From: Pelagibacteraceae bacterium AG-404-P08
GTDB lineage: Bacteria > Pseudomonadota > Alphaproteobacteria > HIMB59
Direction: 5' to 3'
Length of the DNA stretch: 64,000 nt
Assembly: GCA_003216195.1 (NCBI GenBank)
Contig: QCJF01000008.1
Coordinates: 1-64,000 of the forward strand
Notes under the pieces: generated by a model
Databases searched by the model: none
What the model was told of the DNA's origin: nothing
Seen by the model: only the letters and a program-made list of their open reading frames with translations
Program-made: the position numbers and the translations under genes
Shown: positions 1-64,000 of the stretch, piece after piece
How positions within the stretch are numbered: the first letter of the stretch is position 1
Layout: every line of letters begins with the position of its first letter

Positions 1-2876
1 CCTGAGTAACCAGTCGGTAATCTCAAAGAAGTATCTTTAACATCAGCTGCCTTTTCTGAGAAAATTGCTCTCAATAACTTTTCCTCAGGAGTGATAGGTG
101 AGTCACCTTTTGGAGAAACTTTTCCGACAAGAATGTCTCCGGGTTTGACTTCAGAGCCAATATAAACAATTCCTGCCTCATCAAGATTAGTTATACTTTC
201 ATCACCGACATTAGGCATATCTCTTGTAATTTCTTCTGGGCCTAATTTAGTATCTCTACATAAGACTTCGAACTCCTCAATATGAATTGAAGTATATCTG
301 TCTTCATGGACAACTCTTTCAGACATTATTATGGAGTCCTCAAAGTTATATCCATTCCATGGCATAAAGCCTACAAGTAAGTTTCTTCCTAAAGCTAATT
401 CTCCTAAGTCAGTTGAAGGACCATCTGCAATAATATCTCCTCTCTCAACATAATCTCCAATTTTTACGATTGGTTTTTGGTTAATTGCAGTGCTTTGATT
501 AGATCTTTGAAACTTTTTCAAATTATAAATGTCGACACCACTTTTATCCTTACTAATGTTTTTCGAGTCAGATCTTATAACAATTCTTGAGGAGTCAACT
601 TGATGAACGTATCCACTATTTTTTGCAATAACAACAGCTCCACTATCTCTTGCTACTTTTGATTCAAATCCTGTGCCAACAAGAGGGGCTTCACTTTTAA
701 CCAAAGGAACAGCCTGTCTCATCATATTTGATCCCATTAAAGCTCTGTTAGCATCATCATTTTCGAGGAATGGGATAAGAGAGGCTGCGACAGATACTAA
801 TTGTTGAGGGTTTACATCCATAAAGTCTATTTCAGATGGATCGCAGAAAATAAAATCACCCCTTCTTCTGCAACTAACTTGTTCTTCTGCAAATTTTCCA
901 TTATCGCTAATTGGGCTATTTGCTTGAGCTATGGTATAGCTCTCTTCTTCATCAGCATTTAAATATAAAACTTCATCTGTAACAAAACCTTTTACTATTT
1001 TTCTATATGGAGTTTCAATAAATCCGTATTGATTAATTCTTGCAAAAGATGAAAGGCTATTAATTAAACCTATATTTGAACCCTCAGGTGTTTCTATAGG
1101 GCATATTCTGCCGTAGTGAGTAGTATGAACATCCCTAACCTCAAATCCAGCTCTTTCTCTTGTTAGACCGCCTGGTCCTAACGCAGAAATTCTTCTTTTG
1201 TGTGTAATCTCACTTAGTGGGTTTGTTTGATCCATAAATTGGCTTAATTGACTTGTTCCAGTGAACTCTTTTAAAACAGTCTGTATAGGTTTAGAATTTA
1301 CAAGATCCTGAGGCATTATAGACTCGATATCAACTGTTCCCATTTTTTCTCTTATTGCTCTTTCCATCCTTACTAAACCAATTCTGTATTGGTTTTCAAT
1401 TAACTCTCCGACGGAACGAACTCGTCTATTTCCAAGATGGTCAATGTCGTCTTTACCAGCACTTTCTGTCTTCATATCAAAAAGTTTTTTAGCAACAGCA
1501 AGAATGTCTGATTTACTTAGAATTCTTTGTTTATTATCTTTGTCTAAAGACAAGTAAGAATTTAATTTAACTCTACCTACTTCTGATAGATCGTATCTGT
1601 CTTCACTAAAAAACATATTTTGAAACAAATAGTTACTTGCTTCTAATGTTGGGGGCTCTCCTGGTCTTAAGATTTTAAAAATATCAAAAAGAGCTTCTTC
1701 TCGTGAGTTGTTTTTATCAGCTACAAGAGAATTAATTACACCCAAATTACCCGTCGCCTGATTGGCATTTATTACGGAAAATTGATTTATGGATAGCTCC
1801 TCTAATCTTTTAAAAAACTCTTCTGTTAATAAGGTGCCAGCTTCTGCATAAACTAATCCATTATCGTAATTAACAATATCATTAGATAAATGAAAGCCGT
1901 ATAAATCATGATCTTTAAAAAAGAATTTGTTAATTTTTTTATCTTTTATTTCTTTTAGTAACTTAAGTGATAATTTAATATCTTTATGAGCCACAACTTC
2001 ATTAGTATTCGGGTCGACTAAATTAAATGGTAAATTTTTATATTTAAATTTATTTAAATCTAAGTTTACAATCCAACCATCTTTATTTTTTTTAAAATTA
2101 AAAGTTTCATAAAAGTAAGTTAAAATTTCTTCTGAAGTCATACCTGAAATTTTATAAATATCTGGCTCAACTTTATTTTGCATGCATTCGTGTAAATATT
2201 TTTCAGAAGCCTTAGATGGTAAGGCCTGTAAAATAGTGGTAGATATCATTTTCTTTTTTCGATCGATTCTAAAAAAGAGGTTATCTTTGTGATCGAATTC
2301 GAAATCTAACCAAGAACCTCTATAAGGTATTATTCTTGCATTATATAAAACTTTACCACTTGCGTGAGTTTTACCATCATCATGATCAAAAAAGACACCT
2401 GGTGATCGATGTAATTGACTAACTACAACTCTTTCGGTTCCATTTACAACAAACGTACCGTTATTAGTCATCAAAGGTAAATCGCCTAAATAAACTACTT
2501 GTTCTTTTATATCTCTTAATGATTTTTCTTCGGTTTCTTCATTGATATCCCATATTATTAGTCGAAATGTAACCATCAGGGAGGCAGAGAAAGTTAAACC
2601 CTTCCTCCTACACTCATCTACATCATATTTAGGATTATCAAGATAATAATCTATATAGTGAAGTTCAGATTTACCTGCGTAGTCTTTAATTGGAAAGACA
2701 GAATTAAAGACTTCCTGCAAGCCTGTATTTGAACGGTTCTCTACTGATTTTCCCAATTGAAGGAACTTATCATAGGAGATTTTTTGAATATCTACTAAAT
2801 TTGGAACTTCAATCGTTTTACCGATCTTACCAAAGGAATAGCGAATTCGTTTTTTTTCTGTAAAGCTAAGTGGCAT
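1..2876 (-). CDS. rpoB: RNA polymerase beta subunit RpoB (partial, C-terminus off the left edge)
   Basis: Reading the complement from the ATG at 2876 gives an open frame to the window edge, about 958 residues of a protein usually near 1350. The start [18 protein letters not shown] is typical of RpoB. The rifampicin region lies near 1170-1290 and reads [20 protein letters not shown] followed by [10 protein letters not shown]. The Asp, His and Ser that mutate in rifampicin resistance are all wild type, so the enzyme should be sensitive (inference). It is the catalytic beta subunit of RNA polymerase. It lies 25 bases downstream of rplL in the conserved rplKAJL-rpoBC order; rpoC is expected just beyond the edge. 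Confidence 0.97.
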
Positions 2877-2901
2877 ATTATATAGAACCTACAATAATTA
2901 A

Positions 2902-3276
2902 TTATTTGAGTTCTACTTTTGCACCTGCGGCTTCTAGCTGTGTCTTCATAGCTTCCGCCTCTTCTTTCTTAGCTCCTTCTTTTAATGTTTTTGGAGCACC
3001 TTCAACCATGTCTTTTGCTTCTTTTAAACCTAGACCTGTAATAGCTCTTACTTCTTTAATAACATTAATTTTTTGATCTCCGGCTGCTGCAAGCACTACA
3101 TCAAAAGCATCTTTTTCTTCTGCTGCGTCAGCTGCAGGAGCTGCTCCACCTGCCGCTACTGCTACTGGTGCAGCTGCAGTTACGCCCCATTTTTCCTCTA
3201 ATAGCTTTGAAAGTTCAGCTGCTTCCATTACTGTTAGTGTTGATAGCTCATCAACAATTTTATTTAAATCTGCCAT
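2902..3276 (-). CDS. rplL: 50S ribosomal protein L7/L12
   Basis: This 124-residue protein has the normal L7/L12 length and architecture: an N-terminal dimerisation helix ([20 protein letters not shown]), an Ala/Gly/Pro-rich hinge at about residues 35-50, and a C-terminal domain that binds translation factors and contains [20 protein letters not shown]. It forms the flexible ribosomal stalk on L10 and recruits EF-Tu and EF-G. It starts 17 bases after the rplJ stop and precedes rpoB, as in most bacteria. The Ala-rich hinge makes this one of the least AT-rich stretches in the window. Confidence 0.98.
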
Positions 3277-3293
3277 TTTTTGTCTCTCCCTAA

Positions 3294-3800
3294 TTAGTCT
3301 TTTTTGTTTTGTAGTATTGAAATAATATCCTGATCTGGTCTTTGTAATAATCTCACTAGTTTTGATGCAGGAGCATTAATCAATCCAACTATTTTTCCTC
3401 TTATTTCATCAAGAGAAGGTAAAGTTGCAACCTTTGCTATATCCTCTTTTGAATATAGTTGGTTATCAAAAAAAGCTGCCTCCGCAGATAGCTTTTTTAA
3501 ATCTTTTTCAAATTTTTTACAAACTTTTGCAGTTCCAACAGGATTATTTGTAAAAATTAATAGTTTTTGATTAGATAAAAAATCAATAAGACCTTTTTTT
3601 TCATCATCTTTGTTAACAAATATTTTAACGATATTATTTTTGGAAACTTTAGTTACCCCATCATTATTTCTAATTTCAGTTCGAAATTCGATCATTTCTT
3701 TAACTGACATCTCTGAAAATGATGCAACAAATATAGCTGAATAATCCTTTGACATTTGATCAAGGTTTTCAATGTATTGTTGTTTTTCAGCTTTATTCAT
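3294..3800 (-). CDS. rplJ: 50S ribosomal protein L10
   Basis: The 168-residue product matches L10, the protein that anchors L7/L12 dimers to 23S rRNA. Its N-terminus ([20 protein letters not shown]) resembles the usual MDRAEKxxxVxxL start and the C-terminal helix carries the L7/L12 binding segment. Its ATG overlaps the rplA stop by one base (TAATG), which suggests translational coupling. The usual L10 leader, which lets L10 repress its own operon, would normally sit in front of this gene; here no untranslated gap exists, so autoregulation must act elsewhere or not at all (inference). Confidence 0.97.
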
Positions 3801-4474
3801 TATATTTCAACCCTTAAACCAAAACCCATAGAAGAAGATAGATAAACAGAATTCACAAAGTTACCCTTCAATCCTGATGGTTTGATTTTTTTAATTTCAT
3901 CAATAAAAGAAGTTATGTTTTCAGTTAATTTACTATCGTCAAAACTAACTTTACCTAAAGCTGCATGTATAGTTCCTGCTTTATCATTTTTGTATGCCAC
4001 AAGTCCTTTATTGATATTTTCAATTGTACTTTTTATATCATTTGTAACAGTGCCTGTTTTAGGATTAGGCATTAAACCTTTTGGGCCTAAAATTTTAGCA
4101 ATTTTACTTACAACGGACATCATTTCTGGAGTGGCAACAATTATGTCTACATCAATCTTTTTTTCAAGAGAGGTAACTAAATCATCACCACCTACGTGTT
4201 TAGCACCTGCTTCTTTAGCTTCCTCAGCAGCTTTTCCTTGAGCAAAAACAGCTATTTGAACTTTTTTTCCTAAACCATGTGGTGGTATAAAACTTCCCCT
4301 GACATTTTGATCAGACTGCTTGGAGTCAATACCTGTATTGATCGATACCTCTAAAGACTCGTCAAATTTAACATATTTTTTATCTTTAATAATTTTAACT
4401 GCATCAGATATTTTGTATGACTTTGTAAAGTCTATACCTTCAATTTGTTTTTTTTTATTTTTACTTAAATTCAT
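3800..4474 (-). CDS. rplA: 50S ribosomal protein L1
   Basis: The 224 residues match L1, the mobile stalk protein at the ribosomal E site. The family signature is present as ILGPKGLMPNPKTGTVT at about residue 128, and the middle segment GGDDLV is also typical. The length is close to the usual 230. The gene overlaps both neighbours by one base: its ATG overlaps the rplK stop and its stop overlaps the rplJ start, so rplK-rplA-rplJ should be translated as a coupled chain. Confidence 0.98.
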   Translation of the reverse strand: MNLSKNKKKQIEGIDFTKSYKISDAVKIIKDKKYVKFDESLEVSINTGIDSKQSDQNVRGSFIPPHGLGKKVQIAVFAQGKAAEEAKEAGAKHVGGDDLVTSLEKKIDVDIIVATPEMMSVVSKIAKILGPKGLMPNPKTGTVTNDIKSTIENINKGLVAYKNDKAGTIHAALGKVSFDDSKLTENITSFIDEIKKIKPSGLKGNFVNSVYLSSSMGFGLRVEI

Positions 4475-4899
4475 TATACAACTTCCATCCCCATTGACCT
4501 AGCTGATCCAAGTACAATTTTTGATGCTTGATCAACATCATAAGCATTGAGATCTTCCAATTTTTCTTTAGCTATCTCTTCCACCTGTTTCATCGTAACT
4601 TTACCTAATTTTGCTCTACCAGGCGTTTGGCATCCTTTTTTAATTTTTGCAGCTTTCTTTAGATAAAAAGTAACGGGTGGTTTCTTTGTAACAAAATCAA
4701 AAGATCTATCTTTGTATGCAGTAATTATAGTTGGTATAGGTGCGCCTTTTTCCAAATCTTTTGTCTTATCATTAAACTGCTTACAAAAATCTTGAATATT
4801 TAATCCTTTTTGACCTAAAGCGGGACCTACAGGAGGTGCGGGGTTAGCCGAACCAGCTGGGATTTGTAATTTTATATATCCTAAAATTTCTTTAGCCAT
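4474..4899 (-). CDS. rplK: 50S ribosomal protein L11
   Basis: The 141-residue protein has the full L11 pattern: [20 protein letters not shown] near the N-terminus, which forms the thiostrepton-sensitive domain, then the rRNA-binding C-terminal domain ending in [11 protein letters not shown], a near-universal L11 ending. L11 forms the GTPase-associated centre with 23S rRNA. It follows nusG by 4 bases and overlaps rplA by one base. Confidence 0.98.
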
Positions 4900-4903
4900 G
4901 CAT

Positions 4904-5449
4904 TTAACCCTTAACCACTTGTGAATAATCTAACTCTAAAGGTGTCGGTCTCCCAAAAATTGAGACAGACACTTTAAGCTTTTGTCTTGAAGTGTCAACC
5001 TCTTCTATAATACCGCTAAATGAAGCAAATGGACCATCAGACACCTTAATCTGTTCACCAACCTCATACTCAAACTTAGGTTTAGGATTGTCAACTCCCT
5101 CTGTAATATCTTGTAGTAATTTAGATACTTCTCTTTCAGATATAGCAATCGGTTTGTCTTTTGTACCGAGAAAATTAGAAACTTTTGGTATATCTCTAAC
5201 TAAGTGCCAAGTGTCATCATTCATAATCATCTTGATTAATACATATCCTGGAAAAAATTTTTTTTCAGAATTAACTCTTACACCCCTTCTCACCTCAACC
5301 ACTGCTTGAGTTGGAACAGATACTTCAGATATAGCATCTTCTAAATTTACTTTCTTTGCCTCATCTAAAATTGAGTCTGCAACTTTTTTTTCGAAGCCTG
5401 AGTGGCAGTGTACTACGTACCACTTTGATGTTTCTGTATTTTCAACCAT
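4904..5449 (-). CDS. nusG: Transcription termination/antitermination factor NusG
   Basis: The 181-residue protein has an N-terminal NGN domain ([25 protein letters not shown]) that binds the RNA polymerase clamp, and a C-terminal KOW domain ([20 protein letters not shown]) that contacts Rho or ribosomal protein S10. Length and order are standard. It sits 4 bases downstream of secE, the usual arrangement, and 4 bases upstream of rplK. Confidence 0.98.
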
Positions 5450-5453
5450 TAAA

Positions 5454-5639
5454 TTATCCTAGAACTATTCTTACAATAAAAGAAAAAAATTGATCTAAGA
5501 GCATTAAAATAATTGCAGCAATACTAATCACAACCAAAACGATACCTGCTGAAGTAAAAGTTTCACGCTTAGAGGGCCAGGTAACTTTAGATACCTCCTG
5601 TCGAACTTCTCTTAAATATTTAGCAGGATTAAATTTCAT
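5454..5639 (-). CDS. secE: Preprotein translocase subunit SecE
   Basis: I place the start at the ATG at 5639 (MKFNPAKYLREVRQEVSKV), giving 61 residues. A longer reading frame exists upstream but it runs into tRNA-Trp, so it is not real. The product has the SecE amphipathic segment EVRQEVSKVTWPSKRET followed by one transmembrane helix (about residues 31-53). SecE stabilises SecY in the inner-membrane protein-export channel. The short single-helix form is common outside enterobacteria. Confidence 0.95.
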   Translation of the reverse strand: MKFNPAKYLREVRQEVSKVTWPSKRETFTSAGIVLVVISIAAIILMLLDQFFSFIVRIVLG

Positions 5640-5657
5640 GTTATAATTTATATTTTT

Positions 5658-5733
5658 TGGCAGGAGTGGCAGGCATCGAACCCGCAACCTCCGGTTTTGG
5701 AGACCGGCGCTCTACCAGTTGAGCTACACTCCT
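5658..5733 (-). tRNA. trpT: tRNA-Trp (anticodon CCA)
   Basis: The complement folds into a complete cloverleaf: acceptor AGGAGTG/CACTCCT, D arm, anticodon loop CTCCAAA, T arm with GGTTCGATGCC, discriminator G and encoded CCA (complement of 5658-5660). The CCA anticodon reads UGG. tRNA-Trp between tuf and secE is a classical bacterial order, so it is probably cotranscribed and released by processing. Confidence 0.97.
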
Positions 5734-5762
5734 TCATATTAGTATTACTGCAGAGAATATTT

Positions 5763-6953
5763 TTATTCGATAATCTCTGAAACAACTCCTGAGCCAACTG
5801 TTCTACCGCCTTCACGAATAGCAAAACGTAAGTTGTTATTCATTGCGATAGGAGCAAGTAACTCAACTTCAAGTGTAATATTATCTCCAGGCATTACCAT
5901 TTCAGTACCTTCAGGCAATTTAATTGAACCAGTAACATCAGTAGTTCTAAAATAAAACTGAGGTCTGTAATTTGCAAAGAAAGGAGTGTGTCTTCCACCC
6001 TCTTCTTTGCTTAAAGCGTAAATCTCTGCTTTAAATTTTTTGTGAGGTTTAATACTACCAGGAGCTGCCAAAACTTGGCCTCTTTCAACCTCTTCCTTTT
6101 TAGTTCCACGAAGAAGAGCACCAATATTATCTCCAGCTTCACCTGAGTCTAATAGTTTTCTAAACATCTCAACTCCAGTGCAAACTGTTTTGGTTGTATC
6201 TTTTAAACCAATAATTTCAATTTCTTCACCTGGTTTAATAACACCTTGTTCAACTCTTCCAGTAACAACAGTACCTCTTCCAGAAATAGAAAATACGTCT
6301 TCAACTGGCATCAAGAAAGGTTTATCTAATTCTCTTGTAGGAGCAGGGATATACTCATCAATTTTTGACATTAATTCAATGATTGAATTTTTTCCAATAT
6401 TTTCATCTCTGTCTTCTACAGCTGCAAGAGCTGATCCTTTAACGATTGGGATATCATCTCCAGGGAAATCATATTTTGATAGTAGTTCTCTTATTTCAAC
6501 TTCTACAAGCTCTAACAATTCTTGATCATCTACTTGATCAACTTTATTTAAGTAAACAACTAATGCTGGAACACCAACCTGTCTGGCTAAAAGAATGTGT
6601 TCACGTGTTTGAGGCATTGGACCATCAGCAGCGTTGACAACTAAAATACCTCCGTCCATCTGAGCAGCACCTGTAATCATATTTTTTACATAGTCTGCGT
6701 GACCTGGACAGTCGACGTGAGCATAGTGTCTTTTATCAGTTGAATACTCTACGTGCGCTGTTGAAATTGTTATACCTCTCTCTTTTTCTTCAGGTGCTTT
6801 ATCAATTTCATCATAAGCTGTAAACTCTGCACCACCTTTTTCTGCCAAAACTTTTGTTATTGCTGCAGTAAGTGTAGTTTTACCATGGTCTACGTGACCG
6901 ATAGTTCCGATGTTGACGTGTTCTTTCGATCTGTCAAATTTTTCTTTAGTCAT
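5763..6953 (-). CDS. tuf: Elongation factor Tu
   Basis: The 396-residue protein has all EF-Tu motifs: P-loop GHVDHGKTT near residue 19, switch I with [15 protein letters not shown] (G3) and NKVD (G4), followed by the two beta-barrel domains. It delivers aminoacyl-tRNA to the ribosome. It is the first protein gene of the tuf-tRNA-secE-nusG-rpl-rpoB run. Base composition is less AT-rich than its neighbours, as expected for a strongly conserved and highly expressed gene. Confidence 0.99.
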
Positions 6954-7005
6954 TTTAAGTTGTTACCTCTTTTTAATATCTATTACTTAATTTTTTCAAT
7001 GTACT

Positions 7006-7079
7006 TGGAGCGGGTGAAGGGAATCGAACCCTCGTAGCCAGCTTGGAAGGCTGGAGCTTTACCATTAAGCTACACCCGC
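7006..7079 (-). tRNA. tRNA-Gly (anticodon TCC)
   Basis: The complement forms a cloverleaf with acceptor GCGGGTG/CACCCGC, anticodon loop CTTCCAA, T arm GAGGGTTCGATTCCCTTC, discriminator T and encoded CCA (complement of 7006-7008). The TCC anticodon reads GGA and GGG. It lies 52 bases upstream of tuf on the same strand, in the common tRNA-Tyr, tRNA-Gly, (tRNA-Thr), tuf neighbourhood. Confidence 0.96.
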
Positions 7080-7183
7080 GATTTAGCGGGTAACCACTTC
7101 AAAACATCCACAAAATCAAATCCTTGTGAGTTCCGATAAACTACTAATTTTTCTTTAAAATTCAATAAGAAAAGTGAAAAAAG

Positions 7184-7269
7184 TGGTGGAGGGAGTAGGA
7201 TTCGAACCTACGTACACTTGCGTGAACAGATTTACAGTCTGCCGCCTTTAACCACTCGGCCATCCCTCC
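7184..7269 (-). tRNA. tRNA-Tyr (anticodon GTA)
   Basis: This class II tRNA of 86 bases has acceptor GGAGGGA/TCCCTCC, anticodon loop centred on GTA (ACTGTAAAT), a long variable arm, T arm GTAGGTTCGAATCCTAC, discriminator A and encoded CCA (complement of 7184-7186). The long variable arm together with GTA identifies Tyr. The 104 bases between this gene and tRNA-Gly hold no recognisable gene. Confidence 0.96.
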
Positions 7270-7355
7270 AAATTGTTTAAAATCAGGTGTTGATTAATAG
7301 ATAATTGTCTTTGAAAGTCAATAGACTTCGTTAATTTTTACTGTTATTTAAAACA

Positions 7356-8078
7356 ATGCTTATTTCAGGGACTAATTCTTGCACTAGTTGTATAATTCAT
7401 AACCCTGATAAAATTATTGAAATTTATATAAATATTGAAAGACAATCAGATTTTGCAAAGTTGATAGAGCAAAATAAACTTAATAATAAGACAAGGTTAC
7501 TAAAGAAAAACGATTTTAGTAGACTTGGTATTAAAAATGATAGATTTATCAGTGATATAGTTATAAGAAGAGAAAAGTATAAAAATTCCAATTTAGAGGA
7601 AATTATTATAAACACCAAAAAATCCCTTATTATTATAGCCGATCATATTACAGACCAAAATAACCTAGGAAATATAGTAAGAACGGCAGTTTTAATGGGA
7701 GCTGATGGTCTATTACTATCAGAGCATTCTTCGGCAGATATTAACGAAGTAACGTCATTAACCTCGTCTGGAGCCGTTGAAGTGTTGAAATATCATGTCT
7801 CTAAAAATATTAACAGAACAATAGAAGTTCTAAAAAAATCTGGCTATTGGACTTATTCCCTAGTTATGAGTGGCCAGGAAATGAACAGAGAATTTAATTT
7901 TGATAAAAAATCTGTCATCATTGTAGGAAATGAAGGAAAAGGGATTAGAAGAAATATTTTAACAAAGAGTGACTTTAAAATAAGAATACCTCAAATTAAT
8001 GTTGATGGCATTGATAGTTATAATGCAGCAAATTCTCTAGCAATTGCTGCATATCATTTCAAAATTAGTACTTTTTAA
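7356..8078 (+). CDS. rlmB: TrmH-family (SPOUT) rRNA 2'-O-methyltransferase, RlmB-like
   Basis: The 240-residue protein has the two-domain RlmB layout: an L30e-like N-terminal domain (about 1-85) and a knotted SPOUT domain. Motif 1 is DHITDQNNLGNIVRTA, motif 2 is VGNEGKGIR and motif 3 is IPQINVDGIDSYNAANSLAI. RlmB methylates G2251 of 23S rRNA using S-adenosylmethionine. Motif 3 normally reads SLNVS; here it is SYNAA, so the Asn is kept but the last Ser is Ala. The gene is monocistronic, divergent from the tRNA block, with tRNA-Thr following. Confidence 0.85.
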   Translation: MLISGTNSCTSCIIHNPDKIIEIYINIERQSDFAKLIEQNKLNNKTRLLKKNDFSRLGIKNDRFISDIVIRREKYKNSNLEEIIINTKKSLIIIADHITDQNNLGNIVRTAVLMGADGLLLSEHSSADINEVTSLTSSGAVEVLKYHVSKNINRTIEVLKKSGYWTYSLVMSGQEMNREFNFDKKSVIIVGNEGKGIRRNILTKSDFKIRIPQINVDGIDSYNAANSLAIAAYHFKISTF

Positions 8079-8119
8079 ATATTGTTTATTTTAGATTTTA
8101 ATATAAATAATAACACAAT

Positions 8120-8195
<76 letters not shown>

Positions 8196-8269
8196 TTTAC
8201 TTTTAGTAGAAACAACCCTTAAACACATATAATTGATTATTCTCAATACTTACATTAAGTTTAAAATAT

Positions 8270-8797
8270 ATGGTTTCGGATATTGATCAATTTGGGAGAG
8301 ATACTACAAGAAATAATAACCCAAGTTTTAACGAAGAAAAATCAAAGAAAATTTTAGACTCATTAGCTGAAATAAAAAATCAATTAGAAAATAAAGACTA
8401 TAATCCAAATGTTGATGACTCATCACCAAGAATAAGAGCTAGTAATTTAAAAAATAAATCTGATTTTGATGAACTGAAATTAAAAATTGAGTCTTTAGAA
8501 AAAAAAATTAATACCATTGATACATTCCTGAATAATAAATCAAGTATCAAGGAAATTCATGAACCGACGTCCAAGAAACTTGATGGGGACTTAAGTATTT
8601 TTCATAAATTAAATAATCATTCATCAATACAACAGAACAAATCATTGCTAGTTCTTGAAGATGATGGTGATTTTAATAAATCAAATTTTAATTTATTTAG
8701 TTTTATAATGACAATAAATTTTCTAACAATAGTTCTTATAGGTTTAATTGTTTACATAAAAGATATACCGATCAAAGATATAATAAGTATTTTTTGA
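8270..8797 (+). CDS. Unknown 175-residue protein with a C-terminal membrane anchor
   Basis: I do not recognise a family. The N-terminal 130 residues are hydrophilic and probably disordered, rich in Asn, Ser, Lys and Asp, with a coiled-coil stretch at about 60-88 (heptad-like FDELKLKIESLEKKI). A single hydrophobic helix follows at about 142-162 (FIMTINFLTIVLIGLIVYI), so the protein is probably tail-anchored in the inner membrane with the N-terminus in the cytoplasm. Composition matches its neighbours. It converges on fdsA with one base between the stop codons. A link to formate dehydrogenase is not shown. Confidence 0.7.
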   Translation: MVSDIDQFGRDTTRNNNPSFNEEKSKKILDSLAEIKNQLENKDYNPNVDDSSPRIRASNLKNKSDFDELKLKIESLEKKINTIDTFLNNKSSIKEIHEPTSKKLDGDLSIFHKLNNHSSIQQNKSLLVLEDDGDFNKSNFNLFSFIMTINFLTIVLIGLIVYIKDIPIKDIISIF

Positions 8798-8798
8798 A

Positions 8799-11561
8799 TT
8801 AGTTGACTGAAGGTTGAATTTTTTCAACACTTGCTGCGCTAAACTTAAACTCAGGAATTTTTCCAATCGGATCTAACTGCGGGTTTGTAAGTACGTTTGC
8901 TGCAGCCTCAGCAAAGCAAAATGGCATGAAAACCATACCCTCAGGAATTTCTCTGTCACTTCTAACTTTAATAGCCAGCGATCCTCTTTTTGTTTTAACT
9001 AAAACTTGATCTCCTGGATTAATTGTCATCCTTTTCATGTCCCACCTATTCATACTGACTATTGCTTCAGGTTCAATATGATCCAGGACATTTGCTCTTC
9101 TTGTCATAGATCCAGTGTGCCAATGTTCTAATAATCTTCCTGTTGTCAATATCATTGGAAAGTCGTCATCTGGTAGTTCCGCTGGTGGTATTAATTTAGC
9201 AGGTACTATTTTTCCTCTTCCATTTGCAGTAGGAAAATTTTCATTGAATATAATCTCATTTCCAGGTTTGTTTGGATCATCACATGGGTATGTAACAGAG
9301 TTTTCATTTTCTAGTCTTTCATAAGTAATATTTTTTAGTGAGGGCATTACTTGTGCCATCTCATTAAAAATATCTCTTGGATGTAAATAACTCCAATCTA
9401 AACCCATACCTTGGGCTATGGCTTGAGTGATCCACCAATCTTGTCTCGCTGAACCAGGAGGTGGTACTGCTTGACGACCTAATTGAACTTGTCTGTTAGT
9501 ATTTGTATAAGTTCCAGTTTTTTCAGCATGGGCTGATGAAGGTAAGATTACATCTGCATGCCAGGCAGTTTCAGTCATAAAGATATCTTGAACAACTAAA
9601 TGATCTAATTTTGCTAATGCAGCTCTTGCATGATTTTGATCAGGATCAGACATTGCAGGGTTTTCGCCCATAATATACATACCTTTGATCTCATCTTCTA
9701 AAATTTTGTTAATAACTTCAACAACGGTTAAACCTTTTTTATCATCAAGACCTGTCTTCCAAAAATTTTCATATTTTTGATGATTACTTCCATCTTCAAC
9801 TGACTGGTAATCAGGAAAGACCATTGGAATTAATCCAGCGTCAGATGCACCTTGAACATTGTTTTGACCTCTTAAAGGATGTAACCCTGTGCCCTCTCTT
9901 CCAATCTGTCCTGTAGTTAAAGCTAAAGCAATTAAACATCTAGCATTATCTGTTCCATGTACATGTTGAGATACACCCATACCCCAAAAGATAATGGATC
10001 TTTCTGATTTAGCATAAAGTCTGGCAACTTCTCGTAATTCTTGAGCTTTGATGCCACAAATGGCTTCCATTTTTTCAGGTGAAAAATCTTTTATTTCTTC
10101 TTGTAATTTTTCAAAACCCTCAGTTTGTCCTTGAATATATTGTTCATCATAAAGTTTCTCATCAACAATGGTAAATAGAAGAGCGTTGAGCATTGCAACA
10201 TCAGTGCCTGCTTTAAATTGCAAGTTATATGTAGCATGTTTTGTTAAACCTTGTTTTCTTGGATCCATAACAACTAACTTGGATCCTCTTTTTGCTGCAC
10301 GTTTTAGATATGTTGCTGCAACTGGATGGTTTTCAGTAGGCCTTGCACCTATAACAATGATACAGTCAGCATCAGATGCTGACATAAAAGGAGCTGATAC
10401 AGCTCCAGAGTTTACGCATTCCATTAGTGCTGCAACAGAGGATGCGTGACATAATCTAGTACAATGATCAACGTTATTTGAACCAAAACCAACTCTTACC
10501 AATTTTTGAAATAAGTAAGCTTCCTCATTAGAACACTTAGCTGAACCAAAGCCTGCTAAACTTTTTGGTCCATGATCCTCTTTTAAATTTAAAAGACCAG
10601 ATGAAGCTCTTTCAATCGCGTCCTCCCAAGTAGTCTCTTCAAAATAATCATAGATATCAGCATCTTTAATTTCAAGATTTGGGTCTTTTTTAACACCAGC
10701 TTTTCTAACTAATGGTTTAGTGAGTCTTCCATCATGATTGATATAGTCAAAACCAAATCTACCTTTTACGCATAATCTATTTTCATTGGCAGGTCCATTT
10801 TTACCATCAACGTACAATATTTTATCGTCTTTTACGTGCACTTCAGTTTGACATCCTACACCACAATAAGGACAAACACTCTCTACTACTTTATCTGAAT
10901 AAGAGTCTCTTTTCCCCTCATTATCAACTAAGGAGGACTCCATTAATGCTCCTGTTGGACAAGCTTGAACACATTCTCCACAAGCAACACAAGTGCTATT
11001 ACCCATTGGGTCATCTAAATCAAATATTACCTTCGCTGTTGACCCTCTGTATGCCATTCCGATTACGTCGTTTACTTGTACTTCACGGCAAGCTCTAACA
11101 CATAAATTACAATTTATACATGCATCTAAATTAACACTCATCGCTTTATGAGATCTGTCTAACTCTATTTTATCTTTACTAGGAAAACGACTATCACTAA
11201 CACCTAATTTTTCAGACCAATTCCAAAACTTTGACTCAGGGTCAGGAGAATTATTTTTTTCTGGTTGATCAGACACAAGAAGTTCAAAAACCATAGATCG
11301 TGATTTTTCTGCTCTTGAAGAGTTAACTGTAACCTCCATGCCTTCAGTAGGTTTACGAATACACGACGCTGCAAGAGTTCTCTCCCCTTTAATTTCAACC
11401 ATACATGCTCTACAATTTCCGTCTGCTCGATAACCTGGCTCTGGTGAGTAACAGAGATGAGGGATATCAATGTTATTTTTTTTTGCGACGTCCCAAATCG
11501 ACTCGTCATTATTAGCTACATATTCGTTGCCATCAATTTTAAATTTAATATTGTCTGACAT
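8799..11561 (-). CDS. fdsA: Formate dehydrogenase alpha subunit (molybdenum, NAD-linked FdsA type)
   Basis: This 920-residue enzyme oxidises formate to CO2. In order it has a [2Fe-2S] ferredoxin domain (Cys 37, 50, 53, 67), two [4Fe-4S] ferredoxin motifs (CINCNLC at 149 and CVACGEC at 191), a further [4Fe-4S] site (CPYCGVGC at 230 with Cys264) and the bis-MGD catalytic domain. The active site reads HCTRLCHASS, with Cys371-His372 at the Sec-His position of E. coli FdhF, so this is a cysteine, not selenocysteine, enzyme. A C-terminal molybdopterin dinucleotide-binding domain ends the protein. It overlaps the fused fdsG-fdsB gene by one base. No fdsD-like small subunit gene follows. Confidence 0.93.
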   Translation of the reverse strand: MSDNIKFKIDGNEYVANNDESIWDVAKKNNIDIPHLCYSPEPGYRADGNCRACMVEIKGERTLAASCIRKPTEGMEVTVNSSRAEKSRSMVFELLVSDQPEKNNSPDPESKFWNWSEKLGVSDSRFPSKDKIELDRSHKAMSVNLDACINCNLCVRACREVQVNDVIGMAYRGSTAKVIFDLDDPMGNSTCVACGECVQACPTGALMESSLVDNEGKRDSYSDKVVESVCPYCGVGCQTEVHVKDDKILYVDGKNGPANENRLCVKGRFGFDYINHDGRLTKPLVRKAGVKKDPNLEIKDADIYDYFEETTWEDAIERASSGLLNLKEDHGPKSLAGFGSAKCSNEEAYLFQKLVRVGFGSNNVDHCTRLCHASSVAALMECVNSGAVSAPFMSASDADCIIVIGARPTENHPVAATYLKRAAKRGSKLVVMDPRKQGLTKHATYNLQFKAGTDVAMLNALLFTIVDEKLYDEQYIQGQTEGFEKLQEEIKDFSPEKMEAICGIKAQELREVARLYAKSERSIIFWGMGVSQHVHGTDNARCLIALALTTGQIGREGTGLHPLRGQNNVQGASDAGLIPMVFPDYQSVEDGSNHQKYENFWKTGLDDKKGLTVVEVINKILEDEIKGMYIMGENPAMSDPDQNHARAALAKLDHLVVQDIFMTETAWHADVILPSSAHAEKTGTYTNTNRQVQLGRQAVPPPGSARQDWWITQAIAQGMGLDWSYLHPRDIFNEMAQVMPSLKNITYERLENENSVTYPCDDPNKPGNEIIFNENFPTANGRGKIVPAKLIPPAELPDDDFPMILTTGRLLEHWHTGSMTRRANVLDHIEPEAIVSMNRWDMKRMTINPGDQVLVKTKRGSLAIKVRSDREIPEGMVFMPFCFAEAAANVLTNPQLDPIGKIPEFKFSAASVEKIQPSVN

Positions 11562-13258
11562 TAGTTGGTTACCTCCTCTGGGAAGTGTTTAATAACAGAT
11601 AACATTGGATTTGGAGCAGCTTGTCCTAAACCACATATAGAAGCGTCCATCATTGCTGATGATAATTCTTTTAAAAGGTCTACATCCCAGGATGATTGGT
11701 TCATGAGTTTAAGAGCTTTTTCAGTTCCATTTCTGCAAGGAGTACATTGACCACAACTTTCATCATGAAAAAAGAACATTAAATTTTTTGCAATATCCTT
11801 CATGTTGTCTTTGTCAGATAAAACGACCACAGCAGCAGAACCAATAAAACAGCCATGCTCTTGTAATGTGTCAAAATCAAGTGGAATATTATCTAATTTT
11901 GCATGAAGTATTCCTCCAGAGGCCCCTCCAGGTAAGTATGCTTTAAATGTATGCCCCTCTTGAACACCACCACAATATTCATCAATAAGTTGCTTTATTG
12001 TGATCCCTGCTGGAGCTAGCTTTACACCAGGGTTTTTTACCCTTCCCGATACAGAGAAAGTTCTTAAACCTTTTCTACCATTTAGACCATGACTACTGAA
12101 CCAGACAGCACCTTTTTCCAAAATCTCTCTTACCCAAAAAACTGTTTCAACATTATGTATTAATGTTGGTCTACCAAACAGTCCCACTTGAGATGGAAAG
12201 GGAGGTTTATGTCTAGGTAAGCCTCTTTTACCCTCTAAACTTTCTAACATTGATGACTCTTCACCACAAATATAAGCACCAGCGCCCCTTCTAAAATGTA
12301 TTCTGGTTTTAACATTTAAATTGTTTTCTTCTAAAATTTTAATTTCTTTCTTTAGAAATTTTATTACATCAGGGTACTCATCTCGCATGTATATATATAC
12401 ATCTGTTGCCTCAACTACCCATGCAGCAATTAGCATTCCCTCAAGAAATCTATGTGGATCTCTTGTAAGATAATGATGATCTTTAAATGTTCCTGGTTCA
12501 CCCTCATCACCATTAATTGCCATTAATCTGGGTTTATTTTCTGCTCTTACAAATCTCCATTTTCTTCCAGTTGGAAATCCCGCACCACCGAGGCCTCTCA
12601 AACCTGATTGCTCCATTTCTTCTATGAGCTTCATCGGATCTTTTTTATTTTCAATACAATCCTTTAGAATTTTATATCCACCATTTTTTACATAATCGTC
12701 ATAGCTAATATAATTTGGTATAACTGGTTTTGTATCTTGCTCCTTTAAGGCTTTTTGAACTACACTTACATCTGCGTTTACAAAATGTTTTTTTCCTACC
12801 TCAACTACTGGTGCTTGGTGACACCTTCCCATACAAGGTGCTCTAACTACTCTCACATTAGAAGATACACTATCATTCAAATTTTTTTCTAAAGTTTTGC
12901 ATCCGTTCATCTCACATGTAATACCGTCACAGACTCTAATTGTTGTTTCAGGAGGGCTAATATCATCCTCTTTATAAATATCAAAATGAGCATAAAATGA
13001 TGCTGTTTCGTAAATTTCAGTTAAAGGTAAATTTGTTAATTCGGACAGTGCTGTTAAATGTTTGGGTTTAAGACATTTATAATGGTCTTGAATTAAGTGA
13101 AGGCTTTCAATAAGCATATCTCTTTGTCTAAAATAATCGTTAGGTATGAGGTTTTTAAGATCATCAATTGACTGGTCGTCACTTTGGCGACCCTTGTTGA
13201 ATTCTAAAGCTTTTCTTCTCCCAGAACCTGGATGAATCTTACTTTGTGAGTCTTTCAT
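11561..13258 (-). CDS. Formate dehydrogenase NADH-forming subunit, fused FdsG-FdsB (NuoE-NuoF like)
   Basis: The 565 residues join two subunits that are separate in Rhodobacter capsulatus. Residues about 35-160 are a NuoE-like thioredoxin-fold [2Fe-2S] domain with Cys110, Cys115, Cys142 and Cys146. The rest is NuoF-like: glycine-rich FMN/NAD site GLGGAGFPTGRKW at 222-234, GDEGEPGTFKD at 250-260, and a C-terminal [4Fe-4S] site CGQCTPCRNG plus a later Cys. It passes electrons from FdsA to NAD+. The residues before 35 are basic and polar with no signal peptide, so the enzyme is cytoplasmic. It is the first gene of the two-gene fds operon. Confidence 0.9.
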   Translation of the reverse strand: MKDSQSKIHPGSGRRKALEFNKGRQSDDQSIDDLKNLIPNDYFRQRDMLIESLHLIQDHYKCLKPKHLTALSELTNLPLTEIYETASFYAHFDIYKEDDISPPETTIRVCDGITCEMNGCKTLEKNLNDSVSSNVRVVRAPCMGRCHQAPVVEVGKKHFVNADVSVVQKALKEQDTKPVIPNYISYDDYVKNGGYKILKDCIENKKDPMKLIEEMEQSGLRGLGGAGFPTGRKWRFVRAENKPRLMAINGDEGEPGTFKDHHYLTRDPHRFLEGMLIAAWVVEATDVYIYMRDEYPDVIKFLKKEIKILEENNLNVKTRIHFRRGAGAYICGEESSMLESLEGKRGLPRHKPPFPSQVGLFGRPTLIHNVETVFWVREILEKGAVWFSSHGLNGRKGLRTFSVSGRVKNPGVKLAPAGITIKQLIDEYCGGVQEGHTFKAYLPGGASGGILHAKLDNIPLDFDTLQEHGCFIGSAAVVVLSDKDNMKDIAKNLMFFFHDESCGQCTPCRNGTEKALKLMNQSSWDVDLLKELSSAMMDASICGLGQAAPNPMLSVIKHFPEEVTN

Positions 13259-13298
13259 TTAATATAATTTAGTAATTTTTTATTAAGTTTCAATTATC

Positions 13299-13330
13299 AA
13301 TAAGTAATTAATTAATAAGAATTACTTATT
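13299..13330. promoter_or_regulatory. Perfect inverted repeat upstream of the fds operon, candidate regulator site
   Basis: AATAAGTAATT (13299-13309) and AATTACTTATT (13320-13330) form an 11-base perfect dyad with a 10-base spacer. The right arm covers the stop codon of the LysR gene and the dyad centre lies about 56 bases before the fds start codon. LysR-type regulators bind interrupted dyads at such distances, so this is a candidate operator. It could instead act as a weak hairpin after lysR, but it is pure AT in loop and almost so in stem, with no T-run specific to a terminator. Confidence 0.35.
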
Positions 13331-14203
13331 AAAGCTTTTTAAGAATTTTAAAAAGTTATTTTTAATAGGTGATGGGCGATTATCATCAATATGAACTATA
13401 CCTACCTTATGAGATATTTCTGGGGAAATTAATTGAATAAAATTTGTATTCTCATCGTAGTTAAATGACTGAGTAAATATATATGGCATAATTGTTGAAA
13501 ATTCAGAACTATTTACGTGAGAGTATATATGAGTCATAGAGTTTGACTCAATTAAAACTCGTGGATTAATATTATTTTCTTTAAAAACAGCATCTAATAT
13601 TCTTCTAAATTGATTTTCTTTAGAAATTAAACATAGATCTAAATTACCAATTTCTTGCCATTTTAATTTTTTTTTATTTTTTAAATTCTCTTTCTTAGAT
13701 ATGAGAAAATATGTTTCTTTATATAAAGGTATCTTCTCTACTCCTAATATTGGTTCATTTTCTAAATAACTTATCCCTAAATCTAATTTGAAATCGTGAA
13801 GATTTTTATCTATTTCATTAGAAGACATAGAAATTACTTGCAATTTGACATTAGTAAATTTTTTAACAAAACTATTTAATAAAAAAGAAACTTCTAATAA
13901 AGCAGTGGGGATAACACCTATTCTTAAATTTCCAGTTAAATTATTTTTTAACTCTGAGCTTAATTGTTTGATATTAGTATATTCTTTAACAATATTTTTA
14001 AATCTTTCCTTTAAAATTTCTCCCTCAGAAGTTAATCCAATATAGTTCTTTCCTCTTTTTACTAGTCTTACCCCTATTTCATTTTCTAAAGCCTTTAGCT
14101 TCATAGACAAAGCAGGTTGTGATATTTTTAATTTTTCTGCCGCTCTATTAAAATGTTTTTCACTATCTAAAGCTAAAATAATTTCTAAATTCTTTATTTC
14201 CAT
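13322..14203 (-). CDS. LysR-type transcriptional regulator, probable regulator of fds
   Basis: The 293-residue protein has a winged helix-turn-helix at residues 1-62 (NRAAEKLKISQPALSMKLKA, then LVKRGKNYIGLTSEGE) and a periplasmic-binding-fold effector domain after about residue 88, where NLRIGVIPTALLE begins. It lies upstream of fdsGB on the same strand, 63 bases away, and is divergent from the tusA-like gene with 27 bases between starts. R. capsulatus-type fds loci often carry a LysR regulator, so control of formate oxidation is likely but is inferred from position. The effector is unknown; formate is the obvious candidate. Confidence 0.88.
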   Translation of the reverse strand: MEIKNLEIILALDSEKHFNRAAEKLKISQPALSMKLKALENEIGVRLVKRGKNYIGLTSEGEILKERFKNIVKEYTNIKQLSSELKNNLTGNLRIGVIPTALLEVSFLLNSFVKKFTNVKLQVISMSSNEIDKNLHDFKLDLGISYLENEPILGVEKIPLYKETYFLISKKENLKNKKKLKWQEIGNLDLCLISKENQFRRILDAVFKENNINPRVLIESNSMTHIYSHVNSSEFSTIMPYIFTQSFNYDENTNFIQLISPEISHKVGIVHIDDNRPSPIKNNFLKFLKSFNK

Positions 14204-14230
14204 GTATTTTTAAAATAAATATATATGTAA

Positions 14231-14452
14231 ATGGATTATTATCTAGATACTAAAGGCTTTGAATGCCCTATACCTGTCTTAAAAGCTGAAAAATTTATAA
14301 AAAAGTTAAAAAAAAATGATGTTCTTACAATAGAAAGTGATGACCCATTATCACAATTTGACTTTAAAAATTTTTGTGAAGAAAAAAAATATGAGATCAT
14401 TTCACTAAAAAAAAAGGGTAATTTAGTAAATATCAAATTTAAAATTCAATAA
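14231..14452 (+). CDS. TusA/SirA-family sulfur carrier protein
   Basis: The 73-residue protein has the TusA-family signature GFECPIPVLKA, with Cys12 in the CPxP motif that carries a persulfide, and the following beta-alpha-beta pattern. TusA proteins move sulfur from cysteine desulfurase to tRNA thiolation or molybdenum cofactor pathways. Placed between the fds regulator and moeA, and near fdhD, it may serve molybdenum cofactor or FdhD sulfuration here (inference). It converges with moeA and their ends overlap by 14 bases. Confidence 0.85.
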   Translation: MDYYLDTKGFECPIPVLKAEKFIKKLKKNDVLTIESDDPLSQFDFKNFCEEKKYEIISLKKKGNLVNIKFKIQ

Positions 14453-15617
14453 AACTTATCTTTTCACCTTTTTTAATTTTATCATTTCCTTCTGGGACAA
14501 ATGCTAACCCATCTGCTTCGGAGAGAGAAATTAATTTAGCAGACCCTTTTGAGTTATGAGTATAAAGTATATTTTTAGATAATTTCACACGATAAAATTT
14601 TGTTATATTAGATTTTTTATTTTCTGAAAATCCAGATTGGTAAGATTTGGTAATGCTAGAGTTATCTTTGCGAGAAGGATCTATAAATAAACTTACTAAA
14701 AAAAATAAATTAGTGAAAACAGCTAATGGGTTTCCAGGTAGTGAAAAATAAAAATTGAATTTTAATTTAGAAAAAATTACAGGTCGACCTGGTTGAATTC
14801 TTACATATTTAAAAAGAAGTTCAGTATTTTGACTTAGAAAAGATGATATATAATCTTTAGAGCTAAATGAGGAGCCACCTGAGCTGATTATAATGTCAAA
14901 TTTATTTTGATTTTTTTTAAAAAATTTATCAACTTTTATTTTATCATCTTTTAAAATACCTAAGTCATGAACTCTTACATTAAATTTTTTTAAAAAATGA
15001 ATTATTTGATTTTTATTTGAGTCATATACTTGATGATCTCTTATTTTTTGGCCAGATTTTATTAATTCATTTCCTGTTGATACAACAGCAACTCTCAAAG
15101 TTTTATATACCCATAAATTTGTAATTCCTACTGATGAAAGTAATGCAATTTTTATAAAATCAATTTTTTCATTTTTTTTTATTAAAATTTTATTTTTTTT
15201 TAAATCCTCACCTTTTTTTTTTATATCTTTATTAGATATTTTTGAATATTGGACTAATAGATTTTTTCCCTCAACTTTTGCGTTTTCTAATGAAATAAAA
15301 TTTTTAAAGTTTTGTGGAATAATACCCCCTGTATTTATTTTATAGGCTAAATTGGGATTTAATTTTTTATATGAATGTCCAGCATTTAGAAGCTTATTTG
15401 ATATAGATACTTTATTTAGTTTTTTATTAGAAACAATAAAACCATCTAATCCTGCAGTGTTTTGTAAGGGTAGGTTTATTGGTGAAGTAATTGTTCTTGA
15501 TACTACTGTATTATGTGCTTCTTTTAATTTAATCTTAGACTCTTGAAATAAATTCTTTTTTTCCCGAATAATTATTTTTTGCGCTAGTTTGAAAGATATT
15601 AGTTTAGGAGTTTTCAT
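14439..15617 (-). CDS. moeA: Molybdopterin molybdenumtransferase MoeA
   Basis: MoeA inserts molybdate into adenylated molybdopterin. The start MKTPKLISFK at 15617 is preferred; an in-frame upstream start at 15635 would lengthen the mobB overlap. The central domain has RVAVVSTGNELI, IISSGGSSFSSKDYI (equivalent of the usual TTGGVSVGDYD) and IQPGRPVIF then LPGNPLAVFTN, which match the MoCF-binding fold. The C-terminal beta-barrel domain IV follows. The protein is 392 residues, near the normal 400, but is Lys/Asn/Phe-rich and drifted. The gene overlaps mobB by 14 bases, forming a mobB-moeA pair. Confidence 0.87.
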   Translation of the reverse strand: MKTPKLISFKLAQKIIIREKKNLFQESKIKLKEAHNTVVSRTITSPINLPLQNTAGLDGFIVSNKKLNKVSISNKLLNAGHSYKKLNPNLAYKINTGGIIPQNFKNFISLENAKVEGKNLLVQYSKISNKDIKKKGEDLKKNKILIKKNEKIDFIKIALLSSVGITNLWVYKTLRVAVVSTGNELIKSGQKIRDHQVYDSNKNQIIHFLKKFNVRVHDLGILKDDKIKVDKFFKKNQNKFDIIISSGGSSFSSKDYISSFLSQNTELLFKYVRIQPGRPVIFSKLKFNFYFSLPGNPLAVFTNLFFLVSLFIDPSRKDNSSITKSYQSGFSENKKSNITKFYRVKLSKNILYTHNSKGSAKLISLSEADGLAFVPEGNDKIKKGEKISFIEF

Positions 15618-16092
15618 AATATATTTTAGAGGCAATTTTTTCTATTTGACTGTGATTAAAGGTCTGAATTGGATGATCGATATTATCGTCTGTAACGATA
15701 TACTTAACATTCTTAATAGATTTGTAGAGGAAGTCTTTATTATTTTTTTGTAAGCTTACTTCTAACTTTATCAGATCATCAAATCTCTTAAACCCTTCAA
15801 ATATTAGCAAATCACAATCTTTGTTAATCTCTACCAGACGTTCTAAATTAATATGTGACTCAGCTTTCTCTTCTATGAATGCAAGTCTTTTATCTGATAC
15901 TAGTGTGGTTTTAAAAGCACCGGATTTTCTAATTTTATAGCTATCTGTATTGGGATGATCAATGTCAAAAGAATGGTGAGCATGTTTTACCACACCAACT
16001 TTTATTTTCTTTTCTTTAAAAAATTTTACTAAATTACTCACTAAAGTAGTTTTGCCACTATTTTTCCAACCAATAACAGCTATTGTTTTCAC
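15604..16092 (-). CDS. mobB: Molybdopterin-guanine dinucleotide biosynthesis adapter MobB
   Basis: The product starts MKTIAVIGWKNSGKTTLVSN, the typical MobB start with a P-loop at residues 8-16. I use the GTG at 16092; a TTG at 16110 in the same frame would add six residues. The switch-like segment VVKHAHHSFDIDHPNTDSYK and the DLLIFEGFK segment are also MobB hallmarks. MobB is a GTP-binding helper of MobA in making bis-MGD, the cofactor of FdsA. It is divergent from fdhD with about 29 bases between starts. Confidence 0.9.
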   Translation of the reverse strand: MKTIAVIGWKNSGKTTLVSNLVKFFKEKKIKVGVVKHAHHSFDIDHPNTDSYKIRKSGAFKTTLVSDKRLAFIEEKAESHINLERLVEINKDCDLLIFEGFKRFDDLIKLEVSLQKNNKDFLYKSIKNVKYIVTDDNIDHPIQTFNHSQIEKIASKIYYENS

Positions 16093-16121
16093 CTTGTCAC
16101 CATAATACAATCAAGAAAAAA

Positions 16122-16934
16122 ATGACAGATTTTTTAATAAAACCTAGTGTAAATAACAGATCTTTATTTAAATTAAAAAAATCAATTAATGAAAAAGGTG
16201 AAATAACAAAAATTCCAATCATTGAAGAAAAACCACTCACGCTATACTTAAACAACCAAGAAATAGTAACAATAATGACTATAGGAGATTATCCAAAATA
16301 TTTAGCCATAGGTTATTTATTCAATCAAGGAATGCTTAATAATATAGAAGACGTAAAAAAGATTGAGTTTCATAAAGACCTAAAGACAGTTGTTGTAAGA
16401 ACAAAAAATAAAACTAATTATGAAGAAAAATTAAAGAAGAAAGTAAATACCTCTGGATGTGCACAAGGAACTGTATTTGGGGACTTATTTGAAGAAATAA
16501 ACTCCATTTCCTTGAATAAAAAAATAAAAATAGATCATCAGCAACTAATAAATTTATCCAAAAAAATTAATACTGAGCCAAGTTTATATTTATCTGTAGG
16601 TGCAATTCACGGCTGTGTCTTATGTGAGGGAGATAAACCATTGTACTATTTTGAAGACGTGGGAAGGCATAATGCTGTCGATAAAATTGCTGGTTTAATT
16701 CTTGATAAGAAAATAAATGCTAAAGAAATGTCTTTTTACACTACTGGAAGACTTACTAGTGAAATGGTATTGAAATGCATCAAAATGGAAATACCGATAC
16801 TATTGTCTCGTTCTGGTTTTACTGCTTGGGCTGTTGAAATAGCTAGAAAGAAAAATTTAACAATGATTGGAAGAATTAGAGGTAAAAGATTAAATATCTT
16901 ATCTGGAGAATTTAGATATAGCAAAAATGACTAA
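16122..16934 (+). CDS. fdhD: Formate dehydrogenase sulfurtransferase FdhD (FdsC)
   Basis: FdhD transfers sulfur from cysteine desulfurase to the molybdenum site of formate dehydrogenase. I choose the ATG at 16122 (MTDFLIKPSV) because a longer frame runs into mobB. The 270 residues contain EEKPLTLYLN, the loop TSGCAQGTVFG (Cys113), SVGAIHGCVLC and FEDVGRHNAVDKI, TTGRLTSEMV and SRSGFTAWAVE, all FdhD signatures. E. coli FdhD has a CxxC pair in the flexible loop; here only one Cys is present. The gene overlaps mobA by 8 bases. Confidence 0.94.
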   Translation: MTDFLIKPSVNNRSLFKLKKSINEKGEITKIPIIEEKPLTLYLNNQEIVTIMTIGDYPKYLAIGYLFNQGMLNNIEDVKKIEFHKDLKTVVVRTKNKTNYEEKLKKKVNTSGCAQGTVFGDLFEEINSISLNKKIKIDHQQLINLSKKINTEPSLYLSVGAIHGCVLCEGDKPLYYFEDVGRHNAVDKIAGLILDKKINAKEMSFYTTGRLTSEMVLKCIKMEIPILLSRSGFTAWAVEIARKKNLTMIGRIRGKRLNILSGEFRYSKND

Positions 16935-17532
16935 GCTTATATCTGTCATATTAACAGGTGGTAAATCATCCAGAATGGGTTATGAAAATAAAAGCTTTTT
17001 AAAAATTAAAGATAAAAGTTTTATTGAAATTTTAACAGAAAGTCTAAAATACAAGTCTCATGAGATTATAATAAATGCTAATAGAGATATAAATAAGTAC
17101 AAAGTCTTTGGTTATAAAGTTGTAAGTGATAAAATTGATGGTTATAGAGGGCCATTAGCTGGATTACATAGCGCTCTTGATCTATATAAAAACTCAAAAG
17201 AAGATATATGGTTTGCGCTTTTTCCTACTGATGCACCAATAATCAACACAGGTATCATAGATAATTTTTTCTCAATCACAGAAAAAAAGAACAAAGTATA
17301 TATCTGTAAAATTAATAATATAATTGAACCAATGTTTTCTTTTTGGTCATCAAAAATATTTTTAGAATTAAATGAAGTCCTTTTAAAAAACAATGGTTAT
17401 AAAATTATGAAATTTGCTGAAGAAGTTGGATATGAGTTTATAAATTTTCAAAAAAATAAAAAAATAGAATTTTTTAATGTAAATGACAAAAATGATTATA
17501 CTGAACTTTTAAGTTTTAGCGAAATTAACTAA
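16927..17532 (+). CDS. mobA: Molybdenum cofactor guanylyltransferase MobA
   Basis: The 201-residue protein starts with the nucleotidyltransferase signature VILTGGKSSRMG (residues 7-18) and has DKIDGYRGPLAGLHSAL and FPTDAPIIN, where the Asp binds the metal. MobA attaches GMP from GTP to Mo-molybdopterin, giving the MGD form needed by FdsA. It overlaps fdhD by 8 bases at its start and converges with the DHFR-like gene, with a 24-base tail overlap. Confidence 0.92.
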   Translation: MTKLISVILTGGKSSRMGYENKSFLKIKDKSFIEILTESLKYKSHEIIINANRDINKYKVFGYKVVSDKIDGYRGPLAGLHSALDLYKNSKEDIWFALFPTDAPIINTGIIDNFFSITEKKNKVYICKINNIIEPMFSFWSSKIFLELNEVLLKNNGYKIMKFAEEVGYEFINFQKNKKIEFFNVNDKNDYTELLSFSEIN

Positions 17533-18042
17533 CAAAGTACCATTATCATTTATTTTTTGTTCATTATAACGATATCCTCTTTCATTTAAGTAAGGAACTA
17601 AATCCTTAAAATTTATGTACGTAAAAGCTGGTATACCTCTCTCAAACTTTAAAGGCTCTACGGTAATAAAAATTTCATCAATTAAATCAGCATATAAAAA
17701 ATAATCATGAACGCTTGTTCCCCCTAAAATTAAAACACTTTCTTTGCAAAGATTTTCAAATTCATCCCACTGATTAATATCTGGATTAAAATAATATTGA
17801 TTTATTGAATTTTTAATTTGTTTGATTTTTTGGTATTTTCTAGAAAAAATAATTCTTGATCTAGACTCGTTTGGATTTAATTCATGAGTCTTTCTGCCCA
17901 TAACTTGCCATTTATGACTCTTTATTAAGTTGTCTAAGTGTTTTTTGTCTTCCAAGCTAGTCCATTCAAATGGATTATCACCAGAATATTTTGCAATAAA
18001 ACCATCGCTTGAACAAGCAAATGCTAAAGTGTATTTAATCAT
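17509..18042 (-). CDS. Dihydrofolate reductase-like protein (DHFR / RibD C-terminal fold)
   Basis: The 177 residues have the DHFR-fold order: an N-terminal strand with SSDGFIAKYSGDNPFEW, WQVMGRKTHE (NADPH-binding region), RIIFSRKYQ, and VLILGGTSVHDYFLYADLID followed by EIFITVEPLKFERGIPAF. The last block is characteristic of the RibD-C/DHFR superfamily. It could be the cell's dihydrofolate reductase or a pterin or flavin-pathway reductase; motifs do not settle it. It lies at the edge of the molybdenum cofactor genes, opposite strand to mobA, and has its own promoter region shared with the divergent permease gene (44 bases). Confidence 0.75.
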   Translation of the reverse strand: MIKYTLAFACSSDGFIAKYSGDNPFEWTSLEDKKHLDNLIKSHKWQVMGRKTHELNPNESRSRIIFSRKYQKIKQIKNSINQYYFNPDINQWDEFENLCKESVLILGGTSVHDYFLYADLIDEIFITVEPLKFERGIPAFTYINFKDLVPYLNERGYRYNEQKINDNGTLLVNFAKT

Positions 18043-18086
18043 TAATTTATTTTATTAATTTTAAGTATAATATTTTATTTCAATAT

Positions 18087-18989
18087 ATGAATTTTTACCT
18101 ACCTATTGCTGAAATATCCATAAATATTTACATATTAATTTCCCTTGGAGTTGGAATTGGTTTTATATCTGGGCTCTTTGGCATAGGTGGAGGTTTTATA
18201 TCCTCTCCTCTTTTGATACTAGTTGGCATTCCTCCAGCTGTTGCAGTTGGAACTACAACTGTTCAAGTATTCGCCTCAACATCAACTGGTGTTGTAAGTC
18301 ATTTTCAAAGAAAAAACATAGACTATCAGATGGGCTTAACAATGGTTATTGGTGGATTAGTGGGGACACTTTTTGGTGTATTAATATTAAATAATTTAAA
18401 AACTATTGGTTTAATTGATAACTATTTAAATAGTATCTATATAATTCTTTTAATTATAACTGCTGTATTTATTCTTTATGAAACAGCTAAAGTTAATATC
18501 GTACATAAAAATAAAAAATTTAAATTACACCAGCATTCTTGGATACATGGACTTCCTTTTAAAATTAAGTATAGAAAATCTAAACTATATATAAGTGTAC
18601 TAGCACCACTTTTAATTGGTTTTTTTATAGGTGTATTGACAGGGCTAACTGGTATTGGTGGTGGCTTTATACTTATTCCATGTATGATTTATTTTTTAGG
18701 TATGAAAACTATTTCAGTAATAGGTACATCTCTATTTAACATCACGATAGTATCCTTTGTATCTTTATTTTTACAGATATACATAAATCAAAATATAGAT
18801 TTTGTATTAGCTTTAGGATTAATAATAAGTAGCTCTATTGGAGCTGCACTAGCTGCAAGGATAGTTGATATACTTGATCAAGAAAATTTAAAGGTAACAT
18901 TTGGTATGTTACTATTAATTATTTCATCATTTTTAGCTTATGATTTATTTAGAACACCTGAGAACTTATTCATTATAAATTATGTATAA
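18087..18989 (+). CDS. TauE/SafE-family membrane permease (probable sulfite/organosulfonate or anion exporter)
   Basis: The 300-residue protein has the duplicated TauE/SafE architecture: GLFGIGGGFISSPLLI in the first half and GLTGIGGGFILIPCMIY in the second, each beginning a bundle of about four transmembrane helices. Members export sulfite, sulfoacetate or related anions. A hydrophilic loop of about 40 residues joins the halves. It overlaps the TIGR02186 gene by 8 bases. I recall this pair as conserved in alphaproteobacteria, but the substrate cannot be read from the sequence. Confidence 0.88.
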   Translation: MNFYLPIAEISINIYILISLGVGIGFISGLFGIGGGFISSPLLILVGIPPAVAVGTTTVQVFASTSTGVVSHFQRKNIDYQMGLTMVIGGLVGTLFGVLILNNLKTIGLIDNYLNSIYIILLIITAVFILYETAKVNIVHKNKKFKLHQHSWIHGLPFKIKYRKSKLYISVLAPLLIGFFIGVLTGLTGIGGGFILIPCMIYFLGMKTISVIGTSLFNITIVSFVSLFLQIYINQNIDFVLALGLIISSSIGAALAARIVDILDQENLKVTFGMLLLIISSFLAYDLFRTPENLFIINYV

Positions 18990-19659
18990 ATATATTTTAA
19001 TAATCATATTTTTTTTTAAAATTGGTTTTGCATCTAATTTTTCCTTAGACCAATTTGAAATTGAAATAAACTCAAATTTTTTAGGAAAAGAAGTGGTTTT
19101 ATTTGGAAATAAAGATAAAGACAGTGATGTCATCTTCATTTTTGAGGGAGAGAATAAAAAAGCTAAATTGACAACAAAAGTTAAAGAGGGTTTTTTATGG
19201 ATTAATGAGACAAAAGAATTGAATAATCAACCTAGTTTTTTTGCAATCTTCACTTCTCCCAAAAAGACTTTGAATGAAATTTTTTTATTTTCTAAATTAA
19301 AGGATAGACATTTACTAATCAGTAATAGTTCTCTAGAACTTCATAAAATAAGAAAAGCAATGAAAGTAAAAAATTTGTACATAGAAGAGGAGCTTGAGAG
19401 TTTAAGTGGAAATTTATTTTTAAAAAAATTTTTGATACCAGATAATATCTCACCTGGAAATATAAAAGTTTATATGTACGAATTAAAAAACAATGAAATT
19501 GTTAAAAAGGTATCTAAAAACTTGCAAATAAAAAAAGGAGGAATTTCATTTAAACTGGAAAAGTTGTTAAAAACTGAGTCTTTTATTTATATTATAATTT
19601 TGATTGCTATATCATTATTGCTTAGTTTAGTTACAAATTTAATATTTAGAAAAAAATGA
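18982..19659 (+). CDS. TIGR02186-family membrane-anchored periplasmic protein
   Basis: The 225 residues have a signal peptide (about 1-17), a periplasmic beta-rich domain and a C-terminal transmembrane helix (about 196-221) ending in a basic RKK. Patterns such as EIEINSNFLGKEVVLFG and the layout match the alphaproteobacterial TIGR02186 (Alph_Pro_TM) family of unknown function, which is typically next to a TauE/SafE permease, as here. It overlaps the permease gene by 8 bases and the usp gene by 4 bases, so the three should be cotranscribed. A role as accessory subunit of the permease is inference. Confidence 0.8.
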   Translation: MYKYILIIIFFFKIGFASNFSLDQFEIEINSNFLGKEVVLFGNKDKDSDVIFIFEGENKKAKLTTKVKEGFLWINETKELNNQPSFFAIFTSPKKTLNEIFLFSKLKDRHLLISNSSLELHKIRKAMKVKNLYIEEELESLSGNLFLKKFLIPDNISPGNIKVYMYELKNNEIVKKVSKNLQIKKGGISFKLEKLLKTESFIYIIILIAISLLLSLVTNLIFRKK

Positions 19660-20135
19660 AAAAAAATGATAATAGAAATTATTTTGTAGTTATTGATCAA
19701 AGTGCTGAAATGTGGACTGCAGTTAAATTTGCTATAAGGAGAGCAAAAATAACTAAATCTAATATTACTACTGTTAGCTTTATTCAAAGTGCAAGTGAAG
19801 GTATGATGCTTACATCAGGGGCTGAAAAAATTTTGGATAAAGATCAGGTCATAACCGAAAAATTAAAACATAAAGAGGTGCATAACTTCATCTCAGATAA
19901 ATCAAAAATTAAAGCAAAATCCGAAATATTTAAATATAATGAGATTGATGAGTTTATAAGTTTCTTAAATAAATATTCATCTAACTCAACTATTATTCTA
20001 GCTACAAGTAAAGATATAGGCAAACCAGGGCCTTTAATTGACAAACTTATATATGAAAAATCTAATTCGTTACATTGCCCTCTTGTTATAATTAATGGTA
20101 ATCTCGATGATAAAGATATTGAGAAGATTATTTAG
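19656..20135 (+). CDS. Universal stress protein (UspA family)
   Basis: The 159-residue protein begins with YFVVIDQSAEMWTAVKFAIR, the UspA first strand and helix, then a long variable middle and a C-terminal segment STIILATSKDIGKPGPLIDK followed by SLHCPLVII, which is the place of the usual nucleotide-binding GxxG(9x)GS motif; the glycines are only partly conserved. It overlaps the TIGR02186 gene by 4 bases. Its TAG stop at 20133 is followed in the same frame by the DUF2256 reading frame without a gap. Confidence 0.8.
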   Translation: MKKNDNRNYFVVIDQSAEMWTAVKFAIRRAKITKSNITTVSFIQSASEGMMLTSGAEKILDKDQVITEKLKHKEVHNFISDKSKIKAKSEIFKYNEIDEFISFLNKYSSNSTIILATSKDIGKPGPLIDKLIYEKSNSLHCPLVIINGNLDDKDIEKII

Positions 20136-20279
20136 CTGAATAAAAAAGATTTTAAAATTTGTGTCGTATGCCAAAGACCATTTAATTGGAGAAAGAAATG
20201 GGAAAAAGTATGGAATGATGTTAAATATTGTTCAGAAAAATGTCGAAGGTCAAAATCAAAAATAATAAAGAAAAGATAG
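20136..20279 (+). CDS. DUF2256 zinc-ribbon-like mini-protein, non-canonical CTG start or readthrough product
   Basis: The 47 codons from 20136 encode [18 protein letters not shown] then [10 protein letters not shown], the complete DUF2256 pattern with two Cys pairs (likely metal-binding) around a Trp/Lys-rich core. There is no ATG, GTG or TTG before the conserved part: the frame opens directly after the usp stop with CTG. A GAGAAG at 20121-20126 sits 9 bases before the CTG and could serve as ribosome-binding site. Because the frame is the same as usp, stop-codon readthrough would give a Usp-DUF2256 fusion. Function of the family is unknown. The 3' end overlaps pyrE by 40 bases in another frame. 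Confidence 0.8.
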
Positions 20280-20884
20280 CAAACTTACTGTTAAGTATTG
20301 GATGCGTTAATATTAACTTCAAAAAACAATTTACTCTTACATCCGGCAAAAAAAGTCCTGTTTATGTTGATTGTAGAAAATTAATTTCATTTCCAAAAGA
20401 AAGAGAATTAATTATTAATGAAATGAGCAAACAAATTAAATCGAAGTATAAAGATAATTCGACTATTATTGCTGGAGGCGAAACTGCTGGTATTCCCTAC
20501 TCTTCCTTTCTTTGTCAAAAGATGAAATATCCAATGATATACATAAGAAAGAGTCCTAAAGGGTTTGGAAAAGGTAAGTTAATAGAAGGAGAGTTTAAAA
20601 AGAATACTCAGTCAATATTAGTAGAAGACATGGCTACTGATGGAGGAAGTAAAATACACTTCATAAAAGCTTTAAGACAAAATGAACTTAAAGTTAAAGA
20701 TATTTATGTAGTTTTTTACTATGGTATTTACCCAAAAGCAAAAAAAAATATATCTAAAATGAAAGTGAATTTAAATTATCTCACATCCTGGAGAGATATA
20801 TTAACTATTTCTCCAAATTACATTTCAGATAAAGATTACGATAATTTAAAAAGTTATTTAGAGTCTATTTCAAGTGGAAAATAA
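20240..20884 (+). CDS. pyrE: Orotate phosphoribosyltransferase
   Basis: PyrE joins orotate and PRPP to make OMP in pyrimidine synthesis. The PRPP-binding motif [12 protein letters not shown] and the N-terminal [17 protein letters not shown] match the family. I choose the ATG at 20240 ([12 protein letters not shown]), giving 214 residues; an in-frame ATG at 20228 also exists. Either start lies inside the DUF2256 gene. The last 11 bases overlap the next gene, so translation is probably coupled. Confidence 0.92.
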
Positions 20885-21329
20885 AATTATTAGTGTTGTT
20901 TCTGGAGGGTTTGACCCTATCCATCCTGGGCATATTATGATGATGAAAGAATGTTTAGAGTTTTCTAATTATTTAATTGTTGGTGTAAATTCTAATAAAT
21001 GGTTAATTGATAAAAAAGGAAATTTTTTTATGGATATTCAACATAGAATGTATGTTGTTGATAGCTTAAAAGTGGTAAATGAAGCTATGGAATTTGAAGA
21101 TGATGAAAATGGAAGTGCAAATAATTTGTTAATTCAAATAAGAAATAAATATCCAAATGAAAAAATTATTTTTGCTAATGGTGGTGATAGATCAGACACT
21201 TCTAAAATTTTAGAGTATGAAACAGCAAAGAAATATAATATTGAATTAAAATTCGGTGTTGGTGGCAATCACAAAGAGTCCTCCAGTTCTGATTTGCTAA
21301 AAAGATGGAGTGAATACTCTAAAAACTAA
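20874..21329 (+). CDS. Cytidylyltransferase-like nucleotidyltransferase
   Basis: The 151-residue protein starts with GTG inside the pyrE end and has VVSGGFDPIHPGHIMMMKEC, the HxGH nucleotide-binding motif of the cytidylyltransferase/PPAT superfamily, then LIVGVNSNKWL and RMYVVDSLKVV. The C-terminal SSSSDLLKRW is in the place of the usual ISSTxIR motif. Such proteins activate polyol phosphates, sugars or pantetheine phosphate with CTP or ATP; the size suggests a glycerol-3-phosphate cytidylyltransferase or RfaE-like domain, but the substrate is not evident. Its end overlaps pdxH by 4 bases tail to tail. Confidence 0.8.
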   Translation: MENKIISVVSGGFDPIHPGHIMMMKECLEFSNYLIVGVNSNKWLIDKKGNFFMDIQHRMYVVDSLKVVNEAMEFEDDENGSANNLLIQIRNKYPNEKIIFANGGDRSDTSKILEYETAKKYNIELKFGVGGNHKESSSSDLLKRWSEYSKN

Positions 21330-21913
21330 GGGCTAAGGATATACGATACCCAATCTTTATCTTTAAACTCAAAGACTTCTCTTTTGTGAATTCTATGAGG
21401 CATATCCTCCCAAAACTCGATTTTTGAATATTTTACTATAAAACCTCCCCAGTAATCAGGACGAGGGAAACTTTCTTTTTCAGGATATTTATCTTTATAA
21501 AATTGAATTTTATTCTCTAAATCATCTCGTGATTTTAAGACCTTTGATTGATTAGAAGCCCACGCTCCTATTCGACTTAAATAATGTCTTGAATTAAAAT
21601 ATTTATCAGATGTTTCTTTTGAGACTTTTTCGACTTTACCCTCTATTCTTATTTGCCTTAACAAGGACTTCCAATGAAAATTTAGGCAAACATTGGTATT
21701 TTTTAAAATGTCATTCCCTTTATTACTCTCGTAATTTGTGTAAAAAATAAAACCTTCATCATTATAATCTTTTAATAGAACCATCCTTGAGTGAGGGGTA
21801 TTTTTATCGTCAACTGTCGATAGACACATCGCATTAGGATCGTTGATCTCTTTTTTAGTGGCTAAATCAAACCATTCTTTAAACTTAATAATTGGATTTA
21901 ATTTATCTGACAT
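21326..21913 (-). CDS. pdxH: Pyridoxamine 5'-phosphate oxidase
   Basis: The 195-residue FMN enzyme makes pyridoxal phosphate from PNP or PMP. It has AMCLSTVDDKNTPHSRMVLLK (FMN site), SRIGAWASNQS and the family signature RPDYWGGF, followed by IEFWEDMPHRIHKREVFE. The final residues are YILSP, where most members end in RLxP, a small deviation. It is divergent from fabI with 31 bases between starts. Confidence 0.93.
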   Translation of the reverse strand: MSDKLNPIIKFKEWFDLATKKEINDPNAMCLSTVDDKNTPHSRMVLLKDYNDEGFIFYTNYESNKGNDILKNTNVCLNFHWKSLLRQIRIEGKVEKVSKETSDKYFNSRHYLSRIGAWASNQSKVLKSRDDLENKIQFYKDKYPEKESFPRPDYWGGFIVKYSKIEFWEDMPHRIHKREVFEFKDKDWVSYILSP

Positions 21914-21944
21914 GGTATGAGTATTATATTAATTTTAGCAAAAA

Positions 21945-22766
21945 ATGGATTTAAAAAATAAAAAAGGACTAATAATGGGAGTGGCTAATGATAAGTCCAT
22001 TGCCTGGGGTATAGCTCAACAATGTGCAAATTTTGGTGCTGAATTAGCATTTACTTATCAAAATGATCTTCTATTAAAAAGAATAGATCCTTTAGCTAAA
22101 TCTGTAGGTTCTAATTTATTGATACAGTGTGATGTTAGTGATGAAGGATCAGTAAAAAATGCTTTTGAAAAAATTAAAGATAAATGGGGAAAATTGGATT
22201 TTTTTGTTCACGCTGTTGCTTTTGCAGATAAAAATGAGCTTAGAGGTAAGTATGTTGATACTTCTAAAGAAAATTTCTTAAATAGTTTAAATGTTTCTTG
22301 TTATTCCTTCACAGAGTCTTGTAAATATTGCTATGATTTAATGGACAATGGTGGGAGTATTTTAACGTTAACTTACTATGGAGCAGAGCAAGTTATGCCA
22401 CATTATAATGTAATGGGAGTCGCTAAATCAGCACTTGAGGCTTCCGTAAAGTATCTTGCTGTTGATATGGGAGATAAAAATATTAGGGTTAATGCTATAT
22501 CCGCAGGCCCAATTAAAACTCTTGCAGCATCTGGTATTGGTGATTTTAGATTTATTTTAAAATGGAATGAACTAAATTCTCCATTAAAGAGAAATGTAAC
22601 ACTAGAGGATGTTGGTAACACGGGAGTCTATCTTTTGAGCGACCTTTCATCTGGTGTAACTGGAGAAATCCACCATGTTGATTGTGGTTATCATACAGTT
22701 GGAATGGTAGCAGTTGATGAAGCTGAAGGTGTAGCAGGATTGTTAAATGAGTTTAGTAAAAAATAA
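21945..22766 (+). CDS. fabI: Enoyl-ACP reductase (NADH), FabI type
   Basis: The 273 residues form a short-chain dehydrogenase fold of the FabI type: NADH motif GVANDKSIAWGIAQ near residue 12, active site with Tyr144/Tyr145 and the Tyr154-x6-Lys161 pair in YNVMGVAK, and AISAGPIKTLAASGI. FabI performs the last reduction of each fatty-acid elongation cycle. It starts a fabI-aroC pair with 7 bases between the genes. Confidence 0.95.
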   Translation: MDLKNKKGLIMGVANDKSIAWGIAQQCANFGAELAFTYQNDLLLKRIDPLAKSVGSNLLIQCDVSDEGSVKNAFEKIKDKWGKLDFFVHAVAFADKNELRGKYVDTSKENFLNSLNVSCYSFTESCKYCYDLMDNGGSILTLTYYGAEQVMPHYNVMGVAKSALEASVKYLAVDMGDKNIRVNAISAGPIKTLAASGIGDFRFILKWNELNSPLKRNVTLEDVGNTGVYLLSDLSSGVTGEIHHVDCGYHTVGMVAVDEAEGVAGLLNEFSKK

Positions 22767-22773
22767 TTAGTTC

Positions 22774-23856
22774 ATGTCACACAATTCTTTTGGAAATTTA
22801 TTAAAGTTTACTACTTGGGGAGAAAGTCATGGAGAAGCATTAGGTTGTGTCGTTGATGGTTTTCCAGCAGGAATACCTATTAACACAAAATATATTCAAA
22901 CAAGACTAGATTTAAGAAAACCAGGACAGTCAAAATTTACAACACAAAGAAAAGAGAAAGATGAAGTCAATATACTCTCTGGAGTTTTTAACGGAAAAAG
23001 CACTGGTGCTCCGATATCAATGATAATTTATAACTCTGATCAAAGAAGTAAGGACTATTCAGAAATTAAAAATAAATTTAGACCTGGTCATGCCGATTAC
23101 ACATATTTTATGAAATATAAAAATTATGATTATAGAGGTGGAGGAAGGTCTAGTGCGAGGGAAACTGCTATGAGAGTTGCTGCAGGTGCTCTTGCAGAAC
23201 TTCTTATAAAAAAAATTTCAAAAAATAAAATAAATGTTACGAGTGCTGTCATTCAAATAGGCAATGAGAAGATAGAGAACACAACTTGGAATAATAATTT
23301 TATTAATAAAAATCCTTTTTTCTCACCAAAAAAATCTATCCTAAAAAAATGGGAAGATCTGATACTTACTCACCGAAAAAAGGGTTCATCTCTTGGTGCT
23401 GTAATTGAAGTTAGAGTCTCAAATTGTCCTGTAGGTATAGGAGAGCCAATATATCAAAAACTTGACTCTGAGTTATCAAAAGCGATTATGAGCATTAATG
23501 CCGTAAAAGGTATAGAGTTTGGTACAGGTTTTGATTTAGTAAATTATGACGGCACGAATGGATCTGATCAAATTAATTTCAAAAACAAGAAAATTAATTT
23601 TCATACTAACCATGCAGGAGGAATATTAGGTGGTATTTCATCAGGACAAGATATTATTTTTAGATATATTGTAAAACCAACTAGCTCAGTATTAAGTGAA
23701 AAAAACACTGTTACAAAGAATTTTAAAAATACAAAAATAAAAACTAAAGGACGTCATGATCCTTGTGTGGGTATTAGGGCAGTGCCAGTAGGAATCGCTA
23801 TGACTAATTTTGTGATTGCAGATTTGCTATTAATTCATAAATCTAAATCACTTTAA
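22774..23856 (+). CDS. aroC: Chorismate synthase
   Basis: The 360-residue protein matches AroC: FTTWGESHGEALGCVVDGFPAG at the start, RPGHADYTYFMKY, DYRGGGRSSARETAMRVAAG, and the C-terminal GRHDPCVGIRAVPV, covering the FMN-binding and signature regions. It converts EPSP to chorismate for aromatic amino acids and folate. It follows fabI by 7 bases and overlaps the dxs end by 9 bases tail to tail. Confidence 0.97.
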   Translation: MSHNSFGNLLKFTTWGESHGEALGCVVDGFPAGIPINTKYIQTRLDLRKPGQSKFTTQRKEKDEVNILSGVFNGKSTGAPISMIIYNSDQRSKDYSEIKNKFRPGHADYTYFMKYKNYDYRGGGRSSARETAMRVAAGALAELLIKKISKNKINVTSAVIQIGNEKIENTTWNNNFINKNPFFSPKKSILKKWEDLILTHRKKGSSLGAVIEVRVSNCPVGIGEPIYQKLDSELSKAIMSINAVKGIEFGTGFDLVNYDGTNGSDQINFKNKKINFHTNHAGGILGGISSGQDIIFRYIVKPTSSVLSEKNTVTKNFKNTKIKTKGRHDPCVGIRAVPVGIAMTNFVIADLLLIHKSKSL

Positions 23857-25713
23857 AAACTTTATTAGCTTTTCATATATTATTTTTGGAGAAATACCTG
23901 ATTTAGAATATTGATCTTCAATGTCAGATTGATCAATAAATTCATCTTTCATAAAAAAATTTAATATTTTTGGTGTATTGCTTATTTTATTTATTAGAAA
24001 GTCATTGACCTGACTAGAGAAACCCCCGATTGCATTCTCCTCAATAGTGACAAAAATGTCATGATTTTTCGAGAGTTTTTGTATTAATTTAACATCAATT
24101 GGTTTTGCAAATCTCATATCTATTATGGAACAGTCCAATTTATAATTTTTTTTAATAAGCTCGGAAATTTCTAATACTTTTTTTAACCTCGTTCCTAAAT
24201 TAAGAAAGGCAATTTTTTTTCCATTTTTTATAATCTTTCCTTTTCCTATTATTATTTTTTGAAATTTATCATTATTTTTATATTCATGTGCGAGATCTCT
24301 TGGATACCTAATTGCAGATGGTTTGTTATTAATAGACAATGCAAAATTGATCATATTTTTTAATTCCTCACCGCTAGACGGTGCCATAACAACAAAATTT
24401 GGAAGGCAGCAGAGGTAACTGAGATCAAAAGATCCAGCATGTGTAGCACCATCAGCACCTACAAAGCCAGATCTATCAATTAAAAATCTAACTGGCAATG
24501 ACTGTATAGCAATGTCATGTACAACTTGATCATAAGCTCTTTGGAGAAAAGTTGAATAAATTGCAACAAAAGGTTTAATGGACTCTGTTGTCATACCTCC
24601 AGCAAAAGTAACAGCATGCTGTTCAGCTATTCCTACATCATAAAATCTAGAAGGATATTTTTCTTTAAACTTATCAAGGCCTGTTCCTGAGGGCATAGCT
24701 GCAGTTATTGCTACAATTTTTTTATCTTTTTTTGCTAATTTTAAAATAGTGTCACTCACTACATTAGTGTACGTAACAAGTTTAGATTTATTTTGTAAAC
24801 CTGTTTTAACATCAAATGATGATACACCATGAAATTTATCTTTTGATAACTCAGCAGGTTTATAACCTCTACCCTTCTGGGTAATTAAATGTAGAAATAC
24901 TGGGCCATGTAATTCTTTTTTTTTGTATTTCTTAAATAATTGAACTAAAAGCTTTAAATTATGACCATCAACAGGTCCTAAATAATTTAAACCCAGTTCT
25001 TCAAATAGAGTATTGCCTGTAAGATAACCTTTAAAATAACCCTCTGTTTTTTTTGCAAATTCTCCAACTTCACTTGGAAGTCTTTTAGTAAAGTTTTTAA
25101 TAATATCTCTAAAACCCTCATATGATTTTGAACTCAATAAATTAACAAGATATTTACTCATAGCACCAACAGGTTCAGCTATAGACATCTCGTTATCATT
25201 CAGAATTATTAGAGAATTTTTATTTAGGTGTCCTAAATTGTTTAACCCTTCAAAAGCCATTCCTGCACTAATTGCTCCATCACCTATAACACTAATAACG
25301 TCAAAATCCTTATTTAATAAATCCCTTGCAGCTGTGATACCAAGACTAGCAGAAATTGAAGTTGAGCTATGTGCTGCACCAAATGGGTCATATACACTCT
25401 CTGATCTTTTCGTAAAACCAGATATTCCATTTTTTTTTCTTAAAGAATGTATTTTATTTTTTCTACCCGTAAGGATTTTATGAGGGTATGTTTGATGACC
25501 AACATCCCAAATTATTTTATCAGCTGGTGTATTAAATACGTAATGTAAAGCAACTGTCAGTTCCACAACACCAAGACTGGCACCTAAATGTCCGCCAGTT
25601 TTTGATACTGTTTCAATTGTATAATCTCTTAATTCATCATTAAGTTTTTGTAATTCAATAAATGATAATTTTTTTAAATCTTTAGGTAATTTGACTTTAC
25701 TTAAAACTGACAT
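23848..25713 (-). CDS. dxs: 1-deoxy-D-xylulose-5-phosphate synthase
   Basis: The 621-residue thiamine diphosphate enzyme condenses pyruvate and glyceraldehyde 3-phosphate in the MEP isoprenoid pathway. It has GHLGASLGVVELTVALHYVF, DVGHQTYPHKILTGR, the TPP motif GDGAISAGMAFEG with NDNEMSI, and the transketolase pyrimidine-binding domain with FYDVGIAEQHAVTFAGGM. It lies 9 bases downstream of xseB, a common alphaproteobacterial order, as last gene of the long minus-strand run from mraZ. Confidence 0.97.
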   Translation of the reverse strand: MSVLSKVKLPKDLKKLSFIELQKLNDELRDYTIETVSKTGGHLGASLGVVELTVALHYVFNTPADKIIWDVGHQTYPHKILTGRKNKIHSLRKKNGISGFTKRSESVYDPFGAAHSSTSISASLGITAARDLLNKDFDVISVIGDGAISAGMAFEGLNNLGHLNKNSLIILNDNEMSIAEPVGAMSKYLVNLLSSKSYEGFRDIIKNFTKRLPSEVGEFAKKTEGYFKGYLTGNTLFEELGLNYLGPVDGHNLKLLVQLFKKYKKKELHGPVFLHLITQKGRGYKPAELSKDKFHGVSSFDVKTGLQNKSKLVTYTNVVSDTILKLAKKDKKIVAITAAMPSGTGLDKFKEKYPSRFYDVGIAEQHAVTFAGGMTTESIKPFVAIYSTFLQRAYDQVVHDIAIQSLPVRFLIDRSGFVGADGATHAGSFDLSYLCCLPNFVVMAPSSGEELKNMINFALSINNKPSAIRYPRDLAHEYKNNDKFQKIIIGKGKIIKNGKKIAFLNLGTRLKKVLEISELIKKNYKLDCSIIDMRFAKPIDVKLIQKLSKNHDIFVTIEENAIGGFSSQVNDFLINKISNTPKILNFFMKDEFIDQSDIEDQYSKSGISPKIIYEKLIKFLK

Positions 25714-25722
25714 AAATATTAA

Positions 25723-25947
25723 TTACTGAAATTCTGTTGATGAAAGTGATTTGTTCTTTTTTACAATTTTATCAATTTTAATTTTTGCAGATTTTAATTT
25801 TTCTTCACAGTATTCTTTTAATTCTATGCCCTCCTCAAATAACTTGATACTTTCTTCAAGAGGCGTTTCTTCATTTTCTAATAAATCTGATATTTGTTCT
25901 AATCTTTTAAGTGCACTTTCAAAATTTTTTTCAGCTTTTTTATTCAT
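25723..25947 (-). CDS. xseB: Exodeoxyribonuclease VII small subunit
   Basis: The 74-residue protein has the XseB pattern FESALKRLEQISDLLENEET followed by PLEESIKLFEEGIEL and a charged tail. It binds the large subunit XseA, which is not in this window, to degrade single-stranded DNA. It overlaps the upstream HDAC-like gene by 8 bases and precedes dxs by 9 bases. Confidence 0.9.
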   Translation of the reverse strand: MNKKAEKNFESALKRLEQISDLLENEETPLEESIKLFEEGIELKEYCEEKLKSAKIKIDKIVKKNKSLSSTEFQ

Positions 25948-26863
25948 TAGAGTACTCTTGTAATGCTTTAAGGTGGCTATTTAATCCTTGAAGTAAGCCT
26001 TTCATATCATATCCTCCCTCTAAGACCGAAATTATTGGAACATTATTTGCTAACTTTTCCAATACAATTTTTGTCACCCAATAAAAATCTTCATTTTCTA
26101 AATTAATTGATGCGAGAGGGTCTAACTTATGTGCATCAAAACCTGCTGAAAAATATATTAAATCAAAATTATTATTAATTTTATTAATTATTTTATTTTC
26201 AAATAATGATCTAAACGTTTTCGAGTCACAACCTGCTGTTAATGGACAATTAAATATGTTGCCAATTCCTCTTTCACTCTCAGAGCCCGTACCTGGGTAA
26301 AATGGGTACTGATGGGATGATGCATAGTATATATTTTTGTGATTTTCAAAAATATGTTGGGTTCCATTGCCATGATGAACATCAAAGTCTACTATTAAAA
26401 TTTTTTTAAATTTGCCTGATCTAATCGCATATTCTGCTGAAATAGCAACATTATTAAAAACACCAAATCCCATTGCTTTGTTTTTTTCTGCATGATGTCC
26501 TGGTGGTCTATGTGCACAAAAGTAAACATTTTTTTTATTATTATCTTCTATGATTTTTTTTACAGCATCTACACTGCCACCTACAGCCAAAAGATAACTC
26601 TTTAAACTATTTGGACTAGCGATAGTATCAGGATCATAATAATTAAAACCAGAAGCAGGTATAGAGTCAAAAATATAATTTATATAATCTATATCATGCA
26701 CTAAAGAAATTAATTTTTTATCTGCTACAGATGGTTCAATAAGATTATGGTCAGAATACTTTTCTTTAATTAAATTATTTACAACATTTATTCTTTTTAT
26801 GGACTCGGGATGGTTACCAGTATCGTGATTTTTGTATTCATCTGAAAAAAAGATATTTATCAT
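25940..26863 (-). CDS. Histone deacetylase-family (AcuC/HDAC-like) amidohydrolase
   Basis: I start at the ATG at 26863 (MINIFFSDEYKNHDTGNHPE), whose T is shared with the TAA of the gene before (TAATG); an in-frame start 33 bases upstream is less likely. The 307-residue arginase/deacetylase fold is complete: HRPPGHHAEKNKAMGFG (catalytic His pair), DFDVHHGNGTQ (metal Asp and His), AGFDAHKLDPL (second metal Asp) and LEGGYD. Bacterial members deacetylate small amines or acetyl-lysine. HDAC-xseB-dxs is a frequent alphaproteobacterial order; the substrate is unknown. Confidence 0.88.
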   Translation of the reverse strand: MINIFFSDEYKNHDTGNHPESIKRINVVNNLIKEKYSDHNLIEPSVADKKLISLVHDIDYINYIFDSIPASGFNYYDPDTIASPNSLKSYLLAVGGSVDAVKKIIEDNNKKNVYFCAHRPPGHHAEKNKAMGFGVFNNVAISAEYAIRSGKFKKILIVDFDVHHGNGTQHIFENHKNIYYASSHQYPFYPGTGSESERGIGNIFNCPLTAGCDSKTFRSLFENKIINKINNNFDLIYFSAGFDAHKLDPLASINLENEDFYWVTKIVLEKLANNVPIISVLEGGYDMKGLLQGLNSHLKALQEYSNE

Positions 26864-27531
26864 TATAAAAGCTCTAATAAGAAACTTTGAAACCAATTAT
26901 AATTTTTGTGCTGATATTTTTTAAAATCTTTCATTATTTTGTTTAATTTATCTATATAAGGATATTTTATTTTAACTATATCGTGCCATCTTTTAATTGT
27001 ATTAGAAGTAACTTCAGGGTGAAATTGAAAACCATAGATATCTTTACCTTTAATCTTAAAGGAATCTACTTCATACAAAATACCTTTAGCTAATAGTTCC
27101 ATATTTTTATTATAAGAAATACCCTCTGTATGGAATTGTAAAAAAGTTAGATCATTTTTGAAAACTTTATTATTTTTTTTTAAATTTTTCTTATAACCAC
27201 ACTCAAATAATTTGTTTTTCGATTTAGATATTTTTGATCCATAAATTTTTGCAATTAATTGAGCGCCCAAACATATACCCACAATAGGTTTGTTTTTTTT
27301 AATTATGTAATTAAGAAATTTGTATTCATACAAAATAGCTTTTGATTTACTATTTGCGCTCTGTTTTCCTCCATGAAATATAAACAAATCAAATTGATCG
27401 ATATCTTTTTTTTTTAAAAAATGAAGGTTTTTGTAAAAAATTGTAGACGATTGATGTTTTTTTTGAAAAAATTTTGAAACTACGCTTACATCTGCAACTT
27501 CACTATGTATTATTTGTAGTACTCTCTTCAT
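26863..27531 (-). CDS. Class I glutamine amidotransferase-like protein (GuaA N-domain / YfeJ type)
   Basis: The start MKRVLQIIHSEVADVS at 27531 fits the family best; a frame extension of nine residues upstream is possible. The 222 residues have the nucleophile elbow GICLGAQLIAK (Cys) and the catalytic His-Glu in GFQFHPEVTS, so the triad is intact. There is no fused synthetase domain. It overlaps ftsW by 29 bases and the HDAC-like gene by one base. The ammonia acceptor is unknown; the position in the dcw run invites a link to peptidoglycan amidation or nitrogen handling, which is inference only. Confidence 0.82.
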   Translation of the reverse strand: MKRVLQIIHSEVADVSVVSKFFQKKHQSSTIFYKNLHFLKKKDIDQFDLFIFHGGKQSANSKSKAILYEYKFLNYIIKKNKPIVGICLGAQLIAKIYGSKISKSKNKLFECGYKKNLKKNNKVFKNDLTFLQFHTEGISYNKNMELLAKGILYEVDSFKIKGKDIYGFQFHPEVTSNTIKRWHDIVKIKYPYIDKLNKIMKDFKKYQHKNYNWFQSFLLELL

Positions 27532-28603
27532 TTTTACTAAAGTTGATGACTGTACCAAATATTATCGCATAAGAAAGCATTGATGAACCACCGTAACTTA
27601 TAAATGGGAGATTCATTCCAGTTGGTGGAATAAGTTTGATAGATGAACCTATGTTTACAAATGCTTGCAAACAAAGCAAGAAACAAAGGCTGAATATAGT
27701 GTTCATTATAAATAAGTTTGATGGACTTAAAATTGACCTTCTGGCCAATATAAAAAATAATGGGTAGAGAAAAGATACAAATAAACCAAATAAAACTCCA
27801 AATTCTTCAATTAAAATAGCGAAAATAAAATCATTATGAGACTCTGGTATTGAGTATTTAAGTTGCCCCTCTCCAAGACCTACACCAAAAATACCACCAG
27901 TCTTTATAGCAGACAAACTTTTTGAAACTTGTAAATTATTACCATCTATAAAATTATTAATTCTATAAGCAACGTGATCAAATGAAAAATATGCAATTAA
28001 AAGAAAAAATACACCCAAAAAACCCAAAAAAATAAAAAGCTTAAGATTTCTAAAATATAAAATTAATATTAATGAAAAAACAGAAATATAAATTAATAGT
28101 GTCCCTACATCTGGTTGAATTAAAAGTAGGAGAATTACAATACTAATAATTATAAAATTTAATATTAAATATAAAATATTACTGCTTTTGACATACAAAT
28201 AGCAAAACCATGAAAACATACATACTAAAGGACCTTTTAATAATTCAGATGGTTGAATTGAGAAATAATTTAAACTTATCCATCTTGTGGCACCTTTAAT
28301 TTCGTTTCCTAATAATGGTACCAAGACTAAAAGTAAAATAAATAAAAAGCATAAAGCATTTAATATTTTTCTTAGATTATTTTTGGGAAGTAATGATAAA
28401 AAAATCAATACAAGAAGAGAGATAGATAAAAAAATAATATGTTTAAATATTAGTAGTATTGAATACTCAGTACCTATCAATGAATAAATAGCAAGTATGC
28501 CAATAAAAGATAATATGAAAGGAATAACAAAAAGTTTTTTTGATAAAATATACCAATTTGAACCAAGTAAACTTTTATCATCTCTAAATAATGTATTTCT
28601 CAA
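27503..28603 (-). CDS. ftsW: Peptidoglycan glycosyltransferase FtsW (SEDS family)
   Basis: The 366-residue protein has about ten transmembrane helices and the SEDS signatures KGATRWISLNYFSIQPSELLK, QPDVGTLLIY, GGIFGVGLGEGQLKYSIPES, HNDFIFAILIEEFG and the C-terminal IPPTGMNLPFISYGGSSML. It polymerises septal glycan together with FtsI. The start is a TTG, 4 bases into the murD end. It is the last recognisable division gene here: the usual murG, murC, murB, ddl, ftsQ, ftsA and ftsZ do not follow. Confidence 0.95.
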   Translation of the reverse strand: MRNTLFRDDKSLLGSNWYILSKKLFVIPFILSFIGILAIYSLIGTEYSILLIFKHIIFLSISLLVLIFLSLLPKNNLRKILNALCFLFILLLVLVPLLGNEIKGATRWISLNYFSIQPSELLKGPLVCMFSWFCYLYVKSSNILYLILNFIIISIVILLLLIQPDVGTLLIYISVFSLILILYFRNLKLFIFLGFLGVFFLLIAYFSFDHVAYRINNFIDGNNLQVSKSLSAIKTGGIFGVGLGEGQLKYSIPESHNDFIFAILIEEFGVLFGLFVSFLYPLFFILARRSILSPSNLFIMNTIFSLCFLLCLQAFVNIGSSIKLIPPTGMNLPFISYGGSSMLSYAIIFGTVINFSKNEESTTNNT

Positions 28604-29841
28604 AATATTATTTTTTTAATTAATCTATTAAATTTTTTTCCACGATCTGAATAGTTTTGGTAGGTGTCAAAAGACTCACCCCCAGGGGAAAATAAAATAT
28701 AATTGTATTTATGAATATTAGTGACCAATTTTAAAAAATTTACCAATTCATTTAGCTCAGTAAATTTATAGAACCTTGAATTATAAAAATTTAATCGAGC
28801 TAGGAATGAATCTGAATAATGACCAAATATTAATACTAATGTATTGGATATAGTGAACTTAGAATGATCTAAGGTTTTCAATTTTCCTCCAAGAATTAAT
28901 ATTTTTTTTTTACTTTTAATTAAATTAATTTTATATACAGCATTACTTAAATTAGTGCACTTACTATCATTATATATAGATAAGTCTTTTGATTTGTGAA
29001 TTAATTGATTTCTAAAATTTAACTCACTCATAATAATATTTTTTTTAATTTTAATACTAGGGTCTATGTTGTGAATTAACTTTTTTAATGAATTTAAATT
29101 AAGTTCTCTAAAATATCTAATAAGATTATTTTTATTATAACTTTTATAATCATGTAAAATTAATCTTCTTCGACTTATTTTGATAAAATGACCAAATTCT
29201 AAAAATAATTTTTTTGAGATATATAATCTAGAGTCACTATAGAGTAAATTTTGTATTCGAAATTTTGAGAGTACATAATTTTTGAAATTTTTATGATATT
29301 CTAAATGATCGTAAAATATATTCGTAATTAAAGCATAGTTTAATTTTAAATATTTTAATTTATCTAATTGGTAAGAACTTAATTCAATAATTAAAATATC
29401 TATTTTTGATAAAAAATTTTGTAAATCTTTTCTATTTAAGATTGTATATCCAAAATTACCAATAATTTTTGTTCTATACTTAGTTGATAGTAATTCATTA
29501 AGATAACTACAAGTTGATGATTTTCCTTCTGTGCCAGTTACACCAATAACTTTTTGAGAGGATATTTCTAAACTTAAAAAATCTAAATCAATTAAAATTT
29601 TATTTTTATATTTATATAAAAAATGATTTTTTCCTATTTTTATAGATGGTGAAACAATTAAATAGTCGTAATGTTTTATGTTTTTTAAAATGTAATTTTT
29701 ATTTACAAATTTTTCTTTATTAAGTTTTTTGAAATCATCATAGATGTTATAATTACATTTCTTATTTTTTAAGTAATATTCTATTGATTTTCCAGTTATT
29801 CCATATCCATATATTAAAAATTTTTTTCTTAAATCTATCAA
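28600..29841 (-). CDS. murD: UDP-N-acetylmuramoylalanine-D-glutamate ligase
   Basis: MurD adds D-Glu to UDP-MurNAc-Ala. The 413 residues hold the ligase P-loop VTGTEGKSSTCSYLNELL, ITNIFYDHLEYHKNFKNYVLSK and the C-terminal ILILGGKLKTLDHSK region. The protein is short for MurD (usually about 440-470) and strongly Lys/Asn/Ile/Leu-drifted. The start codon appears to be TTG, directly abutting the mraY stop. Confidence 0.9.
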   Translation of the reverse strand: MIDLRKKFLIYGYGITGKSIEYYLKNKKCNYNIYDDFKKLNKEKFVNKNYILKNIKHYDYLIVSPSIKIGKNHFLYKYKNKILIDLDFLSLEISSQKVIGVTGTEGKSSTCSYLNELLSTKYRTKIIGNFGYTILNRKDLQNFLSKIDILIIELSSYQLDKLKYLKLNYALITNIFYDHLEYHKNFKNYVLSKFRIQNLLYSDSRLYISKKLFLEFGHFIKISRRRLILHDYKSYNKNNLIRYFRELNLNSLKKLIHNIDPSIKIKKNIIMSELNFRNQLIHKSKDLSIYNDSKCTNLSNAVYKINLIKSKKKILILGGKLKTLDHSKFTISNTLVLIFGHYSDSFLARLNFYNSRFYKFTELNELVNFLKLVTNIHKYNYILFSPGGESFDTYQNYSDRGKKFNRLIKKIIF

Positions 29842-30918
29842 TTATCTTATCTTTAGTAGTGATAAGGCTAAAAGGCAAAAGAGAAAGCTTAATATCCAAA
29901 ATCTAATTACTATTTTTTGCTCTGAAAGACCTTTTTTTTCGTAGTGATGATGAAGTGGTGCCATTAGAAATAATCTTTTACCTTTAGTAATTTTAAAGTA
30001 AGAAACCTGTAACATCACCGATATTGCTTCAATAACAAAAAGGCCTCCCGCCACTGCTAATACTATCTCTTGTTTCAAAAGAATTGAGGTTACAGCTAAT
30101 GAGGCACCTAATGATTGAGAACCAGTATCTCCCATAAAAATGCTAGCGGGACTAGAATTGAACCATAAAAAACCTAATAATGCGCCAATTGCTGATGTAG
30201 AAAAAATTACTATCTCACCAGATCCTTTGATATAATTAACTAAAAGATAATCCGAAAAATTTATATTACCTAGGATATAAGAGAATATTGCAAATGTTAA
30301 GAAGACAAATATTAAAGGCATTGAAACTAAACCATCTAAACCATCTGTCAAATTTGTAGCATTAGTTGCACCAATTATAATAAATAAAATTAAAACAAAA
30401 TAAAAATAACCTAGCTCAAGATAGGTATCTTTTAAAAAAGGAATATTAAATTTATTTAATTCAAATCCATAATATTTGATTGTAAAGAAGATAATTACTG
30501 TTGCTATTAATTGGCCTATGAATTTAGCTTTAGTGGTTATTCCTTTGCCTATTTTAACTTTTTTATAATCGTCAATTAAGCCAATTATACCAAATAATAT
30601 TAATGTTAAAATTAAGATATAATTAAAATTTGAGAAATTTGATGTCCAAATTATTGAACTTATTATTATTGAAAAAAGTATTAAAACTCCCCCAAGTGTT
30701 GGAGTCCCTTTCTTTAGGAAATGTGTTTTAGGGCCATCGTTACGTATTGGTTGCCCACTTGGAAAAAATCTTAATTGTATTCTAATCCAGTAAGGCATTA
30801 ATAAAATAACAAGAAAAAAGGAACTGACTAAAGCCAAACCAGATCTAAAAGAAATATAGCCAAATAAATTGAATATAAATTCAATATCTCTTAGTGAGTA
30901 TAATAAATCAGCCAACAT
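29842..30918 (-). CDS. mraY: Phospho-N-acetylmuramoyl-pentapeptide-transferase
   Basis: The 358-residue membrane enzyme makes lipid I from UDP-MurNAc-pentapeptide and undecaprenyl phosphate. It has about ten helices and the family motifs KKGTPTLGGVLIL, FGIIGLIDDYKK (two catalytic Asp), TNLTDGLDGLVS and NSSPASIFMGDTGSQSLGA, and APLHHHYEKKG near the end. The gene overlaps murF by 11 bases. Its conservation is much higher than that of the drifted mur ligases beside it. Confidence 0.97.
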   Translation of the reverse strand: MLADLLYSLRDIEFIFNLFGYISFRSGLALVSSFFLVILLMPYWIRIQLRFFPSGQPIRNDGPKTHFLKKGTPTLGGVLILFSIIISSIIWTSNFSNFNYILILTLILFGIIGLIDDYKKVKIGKGITTKAKFIGQLIATVIIFFTIKYYGFELNKFNIPFLKDTYLELGYFYFVLILFIIIGATNATNLTDGLDGLVSMPLIFVFLTFAIFSYILGNINFSDYLLVNYIKGSGEIVIFSTSAIGALLGFLWFNSSPASIFMGDTGSQSLGASLAVTSILLKQEIVLAVAGGLFVIEAISVMLQVSYFKITKGKRLFLMAPLHHHYEKKGLSEQKIVIRFWILSFLFCLLALSLLKIR

Positions 30919-32206
30919 AAGCTTTTATTATCCTATCCAATTGATAATATCTTGAACCCATTACAAATATATTTTTTACAGTATCAATTTCTTTATTTAA
31001 ATATTTAACTGCATATGCATAATTTTTGTAAAAATTAAATTTTGTAGAACTTTGTCTAAATTTATAAAATTCTTCTCCTATGAAAATAATTTTTTTTAAA
31101 TCAAGTTTTTTTGCTAACTGTATTATTTGTAAATGAAAAAAATCTGAATACTGGCCTAATTCTCTCATTGATCCTAAAATATAAACTTTTTGATTTATAT
31201 TTCTTTCATTAAATATCAATATTTGTTCATTGAGTGAATAAGGGCTAGCATTATAACTATGATCAAAAAATTTTACCTTCTTTTTATTTATATAAGTTGA
31301 AATTTCTTTACCTCTAGACTCAATAATTGACTCTTCATAAAAAAAGGTTCTTAATTTAAAGTTATTTATAAATTTTTTAAGAAATAGAAATGAAATTATG
31401 GCTATATTTTCATAAAAACTTCCTTTAAAAGACTCAATGGTATATTTTCTGGTATTTTGTGAAAAATTTATAATATATTTATTTTTAATTTTTTTACTCT
31501 TTTTATTTATATTGTTGATATTAAGTAATTTAATCTTTGAATGAATTTTAGTTTTTACATAGTAAGGATCATAATTGTAGTTCAATAGACCACTTATTAA
31601 TCTATCTGAGTTGAAAATTTTTAATTTATTATCAATTAAGTGTCTAAAATTCCTGAAATTTCCTATATGTGAATTCTCTATTCCAGTAACTAAGACATGA
31701 TGTGGCCTTAAAGTTTTCACTAAATTTGTCATTTCATTAGATTTATTTATTCCTAATTCGAAAATTGAGAAATCAGTATTTATATCTAAGTTCATAATTG
31801 AGAATTGAAGTCCAAGAATATTATTATAATTTTTAAAAGACCTATATGTGTCAAAAGAATTGTTTTTTAAAATATGATAAAGATTCTCTTTGAATGTTGT
31901 CTTGCCTACAGATCCAGTAATAGCAATGATCTTACCCTTGTAGGATTCTAAAATAAATTTGCAAAATTTATTTATAAATAATTTAGTATCTTTTACATAA
32001 ATAATATTTGGATCATTAGTCTTTACATTTACTATGGCAAGACATGCTTTTTTTTTTATGGCATCTTTATAAAATGTGTTTCCATCATTTTTTTTTGTTT
32101 TTAAACCAATAAAAATATCATTTTCTTTTAAATTCCTTGTATCAAAAACTATATTGCTTTTGTGTTTGGATTTTAAATTTAAAATATTTTTATAAACTTT
32201 TTGCAT
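30908..32206 (-). CDS. murF: UDP-MurNAc-tripeptide D-alanyl-D-alanine ligase
   Basis: The 432-residue protein has the MurF features: substrate domain with DTRNLKENDIFIGLKTKKND, P-loop ITGSVGKTTFKENLYHIL, ELGINKSNEMTNLV, and a C-terminal domain with DHSYNASPYSLNEQI and ILGSMRELGQYSDFFH. It adds D-Ala-D-Ala to complete the pentapeptide. It overlaps murE by 17 bases and mraY by 11 bases. Heavy Lys/Asn/Ile/Phe bias is seen, as in the other ligases here. Confidence 0.92.
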   Translation of the reverse strand: MQKVYKNILNLKSKHKSNIVFDTRNLKENDIFIGLKTKKNDGNTFYKDAIKKKACLAIVNVKTNDPNIIYVKDTKLFINKFCKFILESYKGKIIAITGSVGKTTFKENLYHILKNNSFDTYRSFKNYNNILGLQFSIMNLDINTDFSIFELGINKSNEMTNLVKTLRPHHVLVTGIENSHIGNFRNFRHLIDNKLKIFNSDRLISGLLNYNYDPYYVKTKIHSKIKLLNINNINKKSKKIKNKYIINFSQNTRKYTIESFKGSFYENIAIISFLFLKKFINNFKLRTFFYEESIIESRGKEISTYINKKKVKFFDHSYNASPYSLNEQILIFNERNINQKVYILGSMRELGQYSDFFHLQIIQLAKKLDLKKIIFIGEEFYKFRQSSTKFNFYKNYAYAVKYLNKEIDTVKNIFVMGSRYYQLDRIIKAYVG

Positions 32207-33566
32207 AATTAGATGAAACTATTCTATCGTTAAATATATTAATTTTTTTCTTATACGTTTGTGTCTCTTCATGACCTTTACCTGCTATAATTAAAACACC
32301 ATTATTTTTTTTTAAATATTTTATACCAAATTTTATAGCTTCTTTTCTATTAGGAACTTCTATTGGGTTTGAGGAGTATTGAACAAGTGTTTTTCTGATT
32401 GTTGCTGGATCTTCATTTCTAGGATTATCATCTGTAATAATCTGTAAATTTGTGTATTTAGAAACAACTTTTGCTATTTTTGATCGTTTTGTTTTGTCTC
32501 TATCACCTCCGCAGCCATAAATAATAATTATATTTTTATTAATTAAATGAAATTTATTTAGTAAATTCTCATAAGCATCTTTTGAATGAGCGTAGTCAAT
32601 TAAAATAACTTTATTTTTTTTGTTATAAATTATTTCTGATCTACCAGGTGGAAATAATGTTTTATTAATTTTTAATGGAAATTTTTTAGTTATTTTATTA
32701 TATATCATTATAATTGTGATAATATTATTAATCATATAGTCATTAAAAGTTTCTATTTTATAAGACTTATCATTTGTAAATATTTGAAATTTATTAAATT
32801 TTGTTTGAGTTAATGTTATCTTATTTTTTGATAAAAATTTATTCTGAGTTATAACATTCTTGAAACTCTTAAATTTATTTTTTAAAAAATCATCTTGTAT
32901 AAATAAAATTGAGTTCGACAATTTATGATTTTTTATAAGATTAATTTTAGCTGAGTGATAATTTTTTAAACTTTTATGATAGTCAAGGTGATCAGATTTT
33001 AAATTTGTTAATACACAATAATTGTATTTCAAATTTCCAATTCTACCTTCACTATATCCAATACTAGAAATTTCAATAAATACAAATTTAACATTATTTT
33101 TAATTGCTATTTGAAGTAAATTAAGTGTTTCAAAATATGAAGGAGTAGTATTTTTGAGCTCTTTAATCTTTTTTGAATTGATAAAGAAACCTAAAGTACC
33201 AATGTAACAAGATTTTATTTTATTCAAATTAAATAATTTATTAGCTCCGTAAGCTATGGAGGTCTTACCGTTAGTACCTGTAATAAATATGATTTTTAAA
33301 TCATTCAAATTGTAAAAAATTTTAGCTATATTCTCTAAATCTTTTTGTTTTTTAAAATAGAAATATTTAATCGAGTTTTGTTTAGTGACCTCTTTAAATT
33401 TTATATTGCAAATAACAAACTCACAATTTTTTTTTAATGCTAATTCTTTAAAATTAATAAATTTTGTAGTATTTAAGCTATCAAAAAGAAAAATAGATTT
33501 TTTATGACATTCTTGCCAATTGGTTACAATTTTATATCCTTTTTTTTTTAAATCATTTAAATTCAT
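32190..33566 (-). CDS. murE: UDP-MurNAc-L-Ala-D-Glu:meso-diaminopimelate ligase
   Basis: I start at the ATG at 33566, which overlaps the ftsI stop (TGATG); a TTG one codon earlier is also possible. The P-loop is FITGTNGKTSIAYGANKLF, followed by FIEISSIGYSEGRIG and TNLKSDHLDYHKSLKNY. The C-terminal IITDDNPRNEDP contains DNPR, the motif that marks meso-diaminopimelate specificity, so the wall should be DAP type. Length 458 is slightly short for MurE. Confidence 0.93.
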   Translation of the reverse strand: MNLNDLKKKGYKIVTNWQECHKKSIFLFDSLNTTKFINFKELALKKNCEFVICNIKFKEVTKQNSIKYFYFKKQKDLENIAKIFYNLNDLKIIFITGTNGKTSIAYGANKLFNLNKIKSCYIGTLGFFINSKKIKELKNTTPSYFETLNLLQIAIKNNVKFVFIEISSIGYSEGRIGNLKYNYCVLTNLKSDHLDYHKSLKNYHSAKINLIKNHKLSNSILFIQDDFLKNKFKSFKNVITQNKFLSKNKITLTQTKFNKFQIFTNDKSYKIETFNDYMINNIITIIMIYNKITKKFPLKINKTLFPPGRSEIIYNKKNKVILIDYAHSKDAYENLLNKFHLINKNIIIIYGCGGDRDKTKRSKIAKVVSKYTNLQIITDDNPRNEDPATIRKTLVQYSSNPIEVPNRKEAIKFGIKYLKKNNGVLIIAGKGHEETQTYKKKINIFNDRIVSSNYAKSL

Positions 33567-35029
33567 CAAATATCAGTACTTATTGTATTAATTATAGATA
33601 AGTCTAAATGCATATAAATCTCTTTTAAAATATTATAAAATGTTGGCTTAACGGTGTTTCCAGCAGTCATGTATTTACCATACGTTTCTTTTGGATTTTG
33701 CATAAATGTAAAATTTAAATATTTTGGATTATTGTATGGGAAGAAACTTATATAAGTCACATTTTGAATTTTTTTATTGCCAGAGATAGTTTGATCTGCT
33801 GTGCCGGTTTTACCAGCTACTAAAAAATTTTTATAAAGTTCATTATTAGTTTGATTAGCATAGAATAACAGTTTGTTAATAGTATTTGAAATTTTGTTAT
33901 ATTTATTTTTATTTTGTTTTTCATTTTTTTCAAATGATGCCTTAAAGTTATTTCGTCCAGTTATAATTTTTCCATATCCATTAATTAATTGTATAGGAGA
34001 GATTGATAAACCATATCCAAATGGGATATTATCACAGTAACTACCTCTAAAATTATTTACTGTTGGTTCAACCGAGTTCATTCCAAAACCAATTTTAGTG
34101 GATTTTAAAAGACCTATATTGTCTAAATCAACTTTAAATTCGTTTTGACAGTCTAAATTTCTTCTAATTAAGATTGCGCCTCTATTAGATGATTTTTTTA
34201 AAATATCACCAACTTGCATTGGTATATTACTATTTCTTGGAAAATCATTAATGATTTTATTACCTATTAATACAGGTTGATCAACATCAAAGTATTCATT
34301 TATGTCAATTTTATTATTATTTAATGCTGAATATACTGTAAATGTTTTGAAGACAGATCCAAAATCAAATTTAAGATCTTTTAGAGGTAATAAGGTTTGG
34401 TCAAATTTATCAATATTTCTGTTGTCTATAAAAACATTGCTAACTATTTCTTCAGTACTCAAGTCAACTAAAACATTCATAGCATAATCAGGATTTAAAT
34501 TCTCTGTGTCATTATATAAAGAGTCATATATTTTTTTTTGTATCTGAATATCTAAAGATATCTCAATATCGTTATTGTTTTTATAGACAAATTTTTCAAT
34601 TAAAGAAATACCTTGATGATCAATGTTTGTATGTCCAATCATATTATTTGTTAAACTATTATAAGGATATTTTCTGGTAAGAATTTTTTCAAATTTAATA
34701 TAAGGATTACCAACATATATAAACTCTAAAATAGACTTAAGTGGAACATCTCTATCTAAGTATTTAACTTTATTCTTATTATTTTTTACTGAATAATTGT
34801 AGTCCGAGTAAGCTAATCTATTTTTGTTTATGTCATAGATAGTTGGTAAAGCTGATAAACTTGTTTCTCTAAATAATGATTTAGAACTATTATTATTGTC
34901 AAAACTTAAAAATATTAGTCGTGTCAATATAGCAACGAATAGGAGTAAAATTGTTAAAATAAAAAAATTGTAATAATTTTTTGTTTTAGATAATAACTTA
35001 TAATCAGTTTCATTACTCAGATTGAACAT
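33566..35029 (-). CDS. ftsI: Septal peptidoglycan transpeptidase FtsI (PBP3)
   Basis: The 487-residue class B penicillin-binding protein has an N-terminal transmembrane helix (about 21-42), a reduced pedestal domain with GISLIEKFV, and the transpeptidase motifs S225-V-F-K228, SSN in LKKSSNRGAILI, and KTG in VAGKTGTADQT. It is about 100 residues shorter than typical FtsI, mostly before the transpeptidase domain. It cross-links septal peptidoglycan with FtsW. The gene overlaps ftsL by 17 bases and abuts murE. Confidence 0.92.
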   Translation of the reverse strand: MFNLSNETDYKLLSKTKNYYNFFILTILLLFVAILTRLIFLSFDNNNSSKSLFRETSLSALPTIYDINKNRLAYSDYNYSVKNNKNKVKYLDRDVPLKSILEFIYVGNPYIKFEKILTRKYPYNSLTNNMIGHTNIDHQGISLIEKFVYKNNNDIEISLDIQIQKKIYDSLYNDTENLNPDYAMNVLVDLSTEEIVSNVFIDNRNIDKFDQTLLPLKDLKFDFGSVFKTFTVYSALNNNKIDINEYFDVDQPVLIGNKIINDFPRNSNIPMQVGDILKKSSNRGAILIRRNLDCQNEFKVDLDNIGLLKSTKIGFGMNSVEPTVNNFRGSYCDNIPFGYGLSISPIQLINGYGKIITGRNNFKASFEKNEKQNKNKYNKISNTINKLLFYANQTNNELYKNFLVAGKTGTADQTISGNKKIQNVTYISFFPYNNPKYLNFTFMQNPKETYGKYMTAGNTVKPTFYNILKEIYMHLDLSIINTISTDI

Positions 35030-35309
35030 AACTGACCTTTATTATTGTAAAGTCATTAAATTCATTTCTATCAAATTTAATAATTTTATTATTTTCAATA
35101 TGATCATAACTATTTAATACATTATTTTGTAATTGACTTATCTGCTTTGTAAGAAGAATTTCTTTTTCAATAAAATTTTGACTATCTTTATAGTAATTTT
35201 TTTTTAAAATAATTAAATCATTTTCAATTATTTTTATTTGGTTTTTAAAACTTAAAAATAAAATAATAAAAACAAATAATAAAAAAAATTTTGATATATG
35301 GTTAATCAA
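35013..35309 (-). CDS. ftsL: Cell division protein FtsL-like
   Basis: The 98-residue protein is called FtsL from position and form: a single N-terminal transmembrane helix (about 7-22), then a coiled coil (about 23-65) such as ENDLIILKKNYYKD and LLTKQISQLQNNVLNSYD, located between rsmH and ftsI. FtsL sequences are poorly conserved, so similarity alone would not decide. It would link FtsQ, FtsB and FtsWI at the septum. It overlaps rsmH by 4 bases and ftsI by 17. Confidence 0.78.
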   Translation of the reverse strand: MINHISKFFLLFVFIILFLSFKNQIKIIENDLIILKKNYYKDSQNFIEKEILLTKQISQLQNNVLNSYDHIENNKIIKFDRNEFNDFTIIKVSYVQSE

Positions 35310-36193
35310 TTTACAAATTTTCCTACTCTTAATTTTGCAGATCTAGACCTATTATTCTCTAAAACCTCAAGTTTTGAGGCTACTATAGGTTTTTTAGTTT
35401 GTGTCTCAAAACCCCAATCTTTATTATTTTTAGTTATTTTATTATCTCTAAAGTAGTTCTTTACTATACGGTCCTCTAAACTGTGGAAAGAAATAACAGC
35501 TAAATATGCATTAATTTTTAAAAATTCATGAACTTTATTTAGAAAAGTTTCTAAATTTTCTAATTCGTTATTAGACTCAATTCTTAAAGCTTGAAAAGCT
35601 TGAGTTGCAAAGTGTATTTTTTTTGATCTAAAGTTAACTCCACTATCTCTCAAAATATTTATAAGTTCAAAATTAGTTTCAATACTCTTAATTGACCTTT
35701 GATTTACTATATATTTAGCTAACTTTTCAGCTTGATTTATTTCACCATAGAAATAAAAAACTCTTTGAAGCTCGTCTTTATTATAATGGTTTATTATTTT
35801 ATATGCATTTTTATCGCCACCTAAATAATTCATATTAAGATTAGAATTAATTTTAAATGATAAACCAATTTTACTATCATCTAGTTGATCAGAAGAAAAT
35901 CCAAGATCTAACAAAATAAAGTCAAATTTTTCTTTACCTAAATTTAATAAATCTAAATCTTTAAAATTAATTTGATGAAAGAAAATATTACGAAATTCTT
36001 CTTTTAATTTTTTGGCAATACTTAATGAGTTAATATCTTGGTCAATTGCAGTTACAAAATGACCATTCTCTAAAAACTTTTTTGAATGACCACCTCGTCC
36101 GAAAGTACAATCTAAAATAGATAGATTTTTTTTACCATCTATAAATGAAAAAATTTCATTAGTCATAATTGGTATATGTTGATTTATGATCAT
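35306..36193 (-). CDS. rsmH: 16S rRNA m4C1402 methyltransferase RsmH (MraW)
   Basis: The 295-residue S-adenosylmethionine enzyme has HIPIMTNEIFSFID, the SAM motif ILDCTFGRGGHSKKFL, FILLDLGFSSDQLDD, ATQAFQALRIESNNELE and AVISFHSLEDRIVKNYF, all RsmH signatures. It methylates C1402 of 16S rRNA. It overlaps mraZ by 4 bases and ftsL by 4 bases, the canonical start of a dcw cluster. Confidence 0.96.
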   Translation of the reverse strand: MIINQHIPIMTNEIFSFIDGKKNLSILDCTFGRGGHSKKFLENGHFVTAIDQDINSLSIAKKLKEEFRNIFFHQINFKDLDLLNLGKEKFDFILLDLGFSSDQLDDSKIGLSFKINSNLNMNYLGGDKNAYKIINHYNKDELQRVFYFYGEINQAEKLAKYIVNQRSIKSIETNFELINILRDSGVNFRSKKIHFATQAFQALRIESNNELENLETFLNKVHEFLKINAYLAVISFHSLEDRIVKNYFRDNKITKNNKDWGFETQTKKPIVASKLEVLENNRSRSAKLRVGKFVN

Positions 36194-36600
36194 TTAAATT
36201 TTTTCCTACAAATTTTCTTGTGCTTTTCTCCTAATTTCTTCTCCCATATTTCAAAATGATTTCCCTTTCCTATAAATATTATTTCTTTAGATAATTTTGA
36301 AAATTTTTGAAGTTGCTCTTTTACTATAAATCTTCCCTCTTTATCTATAACTATTTCTTCTAAGTCAGATAATATTGCGGTTTTAAAATGATCATTTTTT
36401 TTTGAAAAAAAATCCTTCTCATCAAAACTTTTTATTAAAGAATTGATTTTCGAAGATAAGTGAACTTCTAAACATTCGTATTTTAAACTTTTAAATACAA
36501 ATGTTTTTTCTTTAGAGTTATTTATTGTTGATCTAAAAGACGATGGAATAGCTACTCTATTTTTGCTGTCAATGATGCCATAAAAAGATGATAAAAACAT
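36190..36600 (-). CDS. mraZ: Transcriptional regulator MraZ
   Basis: The start MFLSSFYGIIDSKNRVAIPS at 36600 fits the family; another ATG two codons upstream is in frame. The protein has two AbrB-like MraZ halves: residues about 1-50 and 75-130 with IVIDKEGRFIVKEQLQKF and IIFIGKGNHFEIWEK. MraZ binds repeats in front of its own operon and represses dcw transcription. It is the first gene of the cluster, with a promoter and phased boxes just upstream (36606-36648). Confidence 0.92.
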   Translation of the reverse strand: MFLSSFYGIIDSKNRVAIPSSFRSTINNSKEKTFVFKSLKYECLEVHLSSKINSLIKSFDEKDFFSKKNDHFKTAILSDLEEIVIDKEGRFIVKEQLQKFSKLSKEIIFIGKGNHFEIWEKKLGEKHKKICRKKFK

Positions 36601-36605
36601 AATCA

Positions 36606-36630
36606 TGGTATTTTATGGGATTATATGGGA
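36606..36630 (+). promoter_or_regulatory. Three 10-base-phased TGGGN-type boxes, candidate MraZ binding site
   Basis: TGGTA (36606-36610), TGGGA (36616-36620) and TGGGA (36626-36630) recur every 10 bases with 5-base spacers, immediately upstream of mraZ. E. coli MraZ is known to bind TGGGN repeats separated by 5 bases. Here the repeats read TGGGN on the strand opposite to mraZ and overlap the promoter -10 element, so binding would block initiation. The first box is imperfect. Confidence 0.6.
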
Positions 36631-36648
36631 TTTTCAGATAATAGTAAA
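36620..36648 (-). promoter_or_regulatory. Promoter of the mraZ/dcw cluster
   Basis: On the minus strand, TTTACT (36648-36643) and TATAAT (36625-36620) are separated by exactly 17 bases, a good sigma-70 promoter with a perfect -10. The predicted start of transcription is about 12 bases before the mraZ ATG, giving a very short leader. The promoter begins directly behind the 3' end of rnpB. Confidence 0.6.
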
Positions 36649-36651
36649 TAG

Positions 36652-36982
36652 TTATGGGTAGCTATAAGCTGAGTTCTGTATTTAAAATTGCAGTCATTTA
36701 TCTAGATTAACTATTACTAATTAATTCTAGCGATCAACCCAGACCAACTGTAGAAATAGTTTTAGCCTCTATTTGATCTTACTCGTGATAGGGTTTACAT
36801 ATTGCGATACTATTTATATATCCGGTAAGCTCTTACCTCACCTTTTCACCCTTACCATATGGCGGTTTTTTTCTGCTGCACTTTCCCTAAGGTTGCCCTC
36901 GACGGATGTTATCCGTTATCACTTTCTACGCGAGCTCAGACTTTCCTCTTTGTAAAACAAAGCGACTGCCCACTACCCACTA
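36652..36982 (-). ncRNA. rnpB: RNase P RNA, bacterial type A
   Basis: The complement contains the conserved core: GAGGAAAGTCTGAGCTC near the 5' end, AAGGGTGAAAAGGTGAGGTA, TAAGAGCTTACCG, GTAAACCC, GATCAAATAGAGGCT, TAGATAAATGACTGC and the 3' ACAGAACTCAGCTTAT. The ends pair as P1: GTGGGTAG (complement of 36973-36980) with CTACCCAT (complement of 36654-36661), which sets the boundaries. It is the catalytic RNA that trims tRNA 5' ends. It lies between ampD and mraZ on the same strand. Ends are accurate to a few bases. Confidence 0.95.
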
Positions 36983-36984
36983 TA

Positions 36985-36990
36985 TCTATA
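36985..36990 (-). promoter_or_regulatory. Candidate -10 element of rnpB
   Basis: TATAGA on the minus strand lies about 6 bases before the first base pair of P1, the right distance for a -10 box. No clear -35 at 17 bases is visible. It lies just outside the ampD stop codon, so any -35 would be inside ampD. Confidence 0.35.
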
Positions 36991-36997
36991 CACGATA

Positions 36998-37639
36998 TTA
37001 CTTAAATAATAAATTGCAAAAATCAAAATAGAACTTTTTTGATATATGTGGATTTATTCTTTTATAATTTAAGGTTCTTTTTACTGATAAGATACATTGC
37101 TTTTTAAATCTCTTTATATAGTTTTTATTAAATCCATATATACAAAGTAATTTAATTATTGAATAATTCCTTTTGTTATTTGGATATCCAAATCGATTAA
37201 AATTAAGTTTATTTAGATGAAATTTTTCGCCAGGATCTTTTTTCCTATTTGGGGAAATATCTGAATGAAAAATTATATCGTTATTTTGAATATGAAAGTT
37301 AAATGTCAAAAACTTGATTAAATTGTTGATTGATTGATATTGTTTTTTAGAAAAATTTTCATAACCATGCTCATGACCTTTATTTTCTAATTCTATTCCA
37401 ATAGAATAATCATTAATATTTATATGGTCTTTCCATTTAGACTCTCCAGCATGCCAAGCTTTTAATCTAGGACAAAGTAAATTATAAATTATACCTTTTC
37501 TAGATATTAAATAATGAACACTTACTTCTGAATTAATATCATTTAATCTAAAGTATGCATCTTTGAGACTTTTCATACCTGTGTAGTGAATTACGATATA
37601 TTTGACTATTTTATTTTTTTTTCTAAAGCTATAATTCAT
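36998..37639 (-). CDS. N-acetylmuramoyl-L-alanine amidase (Amidase_2, AmpD/AmiD type)
   Basis: The 213-residue protein has the zinc amidase fold: IVIHYTGMKS (first His), the recognition segment VHYLISRKGIIYNLL, LKAWHAGESKWKDH, YSIGIELENKGHE and HSDISPNRKKDPGEKF (last zinc His and catalytic region). No signal peptide is seen, which suggests cytoplasmic AmpD-like cleavage of recycled anhydro-muropeptides. The C-terminal 50 residues are a basic extension. Its start lies only 2 bases from the divergent bamD start. Confidence 0.85.
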   Translation of the reverse strand: MNYSFRKKNKIVKYIVIHYTGMKSLKDAYFRLNDINSEVSVHYLISRKGIIYNLLCPRLKAWHAGESKWKDHININDYSIGIELENKGHEHGYENFSKKQYQSINNLIKFLTFNFHIQNNDIIFHSDISPNRKKDPGEKFHLNKLNFNRFGYPNNKRNYSIIKLLCIYGFNKNYIKRFKKQCILSVKRTLNYKRINPHISKKFYFDFCNLLFK

Positions 37640-37641
37640 GA

Positions 37642-38523
37642 GTGTTTAAACCGATTCTTATATTTTTTATATTCATTACAATATCATGCTCACAAGATGA
37701 TGATGTTAGCAATAATTTAAACGAAAATTTGTATAATGATAATACTTCAAATGATAAAGAATTATTTGAAAAAGCTAATGAATTTTTGAAAGATGAAGAA
37801 TATGAACTAGCATTAATTGAACTCGATAAACTAGAGGTATTATTCCCAAACAGTGATTTTAATAAAAAAGGATTACTAACATCTGCATACATTTATTTTT
37901 TAAAAGAAGAGTACGAAAAGTCTAGGGCAATCTCAGAAAACTATAAGAAATATTATCCTGGTAGTAATGACATGGTATATGCGAATTATCTAGAAGCTAT
38001 GACTTATTTTATCATGATTAAAAAAACTAATTTTAGTCAACAAAATGCTATTATAGCTAGAGAAAAATTTAACTTTATATTAAACGCTTATCCCAATAGT
38101 AATTATGAAATAGATATAATAACTAAAATACAATTAATTGAAAATATTTTAGCTAATCATAAATTAGTAACAGCAAAATTTTATTTAGATAAAAAAAATA
38201 GAGAAGCCTCTTTGATTTACTTAAAAGAAATATTTGATAAACATAAAGATAGTATTCATATTGTAGAAACTTTATACCTAATTACAGAAAGTTATTTTAT
38301 TATTAATGAAAAAGAGTTGGCAAGAAAATATGCAGCTATTTTAGCTTATAATTTCCCTGATAGTATTTGGTATGGTAAAGCTTATAAATTATTGAATGAA
38401 TTAGAAATTAATGAGGTTGAAGATAAATGGTACGAAAAATTTAATCCAATCAAAATACTAGTAAGAGATAGAGAAAATAATAATGAAAATGATAAAAAGA
38501 CATTAATACAAGCGATAGAATAA
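37642..38523 (+). CDS. bamD: Outer membrane assembly lipoprotein BamD
   Basis: The GTG at 37642 starts a 293-residue lipoprotein with signal peptide and lipobox ITISC (Cys16). The mature part is a run of TPR-like helices: LFEKANEFLKDEEYELALIE, KLEVLFPNSDF, YFLKEEYEKSRAISENY and REKFNFILNAYPNSNYE, the BamD pattern. BamD is the essential lipoprotein of the BAM complex that folds outer membrane proteins. It is followed by recN after 5 bases, and bamD-recN-ligA is a common alphaproteobacterial order. Confidence 0.88.
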   Translation: MFKPILIFFIFITISCSQDDDVSNNLNENLYNDNTSNDKELFEKANEFLKDEEYELALIELDKLEVLFPNSDFNKKGLLTSAYIYFLKEEYEKSRAISENYKKYYPGSNDMVYANYLEAMTYFIMIKKTNFSQQNAIIAREKFNFILNAYPNSNYEIDIITKIQLIENILANHKLVTAKFYLDKKNREASLIYLKEIFDKHKDSIHIVETLYLITESYFIINEKELARKYAAILAYNFPDSIWYGKAYKLLNELEINEVEDKWYEKFNPIKILVRDRENNNENDKKTLIQAIE

Positions 38524-38528
38524 TTCAA

Positions 38529-43871
<5,343 letters not shown>

Positions 43872-43875
<4 letters not shown>

Positions 43876-45890
43876 TTGCTATTTTTTTTTAAAAATTCTA
43901 GCATTCTTTTTTTTCCAGGACTTAATTGTACATTATCAGAAGTAATCTTTTTATTAGATTTAGATATGGAGTAATCTTCAATTTCATTGTTTGTATTTTT
44001 TTCTACTTTTGAAATTTCATTCAAAAATCTTGATGGTAATGAATAATTATTCATACCATAGGTGTACCTAGATGTTGCATAACTCAAATTTAAATCAAAC
44101 TTTGCTCTAGTAATTCCTACATAAGCGAGTCTTCTCTCTTCCTCAAGTGATTTTGTTGAGTTTTGTTCTAATGCACGAGAACTTGGAAATATACCCTCCT
44201 CCCAACCTGGTAAATAAACATGGTCAAACTCTAGTCCTTTTGCAGCATGCAATGTCATTAGTTTTACAGAATTTGAGTGAGTTTTTTTTTGATTTTCGTT
44301 GACCAAACCAACATGCTCTAAGAAATTATCCAAATTATCAAATTCTGAAAGAGCATTTACAAATTCTTTTAGGTTATCTATCCTTGATTCATTCTCTACT
44401 TTTTTTAATTTATTTTTTTCATTTTCTAACATTTTTAAATACCCTGTCTCCTCAATAATATAAATACCAATATCCTCTAAACTTGTTTTTTTTATAAGAT
44501 CAGATGTTTTTTTTATAATGTCAATGAATGGTCTAGTTTTTATAGTAAGAGATCCCGGTAATTTATTTTCAATAGATAAAGACTCTAATGATTCAAAAAA
44601 TGATACTTTTTTATCTCTTGCATTATCAATAATTAATTTTACTGATTGCTCGCCTACACCTCTTTTGGGTAGATTTATTACCCTTTCAAATGATAGATCA
44701 TCTTGAAAACCATTAGCTAACTTTAAATAAGCAAGAATATCTTTAATTTCTTTTCTTTCAAAGAATCTAGGACCCCCTATAATCTCATATGGTAAGGCAT
44801 ATTTTATTAACTTATCCTCAATGCTTCTCATTTGAGCCGTAAGTCTAACTAAAATCCCAATACTATTATTTTCTTTAAATTTTTTAGATATATCATCAGA
44901 TATCCATAATGACTCTTCTTCCTGGGAATAAAATGAATTTAAATTAATTTTTTGTTTAGGTATTTTTTTATTAGAACTTACTAAATCTTTACCTAACCTA
45001 TTCTTGTTATTACTTATTATAGAAGCTGCTGCTTCTAAAATAGAGCTATTTGAACGATAATTTTTTGTCAAGCGAACTACAGGACAGTTAAATTCACTTG
45101 GAAAATTAATTATATTCTCTATGTTTGCACCACGCCAAGCATAAATAGATTGGTCGTCATCTCCTACACAAAATAAGTTTTTCTCATGGTTTAAAATTAA
45201 TTTTATTAAATCATACTGAATTAAATTTGTATCTTGAAATTCATCAATAAGAATATGTTCAATAAAATTTTGATAAGATTTTTGAATGTCTAGATTATTA
45301 GAAAGAATGTTATAACTATGCAAAAGTATATCTCCAAAATCTACTGCGTTAATTTCAATTAATCTTTGTTGATAATAAGAATAAATTTCATCTAATCTTT
45401 CTAATGATGAGAATTTAGATATTTTTTTATTTTCATTAAAGATGATCTTATTATCTTTTAAATTTTGAATTTCGTTATGATAAATGCCTTCGCTAGTATC
45501 ATTATTTATCTTACAGAACTCTAAAACTTGTTTTAATAATTTTTTTTGATCGTCGATATCAAGTATAGTAAAATTAGATTTTAATTTAACTAATCCTGAA
45601 TGCTTCCTTAAAAACTTTGCAAAAATTGAATGAAAAGTTCCTATCCAAGGAGTGTCAATATCGCTTTTTAGTTCAATTTTAACTCTTTCCTTAATCTCAT
45701 TAGCGGCCTTATTTGTAAAAGTTACAGCAATTATTTTGTTAAAATTAACATTTAGATTTTTTACAATATAAACAAATCTAGAAGTCAAAACTCTAGTTTT
45801 TCCAGTTCCTGCTCCTGAAAGTACCAAAAGAGGACCATTTTTGTGCTCAACAGCAATTTTTTGTTCTTTATTTAATGTATTTAGATCCAT
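43872..45890 (-). CDS. uvrD: DNA helicase UvrD/PcrA (superfamily 1)
   Basis: The 672-residue helicase has motif I SGAGTGKTRVLTSR, Ia TFTNKAANEIKERV, II IDEFQDTN, III GDDDQSIYAWRGA, IV LTKNYRS, V LMTLHAAKGLEFDHVYL and VI ERRLAYVGITRAK. It unwinds DNA in excision and mismatch repair. Length is at the short end of the family because the C-terminal region is trimmed. It is the upstream partner of pepP in a two-gene unit and is divergent from mlaA with 43 bases between. Confidence 0.95.
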
Positions 45891-45933
45891 AAATTGAATG
45901 TAATATTAATATAATGAATCGAGATTTTACGTA

Positions 45934-46674
45934 ATGAAAAAACATTTGAAAGTAATTCTTTTAATAATTTCTTTTAGCTTTTTGCAAATAAATTTATCTT
46001 ATTCTAATGAGGATGCACCTTTATCAAGTATTTCATACGATGAAATATATGATCCTATTGAACCAATTAATAGAGCAGTTTTAAATTTTAATTTTTTTAT
46101 AGATGATGTCGCTATTAGGCCTATAGTAAAAACTTACAAATTTATTGCACCTGAACCAATAGAGAAAGGTGTTTCGAATTTTTTTAGTAATTTAAAAGAA
46201 CCAATAAGAACAATTTCTTTCATCTTTCAGGGGGAATTTTATAAATCAATTAATTCAATAGGAAGATTTACAATCAACACACTAACTAGTTTAGGAACTT
46301 TTGATCTAGCGACAAGAGTTGGAATGGAAAAAAATGAAACTGACTTTGGAATTACTCTTGCAAAAGGTGGTGTATCAAGTGGTCCTTACATAGTAATACC
46401 AATTATTGGTCCAAGTAATTTAAGAGATTTTAGTGGCGATGTAGTTGAATATTTCGTTGATCCTATATCAAATAACGTTCCCAATAGAGAATACATAGCT
46501 TTAGGAAATGGCTTAAATGAAAGGGCAGAAATTGATGAACAATTAGATAGAGTTAGAGATGCCTCTTCAGATAGATATGAGATGATAAAATCAATTTATT
46601 ACCAAAATAGAAATGCTCAACTTGAGGAAGAATATATACAAAACTTACCTGTGCCAAAAATTTATATTGAATAG
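45934..46674 (+). CDS. mlaA: MlaA (VacJ) phospholipid-transport protein
   Basis: The 246-residue protein matches MlaA: DPIEPINRAVLNFNFFID, GVSNFFSNLKEPI, FTINTLTSLGTFDLA and YIVIPIIGPSNLRDFSGD. MlaA is an outer-membrane doughnut that removes mislocalised phospholipid. It has a signal peptide (about 1-25), but no lipobox Cys is present, so it is not a lipoprotein as in E. coli. A TATAAT at 45910-45915 may be its -10 box. mlaC follows by 28 bases; mlaFEDB are not in the window. Confidence 0.92.
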   Translation: MKKHLKVILLIISFSFLQINLSYSNEDAPLSSISYDEIYDPIEPINRAVLNFNFFIDDVAIRPIVKTYKFIAPEPIEKGVSNFFSNLKEPIRTISFIFQGEFYKSINSIGRFTINTLTSLGTFDLATRVGMEKNETDFGITLAKGGVSSGPYIVIPIIGPSNLRDFSGDVVEYFVDPISNNVPNREYIALGNGLNERAEIDEQLDRVRDASSDRYEMIKSIYYQNRNAQLEEEYIQNLPVPKIYIE

Positions 46675-46702
46675 TTGGTTAAACTATAATTACATATAAG
46701 TA

Positions 46703-47266
46703 ATGAAAATTATAATATTGTTATTTAGTACTTTTTTTTATTTTTCAACTGTTCAAGCTTCAGAAGTTTCTGAATGGTTTGAAAAAGAGTCTAATCAATT
46801 TTTAGAAATAATTATTAACAAAGATGGTACCGAAAGTGAAAATTATGAAAAATATAAAATTTTTATTAATAAAAATTTTGCTGTCAAATCAATCGCATAT
46901 GGTCTTATCGGAGAGAATATTATAAATAAGAGCTCTGAGAATGAGTTATCATTATATCTAGAAGTTTTTACTGATTATCTCATAAAGACTATTTATAAAT
47001 TAGCAAACTCAAGATCTGGATCCATAGAGTTAAAAGATGTAGATGTAAAAGATAATATTTACATAATTAAATCAATAATATCTGATAAAAAAGCTTCTGC
47101 TAATCTCTATTGGAAAGTTGTAGAAACAGGATCTTCTTTCAAGATTATTGATGTAATTGTTGAAAATACCTCTTATTTTGTGACTAAAAAGTCAGAATTT
47201 AATAAAATACTAAGAAAAAATAAAGGAAGTTTAAAGGCTTTAATAGCCGAAATAAAAAAAATATAG
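46703..47266 (+). CDS. mlaC: MlaC periplasmic phospholipid carrier
   Basis: The 187 residues have a signal peptide (about 1-19, ending VQA), then a MlaC/Ttg2D-type domain with YKIFINKNFAVKSIAYGLIG, LYLEVFTDYLIKTIYKLAN and YWKVVETGSSFKIIDVIVEN. It shuttles phospholipids between MlaA and the inner-membrane complex. Pairing with mlaA supports the call. Confidence 0.85.
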   Translation: MKIIILLFSTFFYFSTVQASEVSEWFEKESNQFLEIIINKDGTESENYEKYKIFINKNFAVKSIAYGLIGENIINKSSENELSLYLEVFTDYLIKTIYKLANSRSGSIELKDVDVKDNIYIIKSIISDKKASANLYWKVVETGSSFKIIDVIVENTSYFVTKKSEFNKILRKNKGSLKALIAEIKKI

Positions 47267-47281
47267 AATATCTTTTTAAGT

Positions 47282-47358
47282 TGGTGGGCCCGGCAGGACT
47301 CGAACCTGCGACAACGGCGTTATGAGCACCGCGTTCTAACCAACTGAACTACAGGCCC
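47282..47358 (-). tRNA. tRNA with CAT anticodon, probably tRNA-Ile2 (lysidine)
   Basis: The complement gives acceptor GGGCCTG/CGGGCCC, anticodon loop CTCATAA, T arm CGCAGGTTCGAGTCCTGC, discriminator A and encoded CCA. A G1-C72 pair rules out the initiator. The acceptor has C4-G69 and C5-G68, which are known determinants for TilS, the enzyme that turns the CAU of tRNA-Ile2 into lysidine-AU. So Ile2 is more likely than elongator Met, but this is inference. Confidence 0.92.
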
Positions 47359-47423
47359 ATGATTAGAGTTGTTACTATTATAATCTTATGAAAAAAAGAC
47401 AAGAAATTAAATTTATAGTTTTT

Positions 47424-49475
47424 TTATGAGTCCATAAAAGACTTAAGCTTTTTAGACCTAATGGGGTGTTTTAATTTTCTAAGTGCTTTTGCTTCTATTT
47501 GTCTTATTCTTTCCCTAGTAACACTAAATTGTTGACCTACTTCCTCTAAAGTATGGTCAGACGACATCCCAATTCCAAATCTCATTCTAAGTACTCTTTC
47601 TTCTCTTGGAGTTAAGGTAGAAAGAATCTTAGTTGTGGTTTCTCTCAAATTTAATTGCATAACTGCATCCTCTGGTATAACTGCATTCTTATCTTCAATA
47701 AAATCTCCCAAGAAACTGTCATCATCGTCTCCAATGGGTGTTTCTAAACTCACGGGTTCTTTAGCTATTTTTAAAACTTTTCTAACTTTCTCAATTGGCA
47801 TTTTTAGTCTAACAGACAACTCTTCAGGTGTTGGTTCTCTTCCCAACTCTAAAATTAATTGTCTACTCGATCTAACTATTTTATTGATTGTTTCAATCAT
47901 ATGTACTGGAATACGAATTGTTCTAGCTTGGTCTGCTATTGATCTAGTAATAGCTTGTCTAATCCACCATGTTGCATAGGTAGAAAATTTATACCCTCTT
48001 CTATATTCGAATTTATCAACTGCTTTCATTAAACCTATATTGCCCTCTTGTATAAGATCCAAAAACTGTAATCCTCTATTTGTGTACTTTTTTGCTATTG
48101 AAATAACTAGACGTAAATTAGCCTCGATCATCTCTTTTTTAGCTTGATTAGCTGTTCTTTGCCCTGACTGTATTTCTCTAACTTTTTCTTTAAATTCAAT
48201 TGTATTCTGATTTGCTATTTTGGATAAACTTAAGACTTCTTTGTATATTAATTTTAACTTATCACTATTTTTTTGAAAAAGAGGTTTGAAAGACTCATCC
48301 TGAGAAATCATATGTTTTTGATATAGAGTATAGGTATCTTTCAACTTATGATGTTTCAAAAAGACATCTCTTGAAATTTTATTTTGAATGGCCAAGGTTA
48401 ATAAAGAAACTTCTTTTGACTGAATCTCCTTATTTATTGAGTAAAGATAAGAGATAATCTCTTCTAATTTGTAAGGTTTAATTTTAATTTCATTAAAATA
48501 GTTAAGTATTTCATCTTGATATTTTTTTAATTCTTTTAAAGATTTTGTATCAGAAATTTTAGTTATATTTTTATTTTTTTTAATTTTAGTTATATTTTCT
48601 GATAAAACCAAAACCCTATCTAATTTTTTTAAAATTTCAGGCTTATAAAACTCCTCTATTATAGATATTGAAAAACTTTCATTTTCTATCTCCTCTTCAT
48701 TTGAATTTTCTTGTAGTTTTTCTTTATCAATCTCTATTCCCTGTTCTTTCATCAATTGCTGCTTTTCTTTTAAAAGAGCTTTCTTTTTATCATTAATAAT
48801 TTTCTGTATTTCTTTTCTTTTTGAGGAATTGGAATAAGGATCATTGTCTTCGTTGAAGTACTCATCAAAATCGACAATTTCTCTTAAATTAATTTCATTT
48901 TTTTTTACTTGTAAGATCCATTTTTTTAATATGTCTATGGAAGCTGGACATTCAAGAATTGATTTCATCATTCTATCTAATCCAGATTCTATTCTCTTAG
49001 CTATTGCAATTTCTCCCTCTCTTGATAGCAATTCTACATTACCCATTTCTTTTAAATACATACGAACGGGATCATCGCTTTTTACTCCAGTTGATTTTTC
49101 CTCTTCTTCTGATTCATCATCTTTAGATACTGTGTCTTGTTCTGAAGAGGAGGTATAAGCTTTAAAAAGTTTAAAAAGATCCTCATCAAGATTTTCAATG
49201 TAATTTAAAAAATCATTGACCGTTATAATGGAGTCTTCAATTTTAGTGTATGACTTGATATATGTTTTTGCTTTTATTGCAATTTCTTTATCAAATTCTT
49301 TAGTGATTAAAGAAATTAATTGACTCTCATTCTCTTTAGATAAAAATTCAATTGAACTTAATGAGTTATCAGATTTTTTTTTTGATAATTTTACTTTAAC
49401 TTTTTTTCCTGATTTAACTTTTTTTTTTGAGATCTTCTTCTTGATTTTTTTTGTTATTACTTTTTTCTTTACCAT
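47424..49475 (-). CDS. rpoD: RNA polymerase primary sigma factor RpoD
   Basis: The 683-residue protein has region 1.2 ([20 protein letters not shown]), a long non-conserved insert, region 2 ([60 protein letters not shown]), region 3 and region 4.2 ([20 protein letters not shown]). It directs most transcription. The first 38 residues are an unusual Lys-rich tail. The run yqeY-dnaG-rpoD is the classical macromolecular-synthesis order without rpsU. Confidence 0.98.
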
Positions 49476-49477
49476 TT

Positions 49478-51061
49478 TTAACTATTTATAAAACTAATTG
49501 TTTTTTCAATTTCATTGTAAGGGTCTTCTTTAAATCTTGGTGATGCAAATCTACAAAGCCTTCGAACTTCATTAGAAAATAGTAAATTTTTTGAAAAATT
49601 CAATCCCTTAGAGTCCAATTCTTTATAAATTTCTATAGTAGTTGATTTAAAAAGAGTTTTTTTAATCACTAAGTCACGTATTTCTTTAAATTTTCCTTCA
49701 AATTTTGCAGTAGCAATTAAATCATAGACTCTCTCTCTTTGAGATTGATTTTCAATAAAGAATATAATTAAACCAGCAGAAAATTTTGACTTCAAATCAA
49801 ATTTAAGTTCTAGGTTAGAAGTTTTAGCATTGTTATTTGATTTATTGGCAATTTTTTTAAAATTTAATTTGTTAAAGTGATTAGTTAAAATTTTTTTTAA
49901 ATCTTCATTAGATATATTTAATAGTAAGCTTTTTAAGATTTTTGAACCTTTAAACTGACTATCAATATCACTATTTCTATTAAATTTTTCTAAATACTTT
50001 TCAATTAGCTCCTCTATAGACAAAGGATGTTGAATAAGTTTTTTAAGAGTATCAGACTTGTTTGCTTCTATCATTTGATCAGGATCAAAATTTTTTGGTA
50101 ACAATACAAATTTTATTCCTAGTTCAAAATTTTTGTCTGAAAGTAAATTATTCATTAATCTTATTGTAGCATTCCTGCCAGCAATATCTCCATCTAGGCA
50201 AACTATTATTTCGAATCCTTTTTTTGTTAAATCAATTAATTTTTCATGATTTATAGATGTGCCCAATGGAGCTAAACAATTTGTAAAACCGCTTTGTTCT
50301 AATTTAATAACATCAAAATATCCCTCTACTATGATTATTTTTTTATTATTTTGTTTATTAAGTATTTTTTCATTAAATAATATTTGTTTTTTTTTAAAAA
50401 TTTTTGTTTCAGCTGTATTTATGTACTTAGGTAAACTTTCATCAATTACTCTTCCTCCAAATCCTAGAATTTTATTTTGCATGTTTATTATTGGAACCAT
50501 AATTCTATTTGAAAAAAATAATTTTGAATTTTTATTTTTACTAAATATCCCTGCAGCAATTAAATTATTAATTTCAAAATTATCTAAAAGTTTTTTTTGT
50601 ATATCAAATGAATTAATAGATGAACCTAATTCAAATCTTTGAATTGTTTCCATGTTGAATTTTCTTTTTTTTAATAAATATTCTAAATGTTTTTTTGAAT
50701 TTAATAAATTTTGGTGAAATAAGTCTTTAGTGAATAAATTAACCTCATAAATTATATTGCTTAATTTTGATGATTTATAATTTAATTCGATACCTGCCTT
50801 ATCAGCCAATTCATATAAAGCATCTTTGAAGCTGTATCCTTTGACCTTAATCAAAAAATCAATAACATTTCCATGTTCCCCAGTACTAAAACAATGAAAT
50901 ATTTTCTTTTCTTCATTAACTGAAAAAGAAGGTGTTTTTTCTTTTTTAAAAGGACTTAAGCCAAAATAATTACTGCCTTTTTTCTTTAAAGGTACAGATG
51001 AGTTTATAATCTCAACTATAGATGTTCTGTTTATTACTTCTTTAATATTATCATCGGTCAT
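49478..51061 (-). CDS. dnaG: DNA primase DnaG
   Basis: The 527-residue protein has the N-terminal domain with [20 protein letters not shown], the catalytic core and the TOPRIM domain ([20 protein letters not shown] with [13 protein letters not shown]). It makes RNA primers for replication. The zinc-binding motif is degraded: the usual CPFH reads SPFK (36-39) and HCFGC reads HCFST (56-60), leaving only Cys57. The C-terminal helicase-binding domain is short. It overlaps yqeY by 4 bases and is followed by rpoD after 2 bases. Confidence 0.95.
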
Positions 51062-51516
51062 TCTTTGAAAATATTTTTGATAACTCTAGAAGCTAAATTC
51101 ATATCAATTTTATTATTATAATTTTGTTTTAAAAAACTCATTATTTTTCCAAAGTCTTTATTTCGTAAATTATTCTCATTTATATGTTGTGATATAATGT
51201 CTATTGTACTTTTCTCATCCATCATACTCGGTAGAAAATCATTGAGATATTCAATGTCAAATTCTAAGTCCTCTACTCTGCCTTGATCCCTAGCTTTTAT
51301 TGCAAAATCTAAAGACTCTTTTTTTTGTTTAAGTTGGGTCTTAACAATTTTTATTACATTTTCGTCAGATAATTTAAGCACGTCTCTCTCTAGATTCTCT
51401 TTAATTAGAAAATTTTTTAACTCAGAATAGACATACCTTGCTATTGAAAGTTTTTTCTTATCTCCGCCTTTTAAAGCACTTTTAACGTCATCAGAAATTT
51501 TTTTTGCCAAACTCAT
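51058..51516 (-). CDS. GatB/YqeY family protein
   Basis: The 152-residue protein matches the YqeY family by its helical pattern IARYVYSELKNFLIKE, LKQKKESLDFAIKARDQGRVEDLEF, IEYLNDFLPSMM and FGKIMSFLKQ. The family resembles the tail of GatB and may act on aminoacyl-tRNA, but its role is not established. It opens the yqeY-dnaG-rpoD operon and is divergent from carA with 43 bases between starts. Confidence 0.9.
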   Translation of the reverse strand: MSLAKKISDDVKSALKGGDKKKLSIARYVYSELKNFLIKENLERDVLKLSDENVIKIVKTQLKQKKESLDFAIKARDQGRVEDLEFDIEYLNDFLPSMMDEKSTIDIISQHINENNLRNKDFGKIMSFLKQNYNNKIDMNLASRVIKNIFKE

Positions 51517-51559
51517 TTGAATTTCCTTTGATATAATATACTAATACACATGATTTAAT

Positions 51560-52699
51560 ATGCCCGTATTAGATAATAAAACTAAACTTAATTATCAAAA
51601 CGGATATTTAATTTATAACAAAAAATATATTTTCAAAGGTAAGTTTCTCTCAAAAGATCAATTTAAGATAGCGGAAATATGCTTCAATACTAGTATGACG
51701 GGGTATCAGGAGATTTTAACAGATCCCTCCTATAAATCTCAGTTTATAAATTTTACATTTCCTTTGATCGGTATTGTTGGATGTAATAATGAAGATTACG
51801 AGTCATGGAAAATACATGCATCTGGCTTAATTTGTAATGAATTATTTGAATTAAGTTCAAATTGGAGAGCGCAAACTAATTTTGGAAATTGGATTTTAAA
51901 TCAAAATTCTTGTGCTTTTTTTGATTTAGACACAAGAGCTGTAACTAAAATTGTGAGAAATTTTGGACCAAAAAATATTATGCTATGCTCAGAGGAATAT
52001 TTTGAGACCAAAGGTATAGAAGAAATTTGTATACAAATAGATAAAAGTCTCTCTTTAGAAGAGAATGATGTAATTAAAGAATTTACATCGGAACTGACTA
52101 TAGAAAAACAAAAAATAGTTAAAAAAAAATACTCTATAGCTTTTTTAAATTTTGGAGCAAAAGATAATATTAAGAAAAACTTATATTCAAGAAACTGTAA
52201 GATAGAAGAATTTGATATGAATTTTAATGCTGAGGATATAATTAATAGAAATTTTGATGGTTTTTTTTTAAGTAATGGCCCTGGTGATCCTAAAAAAGTT
52301 TATGAAAATATAAAAACTGAATTAAATAAATTACTAAACAAAAAAATACCTACTTTTGGTATATGCCTAGGTCATCAAATATTGAGTTTAGCATTTAATG
52401 CATCTACTGCTCGGATGGAAAAGGGTCATCGAGGTGGTAATCACCCAGTAAAAAACTTAGAAAAAAACAAAGTTGAAATTACATCTCAAAATCATGGATT
52501 TGTAGTTTTAGATGAAAATTTTCCATCTAATCTCAAAATAACACATAAATCATTGTTTGACAAAACTATAGATGGCATGAAAGCAAATGATCAACCTTTA
52601 TTTTCTGTTCAATATCATCCAGAGTCTAGCCCAGGACCACATGACAGCAGATATCTTTTCGATGAATTTATAGAATTAATGGAAAAGAATGCCGGCTAG
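51560..52699 (+). CDS. carA: Carbamoyl-phosphate synthase small subunit
   Basis: The 379-residue glutaminase subunit has the CarA N-terminal domain ([29 protein letters not shown]-like [16 protein letters not shown]) and a class I amidotransferase domain with nucleophile [21 protein letters not shown] and [20 protein letters not shown]. It feeds ammonia to CarB for pyrimidine and arginine synthesis. A TATAAT at 51532-51537 may be its -10 box. It overlaps carB by 11 bases. Confidence 0.97.
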
Positions 52700-55600
52700 A
52701 AAAGATATATCTAAAATATTGGTTATTGGCTCAGGTCCTATCATTATAGGTCAAGCATGTGAATTTGATTACTCAGGTAGTCAAGCATGTAAGGCTCTTA
52801 AAAAAGAGGGTTATGAGGTTGTTTTGATTAACTCTAATCCGGCAACTATAATGACAGACCCAGAATTTGCAGATAAAACTTACATTGAACCTATTGATAA
52901 AGAAATTGTAAAAAAAATAATTGAGAAAGAGAAACCCGATGCAATTTTACCAACAATGGGAGGTCAAACAGCTCTAAACATTATCAGAGAATTGAACAAA
53001 GATAATTATTTTAAAAATAGTTCAATAAAAATCTTAGGTGCAAGTCCAAAGTCTATTGATGTAGCTGAAGATAGGAAATTATTTGCCGAAGCGATGTCTG
53101 AAATTGGACTCGAAACACCATTTAGCATAATAGTTGATGACAATTCTGACCTTAATAAAATAGCCAACGAAGTCAGTTTTCCATTAATTTTAAGACCTTT
53201 TTATACTTTAGGAGGCACTGGTGGGGGAATTGTATACGACAAAGATGAATTTATCCCAAAGGTCAAAAATGCTATCGATTTGAGCCCTGTATCTAAAACT
53301 CTTGTTGAAGAATCTTTGATTGGATGGAAAGAATTTGAGTTTGAAGTAGTCAGAGACAATTTAGATAACTCAATTATAGTTTGCTCAATAGAAAATTTAG
53401 ATCCTATGGGAGTACATACAGGGGATAGTATTACAATAGCTCCAGCACTTACGTTAACTGATAAAGAATATCAAAAATTAAGAAATCATAGTATTGCCAT
53501 TCTAAGAAAAATAGGCGTAGAGACTGGTGGTTCAAATGTTCAATTTGCAGTAAATCCAGAAAACGGAAGGATTTTAATTATTGAAATGAATCCTCGAGTA
53601 AGTAGATCATCTGCTTTGGCATCTAAAGCTACAGGTTTTCCTATAGCTAAGATAGCAGCACTTTTAGCAGTTGGTTACACTTTAGATGAATTAGACAATG
53701 ATATTACTAAAGTAACTCCAGCAAGTTTTGAACCTGTTATAGACTATATTGTAACCAAAATTCCGAAATTTAATTTTGAAAAATTCCAAGGAACTCCTAG
53801 TGAGTTAAATACAGCTATGAAATCTGTTGGTGAAATAATGTCTATAGGTAGAACTTTTAAAGAGTCTCTCTTAAAAGCCTTCTACTCGATTGAGTCAGAT
53901 AACTTTGGATTAGATATAAGCCATGAATTACTAAATATAAAAGATGAGAATTTAAAAAATTTACTTACAAAGCAAAGACCTGATAGATTATTAATAATTG
54001 CAGAAGCGTTAAGACGTAAAATAGCTTTAACTGAAATTAGTGAATTAACACATATAGATCTATTTTTTTTAAGAGAAATAAATGAGATAATAAAAATTGA
54101 ACAACAGTTAGTAAAGTCAGGTAGTAGTTTAGAAAAAAATTTATTTATTTCTGCAAAAAAAATTGGGTTTTCTAATCATCATATAAGCAATTTAACAAAA
54201 ATTAATATTAATGAAATTTATGAACTTCAGGAAAAAAATAACTTAAAAACGGTATTTAAAAGAGTAGACACATGTGGAAATGAATTTGACTCTTCTACTG
54301 CTTATCTTTATTCAACATTTACCTCTGAAATAAATGAGTTTAGTTGTGAGTCTAGACCAACGAATAAGAAAAAGATAATTATTCTTGGCTCTGGTCCCAA
54401 TAGAATAGGTCAGGGTATAGAATTTGATTATTGTTGTGTTCAAGCTGTAAAATCTTTTCAGAAACTTGGTTATGAAACAATTATGATTAACTGTAATCCT
54501 GAGACAGTTTCAACTGATTATGATACATCAGATAAGCTATATTTTGAGCCTTTGGACTTTGAATATGTCAAAAATATAATTGATAAAGAAAACGAGAAGG
54601 GTGTTGTTGAGGGTGTTATTGTCCAATTTGGTGGACAGACACCTTTGAGAATAGCTAATAAACTCAAGGAATATGGATATAAGATATTGGGCACATCTTT
54701 CGAAGCGATTGACATATCTGAAGACAGAGAGAGATTTCAAAAATTAATTCAAAAGGTAGGTTTAAAGCAACCAAAGAGTGATATCTCTTTAGGGACAAAA
54801 GAACTAGTTGCTAAGTCCTCCAAACTAAAGTTTCCAATTTTATTGAGGCCCTCATATGTCCTTGGAGGAAGAATGATGGAAAAAATGGCAAATATAGACG
54901 ATGTGCAAGATTATATTGATCAAAACTATTGGGCATTAGAAAATAATGTGATTCTGATCGATGAGTTTCTTCAAAATGCAAAAGAGGTAGATGTTGATGT
55001 ATTAAGAGATAATCAGGGTAATACTATGATAGCTGGAATTATGGAGCATATTGAAGAGGCTGGTATTCATTCAGGTGATAGTGCATGTAGCATACCCCCA
55101 TTTTCTCTTAGTGATAAGATCATATCAGATATTAAAAAATTTAGCATATCTCTTGTAAGTGAATTAAAAACTCTAGGTTTAATGAATATCCAATATGCGA
55201 TTAAAGATGAGGAAATTTTTATACTTGAGGCAAACCCAAGAGCTAGTAGAACGATTCCTTTTCTGGCTAAAGCAATAGGAATACCATTCATTAAAATTGC
55301 AGCTGAATTAATCGTAGGTAAAGCTCTAACTAAAGAGCATCAGAATTTTGATAATAGTACTTTACCTTACTTTGCAATCAAGGAAGCTGTATTTCCATTC
55401 AATAAATTTCCGAACACCGATGTTATACTTGGCCCAGAGATGAAAAGCACTGGTGAGGTTATGGGTATAGATGAAGATTTTTATTTGGCTTATTTCAAAA
55501 GTCAAATTGGTGCAGGACAGAAACTTAATGATTTAAAAAATATATTCATCTCAGTTAAAAATGAAGATAAGCAAAGTATATCTGAGATAGCTAAATCTTT

Positions 55601-55931
55601 TACAGAAAATGGTTATAATTTATATACAACAAAAGGAACTCACGACTTTTTGTTGAAAGAAGGAATTTCTTCAAATTTGGTTAATAAAGTGGCTGAAGGA
55701 TCTCCACATGTGGTAGAATATATTAAGCAAAATAAAATTGATTTGGTTATAAATACCACTGAAAAAAAACAGGCAATAATTGACAGCTTTACTATAAGAA
55801 GAACATCAGTAGATCTAAATGTTCCATATTACACTAACCTAAGAAGTGCAAAAATACTTATTAAATCACTGATTACATTGAAAAATAAGCCTATTTCCGT
55901 AAAACCTATACAAATTCATCACTCTTTTTAG
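52689..55931 (+). CDS. carB: Carbamoyl-phosphate synthase large subunit
   Basis: The 1080-residue protein is complete: duplicated ATP-grasp halves beginning [21 protein letters not shown] and [20 protein letters not shown], motifs [16 protein letters not shown] and [36 protein letters not shown] and [20 protein letters not shown], and a C-terminal MGS-like allosteric domain (about 935-1080). It makes carbamoyl phosphate from bicarbonate, ammonia and two ATP. It forms an overlapping carAB operon. Confidence 0.98.
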
Positions 55932-56000
55932 TAAAAAAATTCATTTGTAATAACACATAAAATTCAATATTTTCTACAACTTAATAAAAATACTAACAAA

Positions 56001-56474
56001 ATGGAAAAAATACCAATGACTGAAGAGGGGCAAAAAAAACTCCTCAATGAACTAAAACATCTAAAAACGGTTGAAAGGCCAATTATTATTAAGGCCATAG
56101 CTGATGCTAGAAGTAATGGTGATCTTTCTGAGAACGCTGAATATCATGCAGCTAGAGAAAAACAAAGCTTCATTGAAGGTAGAGTAGCTGAGATAGAGAG
56201 TATTATTGCTCAAGCAGAACTAATAGATGTATCTAAACTATCAGGAACAGTTGTAAAATTTGGAGCTACTGTTTCGATTATAAACTTAGATAATGATAAA
56301 GAGTCTAAGTATCAGTTAGTTGGAGAGGTGGAAGCTGACATTGAGCAAAAAAAAATATCTGTAACTAGTCCTATTGCAAGAGCTTTAATTGGAAAGAAAA
56401 AGGGTGATTACATAGAAGTGTCGACACCAAAAGGGATAACTTCATACGAAATTAAGTCAGTAAGATTTAAATAA
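56001..56474 (+). CDS. greA: Transcription elongation factor GreA
   Basis: The 157-residue protein has the GreA coiled-coil hairpin (PMTEEGQKKLLNELKHLKTV, then GDLSENAEYHAAREKQSF with the acidic tip) and the FKBP-like C-terminal domain with VTSPIARALIGKKKGD. It rescues backtracked RNA polymerase by stimulating transcript cleavage. The conserved Asp and Glu of the tip are present. It follows carB by 69 bases, so it may have its own promoter. Confidence 0.97.
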   Translation: MEKIPMTEEGQKKLLNELKHLKTVERPIIIKAIADARSNGDLSENAEYHAAREKQSFIEGRVAEIESIIAQAELIDVSKLSGTVVKFGATVSIINLDNDKESKYQLVGEVEADIEQKKISVTSPIARALIGKKKGDYIEVSTPKGITSYEIKSVRFK

Positions 56475-56480
56475 TAAAAT

Positions 56481-57422
56481 TTGAATACATACAAAGTAAT
56501 TACCATCAGTGAGGGTGCTGCTGGTATGAGAAGTCAAATAGAAGGGTTAGCTAGTTTAATATCTGACTCTTATGAAAATTTTGATTTAAAACTCAAATCT
56601 ATTTTCAAAAATTTACCTATTGAGTTGATACCTACAAGCAGTTTTGCATATAGTAATTTATCTTTATTAAAGATTGAAAAAAATACAATTCTTATCAGTT
56701 GTGGTAAAAAAAGTGTCAAAGCATCTGTCTATTTGAAAAGAAAATTTAATGATTTAATTTTTAATATACACATACAAGACCCAAAAGTAAATTATAAGCT
56801 TTTTGATCTTATTATTTGCCCAGAACATGATAATTTAAATTTTGATAATTGTATTTCAACTTTATTAGCCATACATAATATTAAATTCAAAAAAAATATT
56901 AAAAATAAAAATACAATAAATTTTATTATTGGTGGTCCAAATAAATATTTTAAATTTCAACAGCAAACACAAGAAAAAATTTTGAATGAAATTAAATTTT
57001 TAAGTAATGAGTTCAAAGTTAATGTTATACCATCACGAAGAACACCAAAAGGGCTCATAAAAGAATTATCAAAAATTGATCATGAAAATGTTATTATCTT
57101 CAATGATTTATTTAATCCAAAGAAGTATGGTGAACTTCTATCCGAGGGTAATATACAAGTTGTAACTTGGGACTCAATATCCATGATATCTGAAGCTATA
57201 TCCTCTGAAGCTGGAACTTTTTTATTTAAGTTTGAAGAAAAATTTTGCCCAAAAAGATATCTTAAGTTTTTTGATAAAATTACAGAACTTAACTTCGCAC
57301 AAATTTATAATCAAAATTTAAAACCTTATGAAATCTCTATTGAGGAGTATAACAAAAATCTTAAAACTAAGATCTTGAATAAGATACAATCTAATTTAAG
57401 GTTCAGATCTAGTAATGCTTAA
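56481..57422 (+). CDS. ELM1/DUF1022-family protein (mitochondrial fission ELM1-like)
   Basis: The 313-residue protein starts with TTG (MNTYKVITISEGAAGMRSQIEGLA); the GxxGMxxQ pattern just after the start is typical of the ELM1-like family and supports this start. Later blocks FIIGGPNKYFKF, NVIPSRRTPKGLIKEL and VTWDSISMISEAISSEAGT resemble a GT-B glycosyltransferase-like C-domain, as in the family. Bacterial function is unknown; the plant homologue acts in mitochondrial fission. It lies 6 bases after greA and overlaps the oxygenase gene by 8 bases. Confidence 0.8.
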   Translation: MNTYKVITISEGAAGMRSQIEGLASLISDSYENFDLKLKSIFKNLPIELIPTSSFAYSNLSLLKIEKNTILISCGKKSVKASVYLKRKFNDLIFNIHIQDPKVNYKLFDLIICPEHDNLNFDNCISTLLAIHNIKFKKNIKNKNTINFIIGGPNKYFKFQQQTQEKILNEIKFLSNEFKVNVIPSRRTPKGLIKELSKIDHENVIIFNDLFNPKKYGELLSEGNIQVVTWDSISMISEAISSEAGTFLFKFEEKFCPKRYLKFFDKITELNFAQIYNQNLKPYEISIEEYNKNLKTKILNKIQSNLRFRSSNA

Positions 57423-58041
57423 GGAATCAATACTAAATCGTTGTAAAACATATTCAGACCCTTTCCCTCATTGGGAGCTAGAGTCCCCTTTTACAGAAGG
57501 GCTTATAAAAGAACTTAATGATCTAGATATATCTGATGCACCTCGATCATTTGACGGTACAAGAGCTGCTGACGCTGGTGGAGATGGAATAGATGGTAAG
57601 CTTAGAGTATTTTTAGAAAGTGATAATTCTAAAAACTTAACTAATGGTATGGGGTTAATTGATGATTTAAGGGATAAGGATGTAATTGAGTCAATACAAG
57701 ATAAAATAAAAAAAAATTTATCAAATAGTTATATTAGAATTGAGTATATATCTGATCGTAAAGGTTTTTGGCTAAAGCCACATTTGGATATCAAAGAAAA
57801 ACTTATGACAATGATGCTATTTATTAATACCTATGATGAGTCAGAAAAACTTGGAACAGATTTTTATGATACTGATATGAAACTTGTTAAGACAGTTCCA
57901 TATAAACATAATACCGGTTATTTTTTTGCCTCTGGCAATGATACTTGGCATGGACTTGAAAAAAAAGAAATTAAGGTTGAGAGAAGATGCATGCAAATAA
58001 ATTATGTAACCTTCCCCACTAGCTGGCCAATAGATGGCTGA
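57415..58041 (+). CDS. 2-oxoglutarate/Fe(II)-dependent oxygenase family protein
   Basis: The 208-residue protein has the double-stranded beta-helix iron site: His123-x-Asp125 in KPHLDIKEKLMTMMLFIN, distal His179 in GNDTWHGLEKKEIKVERR and Arg190/191 for 2-oxoglutarate. LGTDFYD and NTGYFFASG between them fit this prolyl-hydroxylase-like class. The substrate is unknown; sugar, protein side chain or lipid are possible. Overlaps at both ends (ELM1 8 bases, trxB 8 bases) show it is cotranscribed with these genes. Confidence 0.8.
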   Translation: MLKESILNRCKTYSDPFPHWELESPFTEGLIKELNDLDISDAPRSFDGTRAADAGGDGIDGKLRVFLESDNSKNLTNGMGLIDDLRDKDVIESIQDKIKKNLSNSYIRIEYISDRKGFWLKPHLDIKEKLMTMMLFINTYDESEKLGTDFYDTDMKLVKTVPYKHNTGYFFASGNDTWHGLEKKEIKVERRCMQINYVTFPTSWPIDG

Positions 58042-58954
58042 TATTAAAAATGTTATTATTATAGGTTCTGGACCTGCTGGATATACTGCTGCAATATATG
58101 CTGCTAGGGCTAATTTAAAGCCTATTTTAGTGAGTGGTTTTCAGCCTGGTGGTCAACTCACCATAACCACTGATGTAGAAAACTATCCGGGGTACGAAGA
58201 TCCTATCCAAGGACCATGGTTAATGGAACAAATGCAAAAGCAAGCTGCACACGTAGGTACAGAAATAATTAATTCACAAGTAACTGAAGTTTTTTTAAAC
58301 GAAAAAATTAAAAAATTAAATTTAGATAATGGTACAACTTTAAATTCCAAAACAGTGATAATAAGTACAGGGGCACAAGCAAGATGGCTTGGTTTAAAAA
58401 ATGAGGCTAAATTTCAAGGTCATGGACTATCTGCTTGTGCAACTTGCGATGGTTTTTTCTTTAAAGATAAGGAGGTTGCTGTAATTGGTGGAGGAAATAG
58501 TGCAGCTGAGGAAGCATTATTTTTGACTAAGTTTGCAACAAAAGTTTATCTTGTTCACAGAAGGGATAAACTAAGAGCTGAAAAAATATTACAAGATCGG
58601 TTAAAACAAAATTCTAAAATAGATTTTATTTGGAATAGTGAAGTAACTAGGTTTAATGGCAATGATGATTTAGAGTCAATAGACTTATTGAATAAACAAG
58701 ACAATAAAATATCAAATCTCAAAATAGATGGTGTATTTATTGCAATTGGGCACGATCCAGCAACAGAATTGTTTAAAGGTCAACTAAAAATGGATGAAAG
58801 TGGATACATTATCACAGATCCAGATAGTACAAAAACATCGATTGAAGGAGTATTTGCTGCAGGAGATGTCAAAGATAAGATTTATAGACAGGCTGTTACG
58901 GCTGCTGGGATGGGATGTATGGCAGCTTTAGAAGTTGAGAAGTATTTAGATTAA
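58034..58954 (+). CDS. trxB: Thioredoxin reductase
   Basis: The 306-residue flavoprotein has the FAD motif IIGSGPAGYTAAIYAARA, redox site SACATCDGFFF, NADPH motif VIGGGNSAAEEALFL and the C-terminal FAD motif EGVFAAGDVKDKIYRQ. It reduces thioredoxin with NADPH. It overlaps the 2OG-oxygenase gene by 8 bases and converges on rpmJ, with 2 bases between the stops. Confidence 0.97.
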   Translation: MADIKNVIIIGSGPAGYTAAIYAARANLKPILVSGFQPGGQLTITTDVENYPGYEDPIQGPWLMEQMQKQAAHVGTEIINSQVTEVFLNEKIKKLNLDNGTTLNSKTVIISTGAQARWLGLKNEAKFQGHGLSACATCDGFFFKDKEVAVIGGGNSAAEEALFLTKFATKVYLVHRRDKLRAEKILQDRLKQNSKIDFIWNSEVTRFNGNDDLESIDLLNKQDNKISNLKIDGVFIAIGHDPATELFKGQLKMDESGYIITDPDSTKTSIEGVFAAGDVKDKIYRQAVTAAGMGCMAALEVEKYLD

Positions 58955-58956
58955 CT

Positions 58957-59082
58957 TTAGCCTTGTCTGGCTTTCATTCTTGGGTTGGTTTTATTGATTA
59001 CATATAACCTACCCTTTCTTCTAACCAGTTGATTATTCTTATCTCTGGTTTTAGCTGTTTTAAGAGAACTTTTAATTTTCAT
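58957..59082 (-). CDS. rpmJ: 50S ribosomal protein L36, cysteine-free (YkgO-type)
   Basis: Reading the complement from the ATG at 59082 gives 41 residues starting [20 protein letters not shown], then [20 protein letters not shown] and a final Gly. This is L36, with the usual [21 protein letters not shown] end. The four zinc ligands (CxxC...C....H) of standard L36 are missing, so this is the zinc-independent C-minus form. It is too short for ordinary gene calling. It lies between trxB and sufE on the opposite strand. Confidence 0.95.
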
Positions 59083-59121
59083 AATTTAATGTATTAGTTA
59101 ATAATAATAAGGCAGAAATTT

Positions 59122-59538
59122 ATGTTAATTAATGAAAAAATCAACAAAATTAAGGAAGATTTCTCATTTTTTGATAATTGGGAGGATAAATATCAATACC
59201 TTATAGATTTAGGAAAAAAACTTCCTGATCTTGAGGATATCTACAAAACTGAGGAATATCGCGTTCAAGGATGTACATCAAATCTATGGATGGTACCTAA
59301 AATTAATGATGGAAAAATTAAACTTTCAGGATCAAGTGACTCTGTAATTGTAAAAGGTTTGTTTTATTTAGTTTATTTTGCTTATAACAATGAAACTCCT
59401 GAAACAATTATAGACAACCCCTTATCTTTTTTTGAAGAAATTGGTCTTTCTAATCATCTAGGTCAATCAAGATCTAATGGCCTTAACTCGCTAAGAAAAA
59501 AAATAACATCAATAGCGACAGAATTATCAAATAAATAA
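59122..59538 (+). CDS. sufE: Cysteine desulfuration protein SufE
   Basis: The 138-residue protein has the SufE pattern YRVQGCTSNLWMVPK with Cys51, the persulfide acceptor, in the same place as E. coli SufE, plus the GLFYLVYFAYNNETPE and LSNHLGQSRSNGL segments. It accepts sulfur from the cysteine desulfurase SufS for Fe-S assembly. sufBCDS are not in the window. Confidence 0.95.
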   Translation: MLINEKINKIKEDFSFFDNWEDKYQYLIDLGKKLPDLEDIYKTEEYRVQGCTSNLWMVPKINDGKIKLSGSSDSVIVKGLFYLVYFAYNNETPETIIDNPLSFFEEIGLSNHLGQSRSNGLNSLRKKITSIATELSNK

Positions 59539-59573
59539 ATTTTAATGATTGTAAACTATGCTAACTTGATCTA

Positions 59574-60131
59574 ATGAGTTTGATTAAATTAATTATTTCA
59601 ATTTCATTTTTACTTTTTTCTAGCAATTTATATTCCAAGGAGGATGTCATCAATTTACAACTTAAAGACGGAATCGTCAAAATAAAGACCTTTGAAGATA
59701 AGGCACCAAAGCATGTTAAACAAATTACTGATTTAGTTGCCAAAGGCAGTTATGATGGGGTAGTTTTTCATAGAGTAATAGATGGTTTTATGGCCCAAAC
59801 AGGAGATGTTCAGTTTGGGAATTCAAATTCAGATACCTATGATCTAAGAAGAGCTGGCACAGGTGGTTCTGGTAATAATATTGAAGCTGAATTTAATGAC
59901 ATGCCTCATAAAAGAGGAACTTTAAGTATGGCACGTGCACAAGATCCTAATAGTGCTGATAGTCAATTTTTTATTTGCTTCGGCGATACTCCACATTTAG
60001 ACGGACAATATACTGTTTGGGGTGAAGTGATCGAAGGAATGGAATTTGTTGATGCAATTAAAAAAGGCGATCCTATAAAAAATGGTCTGGTAGATGACCC
60101 AGATAAAATTATCAAAATGTGGATTGAATAA
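59574..60131 (+). CDS. Periplasmic peptidyl-prolyl cis-trans isomerase (cyclophilin)
   Basis: The 185-residue protein has a signal peptide (about 1-21, before KEDVIN) and a complete cyclophilin domain: GVVFHRVIDGFMAQTGDVQF (catalytic Arg), GTGGSGNNIEAEF, RGTLSMARAQDPNSADSQFF and FGDTPHLDGQYTVWGEVIEG. It assists folding of exported proteins. It converges with the MotB-like gene, 2 bases apart. Confidence 0.93.
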   Translation: MSLIKLIISISFLLFSSNLYSKEDVINLQLKDGIVKIKTFEDKAPKHVKQITDLVAKGSYDGVVFHRVIDGFMAQTGDVQFGNSNSDTYDLRRAGTGGSGNNIEAEFNDMPHKRGTLSMARAQDPNSADSQFFICFGDTPHLDGQYTVWGEVIEGMEFVDAIKKGDPIKNGLVDDPDKIIKMWIE

Positions 60132-60133
60132 GT

Positions 60134-61417
60134 TTACTTTTGAGTAATTTTTAATTCAATTCTTCGATTTTCTTTAAGGTCTTCTCTAGTATCTCCTAGG
60201 TTAATAGGTTGATATTCACCATAACCGTTTGCTGACAATTTATTGGCAGGGATACCCTGTTGAATAAGAAATTTTACAACCTCAAGTGCTCTAGCATGAG
60301 AAAGTTCCCAATTTGATGGAAATTGAGAGGTTGAAATAGGTATCTTATCAGTGTGACCGTCTATTTGTAAAATCCAATTTAGATCGGATGGTATAGACTC
60401 TGCAACTTCTATAATTGTTTTGGTAATAAGAGATAGAGCAACCCTACCTTCATCTTGAATATTAGCACTTCCAGAGTCAAATAAGATCTCCGATTGAAAA
60501 ATAAATCTATCTCCTTTAATTTGGATATCGTCTCTATCAGCTAATGCTTCAGATAACTTGCCAAAAAATTCTGATTTATACTTTTGTAATTTGAATAATT
60601 CACTTGTAAGTACTCTATTTAATCTATCTCCTAACTCTCCAAGTTCTATCTCATTTTGAGCAATTTCAGCCTCTTTAGACTCCAGTAAGTTATTTAAGAG
60701 ATTTATTTCATTACTAAGTATCTCAATGTCTAAAGCTAAATTAGATATCAAATTTAGAGCCTCATTTAAATCACTTGATTGTATTGCTGACTCCTCCTCT
60801 AAAGTAGATAATTTGTTTTGCAATTCTTGATTTATATTCTCTGAGGAACTTAATGACTCTAGAAGGTTTTCGATTCTATTTTGTGACTCGCCAATTTGTC
60901 CAACTAGCTCACTGTTTTCTCCACCAAGTTTTATTAAATCTGATTTTAATATTTCTTGTTGTTTATTTAATTCAGAGAGATTTTGCTGAAGAGATTCTCT
61001 GTCAGCTAAAGATAAAGATAATTCATCAGTAATTTTAGCAATTATCGTATTTAGTTTATCTATATCAAGTGCTTGGTCTTGAATAATCGTATCTTGAGCT
61101 AAAATTTGAGATTGTTTAATAGATATCTCTTCATCAAGTTTTTCAATAAGATTTTGTCTATCAATTAATTCAATCTCTTTATCAGTGAGTGTTACATCTT
61201 GTTCCACAATAGTTTCGTCTTGAATAACAATTGTTTTTTCTAAACTTTGTATTTGTTCATTTTTTCCTACTACAAGATCTCCCAAATAAACTTGAGCAAC
61301 TGTGAAAAGTAAAACTATAAAAATGATAACCATCAACGTAGATGCCAATACATCTACAAAACCAGGCCAAATTATATTTCCATTATCTGAACTTTGAGTT
61401 TTAGAGAGATAGCTCAC
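60134..61417 (-). CDS. MotB/OmpA-like peptidoglycan-binding protein with long coiled coil
   Basis: The 427-residue protein has one N-terminal membrane helix with a conserved Asp22 (FVDVLASTLMVIIFIVLLF), the proton-carrying residue of MotB-type stators. A coiled coil of about 230 residues (55-285) with approximate repeats such as EKTIVIQDETIVEQDVTLTD follows. The C-terminal OmpA domain (about 305-425) has FDSGSANIQ, IDGHTDKIP and NRRIELKI. A GTG start overlaps the MotA-like stop (GTGA). No flagellar gene is nearby. Such pairs are proton-driven but their work is unknown. Confidence 0.85.
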   Translation of the reverse strand: MSYLSKTQSSDNGNIIWPGFVDVLASTLMVIIFIVLLFTVAQVYLGDLVVGKNEQIQSLEKTIVIQDETIVEQDVTLTDKEIELIDRQNLIEKLDEEISIKQSQILAQDTIIQDQALDIDKLNTIIAKITDELSLSLADRESLQQNLSELNKQQEILKSDLIKLGGENSELVGQIGESQNRIENLLESLSSSENINQELQNKLSTLEEESAIQSSDLNEALNLISNLALDIEILSNEINLLNNLLESKEAEIAQNEIELGELGDRLNRVLTSELFKLQKYKSEFFGKLSEALADRDDIQIKGDRFIFQSEILFDSGSANIQDEGRVALSLITKTIIEVAESIPSDLNWILQIDGHTDKIPISTSQFPSNWELSHARALEVVKFLIQQGIPANKLSANGYGEYQPINLGDTREDLKENRRIELKITQK

Positions 61418-62274
61418 TTTTTGTCTAAGTCTTTGATAGACTTGCTTACAGACTTAAGTTCTGTAATAACTTCTTTCCTTAAATCGTCATTAGAATTTTT
61501 CATACCATCAACTAAATCATCAAGCTTAGAAACAATATTTTGAGAAAAGTTGCTGCTATCAGAATTCTGAATAAATTTATTTGTATTTGGGCTAGACCTA
61601 TAAAAAAGTCGAATTTGATTTTCACAAAATTCATAATAATTCTGCTTAATGCCTCTAGTGATTATTTCATAAAGTCCTAAAATCAAAGAAGTTACTAAAC
61701 CAAACAATGATGAGCTAAAGGCTATTGTCATTCCAGATAAAGGTGACTTAAGTCCATCTTTTAGATTATTAAAAAATGCCCCGAAATCTTGTTCTTCAAC
61801 TGACAGACTATCAATGACATTTGAAACACTCCCTATTGTTAAAAGTAGTCCATAAAAAGTCCCTATAAGTCCTAAGAATATAGCTAAGTTGATAAGATAT
61901 TTTGATATATCACTTCCACTTTCAACGGTAGATAAAAGATCATCTAGTATCTCATCAAGTGTTTTGGTAATACTTTTGGTGGTAGATGTTATACCAAGAT
62001 TATTTGCAATAGATTTTGTTAATGGATAGTTGTTTAAAGATGAGTCGTTTAGTTTTAATTTTCCAAATGCAACAGAATTCATGAATCTAAACTCAGAGCT
62101 TAAAGTGAATATCTTAAAGGAGTATAAAAGGAAACCAGTTATAAGTGTAAGAAGAATTATTCCATTTATGTATGGATTGGCATCAAAATAATATTTAATT
62201 TCCTCATATCCAATTACAAGTATTATTACAATTAAGATTGAGAATAATAAATAAGCTAAAAAGTTTTTAGTCAT
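61414..62274 (-). CDS. MotA/TolQ/ExbB-family proton channel protein
   Basis: The 286-residue protein has two N-terminal helices (about 5-24 and 36-54), then the MotA/TolQ block: INLAIFLGLIGTFYGLLLTI and LSGMTIAFSSSLFGLVTSLI, two more helices that hold the channel. A polar tail of about 70 residues with coiled-coil potential (about 245-285) ends the protein. It is cotranscribed with the MotB-like gene (overlapping by 4 bases) and should form the stator ring around its partner helix. Whether it is proton-driven is inferred from the partner Asp22. Confidence 0.85.
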   Translation of the reverse strand: MTKNFLAYLLFSILIVIILVIGYEEIKYYFDANPYINGIILLTLITGFLLYSFKIFTLSSEFRFMNSVAFGKLKLNDSSLNNYPLTKSIANNLGITSTTKSITKTLDEILDDLLSTVESGSDISKYLINLAIFLGLIGTFYGLLLTIGSVSNVIDSLSVEEQDFGAFFNNLKDGLKSPLSGMTIAFSSSLFGLVTSLILGLYEIITRGIKQNYYEFCENQIRLFYRSSPNTNKFIQNSDSSNFSQNIVSKLDDLVDGMKNSNDDLRKEVITELKSVSKSIKDLDKK

Positions 62275-62329
62275 TTAGCTAAAAATAAACGAATTTTGCA
62301 AATTAACAATTGGATAATTATTAAAAGAT

Positions 62330-62818
62330 TCAGAAATTTTTATTGTAAATCAGGTAGTAATTATTCGTGCCTGGATTTACTGTGGCTAAACCTGCATTAG
62401 AAATATGATGAGACCCTATTCCAAACCTAGATTCTTTTGAAATATTATAGAATATATTAACTTCTGATTTAAATTGGAGATCATTCCCTAAATCTTTACC
62501 ATCCCCATTGCTGTAAATACCAGCTGATGAAGAGAGATTTAAATATATTGAGCCTGCTCCAATATTTGTTTCGAAACCACTGTAAAACATAGAAGCACTG
62601 TCAGCTGTAATAAAACCTCCAATAACAGGATTTAAATCAATTAAGTTAAAGAAACTAAATGAATTGTCGGAAAGATGATAATTTAGACCATAAAGCGTAG
62701 AAGTATTGTCATCATCATAGTCATAAGATCCGCCAAAAATAGAAATACTATTAGCTTGGACTATTGAAGATAAGGGTAGCATAAGTGTTAAAACTAAAAA
62801 TATTTCTCTAAATTTCAT
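62330..62818 (-). CDS. PagL-like outer membrane beta-barrel (lipid A 3-O-deacylase/acyloxyacyl hydrolase family)
   Basis: I start at the ATG at 62818 (MKFREIFLVLTLMLPLSSIV) because it gives a normal signal peptide (about 1-23, VQA-NS); a longer frame starts six codons earlier. The 162-residue barrel ends in GIGSHHISNAGLATVNPG, the PagL signature with His138 and Ser140. In PagL the catalytic Glu lies 12 residues after the Ser; here that place is Asn152, so activity may be lost or use another acid. It ends in Phe, as outer membrane proteins do. Confidence 0.75.
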   Translation of the reverse strand: MKFREIFLVLTLMLPLSSIVQANSISIFGGSYDYDDDNTSTLYGLNYHLSDNSFSFFNLIDLNPVIGGFITADSASMFYSGFETNIGAGSIYLNLSSSAGIYSNGDGKDLGNDLQFKSEVNIFYNISKESRFGIGSHHISNAGLATVNPGTNNYYLIYNKNF

Positions 62819-62911
62819 AATGAAAATAACTATCATGAATTTGTAATTCTGTAACCATAATTTGTTATCAATTTTTGAGTGACACTTGTTTCAGAAAAAT
62901 TCAATTAAAAT

Positions 62912-62988
62912 TGGTGGGCGTGACAGGATTCGAACCTGTGACCCCTTGCGTGTCGAGCAAGTACTCTAACCAACTGAGCTACACGCCC
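62912..62988 (-). tRNA. tRNA-Val (anticodon GAC)
   Basis: The complement folds with acceptor GGGCGTG/CACGCCC, D arm, anticodon stem CTTGC/GCAAG and loop TCGACAC, T arm ACAGGTTCGAATCCTGT, discriminator A and encoded CCA. The anticodon GAC reads GUU and GUC. Position 33 is C instead of the near-universal T, and position 38 is also C. The stem is perfect, so an alternative register is unlikely. Confidence 0.9.
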
Positions 62989-63043
62989 ATAAAAATAGGG
63001 ATAGATACTTTTAAATTAAATTAAAAATTAGTAAATAAAATTC

Positions 63044-64000
63044 CTAATTAAATTTATTTAATTGAAATACAAGTTTTATTTCGTTTAATTTAAGCCAATT
63101 TAAAATCAAAAAATATATTATCAAACCAATAAGTATTTGAATGAATAATTCTACATAAATGTTCAAATCCAAAATTTTTTTAAATATTAATATTGAAATC
63201 ACCATAATAGTTGCACTAAATAATATCTTTAATAATTTTTTAAAATCAAAAATTAATAATTTTTCAAAAAAACTTCTAAAATTTTTTCTTAAGTAAAAAA
63301 TTTGAACGAATAAATTTAGCCATATACTCACAGCACCTGATATAGCTAAACCCAAGACACCCAAAGGCCTATAAAGAAGAAAACATAAAATAAAATTACA
63401 TATAAATGTTGGGACAGCTGCTTTAACGGGATATTCAACTTTTTCATAAGAGTAAAAAACTTGATTAAAAATTCGAGCCAGCATATATCCTGGCAATGAA
63501 AGAGAGTAGACTAATAAAATCTTAGATGTAATTAACACATCATCATTATTAAATTCACCTCTACCAAATAATACTCTTATAATATCTTCACTCAGAATAA
63601 AAATACCGAATGAGCTTGGGATAGCAAAAAGAAAGCAAAATATTACTGTTTCATTAAAAGCTTTAGAATTTTTACTCTCATCTGAAATATTTTTACTCAA
63701 ATAAGGTAAAAGTGTAAAAGACATTGCAACTGCAATAAGAGCAAATGGTAAGTCAATAATTCTATCAGCGTAGTAAATTTGGCTTATAGCACCCCCACCC
63801 ACTAAAGAAGCAAATAACATTGAGATAAAAATATTTAATTGAACAATACCTGAACCCAGTAAAGAATAGAGGAATCTTCCAAAGAATTTTTTAAGCTCTT
63901 TAGACAAGACTTTTATACTTTTTAAACCAACACCCCAAAATATTTTTATTGTACCTAAATTTATAAATAAAAGGATCAATTGAGTGAAACCAGCTATTAT
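63044..64000 (-). CDS. murJ: Lipid II flippase MurJ (partial, N-terminus off the right edge)
   Basis: The frame stays open through the right edge, so about 318 C-terminal residues of a protein of about 510 are visible. Segments SGIVQLNIFISMLFASLVGG, ISQIYYADRIIDLPFALIAV, VLFGRGEFNNDD and LPGYMLARIFNQVFYSYEKV are typical of MurJ/MviN. It flips lipid II across the inner membrane for peptidoglycan synthesis, with many hydrophobic helices. The TTG near 63979 is only an internal codon. Confidence 0.93.
   Translation of the reverse strand: MIAGFTQLILLFINLGTIKIFWGVGLKSIKVLSKELKKFFGRFLYSLLGSGIVQLNIFISMLFASLVGGGAISQIYYADRIIDLPFALIAVAMSFTLLPYLSKNISDESKNSKAFNETVIFCFLFAIPSSFGIFILSEDIIRVLFGRGEFNNDDVLITSKILLVYSLSLPGYMLARIFNQVFYSYEKVEYPVKAAVPTFICNFILCFLLYRPLGVLGLAISGAVSIWLNLFVQIFYLRKNFRSFFEKLLIFDFKKLLKILFSATIMVISILIFKKILDLNIYVELFIQILIGLIIYFLILNWLKLNEIKLVFQLNKFN

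Follow-up and report, generated by a model that had tools for sequence, protein, structure and literature searches.

A conserved CTG codon directly behind a Usp-like gene as the probable start of a DUF2256 small protein in a genus of HIMB59 Alphaproteobacteria

Conserved weak start codons are already known in bacteria, with infC, cvfC1 and ccpN as examples. In Staphylococcus aureus cvfC1, which encodes a 61-residue protein with a possible zinc finger, starts at AUU and ccpN starts at AUA; both non-canonical codons are conserved, and in poor medium they give, in the experiments described in the part of the report available to us, about a tenth of the reporter output of the corresponding AUG mutants (PMC13009471). 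The same part of that report describes infC, the gene for IF3, as probably autoregulated. A second described system is termination-reinitiation, which in E. coli and H. volcanii needs an overlap or a very short spacing between the stop of one gene and the start of the next (PMC10666635, in the sections at hand). The CUG codon itself has a poor record as a start. In the excerpt available of PMC9845219 neither E. coli nor chloroplasts expressed GUS from it, which counts against it as an initiation codon, and initiation complexes on CUG are described as less stable than those on AUG, GUG and UUG (PMC11497404, accessible portion). Across 36 groups of related genomes, starts turned into CUG in 2 of 61,358 cases for AUG, 1 of 5,080 for GUG and 1 of 2,468 for UUG, according to the portion of PMC5622118 that we draw on; as a start codon CUG is very rare, and substitutions seldom produce it.

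The locus described here combines features of these systems and adds a CUG codon that abuts a stop in a context poor in Shine-Dalgarno sequence. It lies in a window (the whole stretch of DNA that was analysed, 64,000 nucleotides) from a 1.24-Mb assembly of the HIMB59 lineage, probably of the HIMB59/AEGEAN-169 group described in the accessible part of PMC10308909. The gene order in the cluster is TauE/SafE permease, Alph_Pro_TM protein, Usp-like ORF, DUF2256, pyrE and a cytidylyltransferase-like gene, and its features are as follows.

18087..18989, + strand: TauE/SafE permease (PF01925, E 5.6e-50), which opens the tight cluster
18982..19659, + strand: Alph_Pro_TM membrane protein (PF09608, E 4.6e-27)
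19656..20135, + strand: Usp-like ORF of 159 residues with an ATG start and a TAG stop (weak Pfam Usp match), the upstream partner of DUF2256
20121..20126, + strand: GAGAAG, a weak Shine-Dalgarno-like hexamer that also encodes Glu-Lys of the Usp-like protein
20133..20135, + strand: TAG stop of the Usp-like ORF (TAA in 18 of 39 genomes)
20136..20138, + strand: CTG, the putative DUF2256 start, at zero gap behind the stop (39 of 39 clade genomes, no changes on the tree)
20136..20279, + strand: DUF2256 small protein of 47 residues, zinc-finger-like with CxxC...CxxxC (PF10013, 67.4 bits; codon-position bias), stop TAG at 20277-20279
20240..20884, + strand: pyrE, orotate phosphoribosyltransferase (TIGR00336, 111.7 bits, cut-off 106.8), with its ATG inside DUF2256
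20874..21329, + strand: cytidylyltransferase-like gene (PF01467, E 1.2e-09), which closes the cluster

The junction reads ...GAGAAG ATT ATT TAG CTG AAT AAA AAA GAT TTT AAA ATT TGT..., with nine bases between GAGAAG and the CTG, and in the window the Usp-like ORF and DUF2256 share one reading frame. The initial annotation had described a TAG followed by an in-frame CTG that opens a 47-residue DUF2256 protein, with no ATG, GTG or TTG ahead of its conserved cysteines. Sequence and Pfam confirm this description: positions 20136-20276 match PF10013 (E 1.2e-18, 67.4 bits, above the gathering cut-off of 25), and none of the 47 codons is ATG, GTG or TTG. For this reason DUF2256 is absent from a listing of ORFs of at least 30 residues with ATG, GTG or TTG starts, which reveals an annotation blind spot. 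The upstream gene had been called usp. Its ORF and the position of its stop stand, while the family assignment is weak, at 15.1 bits (E 0.036) against a gathering cut-off of 24 for PF00582, and we therefore name it Usp-like only. Each of the 11 aligned relatives gives a Usp match with an E-value of 1 or lower, the best being 0.0022, an AlphaFold2 model shows helices alternating with strands (pLDDT 79.3 in the best of five models), and a search of PDB sequences returned no match at E up to 1.

Several properties of the DUF2256 frame indicate that it encodes a protein. The CxxC and CxxxC motifs and the WRKKW core are invariant in a seven-sequence DUF2256 alignment. Within codons 2-34, differences summed over all pairs of 28 distinct sequences number 662, 458 and 2436 at the first, second and third codon positions, a bias that points to protein-level selection on the frame. 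These data bear on the reading that DUF2256 is an untranslated relic overlapping pyrE, for which the lack of a canonical start speaks, as does the fact that its final 40 nucleotides are also pyrE coding sequence and would be preserved anyway. The codon-position bias, however, lies upstream of the pyrE overlap, all 39 genomes keep the frame open and the Pfam score is far above its cut-off (67.4 versus 25 bits), and a relic is thus extremely improbable. The overlap itself is a constant feature: in all 39 genomes the pyrE ATG is at +104 relative to the CTG, the two genes sharing 40 nucleotides including the DUF2256 stop, so that approximately the last 12 DUF2256 codons (20240-20279) are dual-coding. 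DUF2256 is mentioned in the accessible part of PMC11796252; a search of the open-access literature, in which the family is seldom named, returned no function for it and no earlier description of a CUG start.

The junction was compared across 100 genomes, 77 of which carry DUF2256 (42 of 52 in the genus, the genome of the window included, and 35 of 48 in the sister family; the counts exclude 33 contig loci that are largely repeats of counted genomes). In 39 of the 42 DUF2256-bearing genus genomes the stop of the Usp-like ORF is followed by CTG at zero gap and in one frame. This recurrence rules out a read error at the TAG, one of the ways in which the initial annotation had foreseen that its reading might fail, and decay of the region, another of these, was not found in relatives, as the 47-residue frame is open in all 39. 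None of the 10 genus genomes that lack DUF2256 matched the Usp-like protein, in a search run without a positive control; one of the 10 is 92% complete, so loss is possible.

Within the 39 genomes the elements of the junction differ in how strictly they are kept. All 39 genomes, with 38 distinct sequences among them, carry the CTG, and none has an in-frame ATG, GTG or TTG between the stop and the first cysteine codon. The stop, by contrast, is kept as a stop but alternates between TAG (21 genomes) and TAA (18 genomes). On a tree of 38 sequences, distinct over a longer stretch and without L091 and L064 (total length 1.97 substitutions per site), the CTG shows no changes, whereas the third base of the stop changes at least 5 times. 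L091 was also left out of the 37-row codon alignment, as its Usp-like ORF is truncated by the end of the contig. In the Usp-like gene, the codons of nine other invariant Leu positions undergo 5.33 changes on average on the same 38-row tree, and within the conserved ORFs of the window CTG makes up 28 of 1865 Leu codons. Any mutation of the first base of the CTG would produce a canonical start; none is seen. With the rate taken from the Leu codons of the Usp-like gene, the Poisson probability of an unchanged CTG is ∼0.005, a value that makes the case look too strong if the local DUF2256 rate is the relevant one. Synonymous change inside DUF2256 is slow (19 degenerate codons with a mean of 0.95 changes, 10 of them with none; four fourfold sites in codons 2-34 with a mean of 0.75, two with none). 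The invariance of the CTG is therefore strong as a pattern and, taken alone, not decisive statistically. The absence of a canonical start in 39 of 39 genomes does not depend on the synonymous rate.

These comparisons also bear on how ribosomes may reach the CTG. DUF2256 could start there independently of the Usp-like gene, through a ribosome-binding site of its own. The hexamer GAGAAG, which the initial annotation had put forward in this role, does lie nine bases upstream, the start region is A-rich, and in 9 of the 11 relatives that were folded the CTG stays mostly unpaired. The hexamer, however, is weak and intact in just 26 of 38 distinct sequences, with at least 5 changes and variants as poor as GAAAAA, whereas all 39 genomes keep the zero gap, which makes an uncoupled start highly improbable. 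A conserved RNA structure at the start was considered and rejected: the folds differ among the 11 relatives, with the CTG partly or fully paired in L098 and L077. Similarly rejected was a start at an ATT or ATC at codon 8, which is absent in 2 of 39 genomes and would begin just ahead of the first cysteine.

The other three genus genomes (G013, G015 and G024) provide a natural variant of the junction. In these DUF2256 also lies behind the Usp-like ORF, starting at a TTG within the last codons of that ORF, with an 8-nucleotide overlap at its stop and in a different frame; G013 is the one of the three for which the whole cluster was listed. The zero-gap CTG and the 8-nt-overlap TTG arrangement both leave the two proteins intact, and they are thus most simply separate products. 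The pyrE start is inside DUF2256 in both readable TTG genomes (in the third, L102, pyrE was not found before the contig end), so the overlap alone does not explain why CTG is used rather than TTG. The initial annotation had regarded an ATG start in another register in relatives as evidence against its reading. A start in another register does exist, as the TTG of these three genomes, and it speaks against a fusion of the two proteins, not against the CTG start.

A fusion had been offered as the alternative to reinitiation: some ribosomes would read through the stop and make a Usp-DUF2256 protein, DUF2256 having no start of its own. The single frame, the zero gap and the lack of a canonical start in 39 of 39 genomes fit such a mechanism, and with the slow local synonymous rate the CTG could be a Leu codon that has simply not changed. 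The stop is followed by C, as it is in only 36 of 458 genes in the scanned stretches described below. A C directly after a stop codon can weaken termination, which also counts for read-through. The identity of the stop, however, is not maintained, with at least 5 changes between TAG and TAA, and in the three TTG genomes the frames differ, so that plain read-through cannot fuse the proteins there and cannot be a mechanism common to both arrangements. A plain Leu CTG would moreover be expected to drift to TTA or CTT in the manner of the nine other invariant Leu codons. Fused Usp-DUF2256 proteins, whose occurrence in other genomes had been proposed as a check, were sought by eye in the first 130 residues of ten long open frames around DUF2256, none of which looked Usp-like, and no tRNA with a CTA anticodon was found in 800 kb (57%) of the G030 genome. 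We consider read-through very unlikely. Of the two options in the earlier reading, reinitiation thus stands and read-through does not: the fixed CTG, the fixed spacing and the lack of another in-frame start argue well for a CTG start after termination.

Weak DUF2256 starts extend beyond the genus. In the sister family f2 DUF2256 sits behind a different gene (listed for G052), and all 34 genomes with a match in its genus g2 have TTG as their sole NTG start (34 of 35 in the family). Together with the three TTG genomes, these data show that an NTG start at DUF2256 is the rule in the order; non-AUG starts are usual, at 76 of 77 genomes with a match, and the CTG is the extreme form of them. In one sister-family genome, G062 (L192), DUF2256 has an ATG and its frame is broken mid-way, giving two split matches and one TAA, which reflects either decay or a read error. 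A survey of the class matched DUF2256 in 85 of 289 genomes, five of them from this order, and 77 of the other 80 were examined, G156, G263 and G308 being left out of the start-codon count as weak or partial. Of these 77 genomes from outside the order, 67 have an ATG available, where available means within 30 codons before the first cysteine and not a proven start, five a GTG, two a TTG and three none of these. The locus therefore shares the family and the cysteine pattern with other alphaproteobacterial PF10013 members, most of which differ in having an ATG available. In two genomes of the alphaproteobacterial family f40, G242 (L261) and G137 (L262), DUF2256 has no ATG, GTG or TTG before the cysteines; an aligned ATT behind an AGG-containing stretch may be the start in both, and L261 also has a CTG farther upstream. 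Among the eight loci of their genus five have ATG and one has TTG.

Whether initiation is relaxed throughout these genomes was addressed with an orthologue scan, in which the window, 290 kb of G029 and 100 kb of G004 (454 kb in all) were compared with 800 kb of G030, a single contig of 1,410,127 bp. The scan returned 474 orthologous ORF pairs, equivalent to 301 distinct G030 ORFs as pairs repeat across the query genomes, and 403 of the 474 have an aligned ATG, GTG or TTG near the N-terminus. Among the 449 pairs of at least 40 residues that reach both C-ends (279 distinct G030 ORFs), DUF2256 alone has an N-terminal aligned CTG and no shared canonical start, and it was detected in this way in all three query genomes. 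The sole other aligned CTG-CTG has a canonical start three codons on, and generally relaxed initiation in the genus is rejected, as no other such gene occurs among the 449 pairs. The scan also picked up an RF2-like ORF (prfB, by eye) as startless, a positive control demonstrating that true startless frames can be seen; this ORF presumably lacks a start in its long frame owing to the programmed RF2 frameshift. Other candidates did not hold. The gene recognised by eye as rpsU has a TTG two codons before its assumed start. In the G030 gene recognised by eye as ligA (reverse strand, G030:C1 700001-1100000) no start is in frame, while its relatives have ATG; an out-of-frame ATG that adjoins a run of A suggests a frameshift or a read error. 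Three short pairs of the 474 (G029 259890, window 8094 and G004 69497) have an early aligned CTG, and at least one member of each pair lacks a canonical start; they were not counted as genes because all lie opposite tRNA genes. These frames (window 8094-8198, minus strand; G029:C2 259890-260063; G004:C2 69497-69601) are conserved and mimic short proteins, and can mislead a scan for start codons. In the scanned stretches there is nothing unusual about a stop and a start that adjoin at zero gap: with starts picked by a nearest-codon rule there are 13, of which six have ATG, six TTG and one, DUF2256, CTG. One tRNA-Met was seen in the G030 scan and, by eye, was taken as an elongator.

Weak starts are kept elsewhere in the order, as shown by infC. 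In nine infC genes from ten members (L263-L271) the 75 nucleotides before the match contain a TTG and no ATG, in 9 of 9, and the TTG is directly behind an ATT in 8 of 9. A conserved near-cognate start is common to infC and DUF2256; infC differs in its presumed control by its own product, as far as the part of PMC13009471 at hand describes it, and in a codon that is not CTG, no such loop being known for DUF2256. The resemblance to S. aureus cvfC1 and ccpN lies in a weak start that is kept over relatives (here CTG without ATG, GTG or TTG in 39 of 39 clade genomes and TTG in three further genus genomes) and, for cvfC1, in a small product with a possible zinc finger. The differences are that the AUU and AUA codons, in the account available to us, are accompanied by a strong extended Shine-Dalgarno site, while DUF2256 has a CUG and a weak hexamer that is not conserved (26 of 38); no strong conserved extended Shine-Dalgarno site is present at DUF2256. 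cvfC1 is also the first gene of its operon in the same partial source, whereas the DUF2256 CUG abuts a stop inside a gene cluster. With termination-reinitiation pairs the locus shares a stop and a start within a few bases, the gap being 0 in 39 of 39 genomes and an 8-nt overlap in 3 of 3 others, and an 8-nt overlap is among the common spacings listed in PMC10666635. The overlap motifs in the accessible part of that report use ATG or GTG starts, and a zero gap with CUG was not seen among them.

Taken together, these comparisons make it highly likely that DUF2256 starts at the CUG and that this start is coupled to termination of the Usp-like gene. In the proposed mechanism a ribosome would end the Usp-like protein with the CUG as its next codon, and some ribosomes would restart there with initiator tRNA. 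As CUG pairs poorly with initiator tRNA and strong Shine-Dalgarno assistance is lacking, a small fraction would be expected to restart, so that DUF2256 would be a separate 47-residue product, scarce and dependent on translation of the neighbouring Usp-like gene. We infer from the comparative data that the CUG is a real start, that coupling is the route to it and that its weakness is a selected trait. Every first-base mutation would yield a stronger start, and the retention of CUG in 39 genomes therefore suggests that weak initiation is under selection; the rare, frozen codon probably serves to keep the amount of DUF2256 small. The overlap with the pyrE start is one possible reason for such selected scarcity. 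A more tentative extension, which we regard as somewhat doubtful, is that the CUG acts as a maintained translational valve, in which the worst usable NUG codon is kept genus-wide by selection behind the Usp-like stop, a small and constant proportion of terminating ribosomes sets the dose of DUF2256, perhaps in an IF3-sensitive way, and the pyrE start is not buried by ribosomes that translate DUF2256. If this were so, conserved stop-abutting CUG starts would represent a class hidden from gene callers that accept only ATG, GTG and TTG. The junction also provides a natural setting in which to ask whether the choice of start codon is relaxed by termination-reinitiation.

With respect to the neighbourhoods of DUF2256 in other lineages, a photolyase/cryptochrome-like motif occurs in the stretch around DUF2256 at 10 of 83 loci and does not represent a general association; none of the three members of the order in this set (L182, L193 and L194) shows it. 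Where it was recognised by eye near DUF2256 (L108, L115, L127, L132, L158, L160, L163, L169 and L180, and L114 on the other strand), it may provide a hint to the function of the family in those lineages.
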